36,942 nucleotides of DNA, taken from positions 1 to 36,942 of the forward strand of contig JAKARO010000018.1 in the NCBI GenBank assembly GCA_021821885.1, in the 5' to 3' direction. Position numbers and translations under genes: made by a program. The stretch comes from Pseudomonadota bacterium. Lineage in GTDB: Bacteria > Pseudomonadota > Gammaproteobacteria > Acidithiobacillales > Acidithiobacillaceae. Positions 1 to 36,942 of this stretch are shown piece by piece. The stretch's first letter is position 1. Each line of letters begins with the position of its first letter. The notes under the pieces were generated by a model. That model worked only from the letters and a program-made list of their open reading frames with translations, ran no database searches and had not been told where the DNA came from.

Positions 1-151
1 TCGCCGGTCCTGCGGACCCTCTCCCCACAGGCCTGCAGGGAGGGTAGCCCATTCATAATTGTTGACCATTATGCTCCGGTATGGTTCCGTTGCCAAATGA
101 TATTCTTTATGCTTCACAAAACATTTCATGGAAATCCGGAGACACGGAGCA

Positions 152-457
152 ATGGCAGGTAAGACCGAGAGTGACGGTTGTGGCGCGGTTGCCCACCGCT
201 GCCGGGAAATGTATGGGGCGTCTGCCGTACGTGCAAAAGGGTGGCAGCCAAACCTTTTCTGGCGGCCGGATGGTCCCGGGAACCTTTTTGGCAGTCTGCG
301 CGTGAATCCTTGGGAACTGGAGATTCTGCTTGCGGCCATTCTCGGGATCCCGGCACAGGGGCGGGATCTGCTTGAAAGCCAATTTCCCGGGCGGGCAGGA
401 TTCATTGAGCGCTCAATCGCTCATGGAGAGCTGCCGCTTCTGGGCTACTGGCCATAA
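152..457 (+). CDS. Small uncharacterised protein upstream of ATP-grasp ligase
   Basis: I do not recognise this 101-aa protein. It has no signal peptide, membrane segment or cysteine motif; the C-terminal half is a compact hydrophobic segment (NPWELEILLAAILGIP) followed by a charged stretch and ends in LLGYWP. An earlier in-frame ATG lies at 128, but only the ATG at 152 has a suitable Shine-Dalgarno (GGAG at 138-141), so I prefer 152. The stop codon is five bases before the start of the ligase at 463, so the two are almost certainly co-transcribed and may act together, for example as substrate or partner of the ligase. That functional link is inference from spacing only. Confidence 0.6.
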   Translation: MAGKTESDGCGAVAHRCREMYGASAVRAKGWQPNLFWRPDGPGNLFGSLRVNPWELEILLAAILGIPAQGRDLLESQFPGRAGFIERSIAHGELPLLGYWP

Positions 458-462
458 AAAAA

Positions 463-1404
463 ATGACCGCCTGTCCGAGGATTGCCATCCTGTCACGACA
501 GGCCGGACTCTACTCTACCCGGCGGCTTGTCGAGGCTGTGCGGAGTGAAGGGGGCGAGCCTGTCGTTCTCCAGCCAGAACAGTGCGTCCTGGCGCTAGAG
601 GACGGTGCTTTTAGCCTCTGGTATGAAGACCGGCTTCTCGAGCCCGTAGCTGGGGTTATCCCACGGATTGGCAGTCCTATTACGGCACTGGGCATGCGGC
701 TGCTAGAGCATTTTTCGGCAATGGGGAGCTACTGTCTCAACAGTGCATCCAGTTTTTTTCTGGCGCGAGACAAGTGGACATCACTGCAGATTCTTGCGCG
801 TGCGGGGATTCCAGTACCGCGCAGCTGGTATCTCTCCCAGACGGGGCAGCGGGAGACGGTTCTGGCTCATGCTGGGGTACCCGTAGTGGCCAAACTCCTG
901 CAGGGGTCGCAGGGAGTGGGTGTGACCCTCGCCGAAAGCCAGGCTGCCGCACGGGGGCTGGTCGACACGCTTCTGCACCTGGAGGGGGAAGCCGTGGTGC
1001 AGGAGGTTTTGCCCGGCCGCCGGGATTACCGGCTACTGGTCCTGCAGGGCAGAGTAATCGCGGCCATGGGCCGGACGGCCGCGGAGGGTGAGTTCCGGAG
1101 CAATCTGCACTGCGGAGGCACTGCCTTTGCGCTTTCCCCGGCAGAACTGGATACCTGGCTGGCTGGCCTGGCGACTGCGTCTGCGACAGCTTTAGGGCTG
1201 GATTTCGCTGGCGTAGATCTTATGCCAGATGCCGAGGGCGGGTTTCGTGTCCTGGAGGTGAATCCTGTTCCAAGCCTGGAAGGAATTGAAAAAACAAGCG
1301 GAACCGACATTGCCAGGCAGATCGCGGAATTCATGATGCGCCAGATTGACGGCGGGGCAGGGTCACCAGGACCGAGCGGATCCAGGCGTGAATCTCCCGG
1401 TTGA
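463..1404 (+). CDS. RimK-family ATP-grasp ligase
   Basis: A 313-aa ATP-grasp protein of the RimK/LysX type, which form amide bonds by adding an amino acid (often glutamate) to a carboxylate on a protein or small molecule using ATP. An N-terminal pre-ATP-grasp domain (about 1-95) begins IAILSR; the ATP-binding lobe carries VVAKLLQGSQGVGV (about 140-155); the metal and ATP site includes LEVNPVPSLEGIEK near residue 270. The substrate cannot be told from sequence: ribosomal S6 modification, lysine carrier-type chemistry and cofactor glutamylation all use this fold. The last roughly 20 residues (rich in G, S, P) lie beyond the usual family end and overlap the convergent acyltransferase gene by 74 bases. 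Confidence 0.8.
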   Translation: MTACPRIAILSRQAGLYSTRRLVEAVRSEGGEPVVLQPEQCVLALEDGAFSLWYEDRLLEPVAGVIPRIGSPITALGMRLLEHFSAMGSYCLNSASSFFLARDKWTSLQILARAGIPVPRSWYLSQTGQRETVLAHAGVPVVAKLLQGSQGVGVTLAESQAAARGLVDTLLHLEGEAVVQEVLPGRRDYRLLVLQGRVIAAMGRTAAEGEFRSNLHCGGTAFALSPAELDTWLAGLATASATALGLDFAGVDLMPDAEGGFRVLEVNPVPSLEGIEKTSGTDIARQIAEFMMRQIDGGAGSPGPSGSRRESPG

Positions 1405-2080
1405 TTTCTGCACTGCGCCCCTCCGGATTCCTGGGATTTCCGAAATGCAGATGGACGGTTCCGGGGTACTTGCGCCAGTCGTTACGGGGCCAGAAACAGC
1501 CCGTGTTGAGCGCCAGGGGGAGCAGCGGAACCCCGGCCTTTTGGGCCAGCGCCACGCCCGTCTGGTGAAAACTGCCGAGACTGCCACACTCCTGACGCGT
1601 TCCTTCAGGAAAAATCAGTACTGGATAGCCAGCTTTCAGGCGCCTGTTTCCTTCCTCGAGAATTTCTCCCAATGCCCGTTTTCCGGATTGGCGGTTGATG
1701 GCAATGGGCCAGGAGAAGGGGAGGTACCAGCCCAAGACCGGAATTTTAAGGAGTTCTTCCTTGAGTACGAACGAGATGCGTGGAAAGAAACGCCACAGGA
1801 GCAGGGTTTCCATGGCAGACTGGTGGTTGGCCACGATCACGCAGGGACCGGACGGGATGTTTTCTTCCCCGCGGACCACCAAACGGATTCTGCAGATTTT
1901 TCCGAGAAGGCCTGTACTGGCCACAGCCCAGGTGCGGCAGCCCCAGATCTTGGCACTGTCTGGAAGCAGGAAAAAGGGGAGCATCACCACTGCCCAGAAG
2001 GCGGTCCAAAGTGCAAAAGAGAGGTAAAAAAGCAGGCTTCTAAAGGTGATGGCCATGGATCTGCGGATCGAGAATGGCAT
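1331..2080 (-). CDS. plsC: 1-acyl-sn-glycerol-3-phosphate acyltransferase
   Basis: This membrane enzyme acylates lysophosphatidate to phosphatidate in phospholipid synthesis. The 249-aa product has an N-terminal hydrophobic segment (roughly residues 10-35), the catalytic HX4(D/E) motif as NHQSAMETLLL, and the substrate-binding FPEGTR motif. The glutamate form of the first motif occurs in many proteobacterial PlsC proteins. I start at 2080 because a GGAGG lies nine bases before that ATG; ATGs at 2104 and 2056 are alternatives. The start overlaps the end of gmhB, matching the gmhB-plsC order known in other proteobacteria. Its 3' end overlaps the opposing ATP-grasp ligase gene. Confidence 0.88.
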   Translation of the reverse strand: MPFSIRRSMAITFRSLLFYLSFALWTAFWAVVMLPFFLLPDSAKIWGCRTWAVASTGLLGKICRIRLVVRGEENIPSGPCVIVANHQSAMETLLLWRFFPRISFVLKEELLKIPVLGWYLPFSWPIAINRQSGKRALGEILEEGNRRLKAGYPVLIFPEGTRQECGSLGSFHQTGVALAQKAGVPLLPLALNTGCFWPRNDWRKYPGTVHLHFGNPRNPEGRSAEINREIHAWIRSVLVTLPRRQSGAS

Positions 2081-2600
2081 CACAGGCGGCCTCCAGGTTT
2101 CCATAGACCGGAACTCCCTCTGCCTCCGCGGCCATTTGGGCCCCTGCTCCTTTCCCGGTCAGAACCAGCATGGGCATAGCCCCGGCACTGCGTGCAGCCT
2201 GAAGATCCCGCAGGCTGTCGCCAATGGCGGGGACACCGGCCAGGGAAATTTGGAACCGTTCGGCGATTTGGCGGAATAGGCCATCAGCGGGCTTCCGGCA
2301 GCTGCAGCCTGCGTCCGGATGATGGGGGCAGAAAAAAATGGCATCAATGCGTCCTCCCGCAGCGGCGAGTTCCTTGCGCATCCGTGCGTGGATTGCCCCT
2401 AGGGCCCGCAGGTCAAAAAGCTTGCGGCCGAGGCCGGACTGGTTGCTTGCAACTACAACTGTATAGCCAGCACGGTTGAAGCGGGCGATGGCCTCGAGGC
2501 TCCCAGGCACGGGGCGCCACTCGGCTGCGGACTTGATATAGGCGTCGCTGTCCTCGTTGATGACGCCATCGCGATCCAGAATGACAAGTGGTCCCATCAT
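2040..2600 (-). CDS. gmhB: D-glycero-beta-D-manno-heptose 1,7-bisphosphate 7-phosphatase
   Basis: A HAD-superfamily phosphatase that removes the 7-phosphate in ADP-heptose synthesis for the lipopolysaccharide inner core. The 186-aa length is typical. Catalytic aspartates are D9 and D11 in LDRDGV; the SNQSG motif II is near residue 52; the zinc-binding set C91, H93, C99, C101 lies in CPHHPDAGCSCRKP; the motif IV acidic region reads IGDSLRDL. The start ATG overlaps the glyS stop in an ATGATG arrangement, so translation is probably coupled. The ATG three bases downstream could also be used. Confidence 0.93.
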   Translation of the reverse strand: MMGPLVILDRDGVINEDSDAYIKSAAEWRPVPGSLEAIARFNRAGYTVVVASNQSGLGRKLFDLRALGAIHARMRKELAAAGGRIDAIFFCPHHPDAGCSCRKPADGLFRQIAERFQISLAGVPAIGDSLRDLQAARSAGAMPMLVLTGKGAGAQMAAEAEGVPVYGNLEAACDAILDPQIHGHHL

Positions 2601-4684
2601 CGGCCCTGTAGTGCAGAAAAATCCGCGATGCTGGCGAAAACAGACTGCAGGTCGTGCAGGAGGGCCAGCCGGTTATTGCGCAGCCGCATATCGTCACTCA
2701 GGACCAGTACCTCAGCGAAGAACTGGTCGACCGTACTCTCCAGCCCGGCAAGAAGGTCCAGGGCAGCACCGTGCTTGCCCTCTCCGAGAAATTTCCGGAC
2801 CGCGGGGCGGATTGCCTGCCATTCATTCCAGAGCCGGATTTCTGCGGGGTCGGTCAGGTCACTTTCCCGCACAGGATTCCTTCCGTCCAGTTCTTCCTTA
2901 CGGAGGATATTGCTGATGCGCCGGATAACAGCTGCCAGACTGCTAGCCGCCTCATGGCGGGACAGAAACTGGGCCAGGTTTTCAAGCCGGGACCGGGCAT
3001 CCAGGGGATCGTCGGCATCAGCAGTCAGGACGGCATGAACCTGGTCTGCAGAAAATCCTTCCTCCCGGAACAGAACGCGCAGGCGCTCAGTAAAAAAATC
3101 TGTGAGACGGCTTTTGGCTGCTTCTTCCTGTTGCGGCGCGAACACGCCGGCATAGGCTTGACCGGCTGACTGGACCAGCGCCGTGATAGAAAGGTGCAAT
3201 CCGCCTTCCAGGGCAGTCCGCAGGATTCCTAGGGCAGCACGCCGGAGGGCATAGGGATCCCTGTCTCCACTGGGAAATTTCCCTAAGGCGAAAAAGCCAA
3301 AAAGGGTATCTATCCGGTCTGCAACGGCCAGCGCCTGGGCCGCAGGCGAATCAGGAATTGGATCCTCCCGGGTAGCAGGCCGGTAATGCTGGGCAATGGC
3401 TGTGACTACACCCTCTTCTTCCCGGTCATTCCGGGCATAATGCCCTCCCATGATTCCCTGCAGTTCCGGGAATTCTCCTACCATTCCAGACAGCAGGTCA
3501 GCCTTGCACAGCTGTGCCGAGCGTTCCAGGAGATTCCGGTCGCAGCCAAAGGAGCTAGCCAGCTGCGGGGCAAGGAAAACCAGGCGACGGACCTTGTCGG
3601 CGATGGTACCAAGTCCCTCCTGGAACAGAATGCCGTCGAGACCGGCAAGACGGGATTCCAGTGAAGAGCGCCGGTCCTGGTCCCAGAAAAATGCGGCATC
3701 GGCGAGCCGGGCACGCAGTACACGGTTGTTGCCCTGGATCACGGTAAGTGGATCCCGGCTGGAGATGTTTGCGACAAAGGCATAGCGTGGCATGAGTTCC
3801 CCGCCTGCCCGGCTTTTAAGGGGAATATAGCGCTGGTGCTGGACCATCACCGTGACCAGCACTTCCTCCGGAATGGTGAGGTAGCTGCTGTCAAATCCCC
3901 CTGCAAGGGCTACCGGCCATTCATTGAGCCCTGTAATTTCATCCAGAAGGATATCGGGAAGGACGGGGCGGGAATCCAGCTCTTCTGCCATTTTTCCGAT
4001 GGATTCAGCGATGGCGGTACGGCGTTCCTGCCAGCTGGCAACTACATGGGCCTTCCGTAGGGATTCCACATAGTCCCGGGGATGGGCAAAGGTCACTGGG
4101 CCGGGGTGGTGGACGCGGTGACCAAAGCTGTGGCCTTCCGCAAGCAGCCCATACTCCTGCCAGGGCAGGATGTCTGTACCAAAACGTAGCAGAAGCCAGC
4201 GAAGCGGGCGGGAAAAGCTTTCTTCCCGATCCGCCCAGCGCATGCGCTTGCGCAGGGGGAGACCGCCGATCAGACGGCTGGCGATCCCCGGCAGAAATTG
4301 TGTTGTGCTGGCGGGGGCCAGGCTCCTGCGCCAGACGAGCAGGGGGCCCTTTTCAGTTTCCATCGGTTCCAGCGCGTCAATATCCACTCCGCAGGAACGG
4401 GCAAAACCCATGGCGGCCGCCGTCGGCTGGCCGCCGGAGAAGGCACGCTCCATCGTCGGGCCGCGGCGGATTTCTTCCCTGGAAATGGTATGCAGGGCAA
4501 CGTTTTCTACCCAGAAAGCAATCCGGCGGGGGGCCACATAGGGATGGATGGTGCCAAAACGGATTCCTGCCCCATCCAGAAGCTGCCCCATGAGTACGGC
4601 GCCAGCTTCCTGAAGTACCGGCTGCTCCCGCGCCGGCAGTTCCTCACAGCCCAGTTCCAGAAGCAGGTCCTTGTATTCAGTCAT
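2597..4684 (-). CDS. glyS: Glycyl-tRNA synthetase beta subunit
   Basis: The tRNA-binding beta chain of the bacterial alpha2-beta2 glycyl-tRNA synthetase. Length is 695 aa, normal for the family. The N terminus ([12 protein letters not shown]) is the family hallmark, followed by [10 protein letters not shown] and, mid-protein, the HD-like region around [16 protein letters not shown]. The C-terminal third is the anticodon-binding-like domain. The start overlaps the glyQ stop by eight bases and the stop overlaps the gmhB start, so the three are one transcription unit. Confidence 0.97.
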
Positions 4685-5555
4685 GGAAATTCCTCAGAAG
4701 CGGATGGCCGAGGCTGGCACGGGCCTCGGCATACAGCTCTGCTACTCCACGGGCCAGACCGCGGACGCGTCCGATAAACCGTGCCCGCTCGTTGACGGCA
4801 ATGGCATGGCGGGCATCCAGGAGATTGAACGTGTGGGAGCACTCTAGAACGCGTTCGTAAGCTGGAAGGGGAAGCCTGGTTTCGAGCAGGTTCTGGCAGT
4901 CCGCCTCAGCCCGGTCAAAGCCGTGAAACAGATCGTCCGAAGGCGCCAGTTCAAAGTTGTATTTTGACTGCTCCACCTCATTCTGGTGGTAGATATCCCC
5001 ATAGGTGGTACCGGGCGTCCAGACCAGGTCATAGACGCTTTCTACGCCCTGCAGATACATGGCAAGGCGTTCCAGACCATAGGTGATCTCTCCCATGACA
5101 GGATGGCAGTCAAGTCCACCAACCTGCTGGAAATAGGTGAACTGGGTTACTTCCATACCGTTGAGCCATACTTCCCACCCCAGTCCCCAGGCACCCAGCG
5201 TGGGTGATTCCCAGTTGTCTTCCACGAAACGGATATCCTGCAGGGCAGCATCAATGCCAAGTTGGCGCAGTGATTCCAGATAGAGATCCTGAAGGTCCGG
5301 CGGATTGGGTTTAAGGACGGCCTGAAACTGGTAGTAATGCTGCAGGCGGTTGGGGTTTTCACCATAACGGCCATCTGCAGGACGCCTGGAAGGCTGTACA
5401 TAGGCGGCCTTCCATGGCTCGGGCCCGATAGCACGCAGGAACGTGGCGGGATGGAAAGTCCCCGCGCCTACCGGCATATCCATGGGCTGCAGGATCACAC
5501 AGCCCTGGCTGGCCCAGAATGTCTGCAGTTTTTGGATGATTTCCTGGAAAGTCAT
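4677..5555 (-). CDS. glyQ: Glycyl-tRNA synthetase alpha subunit
   Basis: The catalytic class II synthetase chain, 292 aa from the chosen start ([11 protein letters not shown]), which fits the usual near-300 length. It carries [26 protein letters not shown] in pieces typical of GlyQ, the motif 2 region [20 protein letters not shown] (signature of the family), and [12 protein letters not shown] as motif 3. An in-frame ATG at 5594 would add 13 unmatched residues and lacks a reason to be preferred; GAGA sits before the ATG at 5555. It follows the Roadblock gene by 65 bases on the same strand. Confidence 0.96.
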
Positions 5556-5620
5556 GCTTTTCTCGCGCAGTCGGGTGCCGGAATTATGGCCCAACGCAGC
5601 GGAACTTGGAAAGCAGGGGG

Positions 5621-5983
5621 CTAGAGCAGTTCGGCAATTCCCTGGGCTGCACGCCTTGCATCCAGAAATACCAGCCCCAGCTTGGCTTCTTTCCTTGCAA
5701 TGACCGTCAGCACCGCGTCATGCCCCGCATGGATGAGCAGGACATAACCGGAATCACCCTTGATCATCACCTGCTCCAGTTCCCCTCGCGCAAGTTCATC
5801 TGCTGTACGGTCGCCAAGGGAAAGCATCGCGGCAGCCATGGCGCCTACCCGGTCTTCGTCCATATTGCCGGCAAGGAGAGAAGCGATGGTCAGGCCATCT
5901 GTAGAGATGACAGCCGAGGCTTCAATATCGGCAGACGAGCCATTGAGATCACTTAGAATGGATTTGAGCATTTCTTCACGCAT
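5621..5983 (-). CDS. Roadblock/LC7 domain protein (MglB-like)
   Basis: A 120-aa single-domain Roadblock/LC7 protein. The fold signature is clear: a first helix ([10 protein letters not shown]), strand [14 protein letters not shown], a central helix [16 protein letters not shown], strands [18 protein letters not shown] and AVLTVIAR, and a last helix. Family members dimerise and regulate Ras-like GTPases; MglB is the GTPase-activating protein for MglA in polarity and twitching or gliding systems. The start at 5983 has AAGGAG eight bases upstream; the ATG at 6010 is less likely. The GTPase it could regulate is two genes upstream in the same run. Function in this organism is inference. Confidence 0.85.
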
Positions 5984-6032
5984 GTGCAGGGCTCCTTGGA
6001 ATGGGCACAAAAACTGGGGAAAGGGTCATGGC

Positions 6033-6671
6033 CTATCGGTATCGCTGGTCCAGGGCCTGGACCAGTGTGACGAAAGACTGGTTTTGCAGCAGGGGAGTCC
6101 CAGCAATAATCAGCATGAACCGTTGGGCTCCAATAAAAAGTGGCCAGAAACCCAGTTCAGACTGCCCCGCCGGGTCAACCAGGGCCCAGCTTTCACTGTG
6201 CACCCTGAGATTGTTGCGCAGAAGGCGGCCATGGCGCGACTGGAGACTCAGGAGGTCCGCAGAAAGACCGGCAAGCTCCTCGGCGGATTCATGCAGGAAA
6301 CCGGAGGTTGCAAGATAGAAACCGTTTTCGTCCGCCAGCAGTGCCTTTTGGGCATCAGACAGCAGGCCGAGGAGCGGCGGGAGAAGATCTTCCAGCCGCT
6401 GGTCGGGGGCCGGGCGTGGTTCCGGACTTCCTTTCACCAGTCCCAGACGCTGTAGACGGAAGATGCTGCGTAGCGCATCTTCCCGTTCTCCGGCCTGTGT
6501 CCAGCGGATCGCTACCGATTCCGAAAAGGGGATTTTATCTCCCTCCCGCAGAATGTTGAGCAGAATCCCCCGGTTTCCCTCAGTATTGGGACTGGCGGCC
6601 GCATAGTAGGCCCCGGCCGGGGTGACCTCGGCGAACAGGCTGCTGCCAGAGGTGACGAGTTCCAAGCTCAT
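6033..6671 (-). CDS. Uncharacterised protein with degenerate Roadblock-like C-terminal half
   Basis: A 212-aa protein with no firm family match that I can give. The N-terminal ~90 residues (RGILLNILREGDKIPFSESVA, then ALRSIFRLQRLGLVKG) look like a small helical, possibly winged-helix, domain. Residues ~105-212 follow a Roadblock pattern: a helix, ADENGFYLATSGF, a helix with LAGLSADLLSLQSR, strands LRVHSESWALVDP and RFMLIIAGTP, and a terminal helix. Its start overlaps the GTPase stop by four bases (ATGA), so the two are translationally coupled. A second Roadblock-type subunit could form a heterodimer with the next gene. The domain reading is from pattern, not alignment. Confidence 0.65.
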   Translation of the reverse strand: MSLELVTSGSSLFAEVTPAGAYYAAASPNTEGNRGILLNILREGDKIPFSESVAIRWTQAGEREDALRSIFRLQRLGLVKGSPEPRPAPDQRLEDLLPPLLGLLSDAQKALLADENGFYLATSGFLHESAEELAGLSADLLSLQSRHGRLLRNNLRVHSESWALVDPAGQSELGFWPLFIGAQRFMLIIAGTPLLQNQSFVTLVQALDQRYR

Positions 6672-7234
6672 GAAGCAGCCCCAATACCGGGATCGATGGA
6701 AAACAGGAGGGCCATCACGAGGTTCTTGACGTCCTCCCTGCGCCGCCCGTCCACTTCGAAAATTGGCGGGATGGGATTCAGCATTTTCAGGTCACCGCGT
6801 ACTTCTTCAAGCATTCCTGCATAGTCGGAAATAGAAGGGCGCGGATTGATATCCATCTTGGAAATGCCAATTACAACGGGAACACCTTCAATATAATTCC
6901 GGAAAGCATGGAGAAAAAAATGCATGTCTTTCCTGGGGTTGGGGCGGGTGTTGTCAAGCATGAGAACCAGTCCAAGACCCCCAGTGGTCAGAATGTCCCA
7001 CATGAAATCAAACCGTTCCTGACCGGGCGTGCCATACAGGTGGACTTTGCTGTTTTCCCCAACATTCAGGATGCCGTAGTCCATTGCAACCGTCGTATGT
7101 CCTTTCCGGTTAATGGTCATGTCGGAGGCCCTGGCATCCGTCGAAAGGATGGGTATGTCAGAGATGGCAGAGATGGCAGAGGTCTTCCCTGCGCCGACAG
7201 GCCCGGTAAAAACGATTTTATTGTCCTCTCTCAT
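6668..7234 (-). CDS. MglA/COG2229-type small Ras-like GTPase
   Basis: A 188-aa small GTPase. The P-loop is GPVGAGKTS (residues 11-19), switch I contains GHTTVAMDYG (T47/T48), and switch II is LYGTPGQERFDFM (66-78). In switch II the usual aspartate of DxxG is replaced by glycine, as in many bacterial MglA and COG2229 GTPases, which implies a nucleotide cycle helped by a partner. The guanine-specificity motif is SKMD (125-128) instead of NKxD. An AGGAG ten bases before the ATG supports the start. Two Roadblock-type genes directly follow. The role (polarity, pilus or secretion positioning) is inferred from the family. Confidence 0.85.
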   Translation of the reverse strand: MREDNKIVFTGPVGAGKTSAISAISDIPILSTDARASDMTINRKGHTTVAMDYGILNVGENSKVHLYGTPGQERFDFMWDILTTGGLGLVLMLDNTRPNPRKDMHFFLHAFRNYIEGVPVVIGISKMDINPRPSISDYAGMLEEVRGDLKMLNPIPPIFEVDGRRREDVKNLVMALLFSIDPGIGAAS

Positions 7235-7275
7235 GGGAGCTCCTATTTTTTAGCCCCAAAACGGGTAATGGAATC

Positions 7276-8499
7276 TCATAGGCCAGCGATTTTCGCAAAG
7301 AGCCTGCCCAGTAGTCCGCGTTTCGCCAGGGCAGGAGAAGCCATTTCGTCGGCTGGCGAAGGACCGTCAACAGAGGGCGCGGGAGCGGCACCGGGAGAAG
7401 ACGAATGAGCTGCGGGCACTGAAATGTACCGCAACAGTCCGAGACTTTCGGCTGCTGCCAGGAAATTGAAGAGTTCTGCGGGCTGCACCTGCAGAATTTT
7501 GACAGTCAGGGCAGGTGAAGCGGGAGAACGGGCCAGAAATGCGGCCATTCGCAGGCTTTCCGGAAGTGGTGCAAGGCGGGTCAGATTGGGCCACTGATGC
7601 AGCTGTACGGGGACATTTGCCAGGATTTTCCGGCTCAGCCGCCCATTGGCCGTCCATGCTGCGGCCTGCCAGACAAGCTCCTGAAGGGTGGTGTTCCGCA
7701 GGGAGCCATCTGAAGGGAAACTGTCTGCGGACTGGGCAGCCCGCACCTGAAGCCCATGGATTTCCCTCCGGCAAATCGTCCGTATTTCCTCATCACTGAG
7801 TGGAGTCTGTGCGCGGTTTTCCTCTGGATCGATATTCCAGAGTATCTGGCCATTCCGGGCGTCTGTGATGACTGCCGCGATCCGGTCGCGCAGGATCCGC
7901 TGCAGCAGCCCCAGAAGTCCTGTATCCGGATCGAAATGGATAATACTCTCAGGGCGCCACTGGACAGGTGCCCGTGCGGGAGGCGGAGGAGGACTGTCTT
8001 CAGCTGGCGTTGCCCGGGAAGAAGGGACTACGTCCGGGTCCGGGGGGCGTATCCCGGAGGCTACCTGTGGTGGCTGGCGGGTTTCTGTTCCAGAATTGGC
8101 CGGATGCATGGGCCCGGCACGGTTCTCCAGTTTCTGTGCGGTCCCTGCGACAACTGTTTTCTGCGCCAATACGGTCTCAAGAGCCGGGAAAAGGCTTTCC
8201 ATACGGATGGGCTTGCGCAGGATGGCAAACCCCGGGAACCGTTCGGGGGATACACTGGTAGCCAGCAGGGGAATCTGGGGATTGGCCCTGCGAAAAGCCT
8301 CTGCGGCTGTCAGGCCTTCTGGTGTGTCCAGATCGGCAATGGCAATCTGGGGAGGAATGTCTTCGCCCGGGTCCAGAAGCACGTAACGGTTTCGCCCATG
8401 CATCCGGAAGGCCATGCGGAACACGGCTTCCTTGCGGGCGTCCATTCCGAGGCCCTGGACCTTGAGGGTGCCATCCATTCTGCTGTTCTCGATCGTCAT
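7276..8499 (-). CDS. Receiver-like domain protein with Pro-rich linker
   Basis: A 407-aa protein of unknown role. Residues ~10-112 look like a response-regulator receiver: IAIADLDTPEG places D56 as phospho-acceptor, T81 or S82 in LLATSV is the switch position, and K96 in AILRKP is the conserved lysine. The early acidic pair is reduced to one residue (D20), so phosphorylation is uncertain. Residues ~125-180 are a Pro/Ser/Ala-rich linker with PPPPP. The C-terminal ~200 residues contain an unassigned domain beginning SIIHFDPDTGLLGLLQRILRDRIAAV, then a second low-complexity stretch and a basic tail (KRGLLGRLFAKIAGL). AGGAAGAG precedes the start. The C-terminal part may bind the GTPase; that is a guess. 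Confidence 0.7.
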   Translation of the reverse strand: MTIENSRMDGTLKVQGLGMDARKEAVFRMAFRMHGRNRYVLLDPGEDIPPQIAIADLDTPEGLTAAEAFRRANPQIPLLATSVSPERFPGFAILRKPIRMESLFPALETVLAQKTVVAGTAQKLENRAGPMHPANSGTETRQPPQVASGIRPPDPDVVPSSRATPAEDSPPPPPARAPVQWRPESIIHFDPDTGLLGLLQRILRDRIAAVITDARNGQILWNIDPEENRAQTPLSDEEIRTICRREIHGLQVRAAQSADSFPSDGSLRNTTLQELVWQAAAWTANGRLSRKILANVPVQLHQWPNLTRLAPLPESLRMAAFLARSPASPALTVKILQVQPAELFNFLAAAESLGLLRYISVPAAHSSSPGAAPAPSVDGPSPADEMASPALAKRGLLGRLFAKIAGL

Positions 8500-8510
8500 G
8501 GAGTCTCTTC

Positions 8511-10019
8511 CTAAACAGGCTGCTGGCCGGCAGGCCGAAGACGTTCCGAGAGATGGAACATCTGCCGCAGGATGGATTCATCCGGGGGAGTTTCACTGGC
8601 GAGGATTTTCCGGATAAACCGAGCGAAGCGTTCCTGTGCCTGCATTCTTTCGTACATTTCCATAAGAGGGAAGAAATAGTTGTTTCGTTGTGGGGAAGCG
8701 AGAGCCGCCTGCTCAAGAAGGCCAACGGCTTCATCTACCTGGCCATAATCCAGCAGCATGTTGAACTCCTGCAGCACCTGGTCACCCGCTTCAGTATTGG
8801 CCACCATGTGGTCATGCCGTAGCTGTTCTTCCACAAGGGGAGGACTGCTGGCCGGAATGGCACTGGCCGGAATGTGGTGCCCATGGCGCTCGGCGATGGC
8901 GCCAAGCTGGTTTTCATTTCCCTCCGCCCCTGCAAGCTCATCCCAGAGCGGGGAATCACCCATCTGCCGTCCCAGGGAAAGCAGGCGCTGGCGCAGGGCC
9001 TTTCCCATGCCCCATAACGTTATATACAGGGAGAGCAGGGCCCTGCCGTACTGGTCCTTTTCCTGCCGTGCATGGAGTATCCGGAGCAGGGCGACATGTA
9101 GGCCGGGCTGCTCCGGGTGCAGGATGGTCTGGCGGTTCAGGAGTATGGCTGCCTCATCAAACTGGCCGGCCTCCTGCAGGAGCTGCAGGGCCAGACTGGG
9201 AGAGACCAGCGTGGAAATAATGGTCTGTTCTACCGGGGTGACCGGCATGGCAGGGACTGACCCTTGGACCAGCGCGCACGCATCCTTTACGGGCGCAGGG
9301 CTGGAACGGATAGGGGAGCGCTCGCGGCGGAAGGCATCCAGATGGATACCCGAAAAGTCCACGGGTTCCGGATTGACAATTACCTGCTGCAGTTCGCGCT
9401 GTATTTCTGCAAAGCCCGGGCTGTCCACCACCAGTATGGGCATGGCTGGGGTTTTTTGCGAATTTCTGCGGCCCAGCTCGGCGTCCACAATCTCCCTTCC
9501 CATGCCCAGCTGCGTATCCGCGAACACCCTCAGGGTCAGATTGTCTGGATCCTTCTCCAGTCCAGCCAGGGCCAGGGTGACTGCCTGGTCTCGGCTGAGA
9601 CTGCAGTTTTCGAGCGCCCTTTCAAGGAGTTCAGTCAGATGGTCGATGTCCAGAAGCTCAAGATAGAGGTCAAGGAGACGCCCTGCCTGCACCGAATCCT
9701 CCGGATGATGGTCTACATACCAGCGCAGGGTGGTTGCAGCCTGTTCCAGATGTCCATAGGCAAGGTAAATATCAATTTCGTCAAGAATGCTGACTTCATC
9801 AATCTCGGCTGCGCGCCGATCCAGTCTGCCCTGTGGTTCCGGAACGGGCGGCACCAGTGGCGTGCCGGTTCCCGAGAAGGCAGAAGGCATGGTCCTTCCC
9901 GCTGCTCTCCTTTCCCCACCAGCGCGTGCACGCTGTCGAAGCCATTTCCAGACCCCGGATGCGAACACCAGAAGCAGGGCAACAGCAATGATAATCCAGC
10001 TGCTCAGGGGCAGATGCAT
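8511..10019 (-). CDS. Membrane-anchored FimV-like TPR protein
   Basis: A 502-aa protein with one N-terminal transmembrane helix (residues ~7-25, SWIIIAVALLLVFASGVW) and a long cytoplasmic part made of TPR-like helix pairs. Residues ~72-110 (EVSILDEIDIYLAYGHLEQAATTLRWYVDHHPED) closely recall the cytoplasmic TPR of FimV, a hub protein needed for type IV pilus function and polar cyclic-AMP signalling in Pseudomonas. Further helical repeats occur at ~280-350 and ~405-490. It lacks the periplasmic LysM domain of full FimV. Position upstream of the receiver-like and GTPase genes suggests a scaffold role at the membrane; this is inference. Confidence 0.75.
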   Translation of the reverse strand: MHLPLSSWIIIAVALLLVFASGVWKWLRQRARAGGERRAAGRTMPSAFSGTGTPLVPPVPEPQGRLDRRAAEIDEVSILDEIDIYLAYGHLEQAATTLRWYVDHHPEDSVQAGRLLDLYLELLDIDHLTELLERALENCSLSRDQAVTLALAGLEKDPDNLTLRVFADTQLGMGREIVDAELGRRNSQKTPAMPILVVDSPGFAEIQRELQQVIVNPEPVDFSGIHLDAFRRERSPIRSSPAPVKDACALVQGSVPAMPVTPVEQTIISTLVSPSLALQLLQEAGQFDEAAILLNRQTILHPEQPGLHVALLRILHARQEKDQYGRALLSLYITLWGMGKALRQRLLSLGRQMGDSPLWDELAGAEGNENQLGAIAERHGHHIPASAIPASSPPLVEEQLRHDHMVANTEAGDQVLQEFNMLLDYGQVDEAVGLLEQAALASPQRNNYFFPLMEMYERMQAQERFARFIRKILASETPPDESILRQMFHLSERLRPAGQQPV

Positions 10020-10072
10020 GAGGTGTCAGCTCTTCCTTCAGGGGTTTGGTATTTGCCGTTCTCTCAGCAGGC

Positions 10073-10525
10073 CTAGTTAGATGCTTTTGCACTGCTGTCA
10101 ATGCATAGCAGTTCAGCGATCTCGTGCAGCCTCCAGACACTGGGGCGACTGCCGCGCAGCTCCAGGGCGATTCTGGCATACTCCCGAAAAAACGCCGGAA
10201 GTGCCCGGACAATTATGGGAAGCCGTTCCCGACTGACGGTGGACAGGCGCCATTCACACCGGGGAAATGCCGGATTGGCCATGGAACAGATCGCAACCCC
10301 CCATTCATGGTCGTGCCCTGTCCAGTGATGCCTGGCGACACAGAGACGGTGCAAGTCTGGCGTATGCCGCATCCCTACGGCAGGCCCGGCCAATTCGACC
10401 TGCAGGTCGCGGGACAGGTCCGTGACCAGATGGTCCAGACGGGCAAGGACATCCCGAATGCCCAAACCAAGGGGTTTCTCCCCCAGCAGTGTCTGACGCA
10501 GTACAAGCAGGTTGGGTGATTCCAT
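10073..10525 (-). CDS. Uncharacterised 150-aa protein, first gene of the GTPase run
   Basis: Not recognised. A soluble protein with no signal peptide. The N-terminal half is helical (VLRQTLLGEKPLGLGIRDVL, then LDHLVTDLSRDLQVEL), followed by a His/Trp-rich segment (HHWTGHDHEWGVAIC) and a C-terminal helical section. The start is supported by GGAGAC directly upstream. It leads the - strand run and lies 53 bases before the FimV-like gene, so it is probably in the same operon. The His/Cys content could hint at metal binding, but spacing does not match any motif I know. Confidence 0.6.
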   Translation of the reverse strand: MESPNLLVLRQTLLGEKPLGLGIRDVLARLDHLVTDLSRDLQVELAGPAVGMRHTPDLHRLCVARHHWTGHDHEWGVAICSMANPAFPRCEWRLSTVSRERLPIIVRALPAFFREYARIALELRGSRPSVWRLHEIAELLCIDSSAKASN

Positions 10526-10539
10526 TTCTGTCTCCTTTT

Positions 10540-10569
10540 TTTATACAATCATCCACCCAAATACTACAA
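10540..10569 (-). promoter_or_regulatory. Candidate promoter of the GTPase/glyQS run
   Basis: On the - strand a TTGTAG (10564-10569) and a TATAAA (10540-10545) are separated by 18 bases, in the 110-base gap between the divergent L,D-transpeptidase gene and the 150-aa gene. Transcription from here would leave a very short leader ending in the GGAGAC ribosome site. Weak -35 match, so only suggestive. Confidence 0.3.
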
Positions 10570-10635
10570 CGCAAAAGCGAATCGGAGATGGGCCAGCCGC
10601 AGCCCATCTTGCCTGGTGTCGCTAGTGGGGTTTCC

Positions 10636-11730
10636 ATGAAAAAGAAGTTTTATGCTGTGCTTGCCGCTTTCCTGGGTGCCGTTCAGGCCACCGTTGCCAG
10701 TGCCAGCGTATTCCCGCTGCCGGTCCACGGCAATATTGTTGGCAGTCTCAAGGCCGTCACCACGAACAGGGATGATACCCTTCTCGACATAGGCCGCTTT
10801 TATGATGTTGGCTACAACCAGATCACGGATGCCAATCCCGGTGTCAATCCATGGCTTCCAGGGCTGGCCAGCAAAGTTGTCATTCCTGGTGAATATATTT
10901 TGCCCCCAAGGCCATGGAAAGGGATCGTGGTCAACATTGCTGCGCGTCGTCTTTACTATTTCCCGCCCAACCAGCATGTGGTCTTTACCTATCCGGTTGG
11001 TGTTTTCCTCCCGGGGTGGAAAGAAAGGCTCGCCACGACGCGCATTATCCAGAAATTCCGGATGCCGGCCTGGTATGTACCCAAAAACATCCATGCCTGG
11101 TTCCAGAAGAAATTCCATATGAATATCCCATGGTACTGGCCTCCGGGGCCGGAAAACCCCATGGGAGAACTGGCGATGGAAACCGGTCTTCCGGGAATTT
11201 TCATACATGGGACCTACCATCCATGGGGTGTGGGAATGCGTGCCAGCCAGGGCTGTTTCCAGATGTATCCGGAAAATGTGGCGCAGCTGTTCCCGATGGT
11301 TCCGGTAGGAACGCCGGTCCGCATCATTGATGAACCGGAGATGGTCGGGGAACGGGACGGCCAGATCTATCTCCAGTCGTACCGGCTTCTCCATGCGTAT
11401 CACAAGGGGGGGGCTGGGGGCCTGCAGCGGGCGGTGGTAGCCATCCGGGGCTACATGTCAGGACATCATGACCGGATCCGGATAGACTGGAGGCGGGTGC
11501 GGCATGTGGTATCCATGCACAATACGGTCGCCCTGCCTATCGGTGTGGAGTCTCCCCGCTATGCGGCCCTTGTGGCCGCACTGCCGGCCAGGCCCTATGC
11601 CTATGCGCCCTATGGCGCATCGGCTAATGGTGCGGCTGTGCCTCCCCCGCTGAAACCGGCAGCTTCCATGGCGGGCGGGCGGGAAAGGATCAATGTCCAG
11701 GTCTATTTCCCCGACCAGAAAAAGCCATGA
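10636..11730 (+). CDS. L,D-transpeptidase (YkuD domain) with LysM-like N-terminal domain
   Basis: A secreted peptidoglycan cross-linking or lipoprotein-attaching enzyme, 364 aa from the ATG at 10636. Residues 1-23 form a Sec signal peptide (MKKKFYAVLAAFLGAV...ASA). Residues ~35-90 resemble a LysM repeat (DTLLDIGRFYDVGYNQITDANPGVN...VVIPGEYILP). The YkuD catalytic set is H191-G-T and S204-x-G-C207 (HGTYHPWGVG, RASQGCFQM), with C207 as nucleophile. This matches the YbiS/ErfK layout. The C-terminal ~100 residues are basic and then Ala/Pro-rich. An in-frame ATG at 10489 would remove the signal peptide from the N terminus, so it is rejected. Confidence 0.9.
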   Translation: MKKKFYAVLAAFLGAVQATVASASVFPLPVHGNIVGSLKAVTTNRDDTLLDIGRFYDVGYNQITDANPGVNPWLPGLASKVVIPGEYILPPRPWKGIVVNIAARRLYYFPPNQHVVFTYPVGVFLPGWKERLATTRIIQKFRMPAWYVPKNIHAWFQKKFHMNIPWYWPPGPENPMGELAMETGLPGIFIHGTYHPWGVGMRASQGCFQMYPENVAQLFPMVPVGTPVRIIDEPEMVGERDGQIYLQSYRLLHAYHKGGAGGLQRAVVAIRGYMSGHHDRIRIDWRRVRHVVSMHNTVALPIGVESPRYAALVAALPARPYAYAPYGASANGAAVPPPLKPAASMAGGRERINVQVYFPDQKKP

Positions 11731-11751
11731 GCCGTCCCTGTTCTGTATAGG

Positions 11752-11772
11752 CTATGGATGGCGGATCCATAG
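11752..11772. terminator. Convergent-gene hairpin, possible bidirectional terminator
   Basis: A perfect 8-bp inverted repeat (CTATGGAT, five-base loop GGCGG, ATCCATAG) lies between the ends of the convergent L,D-transpeptidase and DUF218 genes. Only a short GTTT follows on the + strand and no clear T-run on the - strand, so it is a weak intrinsic terminator at best. Confidence 0.4.
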
Positions 11773-11804
11773 GTTTCCACGTGCCGTTGCGGTGCAGGCC
11801 GTAC

Positions 11805-12596
11805 CTATCCTGTTTCCTGCACAAGCGGGCGGAGCCGGAACCAGAGAATTCCTGCGTATTCATGGACCGCTTCACTGCTGATTTCCAGGAATACCGCCCT
11901 GGGAAGCCAGACTGACCATCCGCCGGGTTTCCTGCTGCCGATCCGGTAATCGCAGGGTACTGGAACCGGCGTGAATCCGTAATGCCGGAACCAGTCCATG
12001 GCTCTTGGCATATGCAGTGCGGATGTGACCAGATAGATATTGTGAATTTTGTGCGCGGCGAGAAGCCTGGCACAGTCTTTTGCGTTCGCCGCAGTATTGT
12101 AGGAATGCCCTTCTGCCCAGATGGGTGTGGTAATGCCAAACGTGGTACGCAGAAGCTTGGCCATGGTGTCTGCCTCCGGTGGCATGCCGAGGCTTGGCGC
12201 CCCTCCACTGGGCACCACTGGCAGCCCTGTCTGCCTGGCCAGGGCGGCGGCTGCCTGGAGCCGCATGAGGGTCCGTGCATTGGCCATGCTTTTATTCTGT
12301 CCCGGAACACCGGAAATTTCTCCTCCCCCCAAGACGACGATGGCTCCAGGATGCTGCTGGGGCGCCGGAGATCCCGTGTAGGGGGGGTAGCGCGATTCAA
12401 GAGGGTGGAGGACCATCCAGGCTCCCGGCGCGGTGGAGAGGAAATACAGAAGTGCCAGGGAGAAGAACATCAGGGCACGGCCAGTCAGACGGAAACCTGC
12501 CCAGTCGAGAACCAGCCCCAGAAAACACAGAATCAGGAGATTTCCTGGAGGCTGCAGAGCGGCTGAGGCAACTGTAAGCAGGGTGATGTCGGGCAT
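11805..12596 (-). CDS. DUF218/ElyC-YdcF family envelope protein
   Basis: A 263-aa protein with two N-terminal transmembrane segments (about residues 17-33 and 40-58) and a DUF218 domain: AIVVLGGGEISGV, SGGAPSLGMPPEADTMAKLL, EGHSYNTAANAKDCARLL and LVTSALHMPRAMDWFRHYGF are the family motifs. The E. coli relative ElyC (YcbC) affects peptidoglycan assembly and lipid carrier use. The start at 12596 lies just after the lipA stop; upstream in-frame ATGs would overlap lipA. It is the last gene of the mre-lip operon. Confidence 0.82.
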   Translation of the reverse strand: MPDITLLTVASAALQPPGNLLILCFLGLVLDWAGFRLTGRALMFFSLALLYFLSTAPGAWMVLHPLESRYPPYTGSPAPQQHPGAIVVLGGGEISGVPGQNKSMANARTLMRLQAAAALARQTGLPVVPSGGAPSLGMPPEADTMAKLLRTTFGITTPIWAEGHSYNTAANAKDCARLLAAHKIHNIYLVTSALHMPRAMDWFRHYGFTPVPVPCDYRIGSRKPGGWSVWLPRAVFLEISSEAVHEYAGILWFRLRPLVQETG

Positions 12597-12609
12597 GGCC
12601 AAGGCAGAT

Positions 12610-13566
12610 TCAGGCTTGGGACCACTCCCGGAAACTGTGTTCCGCATGGTACGACGAACGCACAAGGGGACCGCTGGCCACATGGCGGAACCCCATCTCA
12701 AGGCCCTTCTGTCTCAGGTTCTCAAATTCTTCCGGAGTCACATAACGTTCTACTGGCAGGTGGTGGCGTGAGGGGGCCAGATACTGTCCCAAGGTCAGAA
12801 GATCGCATCCGGACGACCGCAGGTCCTGCATCACCAAAAGAATTTCAGCGAGTTCCTCGCCCAGCCCGAGCATAAGACCGGATTTGGCCGGGACTCCGGG
12901 CTGCAGCTCACGGTAGCGGTGCAGGAGCTTCAGGGAATGCTGATAGTCTGCTCCGGGCCGCACTTTGGCGTACAGGCGGGGCACGGTTTCCAGGTTGTGG
13001 TTGAATATGTCGGGCGGCGTGCTGGCCAGAATCTCCAAGGCACGTTCCAGCCGTCCACGAAAATCAGGGACCAGAATTTCGACGTGCAGATCCGGGCACT
13101 CTGCGCGCAGTGCCCGGATCACCTGTGAAAAATGCCCGGCACCCCCATCCCTCAGGTCATCCCTGTCCACCGAGGTAACAACGACAAAACGCAGTCCCAT
13201 TCTGGCCACGGTTTCTGCCAAATGCCCGGGTTCTTGGGGATCCGGGGAGGAAGGGCGGCCATGGGCAACGTCGCAGAAGGGGCATCGGCGGGTACAGAGA
13301 TCCCCAAGAATCATGAAGGTGGCTGTGCCACTACGGAAGCATTCACCAAGGTTGGGGCAGGAGGCTTCTTCACAGACGGTATGCAGTTTTGCATCCCGCA
13401 GAATCTCCTTGAGCCGGTCGACTTCCGGCGACAGGGGAGACCGTACCCGTAGCCAGGCAGGCTTTGGCAGTGAAGCGGGTGCCGTTACCGGCTGTATCGG
13501 GATAGGATTGCGCCGTACTTTTTCTGCGCCACGTTCGGCACTTTCATCTCTGTTTCCGCCAGTCAT
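12610..13566 (-). CDS. lipA: Lipoyl synthase
   Basis: A radical SAM enzyme that inserts two sulfur atoms into protein-bound octanoyl groups. The auxiliary cluster cysteines are in [12 protein letters not shown], the SAM cluster cysteines in CTRRCPFC, and the C-terminal RSSYHAE carries the serine ligand. I start at the ATG at 13566, five bases after the lipB stop, with GGGAGG upstream, giving 318 aa; the longer 351-aa reading would overlap lipB by 94 bases. Sulfur oxidisers with sHdr need a lipoate-binding protein, but this is the canonical LipA and not the LipS1/LipS2 pair, so its main clients are probably the 2-oxoacid dehydrogenases and glycine cleavage system. Confidence 0.96.
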
Positions 13567-13571
13567 GCCGG

Positions 13572-14219
13572 TCAGTCGCCTCCCCTGTGCAGTGGCCGCT
13601 CCAGTGTTTTCCCTAGGGCCAGAATCAGGGCGTCCGCAACCGCCTGGCTCTCCCATTCCGGACACAGGTCGCGGATCTGGACCACATCAAGGCCTGGAGT
13701 TCCGCAGGGGTGAATCCGCTGGAACGGTGCCAGATCCATGTCGGTATTGAGGCTAAGGCCGTGATAGCTGCAGCCCTTCTGTATGCGCAGGCCAATTGAG
13801 GCGATTTTTGCCCCGTGGACATAGACTCCAGGCGCGTCCTGTCTGGAACCCGCCTGGATTTTCCTTTCGCCCAATATGGAGATCACCGCGTCCTCCAGGG
13901 CGCTGGTCAGCCTCCGGACACCAATGCCCATGCGTGGCAGGTCAAGGAGCGCATACAGGACCCACTGGCCCGGTCCATGGTAGGTTACCTTGCCGCCACG
14001 GTCACTCCGGATGACTGGAATGGGGCCTGGGTCAATGACATCCGCAGGATTGGCGTTGCGCCCTAGGGTGTATACGGGCGGATGCTGCAGCAGCCATATC
14101 TGGTCAGGCGTGTCGGCATCCCTGTGCCGGGTAAATTCCCGCATGGCATCGAGGACCGTAAAATAGGGAAGGAGTCCGGGCCAGCAGCGCACGGCGATAG
14201 GGTCGCTCCCTAAAGACAC
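13572..14219 (-). CDS. lipB: Octanoyl-ACP:protein N-octanoyltransferase
   Basis: Transfers octanoate from acyl carrier protein to lipoyl domains, the step before LipA. The 215-aa product has [12 protein letters not shown] (residues ~74-85), the catalytic lysine K138 in [21 protein letters not shown], and the catalytic cysteine C172 in HPCGTPGLD. Its start overlaps the ybeD stop by ten bases. The ybeD-lipB-lipA order is the usual gammaproteobacterial one. Confidence 0.96.
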
Positions 14220-14494
14220 AGGATAATCCCCCTGATTTCGCCCACGGCAGCGTAAATTGCCCTTAATTGTCCGGCATCTTCAACGGTCACACTGCAGGTG
14301 ACTGACGTATACTGTCCTTCTCGGCTGTCCCGAACCGAGAAGGCAGTGTCCGGAAGATCCGGTGCATAGGGAGCAATGGCTGCGCGAACGGCGCCCAGAA
14401 GATCTTCATGGCGGCCTATGGCCTTGACGTGATGCAGGTGCGGGAAATCCGCTGGTTCATCTGCCGCCGTGGGCTGCCGTGTCCCGATTCCCAT
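14210..14494 (-). CDS. ybeD: YbeD family (DUF493) protein
   Basis: A 94-aa DUF493 protein, in E. coli found between dacA and lipB. The ACT-like alpha-beta fold is visible in FPHLHHVKAIGRHEDLLGAVRAAI, SREGQYTSVTCSVTVEDAGQLRAIYAAV. The start has a strong AAGGAGG. The biochemical role is not established; it may regulate lipoate metabolism, as suggested by its location. Confidence 0.9.
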   Translation of the reverse strand: MGIGTRQPTAADEPADFPHLHHVKAIGRHEDLLGAVRAAIAPYAPDLPDTAFSVRDSREGQYTSVTCSVTVEDAGQLRAIYAAVGEIRGIILCL

Positions 14495-14607
14495 CAGCTA
14501 TCCTCCTTGCGGTGTCATGAACTCCGTCGCGCTCCCGGATCGATGGAGCATAGGAGATCTACTGTTTCATGGTAGTGCTTCATGGCGGTCAGGTGAAGTC
14601 TCTTCTT

Positions 14608-15771
14608 CTAGATGGTTGCACTGATCCGGTGCCACAGGCGCGTGAGGAAACCCGCAGGATGTACAGGGACGAGATTCACAACCGGTACGGTCTCCTGGAC
14701 CCGGCCGTCCAGCAGGATGGACATCTGGCCTATGACTGTTCCTTTTGCCATGGGTGCCCTGAGATCCGCTATTTCCAGATGGGTCTGGATCTCGCCTGAC
14801 CGGCCGCGCGGGACTGTAACCGTAACCGGGGCCTCTACACCCACAGGAATGTTCATGGGGGACAGGCTGGCATGATGGATGGTCCCGACCTTCTGCCCGG
14901 CGGCATACAGGGTGCGGTCATGGAAGAACCGGTAGCCGTAGTTGAGCATGTCTTCAATGGCGGAGGTCCCGGCAGACCAGCTGGGTGCTCCCATTTCGAC
15001 CGCGATGAGACGCCTTCCGCTCCTCAGGGCGGTAGCGTCAATGCAGTGCCCAGAGGCGTCCGTCAGGCCGGTTTTGAGGCCATCGACGGTTGGATCCCGA
15101 AAAAGTACGGGATTCCAGCTGCGCTGGGTAATACCATTGTAGGTATAGGATTTTTCCCGGGTAATCTGGAGAATCTGGGGGAACTGTGCTACCAGGGCCT
15201 GGGAGAGGCGTGCTACATCCAGTGCTGTTGTATACAGCCCTCCGTCGGGGAGGCCATCGACATTGGTGTAGTGCGTGGACCTGAGCCCTAGGCGTAGCGC
15301 AGTATCGTTCATCAGGGTTACAAATCCGCCCTGGCTGCCAGCGACCGCCTCCGCAAGTGCAACGGCGGCGTCATTTCCGGAATCAATCAAGAGCCCATGC
15401 AGCAACTGGTCGACGGTGACCGGAAGCCCTGGCTGTATGAACATGCTGGACCCGCCGGCTTTCCATGCAGCGTTCGATACAGGGATGGCTTCCCCAGAAT
15501 GGAGTGTGCCCCCCTGCAGCGCCTGATATGTCAGATAGGCTGTCATCAGTTTGGTCAGGCTGGCAGGGGCACGGCGAAGATGTTCGCTTTTGGCGGCAAT
15601 GATCTGGCCTGTCTGGTAGTCCATCAGGACATAGCTCGCCACATCTGGCAGGGCCGGAGCAGGGGGGATGGGCAGCATCGGGGTCGGAACAACAGCACTG
15701 GCCCAAGGCGCCCAGAGCAGAAAAATCCCGGAAAGAAGCAGACTGGATGGGGTTATGCGGCGGATAGACAT
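14608..15771 (-). CDS. dacC: D-alanyl-D-alanine carboxypeptidase (PBP5/6 type)
   Basis: A periplasmic low-molecular-weight penicillin-binding protein that trims the terminal D-Ala of peptidoglycan stem peptides. Signal peptide residues 1-26; active site S71-x-x-K74 (SLTK), S131-G-N, and K233-T-G; the C-terminal ~100 residues form the PBP5 beta domain and end in an amphipathic helix (AGFLTRLWHRISATI) used for membrane attachment. Length 387 aa fits. GAGG lies upstream of the ATG. It sits between rodA and ybeD, the common order. The symbol could equally be dacA. Confidence 0.94.
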   Translation of the reverse strand: MSIRRITPSSLLLSGIFLLWAPWASAVVPTPMLPIPPAPALPDVASYVLMDYQTGQIIAAKSEHLRRAPASLTKLMTAYLTYQALQGGTLHSGEAIPVSNAAWKAGGSSMFIQPGLPVTVDQLLHGLLIDSGNDAAVALAEAVAGSQGGFVTLMNDTALRLGLRSTHYTNVDGLPDGGLYTTALDVARLSQALVAQFPQILQITREKSYTYNGITQRSWNPVLFRDPTVDGLKTGLTDASGHCIDATALRSGRRLIAVEMGAPSWSAGTSAIEDMLNYGYRFFHDRTLYAAGQKVGTIHHASLSPMNIPVGVEAPVTVTVPRGRSGEIQTHLEIADLRAPMAKGTVIGQMSILLDGRVQETVPVVNLVPVHPAGFLTRLWHRISATI

Positions 15772-15819
15772 GCGTACCTCATGAACAGGGAAGGATCAAG
15801 GGAAGGGGGCCGGTGAGGA

Positions 15820-16914
15820 TCATTCGTGAAAGCGCGGATGCGAATGTACGGACATCAGGATACCCAGTCCAACGAGGAAGGTCAGCATTGCTGTTCCTCC
15901 GTAGCTGACCAGTGGCAGTGGTACACCCACAACCGGGAGAATGCCTGATGTCATCCCCATATTGATGAAGACATAGAGAAAAAAGGTAAGGCTCAGCGTG
16001 CCGGCAATGAGCCGGCCAAAGGGGTGACGGCTTTCAAAGGCGATAATGAGGCCGCGAAACACGATCAGCGCATATGCGGCAAGGAGGAAAAGCACGCCAG
16101 CAAGTCCGAATTCTTCGGCAAATCCTGCAAAAACGAAGTCTGTCTGTGCTTCAGGCAGAAAATCGAGATTGACCTGGGTGCCATGGAGCCAGCCTTTCCC
16201 GAAAATCCCCCCGGAACCTATGGCAATCATGCTCTGGATAATATGGTACCCCGCTCCCAGGGGATCTCTCTGGGGATCAAGGAAAGTCAGAATCCGCTCT
16301 TTCTGGTAGCCATGGAGGAAATGCCACAGGATGGGAGTGCTGATGGCTGCCATGAGGAAAAGCGCGGCAAACCAGCGCCGCCGGATTCCGGCCAGCCACA
16401 TGGAAAACAGCCCTGCGGCGCCGATCTGGGCAGCTGTTCCCAGATCGGGTTCCTTGGCAATCAGGAGGAAAGGCAGGGCAATCAGACCAAAGCCAATGAG
16501 TGCGGCCCGCCAATGCCGGACCTGCTCTTCCTGCGAATAGTAATAGGCCAGCATCAGGGGGAGTGCCAGCTTGACCAGTTCCGAAGGCTGAAAACTGACC
16601 GGGCCGGCTCCCAGCCAGCGCCGTGCGCCCAGGCTGGTCTGACCAACCAGAAGGGTCAGTATGAGGAGGAGGATGCCTGCTCCATACAGGAGCGGCGCCC
16701 AGGCACGCAGCCTTTCGGGCGGGGTGTTGGCGACCAGGACCATGACTGTGAGGCCAATGGCAAATCTCAGGAGCTGGGCCCACACCACATGGATGTTCCC
16801 CTGGCTACCACTATACAGTACCGCAAGGCTGATCCCCATCAGGATCACGATGCCAGTAACGATGGCTGGATCCAGATGTTTCAGGGGACGGAGAAATGCC
16901 AGTTTCCTGTTCAT
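15820..16914 (-). CDS. rodA: Peptidoglycan glycosyltransferase RodA
   Basis: SEDS-family polymerase of the rod elongation complex, about ten transmembrane helices in 364 aa. Signatures are SLGARRWLGAGPVSFQPSELVKL, AKEPDLGTAAQ, and the C-terminal SGILPVVGVPLPLVSYGG motif. I start at 16914 (MNRKLAFLRPLK) because GAGG lies six bases upstream; the open frame continues to 17115 but those 67 codons are hydrophilic and unlike RodA. RodA works with penicillin-binding protein 2, whose gene is absent from its usual place upstream. Confidence 0.95.
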   Translation of the reverse strand: MNRKLAFLRPLKHLDPAIVTGIVILMGISLAVLYSGSQGNIHVVWAQLLRFAIGLTVMVLVANTPPERLRAWAPLLYGAGILLLILTLLVGQTSLGARRWLGAGPVSFQPSELVKLALPLMLAYYYSQEEQVRHWRAALIGFGLIALPFLLIAKEPDLGTAAQIGAAGLFSMWLAGIRRRWFAALFLMAAISTPILWHFLHGYQKERILTFLDPQRDPLGAGYHIIQSMIAIGSGGIFGKGWLHGTQVNLDFLPEAQTDFVFAGFAEEFGLAGVLFLLAAYALIVFRGLIIAFESRHPFGRLIAGTLSLTFFLYVFINMGMTSGILPVVGVPLPLVSYGGTAMLTFLVGLGILMSVHSHPRFHE

Positions 16915-17074
16915 TCTCATCCTCGGACTGGTTTCTCTGCAGTACCGGATTTCCAGTGTCCAGGCATGGAAGGGAAAGTACCGTATTTTGCGGATGCTAG
17001 CCGGCAGAAAAATGCCTGCTGCCCGGTCATGTGCTGCCGGTCTGGGTAGGGAATGGAACAGAAGATGGAAGGAT

Positions 17075-17563
17075 TCATGTTCGCGGTCTATGGAAATATT
17101 GGTACACATGATCAAGGGTAAAGGTCAGCAGTGGCCATAGCGCCGTCCCGAGTGCGGGAGAGACCAGCAGGGAGAGATGCCAATGCGGGAGAACCCCGGA
17201 CCATCCCTGCCATAGCCATGCCGCAAGCCGTTCCAGCAGCAGCAGGGCAAAAATGAAAAAAAGCTGCTCCCACGAAGCAAACTGTTTTACCCGGGAAATG
17301 CCTGTATACAGCACGAAAACCATGAATACCAGTGCTATGGCCTGTGCACCCGGCATGTCTCCCACTACGAGATCCTGAAGGAGTCCAATGGCCCATACGG
17401 TCAGGTAGCCCGCTCCCCTATCGCTGGTAATAGCCCAGTAAAGAACCAGTAGGGCGACATAGTCCGGGTGGATGTTGGCATACATTGTCCCTAGCGGAAG
17501 GCTACTCCCGACCAGTGCCAGAAACAGGCCGGCCAGCATGCCGGCAACTGCCGCGGGTGTCAT
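17075..17563 (-). CDS. mreD: Rod shape-determining protein MreD
   Basis: A small integral membrane protein of the elongasome, 162 aa with five or six predicted transmembrane helices. Family features: an N-terminal helix followed by HPDYVALLVLYWAI, and the GLLQDLVVGDMPGAQAIALVFMVFV region. Start overlaps the mreC stop by four bases (ATGA). Confidence 0.92.
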   Translation of the reverse strand: MTPAAVAGMLAGLFLALVGSSLPLGTMYANIHPDYVALLVLYWAITSDRGAGYLTVWAIGLLQDLVVGDMPGAQAIALVFMVFVLYTGISRVKQFASWEQLFFIFALLLLERLAAWLWQGWSGVLPHWHLSLLVSPALGTALWPLLTFTLDHVYQYFHRPRT

Positions 17564-18387
17564 GGACGGGTCCGGGTCGGAGGCCAGAGCAGTAGGACCG
17601 TATCCAGGGTTTCGAGCGATGCTGCCGGTTTGACCCGGATGTCGGCAAACGAGCTGGTAACCGGTCTTCGGACGGCTGTCACCGTGCCCACAGGGAGTCC
17701 CGGCGGGAACCGTCCCCCGAGGCCGGAACTGACCAGTACCACTCCTTTTCTGAGTGGGGTGTTACGGGGCTGGAAAGGGATTTTCAGACTTTGGGGATTC
17801 CCGGTTCCCACCACAAGCAGGGGCAGGCCAGAGCCCTTTGGGTGTACCGGGATGCTACTCCCGCGATCGGAAAGCAGGGCGACCCTGGCGTTGGCGGGAG
17901 AGGTTTCCGTGACCTGTCCGGCAACACCTCCTGCCGCCAGGACAGGCTGCCCCACATAGACTCCCTGCAGGTTGCCCAGATTGACGGTAATGGCCTGGCT
18001 CCCGGGAGCCAGTCTCTGGGCAACGACCTGTGCCACTGCGACTTTTCCGGGAGGGGTGGGAAAGCTGTCCAGGAGCGCAAGCAGCTGCCGGTCCTCGCTG
18101 CGCAGCACCGGAAGGCTGAGGTTCTGCTTTTCCAGGGAGAGGATCCGTTTCCTAAGCTTTTTGTTTTCCCTTTGCAGGTCGGCCATGTCCTGCGCATAGC
18201 GCTCCACCGCTGCCCAGCCCGAACGGATCTCTCCATTGACCCACAAAACCGGTCTGGCAATGGACAGGCCGACAATGCGGAGGCCAGAGTGGTGCAGACT
18301 ATAAAAGCTGACTGTTGCGCTTAAAACCGCGAGAGCGGCAAGGCGCAGTACAGAAGGAACCGGACGGTAGAAGAACAGGCCTGCCAT
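17560..18387 (-). CDS. mreC: Rod shape-determining protein MreC
   Basis: Bitopic protein, 275 aa: N-terminal transmembrane helix (about 12-32), a coiled coil (AVERYAQDMADLQRENKKLRKRILSLEKQ, about 60-90), then the periplasmic beta domain with NLGNLQGVYVGQPVLAAGGVAGQV and VSSGLGGRFPPGLPVGTV, both typical of MreC. It connects MreB filaments with the wall synthases. Lies 11 bases after mreB. Confidence 0.95.
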   Translation of the reverse strand: MAGLFFYRPVPSVLRLAALAVLSATVSFYSLHHSGLRIVGLSIARPVLWVNGEIRSGWAAVERYAQDMADLQRENKKLRKRILSLEKQNLSLPVLRSEDRQLLALLDSFPTPPGKVAVAQVVAQRLAPGSQAITVNLGNLQGVYVGQPVLAAGGVAGQVTETSPANARVALLSDRGSSIPVHPKGSGLPLLVVGTGNPQSLKIPFQPRNTPLRKGVVLVSSGLGGRFPPGLPVGTVTAVRRPVTSSFADIRVKPAASLETLDTVLLLWPPTRTRP

Positions 18388-18398
18388 GGCTGGAAATG

Positions 18399-19523
<1,125 letters not shown>

Positions 19524-19538
19524 TCAAGGCAAGTGCGA

Positions 19539-19566
19539 AGTCTAACATGGGGATTATCAAAGCCAA
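19539..19566 (-). promoter_or_regulatory. Candidate sigma-70-type promoter of mreB operon
   Basis: On the - strand TTGGCT (19561-19566) and TAGACT (19539-19544) are 16 bases apart; each matches four of six consensus positions. It lies between the soxB terminator and mreB and would give a leader of about 90 bases. Confidence 0.33.
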
Positions 19567-19606
19567 AACCCCAGAAACTGTAGTAATTTGGCTACAGCCG
19601 GGGCTG

Positions 19607-19635
19607 GACAAAAAAGCCGGCTTGCTGCCGGCCAA
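19607..19635 (-). terminator. Rho-independent terminator after soxB
   Basis: On the - strand a GC-rich hairpin (GCCGGC, loop AGCAA, GCCGGC; 19616-19632) is followed directly by six T residues (19610-19615). It is 25 bases past the soxB stop and separates the sox and mre operons. Confidence 0.85.
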
Positions 19636-19657
19636 GAACACCCGTTATCGCAAAACG

Positions 19658-21385
19658 TTAGAGTCCATATGGGTGCGGGTCAGCAATGCCGCGGTTGCTG
19701 CGCATATCCCCGTTCAGGGTTGGGAGATCCATCTTTTCGACTTCCACATGTTTTTTGTTCTCCAGCCACCGGGCAAAAATTTCCCACACGGGCTTTCCCT
19801 CCGACTTGTGCATGGAGGCCCATCCTGCCACCTTGTATTTTCGTGTGGCGCTGACCATCTTGCCGCCAATGCGCATATTGGTGATACGGTGCTGGATTTT
19901 TTCATCCGGATTGAACGCATACTGGATATTCCCAACACGGATCATGTCACCACCCTGCTGGTAGTAGGGATCCGGATTGAAAATGTTGTCAGCCACCTGT
20001 TCCATGATGTTTTTGATCTCGGCACCAGTGTATTCGTTGATGGTGACCTGGGGATAGGTGATTGCCGTCTGGCCCATGACGTCTTCCATGGTGATTGTCT
20101 CCCCGGGCAACTTGCAGTATCCCCAGCGGAAGCCGGGCGAGAAAGCTGCCTCGCAGTCCATTTCTTCCCGCAGGGCATTGCAGAGCAGCTGGTCAAAGGT
20201 CCCATTAAAATTGTCGCGGCGATACAGGAGGCTGCCGGTGGTTGCCAGCGGCTTTTCAAGCCTTTCCCGATAGGGAGCCCGAACTTTTTCAATATAAGCG
20301 GCCATTTCCGCATCCGGGTGGATGAGATTGGAAAAGACGGGCAGGTAATGGAAACGCCAGCCCTTGAGGCGCCCCTTGCCCACATCCAGGTCAAAGCGGG
20401 CCAGAACTTTGCCATTGGTGCTCGTATTGATAATGAGAGTCTGGTTGACCATAAAAGGCTTTGGACCCATGATGTCATGGGTATGGCCACCCAGAATGAT
20501 GTCGATACCCTTGACAAGGGCGGCCATTTTCTTGTCCACGTCAGCACCGTTATGGGACAGGACAACAACAAGATCGGCGTGTTCCTTCTCCCGACATTCC
20601 CTGACCACTTTCTGCATGTGCTGTGTATGGATGCCAAACTCCCAGTCGGGAATCAGGTAGGCGGGATTGGCAATGGGCGTGAACGGAAATGCCTGGCCGA
20701 TGACCGCGATGCGGCGGCCGCTGACTTCGTGGATACGGTAGGACTTGAAGACCGCTTCCTGCCAGGTGGTGTTAAAAATATTCTGTGCCAGAAATGTGGC
20801 CTTGAGCTCGTTCTTTACCAGATGCTGCACCCGGTCCTGGCCGTAGGTGAATTCCCAGTGTCCGACGAAATCGTCTACCCCGAGAAGATTCTGGGCGCCG
20901 ACCATGTCGGATGCCTGGGTCCAGAGACTGGTGGCCGAGCCCTGCCAGGTATCGCCACCATCAAGCAGGAGGACCCGTTTTCCGAGCTGCTGGCGGTAGC
21001 GTTTCACCAGACTTGCGATATGGGCATAGCCCCCAATTTTCCCGTAGTGGTGGGCCAGGGTGTCATAATCAAGACAGGAATAGGCGTATCCGTCTGCAGT
21101 TCCCCGGGTTACACCATAATAATCAAGCATCCATTTGCCGCAGAGATGGGGTGTCTGGTTGAGTACGGGACCAACGCCAATGTTGGTATCAGGTTCCCTC
21201 CACCAGACGGGCAGCAGCTGGGCGTGGGAATCTGTCATGTGCAGGAGGGTGACATTTCCATAATCGGGAATCTCATAGGGATCACTCTCCCCTCCCCAGG
21301 CCGCCTGTACCGCGCCTGGGGTGAAAAAACTGGCTGCACCGGCGATGCCGAGCAGCTGCAGGAAATCTCGTCTACCAATACGCAT
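19658..21385 (-). CDS. soxB: Thiosulfohydrolase SoxB
   Basis: Periplasmic dimanganese enzyme that hydrolyses sulfate from the cysteine S-thiosulfonate carried by SoxY. The 575-aa product has a twin-arginine signal (RRDFLQLLG at 5-13). The 5'-nucleotidase-type metal motifs are seen in order: LLHMTDSHAQ, DGGDTWQGSATSL, GHWEFTYG, LSHNGADVD and GGHTHD. The SoxB-specific GHWEFTYG replaces the GNHE of nucleotidases. It is the last gene of the soxYZ-DUF302-soxB run and is followed by a strong terminator. Confidence 0.97.
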   Translation of the reverse strand: MRIGRRDFLQLLGIAGAASFFTPGAVQAAWGGESDPYEIPDYGNVTLLHMTDSHAQLLPVWWREPDTNIGVGPVLNQTPHLCGKWMLDYYGVTRGTADGYAYSCLDYDTLAHHYGKIGGYAHIASLVKRYRQQLGKRVLLLDGGDTWQGSATSLWTQASDMVGAQNLLGVDDFVGHWEFTYGQDRVQHLVKNELKATFLAQNIFNTTWQEAVFKSYRIHEVSGRRIAVIGQAFPFTPIANPAYLIPDWEFGIHTQHMQKVVRECREKEHADLVVVLSHNGADVDKKMAALVKGIDIILGGHTHDIMGPKPFMVNQTLIINTSTNGKVLARFDLDVGKGRLKGWRFHYLPVFSNLIHPDAEMAAYIEKVRAPYRERLEKPLATTGSLLYRRDNFNGTFDQLLCNALREEMDCEAAFSPGFRWGYCKLPGETITMEDVMGQTAITYPQVTINEYTGAEIKNIMEQVADNIFNPDPYYQQGGDMIRVGNIQYAFNPDEKIQHRITNMRIGGKMVSATRKYKVAGWASMHKSEGKPVWEIFARWLENKKHVEVEKMDLPTLNGDMRSNRGIADPHPYGL

Positions 21386-21401
21386 GTGAAGTCTCCAGTG
21401 G

Positions 21402-21938
21402 TTACAGTCCGCCAGACTTGGCCTGTTTCATCACGTTGATGATCTGCCGGTTCAGTTCCCGGGCTACCTTTGTCGCCTCTGGATTTTTCGGGAAGTATTT
21501 CAGGGCATAGGTTGGCAGGTAGGTCAGCAGTTTCAGCTGGCCGTGATCTTCGTACATGACAATCTTGCAGGGGGCAAAAGCGCCAAATGCAGGGGTGCTC
21601 CGCAGGATTTTGGCCCCAAGTACCAGGTTGCAGACCTCATAAATCACATACGGACTGCTGCTTTTGATACCACGTGCCTTGAGACCCTGCTGGATGTTCA
21701 GGGTGCCTACGACGTTCATGTTTTCCGATTCGGCACCGTTCGTGATACCCAGCTTGACCCCGGCTGGGCTGACTCCCTTGTCAACATTGACAATATACAA
21801 GGGGGAGCTGGTGTTGATGGGTGGCATTCCTGAGACGGGAGCGGGAATTGTGGCTGCCATGGAGCCCACTGGGAAAACCAGCAGGAGGCCGCCCAGGACA
21901 AGTCCTGCGGTGGCGCCTGGCAATTTTGGTTTGGTCAT
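21402..21938 (-). CDS. Secreted DUF302 protein in sox operon
   Basis: A 178-aa exported protein: signal peptide residues ~1-28 (LVLGGLLLVFPVGSMAA), then a DUF302-like domain. Two cysteines, in YEVCNLVLGAKIL and FAPCKIVMYEDHGQL, flank the conserved core and could form a disulfide or take part in thiol or heme chemistry. The start at 21938 has GAGGAAC upstream; the longer frame to 22073 would give an improbable N terminus. It lies 16 bases upstream of soxB, so it is likely part of the periplasmic Sox machinery. DUF302 function is not established. Confidence 0.75.
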   Translation of the reverse strand: MTKPKLPGATAGLVLGGLLLVFPVGSMAATIPAPVSGMPPINTSSPLYIVNVDKGVSPAGVKLGITNGAESENMNVVGTLNIQQGLKARGIKSSSPYVIYEVCNLVLGAKILRSTPAFGAFAPCKIVMYEDHGQLKLLTYLPTYALKYFPKNPEATKVARELNRQIINVMKQAKSGGL

Positions 21939-22190
21939 GGGTAGTTCCTCATGCAAAAAAAGATGTTGGATGGTGCCGGTAGCCAGGAATTGCAGGCCTG
22001 TGGCCCATATGCTGCTGCCCGGATGGCGCATGATTAATGTTCGGGGCTGTGTCTGGGGGAGACCGGCCTCCATCCGCCAGTTCCTCCCTGCCGGGGGTGC
22101 CGCCGGGACGCAAGTACTGCACCGGCGGGTACGGTTCCCTTTGCATCGTGGCCATTTCTTCCCTGCCCGGAAGAGGGTGTGTCACTGGCC
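21939..22190 (-). other. Gene-free spacer between soxZ and the DUF302 gene
   Basis: A 252-base spacer inside the sox operon. I see no supported gene; a 78-codon frame with a GTG start exists but its composition is not protein-like. No clear terminator or promoter could be assigned. Confidence 0.4.
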
Positions 22191-22520
22191 CTAGCTCACG
22201 GACAGTTTGGCCCCAGTACTCCAGACGCCATTTTTATTGTCTTTCCAGACCATCTTCAGGGTTCCGCTTTCTTCAGCCCGCATCTTGAATGCCAGGTAGG
22301 GATTGGCGCTGACGGCGGTGCTCCAGTCGATATCGAGCAGTGGCCTGTCATTAAAGGTAACGGTGACTGTCTGGATATAGTGGGCGGGTATGATCTTCCC
22401 CGCTTTGTCCTTGGCAAGGCCCGTATCCATGGGATGCATGATTAGGGACCGGACCTCGATGACTTCGCCCTTTTTCGCGCTGCCCGGCATGCGGATCATG
22501 GGATTTCCAATAGCTGCCAT
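22191..22520 (-). CDS. soxZ: Sulfur-oxidation carrier partner SoxZ
   Basis: Periplasmic immunoglobulin-like partner of SoxY, 109 aa, without its own signal peptide, exported in complex with SoxY. Recognisable segments: KKGEVIEVRSLIMHPMDTG, HYIQTVTVTFNDRPLLDIDWSTAVSANPYLAF and TLKMVWKDNKNGVW. Lies 45 bases after soxY. Confidence 0.96.
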   Translation of the reverse strand: MAAIGNPMIRMPGSAKKGEVIEVRSLIMHPMDTGLAKDKAGKIIPAHYIQTVTVTFNDRPLLDIDWSTAVSANPYLAFKMRAEESGTLKMVWKDNKNGVWSTGAKLSVS

Positions 22521-22565
22521 AGTCTGACTCCTTGAATTGATAATGTTGGGGGTATCTGCCCGGGA

Positions 22566-23075
22566 TCAGCCGCCACATCCACCGATGGTGACCTTGACCT
22601 TCCGGGGTGCTGAGGCCATCAGCTCGCCTTTGCTGGTCCGCGCAACCACGCGTACATTGTCGGTTTTGGCCATCTTGATGCGCTGCTGGATAAATGCGTG
22701 GCCACAACCTGGAGTAAAATTGAACTGGCTGGCCAGGGGCGTTGGGTTGTGGTCCACGAAGAGCCATACGGTCTTCACGTAATCGTCGGCATTCATGGGC
22801 GAGTCAATCTCTATGGTCACGGGAACCGCCGCGCCATTCTCCGCAATGGAAGGAGCCGACAGACGAACCTTGGATGAAACGGGAATCTCCGTTTTGCCTA
22901 TGGAATCGGTCATTGCAGCCGCCAGCTTCTTTTCTTCAAAGGGCTTGGCAGGCCATCCGGCCACGTTTCCCGCAAAGGCCATTCCCGAACGGAGAAGCCC
23001 TGTACCCGCGACAGCCGCCATAGTGGTGGCGGTGAGGCCGGTACCCAGAAATTCCCGACGTTTCATATTTTTCAT
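22566..23075 (-). CDS. soxY: Sulfur-oxidation carrier protein SoxY
   Basis: Carries sulfur intermediates covalently on its C-terminal swinging arm during thiosulfate oxidation. The 169-aa product starts with a twin-arginine signal (KRREFLGTG) and ends with the invariant carrier motif GGCGG, with C167 as attachment point. AAGGAG lies eight bases before the ATG at 23075, which decides the start; the upstream open frame to 23297 is not protein-like. A small hairpin sits 40 bases before the start. Confidence 0.96.
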   Translation of the reverse strand: MKNMKRREFLGTGLTATTMAAVAGTGLLRSGMAFAGNVAGWPAKPFEEKKLAAAMTDSIGKTEIPVSSKVRLSAPSIAENGAAVPVTIEIDSPMNADDYVKTVWLFVDHNPTPLASQFNFTPGCGHAFIQQRIKMAKTDNVRVVARTSKGELMASAPRKVKVTIGGCGG

Positions 23076-23114
23076 GAAGATAACTCCTTGAATAGCAAGT
23101 ATATTTATTGAAAT

Positions 23115-23132
23115 ATCCGGCAATGGCCGGAT
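23115..23132 (-). promoter_or_regulatory. Leader hairpin upstream of soxY
   Basis: A perfect 7-bp inverted repeat (ATCCGGC, four-base loop, GCCGGAT) in the presumed soxYZ mRNA leader, about 40 bases before the start codon and followed by an AT-rich stretch with no T-run. It may be a processing or stability element; no function is shown. Confidence 0.4.
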
Positions 23133-23531
23133 GTTGGCTCTTCCGCAAGTGGAAAGTTTCCAGTGTCTCCGTGACTGGTCGTGCCGGTACCTGGAAACGG
23201 GTTCTGCAGTCCTCGCAGGATTGCGGCCTGATTTTCCCTGTACCGGAGCCCCGGGTGGGGGATAAGGATCCTTCTGGAAGAGAGTGTTCCTGTACATCCT
23301 GCAGGCAGCCTGCTAGGGGGATATCCCCAGTCAGGCGCGGATGTGGCGCCCCTGTCCGTGCTGGCTGGTGGTATTGGCGTCCAGGAAATAGGGTACACGT
23401 GCATTTCTTCCGCCTTGACAGATGTCTTATGGGCGGTCCCGGTGGAAATGCGCGTAGGTGTTGTGGATTGGCACATGTGTATGACCCTGCTCCCCAGGTT
23501 TGGCCAGCTCGGAAACTGGACGCAGGGGAAT

Positions 23532-23548
23532 TAGCAGTTTTCGTGCCA
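23532..23548 (-). promoter_or_regulatory. Sigma-54 (-24/-12) promoter for soxYZ operon
   Basis: On the - strand TGGCACGAAAACTGCTA matches the sigma-54 consensus TGGCACGNNNNTTGCW except for one base in the -12 block. Spacing of the GG and GC dinucleotides is correct. It points toward soxY, and the adjacent gene encodes a sigma-54 activator, which makes it very plausible. Confidence 0.75.
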
Positions 23549-23596
23549 TTCTGGCGGAAGCGAAACCTGCTTGCCCGTTTTTTCGGGAAGCCGCTT

Positions 23597-23613
23597 CTGT
23601 TTCCCGGAAACAG
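23597..23613. promoter_or_regulatory. 17-base palindrome, candidate activator binding site
   Basis: CTGTTTCC, a central C, then GGAAACAG: perfect 8-base arms. It lies about 50-65 bases upstream of the -24 element of the sigma-54 promoter, a distance usual for enhancer sites of NtrC-type dimers with a Fis-like helix-turn-helix. A second shorter palindrome (GAAGCCGCTTC, 23587-23597) abuts it. Confidence 0.5.
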
Positions 23614-23720
23614 TCTGGGTAGAGGATGCACCGGCCTGTCTGGCTGGTAGGTGGTAGGGGTAGCGGATGGGGCAGATGTTCCAGCTGCGGTGGCCCAAAA
23701 GGCACAACGCAAGACGATCT

Positions 23721-25094
23721 CTAGTTTTCGTTTTCTGCATTCTCCTCCTCATTTTCCATCTCACCGAGAAGGCCCATATTTTTCATTTTCGTGCGCAGCT
23801 GTTTGCGGCTGATGCCTAGAAGAAGGGCTGCCTGGCTCTGGTTGAATCGGGTTTTCTCCAGCGCTGCCATAACGGTCTGCCGTTCCAGTGCCGGGAGATC
23901 ATAGGGGCTCATGCTGACAGAATCAGATGGGCCCCGCCGGTACAGAATTTCTGGTGGAAGATCGCGCAGGGAAATTTTGCTGCCGCGGTTGAGAACCACT
24001 ACGCGTTCCAGCAGGTTTTCCAGCTGGCGGATATTTCCCGGCCAGTCGTGGGCTTCAAGGGCTGTCATGGCCTCAGGCTGTATCTCCATGGGCTGGCTGC
24101 GTCCGATCGCAAGGCAGATTTTCTGCAGAAAATGCTCAATGAGTGGCAGGATGTCTGCCCGTCGCTCACGAAGGGGGGGGATGTGCATGGGAATGACATT
24201 CAGACGGTAATAGAGATCTTCGCGGAAACGTCCTTCGGCAATTGCCTGGACAAGATCCACGTGGGTTGCAGCCACGATCCTGGCGGAGAGACGTACCGGC
24301 AGGTGGGCCCCCAGACGGGTAAACTCCCGCTCCTGGAGTGCACGCAGGAGTTTGACCTGCATCGGCAACGGCATGTCTCCTACTTCATCCAGGAAGAGAG
24401 TGCCCCCTGCGGCCATTTCCAGTTTCCCTGCCTGGGAACGGAGTGCTCCCGTAAATGCCCCCCGTTCGTAGCCAAAAATTTCGCTTTCGACCAGCTCCAG
24501 AGGAATTGCGCCACAATTGACAGCCACAAAAGGATGGCTGGCGCGCGGCGAGGCACTATGCAGGGCACGGGCCACCAGCTCCTTTCCGGTGCCCGATTCG
24601 CCTGTGACCATTACGTTGGACGGAGCAGGAGCAACCAGATGGATAATTTCCAGCAGCTGCTCTATGGCCCGGCTTACGCCAATCAGTCCATGACGGCCAG
24701 GTTCCTGCTGAAGTGGTGGTACGACCTGGCCCCGCCGCTGGAGGATCTGGCGAATGAGTGCTATGAGCTCGCGTTCGTCCACAGGCTTGGTAAGATAGTA
24801 TTCAGCACCAGCCTTGATAGCCGCGACGGCCTGGTCAATCTCGCCATAGGCTGTGCTGATAATTACAGGCAGTTCCGGATAGTTCTCCTTGATGCGGAGC
24901 AGCATCTCAGTCCCGGATATTCCCGGCAGTCGCTGGTCACTAAGGATTAGGGAGGGCCTGCTCTGTGCCAGGATACCCAGGGCTTCTTCTGCATCCCCCG
25001 CCTCAAGGGGAGCAAAGCCCTCGGCCCGCAGGACCGCCGCCAGGACCCTGCGCAGGTTGCGTTCATCCTCTACTACAAGAATCTTGTGTTCCAT
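23721..25094 (-). CDS. Sigma-54-dependent response regulator (NtrC family)
   Basis: A 457-aa activator with three domains. Receiver (1-120): phospho-acceptor D53 in LSDQRLPG, T81, K103 in LTKP. AAA+ domain (~135-370): Walker A GESGTGKE (165-172), the sigma-54 contact loop GAFTGA (212-217), Walker B GTLFLDEVGDM. C-terminal Fis-type helix-turn-helix (FNQSQAALLLGISRKQLRTKMK) and an acidic Glu/Asn tail. It lies next to a -24/-12 promoter facing soxY, so it very likely activates the sox operon; this resembles the TspR regulator described for Acidithiobacillus caldus sox genes, but identity is inferred. Confidence 0.93.
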   Translation of the reverse strand: MEHKILVVEDERNLRRVLAAVLRAEGFAPLEAGDAEEALGILAQSRPSLILSDQRLPGISGTEMLLRIKENYPELPVIISTAYGEIDQAVAAIKAGAEYYLTKPVDERELIALIRQILQRRGQVVPPLQQEPGRHGLIGVSRAIEQLLEIIHLVAPAPSNVMVTGESGTGKELVARALHSASPRASHPFVAVNCGAIPLELVESEIFGYERGAFTGALRSQAGKLEMAAGGTLFLDEVGDMPLPMQVKLLRALQEREFTRLGAHLPVRLSARIVAATHVDLVQAIAEGRFREDLYYRLNVIPMHIPPLRERRADILPLIEHFLQKICLAIGRSQPMEIQPEAMTALEAHDWPGNIRQLENLLERVVVLNRGSKISLRDLPPEILYRRGPSDSVSMSPYDLPALERQTVMAALEKTRFNQSQAALLLGISRKQLRTKMKNMGLLGEMENEEENAENEN

Positions 25095-25147
25095 GAAAAT
25101 GACATACCTCAGGGTCAGGGTATCCGGGCCCGGATGTTTCGCCCGTC

Positions 25148-26674
25148 CTATGAAGCTGCGGCTGTCAGGGACGGCCGCGGCGGAATGTGGAGAATAAACT
25201 GTGCACCCCCGATATCTGCGGTCTGCAGCTCAACACTTCCTTCGTGCACCATCATGATTTTGGCGACTACCGCAAGTCCAAGGCCGCTTCCCTTCGTCTT
25301 GGTGGTTACATAGGGCTTGAAAATGGTTGAACGCCTCGCATCAGGAACTCCCGGTCCGTTGTCGGATATGGAGAGATCAATCTGCCCGTTTTCCCTTGCG
25401 CTGGCTGAGACGACAATTCTCCCCCCCCTTGCCGGTACGGCGTCGCAGGCGTTGAGCAAAAGATTGCTCAGTGCCTGGCCAATCAGGGAAGAATCCAGAG
25501 TTGCATGAAGTATGGAAGGGCAGTGGATTTCGACGGAAATGCTTTTGGCTTCAAAATCTGCGCGGTGGCGGTCAACGCTTCGCGCCAGAACCTCCAGCAG
25601 TCTCAGGTTGCTCATGCGTGTCTCATAGGAACGGCCAAAATCCAGAAAGCCTTGGGTCATATCGTAAAGGCGCTGCACTTCTTCCTCAATGATCGCCAGG
25701 AAATCTTGGCGGTTTTCCAAATCGTTGTAGTGCACAAGGTACCGTGCTGCCCCTCTGAGAGAGGAGAGCGCGTTCCGGATCTCATGGGCTACCTGCGCAG
25801 ACATTTCTCCTATCGTTGCCATGCACTGCATCGCCTGCTGGCGCTGGTGCATCTGCTGAAGTTCCTGCAGGTGCTCTTCGAGCCTTTTCTCGGTCAGACG
25901 GAAAGCAATCTCCAGACGGTGCAGTTCATCCTGGCTGCTACTGTCCCTAGTGGTTTCAATGGGATGATCTTCCAGCCCCAGACGCTGTTCCATCCCTTCA
26001 ATTTCTCGCATGAGACGTGATACTGGCCGGGTGATGGCCAGGCTGACGAGGTAGGCACCTACCAGACCGATGACCGCTGTAACGACTCCCAGGACAACTA
26101 GGCGACTGATGGTATGTTCCAGTCTGTGGCTAACCAGATGGTCAATCTGCTTCTGCTCCGCCTGCAGCCAAACGGCCCCGAGTGTCTGCCCCCCTGCGCG
26201 GATGGGGCGAGAATACAGATCGACTGGCAGGAATTCCTGCCGGTCTTCGGGCGTATAGCGGGTACCCAGCCGGGAAAGACGGGTACTGGCCACGATTATA
26301 TCCTGTCTATCCACGATGTTTACCGATCTTACGAGGGGGTTGCTGGTCCGTGTCAGACCGGACAGGCGGCCACCTTCCTTCAGCAGCAGGGGGTCGGCGG
26401 CGTTTCTGGCAATGTTTCCCGTAAGGTGGGAGAGTTCCGTCTGGACCTGGCTGGTCAGATCCGAGCGCACGGATGTGTATAGAAAAACGGCGATCATGGT
26501 ATATACCATGGCGACAACAAGCAGGACAAAGGCCATGCTCTTGCTCCGCCAGGTCAGGCGGTTCCACAGGAGGAGCAGATCTGGAATGCGCGATGCTCCA
26601 GCTTGGCCCGGATGGCGCTGCCCTTTGGGGTGGACTTCTTTCCGGGTGCTGCTGGCGGGAGACGAAGCGGTCAT
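25148..26674 (-). CDS. Membrane sensor histidine kinase paired with sigma-54 regulator
   Basis: A 508-aa kinase. Cytoplasmic N-terminal ~45 residues, first transmembrane helix ~47-67, periplasmic domain ~68-190, second helix ~190-213, HAMP, coiled coil (~250-285), then the kinase core: H297 in VAHEIRNALSSL, N box NLLLNACDAVP, G1 DNGPGVP, F box IFKPYVTTKTKGSGLGLAV. The periplasmic part is a short single sensor domain. Its start overlaps the upstream binding-protein gene by four bases, so the kinase may sense through that protein. Role in sulfur-compound sensing is inferred from the neighbouring sox genes (compare TspS). Confidence 0.92.
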   Translation of the reverse strand: MTASSPASSTRKEVHPKGQRHPGQAGASRIPDLLLLWNRLTWRSKSMAFVLLVVAMVYTMIAVFLYTSVRSDLTSQVQTELSHLTGNIARNAADPLLLKEGGRLSGLTRTSNPLVRSVNIVDRQDIIVASTRLSRLGTRYTPEDRQEFLPVDLYSRPIRAGGQTLGAVWLQAEQKQIDHLVSHRLEHTISRLVVLGVVTAVIGLVGAYLVSLAITRPVSRLMREIEGMEQRLGLEDHPIETTRDSSSQDELHRLEIAFRLTEKRLEEHLQELQQMHQRQQAMQCMATIGEMSAQVAHEIRNALSSLRGAARYLVHYNDLENRQDFLAIIEEEVQRLYDMTQGFLDFGRSYETRMSNLRLLEVLARSVDRHRADFEAKSISVEIHCPSILHATLDSSLIGQALSNLLLNACDAVPARGGRIVVSASARENGQIDLSISDNGPGVPDARRSTIFKPYVTTKTKGSGLGLAVVAKIMMVHEGSVELQTADIGGAQFILHIPPRPSLTAAAS

Positions 26675-28197
26675 GGTGGAGAATCCTGTATCTTCCAGAA
26701 TCCGCTGCCGGCCAGGGCATTTTGCGGCAGGCTAAGCAGAGCCATGTGAAGCTCGGATATCCGTGCTTGCGGGAGTTTCCGTGTCCCCGCGAGAATCCAT
26801 TCGGGAGCCGGGCCGCCTACCCCCCGGGTTTTCCAGGTATCCGGAGTTTCCCGGGCCAGAGCTTCTATTGTAGGGGCGCGGACGACACCCCAGTCCGCCT
26901 TTCCGGCAGCCAGCGCAGAAAATACGGCGCTTTCCGATCTGGTCGGTTCCCATACCAGGGGGTGGCCATCCGCAAGATGCCGGATCTCCCTGCGCATGAT
27001 GCTTCCGGCACTGCAGTAGGGGCTGCTGTAGGCAACCTGAATGGGCGCGCCCGGGCTGGAATTGCGACGATGGCCAGCCAGGGAGACTATGGCAAGCCCC
27101 CTTGATCCCGGGGCGGGGAGCAGCGAAGCCAGTTCCCGCATGTGTTTTCCCACTGCCCTGTCCATCAGGGGGCTAAGAAGAGCAAAGCTGTAATCTCCAT
27201 TGAGAATGCCACGAAGGTAGGCTGATTCATCCCTTGGAACGCTGATCTCTACCGGCGAGCCCATGAGAGAGGACAGAATCTCCTGCAAAGGGTGGAAAAT
27301 CCGTGCGGCATTCAGGGGCGAGTAGGCCGGAGGAATGCCGAGGCGCAGAAATTTTCCCCGGTGGCGGGGGGGGAGATCCATCCCGTAAAAATCGGCATAG
27401 AGAGCCCGGAGTGGTTCGTAGGTGCCAGGGACAAGCGGATGAAAGCCGGTGGCCAGCATGCTCAGCGCTTTTAATGCAGCGGGATCCTGGTCGGCCATGT
27501 CCAGAAGCGCCTGGCGGATTTTCTGGCGTACGGGCATGCGAACCTTGCCGGAAGCGGCAATCAAATCCCCCGGGCCAACATCCATCCGGGCGATAGCCCG
27601 CAGGTCTCCGGCCTGAATGTATGGTGCTGCGATGTTGGCCGCTACGGCTGTGGCGTCGTAGAAGCGCGCGGACACGTCCATCAGGGCATTAATGTCGGAG
27701 CCGCTCTGGTGCAGATCCCGGAATTCCGTGGTGCGGATGCCGATTTCCCGAAGCAGGGAAAGCGGGACCAGTGCCGATGCGGCGCAGGCAGGATTGCCAA
27801 TGACAAAGCGCTTTCCCCGCAGCTGGAGTATGTTTCGGACCGGACTGTCCTTCCGGACTACGATCAGGCTCTTGTTTCCACCCGGCGGAGGATTTAGTCC
27901 TGCCAGCGGAATATAGCTTTTCTGGTGGGTAACCCGAAGGTAGGCGATGGGGCAGAAAAGAACGATCTGGGGCCTGACCTTCTCTGCCTCCAGATAAAAG
28001 GCGCGAAGACTGGGGCTAAAAGTGAGATGGACGGGGCTCCCCGCGATTTTTCCCAGATATTCGGCCATGGGATGGAAGGCGGCATACATTATTGCAGGGC
28101 TGCTGACGGGCGGCAGAAGAAACCGCAGATCCCCTTGCGCAGGGATAGCCGTGAGCAGGAGAATCCAGTAGAGAAAAAAACGTTTTTTCAGGGTCAT
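26671..28197 (-). CDS. Tandem PhnD-type periplasmic binding protein, putative sensor
   Basis: A 508-aa exported protein: signal peptide ~1-22 (FFLYWILLLTAIPAQG), then two tandem PhnD/phosphonate-binding-like domains (about 23-275 and 285-500). Domain 1 shows RFLLPPVSSPAIMYAAFHPMAEYLG and GKRFVIGNPACAASALVPLSLL; domain 2 repeats the plan with LRLGIPPAYSPLNAARIFHPLQEIL. No ABC permease or ATPase genes are near, and the gene is coupled to the histidine kinase, so a sensing role is more likely than uptake. PhnD-like domains form the sensor of the tetrathionate kinase TtrS; the ligand here may be a sulfur oxyanion, which is inference. Confidence 0.82.
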   Translation of the reverse strand: MTLKKRFFLYWILLLTAIPAQGDLRFLLPPVSSPAIMYAAFHPMAEYLGKIAGSPVHLTFSPSLRAFYLEAEKVRPQIVLFCPIAYLRVTHQKSYIPLAGLNPPPGGNKSLIVVRKDSPVRNILQLRGKRFVIGNPACAASALVPLSLLREIGIRTTEFRDLHQSGSDINALMDVSARFYDATAVAANIAAPYIQAGDLRAIARMDVGPGDLIAASGKVRMPVRQKIRQALLDMADQDPAALKALSMLATGFHPLVPGTYEPLRALYADFYGMDLPPRHRGKFLRLGIPPAYSPLNAARIFHPLQEILSSLMGSPVEISVPRDESAYLRGILNGDYSFALLSPLMDRAVGKHMRELASLLPAPGSRGLAIVSLAGHRRNSSPGAPIQVAYSSPYCSAGSIMRREIRHLADGHPLVWEPTRSESAVFSALAAGKADWGVVRAPTIEALARETPDTWKTRGVGGPAPEWILAGTRKLPQARISELHMALLSLPQNALAGSGFWKIQDSPP

Positions 28198-28255
28198 CGG
28201 GTTGACCTCACCAGAAATTTCCCCGAATCACAAGCAAAAGGAGTGCCATCGTACC

Positions 28256-28744
28256 ATGGAATCCGAGGATCTTGGCCATTTTAACCGTGCAGGGGAAGCC
28301 CATATGGTTTCCGTTGCAAGCAAGCAGGTTACGGAGAGGCGTGCCATCGCAGCCGGAGAAATCCGCATGGCTACGGCCACGCTCGAAAAAATCCGGAATG
28401 GCCGGATGGGAAAGGGGGATGTGCTTGCAGTGGCACGCATAGCCGCAATCCAGGCGAGCAAACGGACCCATGAACTGATCCCGCTGGCACACCCTCTGGC
28501 CATTGCTGGAGTGGAGGCGCGTTTTGGCCTTGGGGAGAACCCTCCGCGGGTGACGTGCGAGGTAGAGGTCCTGTGTACCGGGCAGACTGGGGTGGAGATG
28601 GAAGCCCTTACGGCGGTCAGCGTTGCCTTGCTGACCGTATATGACATGTGCAAGGCAGCTGACCGCGGGATGGAGATCGGCGGGGTCAGGCTGGTGCTCA
28701 AAGAAGGAGGGAAAAGTGGCGTCTGGAAGGCGGACCCGGGATGA
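28256..28744 (+). CDS. moaC: Cyclic pyranopterin monophosphate synthase MoaC
   Basis: Second step of molybdenum cofactor synthesis, converting the MoaA product to cyclic pyranopterin. The 162-aa protein has ELIPLAHPLAIAGV and GVEMEALTAVSVALLTVYDMCKA, both MoaC hallmarks, and the N-terminal VSVASKQVTERRAIAAGEI. I start at 28256 because GGAG lies 12 bases upstream; an ATG at 28202 would add 18 unmatched residues. The product supports SoeA, encoded nearby. It is divergent from the binding-protein gene. Confidence 0.96.
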   Translation: MESEDLGHFNRAGEAHMVSVASKQVTERRAIAAGEIRMATATLEKIRNGRMGKGDVLAVARIAAIQASKRTHELIPLAHPLAIAGVEARFGLGENPPRVTCEVEVLCTGQTGVEMEALTAVSVALLTVYDMCKAADRGMEIGGVRLVLKEGGKSGVWKADPG

Positions 28745-28801
28745 CCGGAGCCGCGGCACCCGGGGAGCGCGTCCGGCCACTTCTCTCCCGGCTGTGGTGG
28801 C

Positions 28802-29107
28802 CTATTTCCCCAGGCTTGGAGAGGAGCTGTAGCGTACCATTATGTCCCGGTCCTTCCAGTTGTTCTCTTTCAGGACTTCTTCAGGAATCATGTACCGGTC
28901 CTGCGGGGCAATTTCCTGGTATCTGACGATGCGCAGAACATCAGAGTAGGGCAGCTTGCGCAGCAGCCCGTCCTTATCGGTAGCCCGGACAATCATGGCA
29001 TCCCGGAGCAGCGCATAGACGTAAAAATTGCCTGGACGGAATTTGCCTTCCCGATCTTTCCAGGTGACGGTGATGCGGGAGTGCTCCTTGAAGTCGTTAC
29101 GGTTCAT
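28802..29107 (-). CDS. Uncharacterised 101-aa protein between moaC and soeA
   Basis: I do not recognise this family. It is soluble, charged, without cysteines or a signal peptide: ITVTWKDREGKFRPGNFYVYALLRDAMIVRATDKDGLLRKLPYSDVLRIVRYQ suggests a small beta-rich domain, followed by a polar tail. A GGAGAACC ribosome site precedes the ATG. It is transcribed opposite to both flanking genes, so it has its own promoter in the 184-base gap shared with soeA. Its place between a cofactor gene and a molybdoenzyme operon suggests a link to sulfite oxidation, which is untested. Confidence 0.75.
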   Translation of the reverse strand: MNRNDFKEHSRITVTWKDREGKFRPGNFYVYALLRDAMIVRATDKDGLLRKLPYSDVLRIVRYQEIAPQDRYMIPEEVLKENNWKDRDIMVRYSSSPSLGK

Positions 29108-29247
29108 TGATGGTTCTCCATGGTTTCGGCAGAGACTAAGTTAGACTTGAGAGCTCCTGCCAGGCAAATAAGGCACTCTTATTACAAAATCAAAAAAGCT
29201 GAGTTGCTTTATTACCCTGCGTCGGCGACCATCTCCAGCATTCACGG

Positions 29248-29266
29248 GTCTGCCTGTAGGGCAGAC
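29248..29266 (+). promoter_or_regulatory. Hairpin in the soeA leader
   Basis: A perfect 7-bp inverted repeat (GTCTGCC, loop TGTAG, GGCAGAC) ends 15 bases before the GAGG ribosome site of soeA (29281-29284). It could be an operator, or an RNA hairpin modulating translation. No T-run follows. I could not assign a confident -10/-35 pair in the 29108-29291 gap. Confidence 0.4.
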
Positions 29267-29291
29267 TGGTACCCACGAATGAGGTAAATAA

Positions 29292-32150
29292 ATGGCTACG
29301 GTCATGGAATTTGAAGATCATGGCAAGCAGGAAATCAAATACAGCACATGCTACATGTGTGCCTGCCGCTGCGGCATCAAAGTTACGGTAGAGGACAACA
29401 AAGTCCGCTTCATCCAGGGAAACCGCAACCATCCCATTAACCAGGGTGTACTCTGTGCCAAGGGTTCAGCTGGTATCATGAAGCAGTATTCGCCCGCCAA
29501 GCTGCGCAATCCCCTTCGGCGGAAGCCGGGTACGGAGCGCGGTGCGGGAGAGTTCGAGGAGATTTCCTGGGATGAGGCCCTGGATATGCTTACCGAGCGT
29601 CTGGCCCGGATCCGGGCAACAGATCCCGACAAACTGGCCTTTTTTACTGGCCGCGACCAGATGCAGGCGCTGACCGGGCTCTGGGCCCAGCAGTTCGGAA
29701 CTCTCAACTGGTCTGCCCATGGGGGATTCTGCTCAGTCAATATGGCAACAGCTGGGCTCTACATGCTTGGGCATGCGTTCTGGGAATTTGGCGATCCTGA
29801 CTGGGACCGGACCAAATACTTCATGCTCTGGGGTGTCGCTGAGGACCATTCATCCAATCCGATGAAAATCGGACTGGAGAAGTTGAAGCGCAGGGGTGGA
29901 AAGTTTGTGGGCATCAACCCGGCACGCACCGGATACCAGGCCATTGCGGATGAGTGGGTACCCATCCGTCCCGGAACGGACGGGATGCTCGCGCTTTCCA
30001 TGGTCCACGTTCTTCTGCAGAACGAGCTGTTTGACTGGGAATTTCTCCTGCGCTATACGAATGCCCCTTTCTTGGTCATCCACAAGCCTGGCGAGAAAGG
30101 CGATGGCCTCGTCTGGCGTGATCCTGAAGGGCATCCCATGGTATGGGATATTGAGACGGAAACATTTGCGAACGGCATGGCGCCCGGGGTAAAAGCGGCG
30201 CTCTTTGGGGAATTCAGGACGCCAGACGGACAGAATGTGCGGACGGTCATGTCGATTCTCGCGGAGCGGTATCTGGATGGGCACTACAGTCCGGAAAACG
30301 CCAGCAGGATCACCGGGGTCCCTGCTGAAACAATCGAACGGCTGGCTCTGGAAGTCGCGCATGTCGCTTTCAGGGAAACCATTACTGTAGACGTCGAGTG
30401 GACGGACTGGGCAGGCCGCCGGCACGACAGGTTTATCGGCCGTCCGGTGTCCATGCATGCCATGCGGGGGATTTCTGCCCATTCCAATGGGATGCAGGCG
30501 GCCCGCGCAATCCATCTCCTGCAGGTGATGCTGGGAACCATCGACTGTCCGGGAGGGTTCCGAGCCAAGGCACCATATCCCAAGCCGGTGCCTCCACCAA
30601 ACAAGCCGGCGCAGCACAGTTCGCCCAATACCCCTCTGAAATCCCTGCCGCTCGGTTTTCCCACCGCACCGGAAGATCTGGTCATTGACGAGAACGGGCA
30701 GCCAAAGCGGATCGACAAGGCATACTCCTGGGAAGCCCCCATTGCCAACCATGGCCTGATGCATATGGTGATTACCAATGCAGTGAACAAGGATCCGTAT
30801 GGTATTGATACCCTGATTTTTTTCATGGCCAACATGAGCTGGAACTCGACCATGAATACAGCGAACGTGCAGGAGATGCTCAGGGCCAAGGACGAAGATG
30901 GCGAGCACAAGATTCCATTTCTTGTGGTGGTGGATGCCTTCCATTCAGAAATGGTCAATTTTGCCGACCTGGTACTGCCGGATACGACCTATCTGGAGCG
31001 CTATGATGCGATTTCCCTGCTGGACAGGCCCATTTCGGAACCAGATGCCATCTGCGACTCCATACGGCATCCTGTGCTCAGGCCGGACCGCAACGTGCGC
31101 CCATGGCAGGATGTCATGGTCGAGCTGGCGGGTCGCCTCAGATTTCCGGCTTTTGTCCGGGAGGATGGGGAGCCAAGGTTTGGTGGCTACAAGGATTTTA
31201 TTACAAATTTTGAGCGGGCGCCGGGGATCGGCTTTCTGGCCGGATGGCGTGGTGAAGACGGGGCGAGCCATCTGCGCGGCGAACCGAACCCTGATCAGTG
31301 GGACCGGTACATAGAAAATCAGGGATTTTTCCAGTACCACCTGCCAGAATCGACGCGCTATTACCGGTTTGCCAACCGGGATTATTTGGAACTGGCTCAT
31401 AAAATCGGTTTCAATCCGACCTCGGATCCCATTGTCATTGAGCTCTATTCAGAGACCCTGCAGCGTTTCCGCCTGGCCGGGATGGGTCTGTACGATGGCC
31501 CGCAGCCCAAAGACCCTGTCGACCGTGAGCGACTTGCGACCTATTTTGACCCGCTTCCCGACTACTATGAACCCCTGGAGCAGCAGCGCATCGACAAGAA
31601 GGAGTATCCCTTTTATGCGGTGAACCAGCGGCCAATGATGATGTACCACTCTTGGGATAGCCAGAATGCCTGGCTGAGACAGATCCTTGCCCAAAACTAT
31701 CTGTACATGAACCGCCGCCGTGGCGAGCAGATGGGTATCCAGGACCTGGGTTGGGCATGGGTGGAAAGCCATAACGGCAAGATCCGTGTCCAGGTAAAAC
31801 TGATCGAGGGCTGCCAGGAGGATACGGTCTGGACGTGGAACGCCATAGGCAAGCAGTCCGGTGCTTGGGGCCTGAAGCCCGATGCGGCAGAGGCAACACG
31901 GGGATTCCTCATGAATCACCTGATTTCAGAGCTTCTTCCACCAAAACAGGGGGAGCGGCGGTTGACCAATTCTGATCCCATTACGGGGCAGGCAGCCTGG
32001 TATGACCTGATGGTCAAGATTACGCCTGCCGGACAGGGTGAAGAGGGTGTATGGCCGACGTTCCCCACGGTGAAACCGCTGCCAGGGATGGAACCCTCCC
32101 CAGATGTTCTGCGCTACCACACGCACAAGCCTGTCAACCTTAAATCCTGA
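29292..32150 (+). CDS. soeA: Sulfite dehydrogenase (quinone) molybdopterin subunit SoeA
   Basis: A 952-aa molybdopterin oxidoreductase of the DMSO-reductase superfamily. The N-terminal [4Fe-4S] ligands are C20, C23, C27 and C55 (CYMCACRC, VLCAKG); C147 in HGGFCSVN is the likely molybdenum ligand. There is no twin-arginine signal, so the enzyme stays in the cytoplasm, as for SoeABC of purple sulfur bacteria, which oxidises sulfite and passes electrons to quinone. Polysulfide, thiosulfate and tetrathionate reductases are relatives; I favour sulfite oxidation because of the missing Tat signal and the sHdr genes downstream, whose product is sulfite. First gene of soeABC. Confidence 0.87.
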   Translation: MATVMEFEDHGKQEIKYSTCYMCACRCGIKVTVEDNKVRFIQGNRNHPINQGVLCAKGSAGIMKQYSPAKLRNPLRRKPGTERGAGEFEEISWDEALDMLTERLARIRATDPDKLAFFTGRDQMQALTGLWAQQFGTLNWSAHGGFCSVNMATAGLYMLGHAFWEFGDPDWDRTKYFMLWGVAEDHSSNPMKIGLEKLKRRGGKFVGINPARTGYQAIADEWVPIRPGTDGMLALSMVHVLLQNELFDWEFLLRYTNAPFLVIHKPGEKGDGLVWRDPEGHPMVWDIETETFANGMAPGVKAALFGEFRTPDGQNVRTVMSILAERYLDGHYSPENASRITGVPAETIERLALEVAHVAFRETITVDVEWTDWAGRRHDRFIGRPVSMHAMRGISAHSNGMQAARAIHLLQVMLGTIDCPGGFRAKAPYPKPVPPPNKPAQHSSPNTPLKSLPLGFPTAPEDLVIDENGQPKRIDKAYSWEAPIANHGLMHMVITNAVNKDPYGIDTLIFFMANMSWNSTMNTANVQEMLRAKDEDGEHKIPFLVVVDAFHSEMVNFADLVLPDTTYLERYDAISLLDRPISEPDAICDSIRHPVLRPDRNVRPWQDVMVELAGRLRFPAFVREDGEPRFGGYKDFITNFERAPGIGFLAGWRGEDGASHLRGEPNPDQWDRYIENQGFFQYHLPESTRYYRFANRDYLELAHKIGFNPTSDPIVIELYSETLQRFRLAGMGLYDGPQPKDPVDRERLATYFDPLPDYYEPLEQQRIDKKEYPFYAVNQRPMMMYHSWDSQNAWLRQILAQNYLYMNRRRGEQMGIQDLGWAWVESHNGKIRVQVKLIEGCQEDTVWTWNAIGKQSGAWGLKPDAAEATRGFLMNHLISELLPPKQGERRLTNSDPITGQAAWYDLMVKITPAGQGEEGVWPTFPTVKPLPGMEPSPDVLRYHTHKPVNLKS

Positions 32151-32168
32151 GACAACAGGGAGCCAAAA

Positions 32169-32861
32169 ATGAGACTGGGACTGGTTATTGACCTGGATAC
32201 CTGTGTTGGCTGCCATGCCTGTGCTGTCGCATGCAAGGAGTGGAATACCAGTGGCACGACAGCACCGCTGACCGATTACAGCCCCTATGGGGCGGAACCC
32301 TCGGGAGTCTGGTTTAACCGGATCCGGCATTACGAGATCGGGGAATATCCCTACAACAAGACGGTCAATTTCCCGATGTCCTGCATGCATTGTGAAAATG
32401 CGGAGTGTGTGACGGTCTGCCCAACAGGCGCAAGCTACAAACGGGCAGAGGATGGCATTGTGCTCGTGGACCAGAGCAAGTGTATGGGCTGCAACTACTG
32501 CTCATGGGCCTGTCCGTATGGCGCCCGCGAGCTGGACCGGGTATCTGGTACCATGAAAAAGTGCACCCTCTGCATCGACCGTATTTACGACATGGAAATT
32601 CCTGAAGAGGAGCGGCAGCCTGCCTGTGTGCTGACCTGTCCTGCGCATGCGCGGATGTTCGGGGATTTTGACGATCCAGAGAGTGCCGTCGGCCGTGCGG
32701 TCCGGGAGCGTGGTGGCTACCAGCTCATGCCGGAACTGAATTACGATCCATCCAACCACTATTTGCCCCCGCGCGTACACGCACCCATTCCTACGGACGG
32801 CCTCCGGAAAAAGGCTGCTGCCAAGGTGAAAGAGTGGGTGAACCGTGTTGTGGAGCGCTGA
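32169..32861 (+). CDS. soeB: Sulfite dehydrogenase iron-sulfur subunit SoeB
   Basis: A 230-aa DmsB-like electron-transfer subunit with four ferredoxin cysteine clusters: CVGCHACAVAC, CMHCENAECVTVCP, CMGCNYCSWACP and CTLCIDRI...CVLTCPAHA. No signal peptide, consistent with a cytoplasmic complex. It links SoeA with the membrane anchor. Lies 18 bases after soeA. Confidence 0.92.
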   Translation: MRLGLVIDLDTCVGCHACAVACKEWNTSGTTAPLTDYSPYGAEPSGVWFNRIRHYEIGEYPYNKTVNFPMSCMHCENAECVTVCPTGASYKRAEDGIVLVDQSKCMGCNYCSWACPYGARELDRVSGTMKKCTLCIDRIYDMEIPEEERQPACVLTCPAHARMFGDFDDPESAVGRAVRERGGYQLMPELNYDPSNHYLPPRVHAPIPTDGLRKKAAAKVKEWVNRVVER

Positions 32862-32870
32862 GGAGAGCTT

Positions 32871-33809
32871 ATGCATCCCGCACTTGCCGTCATTTTTTTG
32901 ACCCTCTTCTCCGGTGGAGGCTTTGGTCTCATGGCCCTGGTAGCAACCGTAAATGATCTTCAGATCGACGGAGGGCTGAATCCTCTGCAAACCACGGTGG
33001 CGGTCCTGCTTTCTCTGGTGTTCGTCACCATTGGCATGCTCTCGTCGACTGCGCATCTGGCCAACCCGAGAAATGCCTGGCGTGCGTTCACCCGCTGGCG
33101 TACTTCCTGGCTGGCGCGGGAAGGAGTTTTTGCAGTTCTTTTCTATCCTTTCGCGGCCGCATATCTGGTTTGGATCTATTTCACGGGCGCACCGTCCGCC
33201 CCGGCGGGGCTGGTCATGGCCAGCCTTGCGGGGGTCATCGGCCTCATTACGATATTCTGTCAGGGAATGATCTATGCGACCCTCCGGACCATCCGTCAGT
33301 GGAACACACCACTTGTGCCGGTGAATTTTTATGCCATGGGGCTTGCTTCAGGAGCCACAGTGCTGGCTCTTGTTCGAATTGCCCTGGGCGGAAAAGCAGG
33401 TTTTCTTGCGGGCACTGCCATGGCACTGATTGTTGCGGTTGCCGTTCTGAAAGGAATCTACTACTTCTGGATAGGAAAGCCGTCAGGCCCGACAATCCAT
33501 ACGGCTACAGGGTTCAACCGTTTCAGCGTCCGTCTGCTTGACCAGGGTCATACCTTTGGCACCTTTCTGACGGAGGAGTTCGGCCATCGGCTTCCCCGGG
33601 AGCGGGCCTTGGGCATGAAGGTGGTAATGTATCTTCTGGCCGTGATGATCCCGCTTGCGGCCCTTGCAATTGTGGTCACGGATGCTTCCTCCGTGGCCGC
33701 CGCTGTGGCCGCAGTTTCGGTGGTTGCAGGGATCGGTGTGGAACGCTGGCTTTTCTTCGTGGAGGCACAGCATGTGGTTAATCTTTACCATGGTCGCCAG
33801 CGCTGCTGA
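32871..33809 (+). CDS. soeC: Sulfite dehydrogenase membrane anchor SoeC
   Basis: A 312-aa DmsC-family protein with about eight hydrophobic helices, beginning PALAVIFLTLFSGGGFGLMALVA. The family signature HLANPRNAWRAFTRWRTSWLAREG is present near residues 62-84. It anchors the complex and reduces quinone. Starts nine bases after soeB with GAGG nearby. Confidence 0.9.
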   Translation: MHPALAVIFLTLFSGGGFGLMALVATVNDLQIDGGLNPLQTTVAVLLSLVFVTIGMLSSTAHLANPRNAWRAFTRWRTSWLAREGVFAVLFYPFAAAYLVWIYFTGAPSAPAGLVMASLAGVIGLITIFCQGMIYATLRTIRQWNTPLVPVNFYAMGLASGATVLALVRIALGGKAGFLAGTAMALIVAVAVLKGIYYFWIGKPSGPTIHTATGFNRFSVRLLDQGHTFGTFLTEEFGHRLPRERALGMKVVMYLLAVMIPLAALAIVVTDASSVAAAVAAVSVVAGIGVERWLFFVEAQHVVNLYHGRQRC

Positions 33810-33886
33810 TCCAGATCGCGGCGTTCTGATGATGGGGCGGAGGGACAGCGCGTCCACCGCCACCAGCCCAACCTGAGCAGCCACCA

Positions 33887-34915
33887 ATGCAGGTTTCTTC
33901 CATGCAGCCGGGAGCATCACTTCAGGACCGTTTTGGCCGGTCCATTTCCTACCTGCGCGTTTCGGTGACGGAACACTGCAATTTCCGCTGTGAATACTGT
34001 TCACCGGCTGGCGGTACACCCTATTTTGAGGGCGATGAACATCTCACCTCCGGGGAGCAGCAGCGAATTTTGGGACTTTTTGCCAGAATGGGGCTGCAGC
34101 ATGTCCGCTTTACTGGTGGTGAACCACTGATCCATCCGCGCATCCTTGATCTGGTATCCCACGCTGCCCATCTGAAGGTCGGAAAAATCAGCATCAGTAC
34201 CAATGGAATTCTTCTGGAAAAATTGGCGCAGCCTCTGCAGAAGGCTGGGCTCAACAACCTTAATATCAGCATTGATACCCTGAAACCAGAAGTTTTCCGG
34301 CAGGTAACCCGAGGTGGTGACCTGGCGCGGGTGCTTCGGGGGATAGAGGCTGCAAAAGCTGCAGGTATCAGACGGATCAAGATCAATACGGTGCTGCTCC
34401 GTGATGTTAACGGAGATGACCTTGAGGAATTGGCCATTTTCGCCCTGGATCTCGGTCTGGACATCCGGTTCATTGAGACCATGCCGCTGGGGCAGTCCGG
34501 CGAGGAAAGCGTGGGGTCCCGGTTTTTGCCAGCACATGAGGCCCGCAAAACTCTGGAGCGGCATTTTGGCTCCCTGATCCCCGTAGCCAGCAGCCGGGAC
34601 AATGGTCCCGCCATGCTCTACCGGGTTCCGGGTTCCGGTTCCTCCGGCCGCGTCGGCTTCATTACCCCGCTTAGCGAGAACTTCTGTTCATCGTGCAACC
34701 GTGTGCGTCTTACCTCTTCGGGCCGGCTGGTATACTGTCTGGGCAGTGAAGACGGGATGGACCTTCGGCGCCTCCTTCGCAATGGTGATATCACTGATGG
34801 GCAGCTGATTGATGCCATCCAGCAGGGCGTTTGGCATGAAAAGCCAGAACGGCATGAATTTCTTGAAAATCCCGCCCGCTCCTCAAAAATCTTTATGATG
34901 CGGCTTGGTGGTTGA
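33887..34915 (+). CDS. moaA: GTP 3',8-cyclase MoaA
   Basis: Radical SAM enzyme for the first step of molybdenum cofactor synthesis. The 342-aa product has C31-x3-C35-x2-C38 (CNFRCEYC), FTGGEPLIHP, and the second cluster in FCSSCNRVRLTSSGRLVYCLG; it ends in the conserved Gly-Gly (MRLGG). The first ATG (33887) and one at 33902 both have weak ribosome sites. The location straight after soeABC suggests cofactor supply to SoeA. Confidence 0.95.
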   Translation: MQVSSMQPGASLQDRFGRSISYLRVSVTEHCNFRCEYCSPAGGTPYFEGDEHLTSGEQQRILGLFARMGLQHVRFTGGEPLIHPRILDLVSHAAHLKVGKISISTNGILLEKLAQPLQKAGLNNLNISIDTLKPEVFRQVTRGGDLARVLRGIEAAKAAGIRRIKINTVLLRDVNGDDLEELAIFALDLGLDIRFIETMPLGQSGEESVGSRFLPAHEARKTLERHFGSLIPVASSRDNGPAMLYRVPGSGSSGRVGFITPLSENFCSSCNRVRLTSSGRLVYCLGSEDGMDLRRLLRNGDITDGQLIDAIQQGVWHEKPERHEFLENPARSSKIFMMRLGG

Positions 34916-34941
34916 AGGCGTGGGTTGGCGACCAGAGACAG

Positions 34942-34950
34942 TGCTATCAT
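34942..34950 (+). promoter_or_regulatory. Extended -10 candidate for rhodanese gene
   Basis: TGCTATCAT resembles an extended -10 element (TGN before TATCAT), with only a poor -35 near 34923. It is 33 bases before the rhodanese start, in the 67-base gap after moaA. Confidence 0.28.
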
Positions 34951-34982
34951 GTGATCTGACTGCCTAGGAAGATGGATATCAT

Positions 34983-35315
34983 ATGTACGGTTTTCAGGAA
35001 ATCACTGTAGATCAGCTGAAAGAAATTCTGGATCAGGGCGAGGATGTAACACTGGTGGACGTCCGTTCTCCGTCTGAAGTCGCGGAAGGGATGATCGCCG
35101 GGGCCAAACACGTTCCTCTGCATCTTCTCCCCATGTCGGTTTCTGGGCTGGAGAAAGAAAAGCCCGTGGTGTTCTACTGCCTCAGTGGAGGTCGTTCAGC
35201 ACAGGCCAGCGCATTTGCGTCGGCACAAGGCTTTGGCCAGGTATTCAACCTGCGTGGGGGGATCACCGCGTGGGTCAGGCGGGGGTACGCGCTTGCTTCT
35301 GGCCCAAACAAATAA
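34983..35315 (+). CDS. rhd: Single-domain rhodanese sulfurtransferase
   Basis: A 110-aa cytoplasmic sulfurtransferase. The active loop is C66-LSGGRS, with the Cys as persulfide site; VTLVDVRSPSEVAEGMIAGAKHVPL is the usual N-terminal rhodanese signature. In sulfur oxidisers this rhodanese hands sulfur to TusA, encoded next. AGGA lies upstream. It begins the rhd-tusA-dsrE-hdr run. Confidence 0.93.
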   Translation: MYGFQEITVDQLKEILDQGEDVTLVDVRSPSEVAEGMIAGAKHVPLHLLPMSVSGLEKEKPVVFYCLSGGRSAQASAFASAQGFGQVFNLRGGITAWVRRGYALASGPNK

Positions 35316-35363
35316 GAGTACGCTGAAATATGTGCCATTAATCAGCAAATCAAAATATTTGCC

Positions 35364-35391
35364 TTGCTCTAAAGGCGTTTCCTGATACAGT
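35364..35391 (+). promoter_or_regulatory. Candidate promoter of tusA-dsrE-hdr
   Basis: TTGCTC (35364-35369) and TACAGT (35386-35391) with a 16-base spacer in the 119-base gap between rhodanese and tusA. Just before it, GCAAAT and ATTTGC (35345-35362) form a weak AT-rich hairpin that may terminate or slow upstream transcription. Confidence 0.4.
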
Positions 35392-35434
35392 CGTGTGTCA
35401 GAGTGTTAGGTAATCAACCGAGGAGGTTCTAGAA

Positions 35435-35665
35435 ATGGTACAGGAAGACAAGGTTCTGGATGCCCGTGGCTTGAACTGCCCACTGCCGATCCTGCGGACC
35501 AAGAAGGCGCTCGGCGAGATGGGCTCGGGCCAGGTGCTGAAAATTGTGGCTACTGATCCTGGTGCCGTGAAGGACTTTGAGGCGTTCTCCAAGCAGACAA
35601 AAAATCCGCTGCTGGATCAGGCGGAATCGGGTGGGGAATTCGTATTCTTCATTCAGAAGGCTTAA
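35435..35665 (+). CDS. tusA: Sulfur-carrier protein TusA
   Basis: A 76-aa sulfur carrier. The active cysteine C15 is in NCPLPILRTKK (the CPxP motif). TusA receives persulfide from rhodanese and passes it to DsrE and the Hdr-like complex. It has a strong AGGAGG ribosome site, fitting the high expression known for this protein in sulfur oxidisers. Confidence 0.96.
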   Translation: MVQEDKVLDARGLNCPLPILRTKKALGEMGSGQVLKIVATDPGAVKDFEAFSKQTKNPLLDQAESGGEFVFFIQKA

Positions 35666-35673
35666 TGGGAGTC

Positions 35674-35692
35674 CCCCAGCCTGACGCTGGGG
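35674..35692 (+). promoter_or_regulatory. Intercistronic hairpin between tusA and dsrE
   Basis: CCCCAGC, loop CTGAC, GCTGGGG form a perfect 7-bp stem nine bases after the tusA stop. No T-run follows, so it is more likely a stability, processing or attenuation element that lets tusA accumulate over the downstream genes. Confidence 0.5.
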
Positions 35693-35708
35693 TTCCAGGA
35701 GAAAAAAT

Positions 35709-36179
35709 ATGGACGAGAAAAAACTGGCGATCATTGCCACAAAGGGAACACTGGACTGGGGGTATCCTCCTTTCATTCTTGCGTCTACGGCGGCAGCCTT
35801 GGGCTATTCGGTTGAAATTTTCTTTACCTTCTACGGATTGCAACTGATCAGGAAAAACCTGGGCCATCTGCGCGTCAGCCCGCTGGGTAATCCCGCAATG
35901 CCGATGCCCGTCCCCATGCCGAACCTCATGATGGTGCTGCCAGGGATGGAAGGAATGGCGACTTCAATGATGAAGAGCAAGATGAAGGCGAAAGGGGTTG
36001 CCAGTCTTGAGGAGCTGCGGGATCTTTGCGTCGAGGCCGAAGTCCGCATGATTGCCTGCCAGATGACCGTGGACCTGTTTGAGTTTGACACGGGCGACTT
36101 CATTGACGGAATCGAGCTGGGAGGCGCCGCATCCTTCTTTGAGTTTGCAGGAGAGGCTGATATCACGCTGTTCATCTAG
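35709..36179 (+). CDS. dsrE: DsrE2-family sulfurtransferase
   Basis: A 156-aa DsrE/DsrF-like protein that carries sulfur in the cytoplasm. The start MDEKKLAIIATKGTLDWGYPPFILASTAAALGY and the conserved cysteine region MIACQMTVDLF (C117) identify it; C107 is a second cysteine. Between them lies a Met/Pro-rich segment (about 61-95: AMPMPVPMPNLMMVLPGM, MMKSKMK) seen in the DsrE2 subfamily. In known rhd-tusA-dsrE blocks the proteins exchange thiosulfonate groups. AGGAG precedes the ATG. Confidence 0.9.
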   Translation: MDEKKLAIIATKGTLDWGYPPFILASTAAALGYSVEIFFTFYGLQLIRKNLGHLRVSPLGNPAMPMPVPMPNLMMVLPGMEGMATSMMKSKMKAKGVASLEELRDLCVEAEVRMIACQMTVDLFEFDTGDFIDGIELGGAASFFEFAGEADITLFI

Positions 36180-36250
36180 TGGGATGGGCAATCCGGCTGC
36201 GCCGTGGCCGGACCGGCGAAGACCAGAATTTGCCAGTGAGGAGCGAGTGA

Positions 36251-36937
36251 ATGGCGACTTACGCTGAAATGAAAGAGATGTTCGATGAGATCCGCTCGGA
36301 TTTCCGTTACGACCATGAGCTGAACGGGTGTCTCAACTGTGGTATCTGCACTGCTACCTGTCCGTCGGCGCAGTTCTACGATTACAGTCCGAGGGAAATT
36401 GTTCAGCTGCTCTGGACCGAAAACGTCGAGCAGGTGTATGACGCCATGCAGGAAAAAATCTGGGCCTGTGCCCAGTGTATGACCTGCGCGGCACGCTGTC
36501 CTTTCAAAAATTCGCCCGGTGGCCTTGTGATGATCATGCGGGAAGTCTCCATCCGGCATGGCATGCAGTCCGCGAAGGATGTGCTCCGTCCATTCGGACG
36601 GGTGATGCTCAAGCTTATTACCACTGGCAACCAGCTCTCTCCGGATATGATCCAGCCAGACCACTTCCCGGACTGGGGTCCAAACATCCAGAAGGTGGAG
36701 GGGGATCTGCGTGTCCTGCGCAAGGCTATTCCGGTGCGTACGCTGCAGACCGTGGAAACTGCCTGGGAGGTATCCCTTAAGACCTCGGTTGAAATGTATA
36801 CCATCTGGGAGATGACCGGGGTTCTGAAATCCCTCGAGACCATGGATGAAAATCTTTTCGATGTCATTGAGGATTTTATCGATGAGAAACGGGAAGATTA
36901 CGAAGACTGGCTGGAAAGTCAGGGCGACCAGGACTAA
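36251..36937 (+). CDS. hdrC: Heterodisulfide reductase-like subunit C (sHdr)
   Basis: A 228-aa HdrC1-type protein with two [4Fe-4S] motifs: C27, C30, C33, C37 (CLNCGICTATCP) and C73, C76, C79, C83 (CAQCMTCAARCP). The acidic C-terminal extension is typical of the sulfur-oxidising Hdr-like complex. It is the first hdr gene after rhd-tusA-dsrE, so hdrB, hdrA and a second hdrC-hdrB pair are expected to follow beyond the window. The sHdr complex oxidises protein-bound sulfur to sulfite together with a lipoylated carrier. GAGGAG lies before the start. Confidence 0.93.
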   Translation: MATYAEMKEMFDEIRSDFRYDHELNGCLNCGICTATCPSAQFYDYSPREIVQLLWTENVEQVYDAMQEKIWACAQCMTCAARCPFKNSPGGLVMIMREVSIRHGMQSAKDVLRPFGRVMLKLITTGNQLSPDMIQPDHFPDWGPNIQKVEGDLRVLRKAIPVRTLQTVETAWEVSLKTSVEMYTIWEMTGVLKSLETMDENLFDVIEDFIDEKREDYEDWLESQGDQD

Positions 36938-36942
36938 AACGG

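What the first reader, a model, noticed from the sequence alone, without database searches (positions are those of the whole stretch)
5621..10525. Uncharacterised six-gene GTPase-Roadblock-FimV-like module ahead of glyQS
A small Ras-like GTPase, a canonical Roadblock protein, a second Roadblock-like protein, a receiver-like protein, a membrane-anchored FimV-like TPR protein and an unknown leader gene are packed with short gaps or overlaps on one strand. MglA/MglB pairs set cell polarity and pilus location in Myxococcus and Thermus, and FimV is a polar hub in Pseudomonas. A combined module with a receiver-like protein would be a new layout that could position pili or other surface machinery used for attachment to mineral sulfur.
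Basis: partly seen in the sequence, partly recalled or inferred. Interest (0 to 1): 0.78.

Follow-up and report, generated by a model that had tools for sequence, protein, structure and literature searches.

The report
GTPase switch operon with membrane TPR
This is a conserved bacterial operon built around a small on/off switch protein and a membrane-tethered scaffold protein; its core was catalogued in 2014, but the scaffold partner was not named as part of it in the text read here, and it probably helps place or switch surface machinery such as pili.

Summary
All 21 same-family relatives with the GTPase and both same-order ones keep the order. The core is not new: receiver-like protein + MglA-type GTPase + one or two MglBs is the 2014 "Group 3 MglA system" (PMC4316618). 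New here: (1) the FimV-like TPR gene belongs to one subtype. Of 129 distinct loci with intact flanks, 89 have TPR and second Roadblock, 40 neither, none one alone (87, 40 and 2 with a stricter profile). (2) The second Roadblock usually lacks the Asp found in 82 of 82 MglBs. (3) TPRs are membrane-anchored or soluble. Soluble ones often add Aer-type PAS and PhnD-like genes, some a protoglobin, and 11 distinct loci a FimV/HubP-family gene. Likely function: a GTPase switch read out by a FimV-type membrane scaffold, placing polar surface machinery. Pili are plausible, not shown; the flagellar correlation is stronger. Mineral-sulfur attachment is unsupported. The leader was seen only in the window's family and order; its fold is unidentified.

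The parts
10073..10525 (-). Gene A, leader: 150-aa protein, no family hit; seen only in the window's family and order among the genomes and loci searched; preceded by a GGAG-type ribosome-binding site
   Evidence: AF2 mean pLDDT 88, order HHbbbbHH then a short helix; no significant PDB fold match
8511..10019 (-). Gene B: N-terminal hydrophobic segment, then TPR protein with FimV-type TPR units (502 aa)
   Evidence: TPR_14 3e-8; hydrophobic segment in 59 of 60 long homologues; similarity to own FimV; no LysM or FimV_Cterm hit
7276..8499 (-). Gene C: receiver domain (about 9-120), variable linker, conserved second region with WPN motif and helical C-terminal part (407 aa)
   Evidence: D56 in 49 of 50, K96 and P97 in 50 of 50
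6668..7234 (-). Gene D: MglA-family (Group 3 type) small GTPase (188 aa)
6033..6671 (-). Gene E: second Roadblock protein with an N-terminal extension; Asn in place of the Asp of the MglB Asp-Gly pair; 4-bp overlap with D
5621..6010 (-). Gene F: canonical MglB-type Roadblock protein; start probably ATG at 5983
   Evidence: Robl_LC7 8.7e-17; Asp-Gly pair in 82 of 82

Best explanation
An MglA-family GTPase switch of the Group 3 type (D) with its GAP-type Roadblock (F), a second, non-canonical Roadblock (E), an atypical receiver adaptor (C) and a membrane-tethered FimV-type TPR scaffold (B). Shown here: family identities, the receiver fold, the conserved order, the near-strict co-occurrence of B and E, and FimV/HubP-family genes in related loci. 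Inferred: D cycles between GTP and GDP; F, perhaps with E as a non-catalytic partner like MglC, ends the GTP state; C feeds a signal into the cycle; D-GTP acts through B, as MglA-GTP acts through the TPR protein SgmX in Myxococcus. The output would be where or when a polar surface machine works. Type IV pili are the favoured client because the module persists where flagella were not found. In lineages with a soluble TPR, a separate FimV/HubP protein may supply the membrane tether, and Aer-type PAS, PhnD-like and protoglobin proteins may supply redox, ligand or oxygen input.
For: GTPase motifs: GTPGQ in G3 and DxR in G5. MglB Asp-Gly pair in 82 of 82; in E the Gly in 93 of 93 but Asp before it in only 9 of 93 (near-copies removed). 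B and E together in 89 of 129 intact loci, neither in 40, one alone in 0; 87, 40 and 2 with an uniterated B profile. B's similarity to FimV TPRs. All 11 distinct downstream FimV-like genes found by similarity pass a curated FimV/HubP cut-off. PilQ in all 20 two-Roadblock genomes of the class sample (15 listed as over cut-off, five more at E 2e-133 or lower) against 233 of 274 over cut-off. No FlhA match at 1e-100 in two of the 20, G000 and G109. Literature: SgmX is a TPR effector of MglA-GTP needed for pilus formation (PMC7519303, passages); an orphan mglB mutation in Snodgrassella, whose genus carries the five-gene type (L093, L095, L101), changes the colony edge on soft agar (PMC11112851, passages).
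Against: No core pilus gene was recognised beside the module, though only some of the 25 commonest neighbour families were identified. The PilQ excess is weak (P 0.034) and FlhA is more enriched (18 of 20 against 144 of 274, P 0.0003); FimV_core is not enriched (18 of 20 against 217 of 274, P 0.17). All are confounded by ancestry and genome size. C was predicted elsewhere to hold a winged helix, which could mean transcription control. I know of no interaction, localisation or mutant data for this operon.
Confidence: 0.5

Rival explanations
1. A conservon-like signalling system that controls transcription. The GTPase and Roadblocks set the state of protein C, whose winged-helix-like C-terminal part regulates genes; the TPR protein is only a membrane anchor.
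For: Wuichet & Sogaard-Andersen proposed transcription control for Group 3 from a winged-helix prediction in C (section 18). The AF2 model has a helical C-terminal region 315-358. The second Roadblock's best PDB match is conservon protein CvnB5, weak.
Against: A membrane TPR and FimV/HubP-family genes in related loci fit placement better than DNA binding. The winged helix was not confirmed: the fold search tested only residues 9-120 well.
Confidence: 0.22
2. The client is the flagellum or chemotaxis array, not pili: the GTPase-TPR scaffold places chemotaxis or flagellar parts and takes energy-taxis signals from Aer-type PAS proteins.
For: FlhA in 18 of 20 two-Roadblock genomes against 144 of 274 overall. 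The operon PAS protein tested matches the aerotaxis receptor PAS at 1e-36. P. putida FimV serves flagella and chemotaxis, not pili (PMC12918733, abstract and passages).
Against: No FlhA match at 1e-100 in the window's own genome or in G109. Neisseria and Snodgrassella, which carry the module, lack flagella (recalled). No long-TPR locus has the PAS gene downstream (0 of 27), and no Aer-type PAS match at 1e-15 was found in the window's genome.
Confidence: 0.15
3. The gene set has no joint function beyond co-expression, and its place by glyQS is incidental housekeeping.
For: glyQ is directly adjacent only in the family of the window; in the same-order genomes it lies about 2 kb away.
Against: The B-C-D-E-F order is kept across many families without glyQ next to it.
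Confidence: 0.05

Closest known systems
Group 3 MglA systems of beta/gamma-Proteobacteria (Wuichet & Sogaard-Andersen 2014, PMC4316618)
   Same: GTPase with GTPGQ and DxR motifs, adjacent MglBs (one or two), and a conserved protein with an N-terminal receiver-like region, variable linker and conserved C-terminal region
   Different: The sections read do not list the TPR gene, the leader, or the PAS, PhnD-like, protoglobin and FimV genes found here; their supplementary neighbourhood tables were not seen
MglA/MglB/MglC/RomR polarity module with the TPR effector SgmX, Myxococcus xanthus
   Same: Same types of part: MglA-type GTPase, MglB, second Roadblock, receiver protein, TPR protein
   Different: Group 1 GTPase there; SgmX is 1,060 aa without transmembrane segment and not in one operon with mglAB (recalled); here the TPR is membrane-anchored and operon-borne, and the window TPR has no SgmX model match
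FimV/HubP polar landmark proteins
   Same: Transmembrane segment plus cytoplasmic FimV-type TPR unit
   Different: No periplasmic LysM domain and no FimV C-terminal domain found; the genome has a separate true FimV
Streptomyces conservons (CvnA-D, Group 2)
   Same: Roadblock plus small GTPase operon; second Roadblock is weakly like CvnB5
   Different: No sensor kinase and no CvnC-type protein recognised among the six genes; TPR and receiver proteins instead

Membership tests
Group 3 MglA system | Single-domain GTPase of at most 240 aa coupled to MglB within four genes | tested here: met
   188 aa; two Roadblock genes directly downstream
Group 3 MglA system | GTPGQ in G3 and no Arg beside the G2 Thr (Groups 2-5) | tested here: met
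   G68 118, T69 116, P70 127, G71 126, Q72 126 of 127; T47 125 and T48 126 of 127
Group 3 MglA system | Arg in G5 (DAR) and frequent loss of the G4 Lys | tested here: met
   D162 124 and R164 123 of 127; G4 Lys in only 46 of 127, although the window has Lys and reads DGR
Group 3 MglA system | Asp-Gly pair in the coupled MglB | tested here: met
   82 of 82 in F; in E Asp precedes the Gly in 9 of 93
Group 3 MglA system | Companion protein with receiver-like N-terminus | tested here: met
Group 3 MglA system | Winged-helix region in the companion's C-terminus | tested here: inconclusive
   Helical region in the model, but fold search covered mainly residues 9-120
Group 3 MglA system | Falls in the Group 3 clade of the published tree | tested here: inconclusive
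   Clusters with Neisseria and Snodgrassella sequences, genera the papers place in Group 3; the published sequences were not used
FimV/HubP landmark (for gene B) | Periplasmic LysM-like domain | tested here: not met
   No LysM or FimV_core hit
FimV/HubP landmark (for gene B) | FimV C-terminal domain TIGR03504 | tested here: not met
   No hit in the window protein; 1 of 38 homologues, E 0.0067
FimV/HubP landmark (for gene B) | Transmembrane segment and cytoplasmic TPR | tested here: met
   Hydropathy and Pfam TPR; orientation inferred
SgmX (for gene B) | NCBIfam model NF052243 over its cut-off | tested here: not met
   None for the window; 3 of 38 homologues weakly, best 1.9e-6; cut-off 1800 bits
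Group 1 MglA (Myxococcus type) | Intrinsic Arg finger beside the G2 Thr and TVPGQ in G3 | tested here: not met
   TT and GTPGQ instead
Conservon (Group 2) | Adjacent CvnA-type sensor kinase | tested here: not met
   None recognised among the six genes

The most novel reading that the evidence does not exclude
The two-Roadblock subtype of Group 3 MglA systems is a self-contained, signal-gated polarity device in which the GTPase effector is itself a FimV-type scaffold. It comes in two forms: scaffold and membrane anchor in one protein (Acidithiobacillus kin, Neisseriales), or a soluble scaffold, in some lineages with its own FimV/HubP landmark, plus single-domain redox, ligand or oxygen sensors. 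That would join the MglA and FimV/HubP polarity systems, usually treated as separate, in one operon.
Probability: 0.3. Interest if true: 0.75.

Novelty: new variant of a known kind. Interest (0 to 1): 0.5.

Why it matters
Group 3 MglA systems are widespread, yet the papers looked at here give no mechanism for one. Defining the TPR protein as a near-constant member of one subtype supplies a candidate effector, and FimV/HubP-family genes in related loci supply a testable place of action. Both make the function of the group directly testable.

Tried and rejected

Corrections made on checking: the B profile used had taken in this genome's FimV while iterating, which inflated the 50.7-bit FimV score. 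Rebuilt without it, FimV scores 42.5 bits, and 27.2 bits with the 23 same-order sequences alone. The B/E table stays 89, 40, 0 with the rebuilt profile and becomes 87, 40 and 2 (E without B, loci L137 and L141) with the uniterated one. In the short-TPR count, two of 45 loci (L078, L080) are TPRs cut by a contig start. Accessory genes were sought with one or two sequences within 6 kb downstream, so absences are soft. Of the 20 two-Roadblock genomes, G102 has its upstream part off the contig. Statements about what is not in print rest, open-licence papers only, and on the sections named; no supplement was read.
Full report
What is there. The six ORFs are real and lie on the minus strand in the order A leader, B TPR, C receiver-like, D GTPase, E second Roadblock, F MglB-type Roadblock, then glyQ and glyS. 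D and E overlap by 4 bp. A divergent gene, named H in my scripts (L,D-transpeptidase by my reading, not by a family search), lies upstream of A.

Conservation near home. Of 24 same-family relatives searched, 21 have the GTPase orthologue. All 21 keep A-E in order on one strand, and 19 also show F and glyQ; in two the contig ends within E. Both same-order genomes keep A-F, with glyQ about 2 kb further off. The leader of G014 was missed by single-sequence searches and found only by the profile. G001 and G016, which gave no GTPase match, do have the leader. Whether the rest is missing or off-contig was not checked.

Conservation far away. They come from Acidithiobacillus, Neisseriales, Methylococcales, Thiotrichales, Chromatiales, Sphaerotilus and others, and B-C-D-E-F is the usual order. 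In an even sample of 274 class genomes, 44 have a GTPase match at 1e-20. I scored 166 GTPase genes in 165 stretches; 154 are distinct. Twenty-five lack enough flank and were set aside. Of the other 129, 89 have B, C, E and F and 40 have neither B nor E; none has one without the other. Twenty of the 40 are C-D-F. The profiles had been iterated on the same ORFs; a B profile rebuilt without the genome's FimV gives the same table, and the uniterated one gives 87, 40 and 2 loci with E but no B. On a GTPase tree of 113 rows the five-gene label clusters: 12 changes against a shuffled mean of 37.3 (quick tree, many weak branches). So B is a near-constant partner of the two-Roadblock subtype.

The parts. 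D has GTPGQ in G3 and DxR in G5, the marks that the 2014 paper gives for Groups 2-5 and for Groups 2 and 3 (section 15). F keeps the Asp-Gly pair in 82 of 82; E keeps the Gly in 93 of 93 but has Asp before it in only 9. The paper predicts that Asp to be within reach of the GTPase, so I infer that E is not a standard GAP. MglC of Myxococcus, a Roadblock paralogue that binds MglB (PMC7949163, abstract), is the nearest functional model; MglB protomers can also play unequal parts (PMC11016934, abstract). C has a receiver fold with D56 in 49, Ser/Thr82 in 43 and K96 in 50 of 50, but the usual acidic pair is reduced. The rest of C, with an invariant WPN motif, was not identified.

B and FimV. At E 0.01 in its own genome B finds only a paralogue and the true FimV. 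FimV scores 42.5 bits against a B profile that excludes it, 27.2 bits against the 23 same-order sequences. A profile of 38 B proteins matches only designed consensus TPRs in the PDB at E 0.01. Of 60 long B proteins, 59 have a hydrophobic N-terminus; of 61 short ones, 5 do (near-copies, cut proteins and paralogues included). Among 72 distinct loci with 4.5 kb beyond the GTPase, none of the 27 long-B loci has a FimV or PAS gene downstream and one has PhnD-like genes. Of 45 short-B loci, 32 have PAS and PhnD-like genes, 9 have FimV and 8 have a protoglobin; 7 have none of these. The one PAS protein tested matches the aerotaxis receptor PAS at 1e-36. The FimV-like genes, 11 distinct ones found by similarity, all pass a curated FimV_core or FimV_Cterm cut-off, one of them both. 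In L143 and L091 they follow the previous gene by 7 and 0 bp.

Function. The likely mechanism is a GTPase switch read by a membrane TPR scaffold, by analogy with MglA-SgmX (PMC7519303, passages). The class sample shows PilQ in 20 of 20 two-Roadblock genomes (233 of 274 over cut-off overall), FimV_core in 18 of 20 (217 of 274) and FlhA in 18 of 20 (144 of 274). FlhA is the strongest association and tells against a pilus-only reading. The window's genome has PilQ and FimV but no FlhA match at 1e-100, and it is 91% complete. A Snodgrassella study reports that an orphan mglB mutation alters the colony edge on soft agar (PMC11112851, passages and section 18). This genome too has further MglB-like sequences, one 75% identical and one read in two overlapping pieces.

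Verdict. A real, well-conserved operon: a new variant of a known but mechanistically open kind. The TPR membership and the FimV/HubP-family genes in related loci are the useful additions; polarity or pilus control is an inference.

Noticed in passing
L058, L060, L061, L062; own genome G000:C42:295-1257: A second, distant GTPase (about 40% identical) lies beside a small membrane-type TPR protein without MglB in 4 of 6 same-family loci fetched; the own genome has such a TPR at a contig edge.
   Followed up: partly
L113 11597-12154; also L078, L103, L142, L152, L160, L163, L172: A protoglobin-like gene lies among the operon genes, suggesting oxygen input; the one tested (L113) hits Protoglobin at 1.6e-24. 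A globin fused to a Roadblock is known from Methylacidiphilum (PMC4476040, abstract).
   Followed up: partly
L077 5544-8914: A long-TPR locus with three PhnD-like genes and a second MglB-like gene downstream.
   Followed up: no
L165, L171, L180, L187: Loci with two GTPase genes, adjacent or nearly so in three and several kb apart in L187.
   Followed up: no
G000:C14:507-860 and G000:C35:4725-4979: Extra MglB-like sequences in the window's genome, like the orphan mglB of Snodgrassella; the second is read in two overlapping pieces.
   Followed up: no
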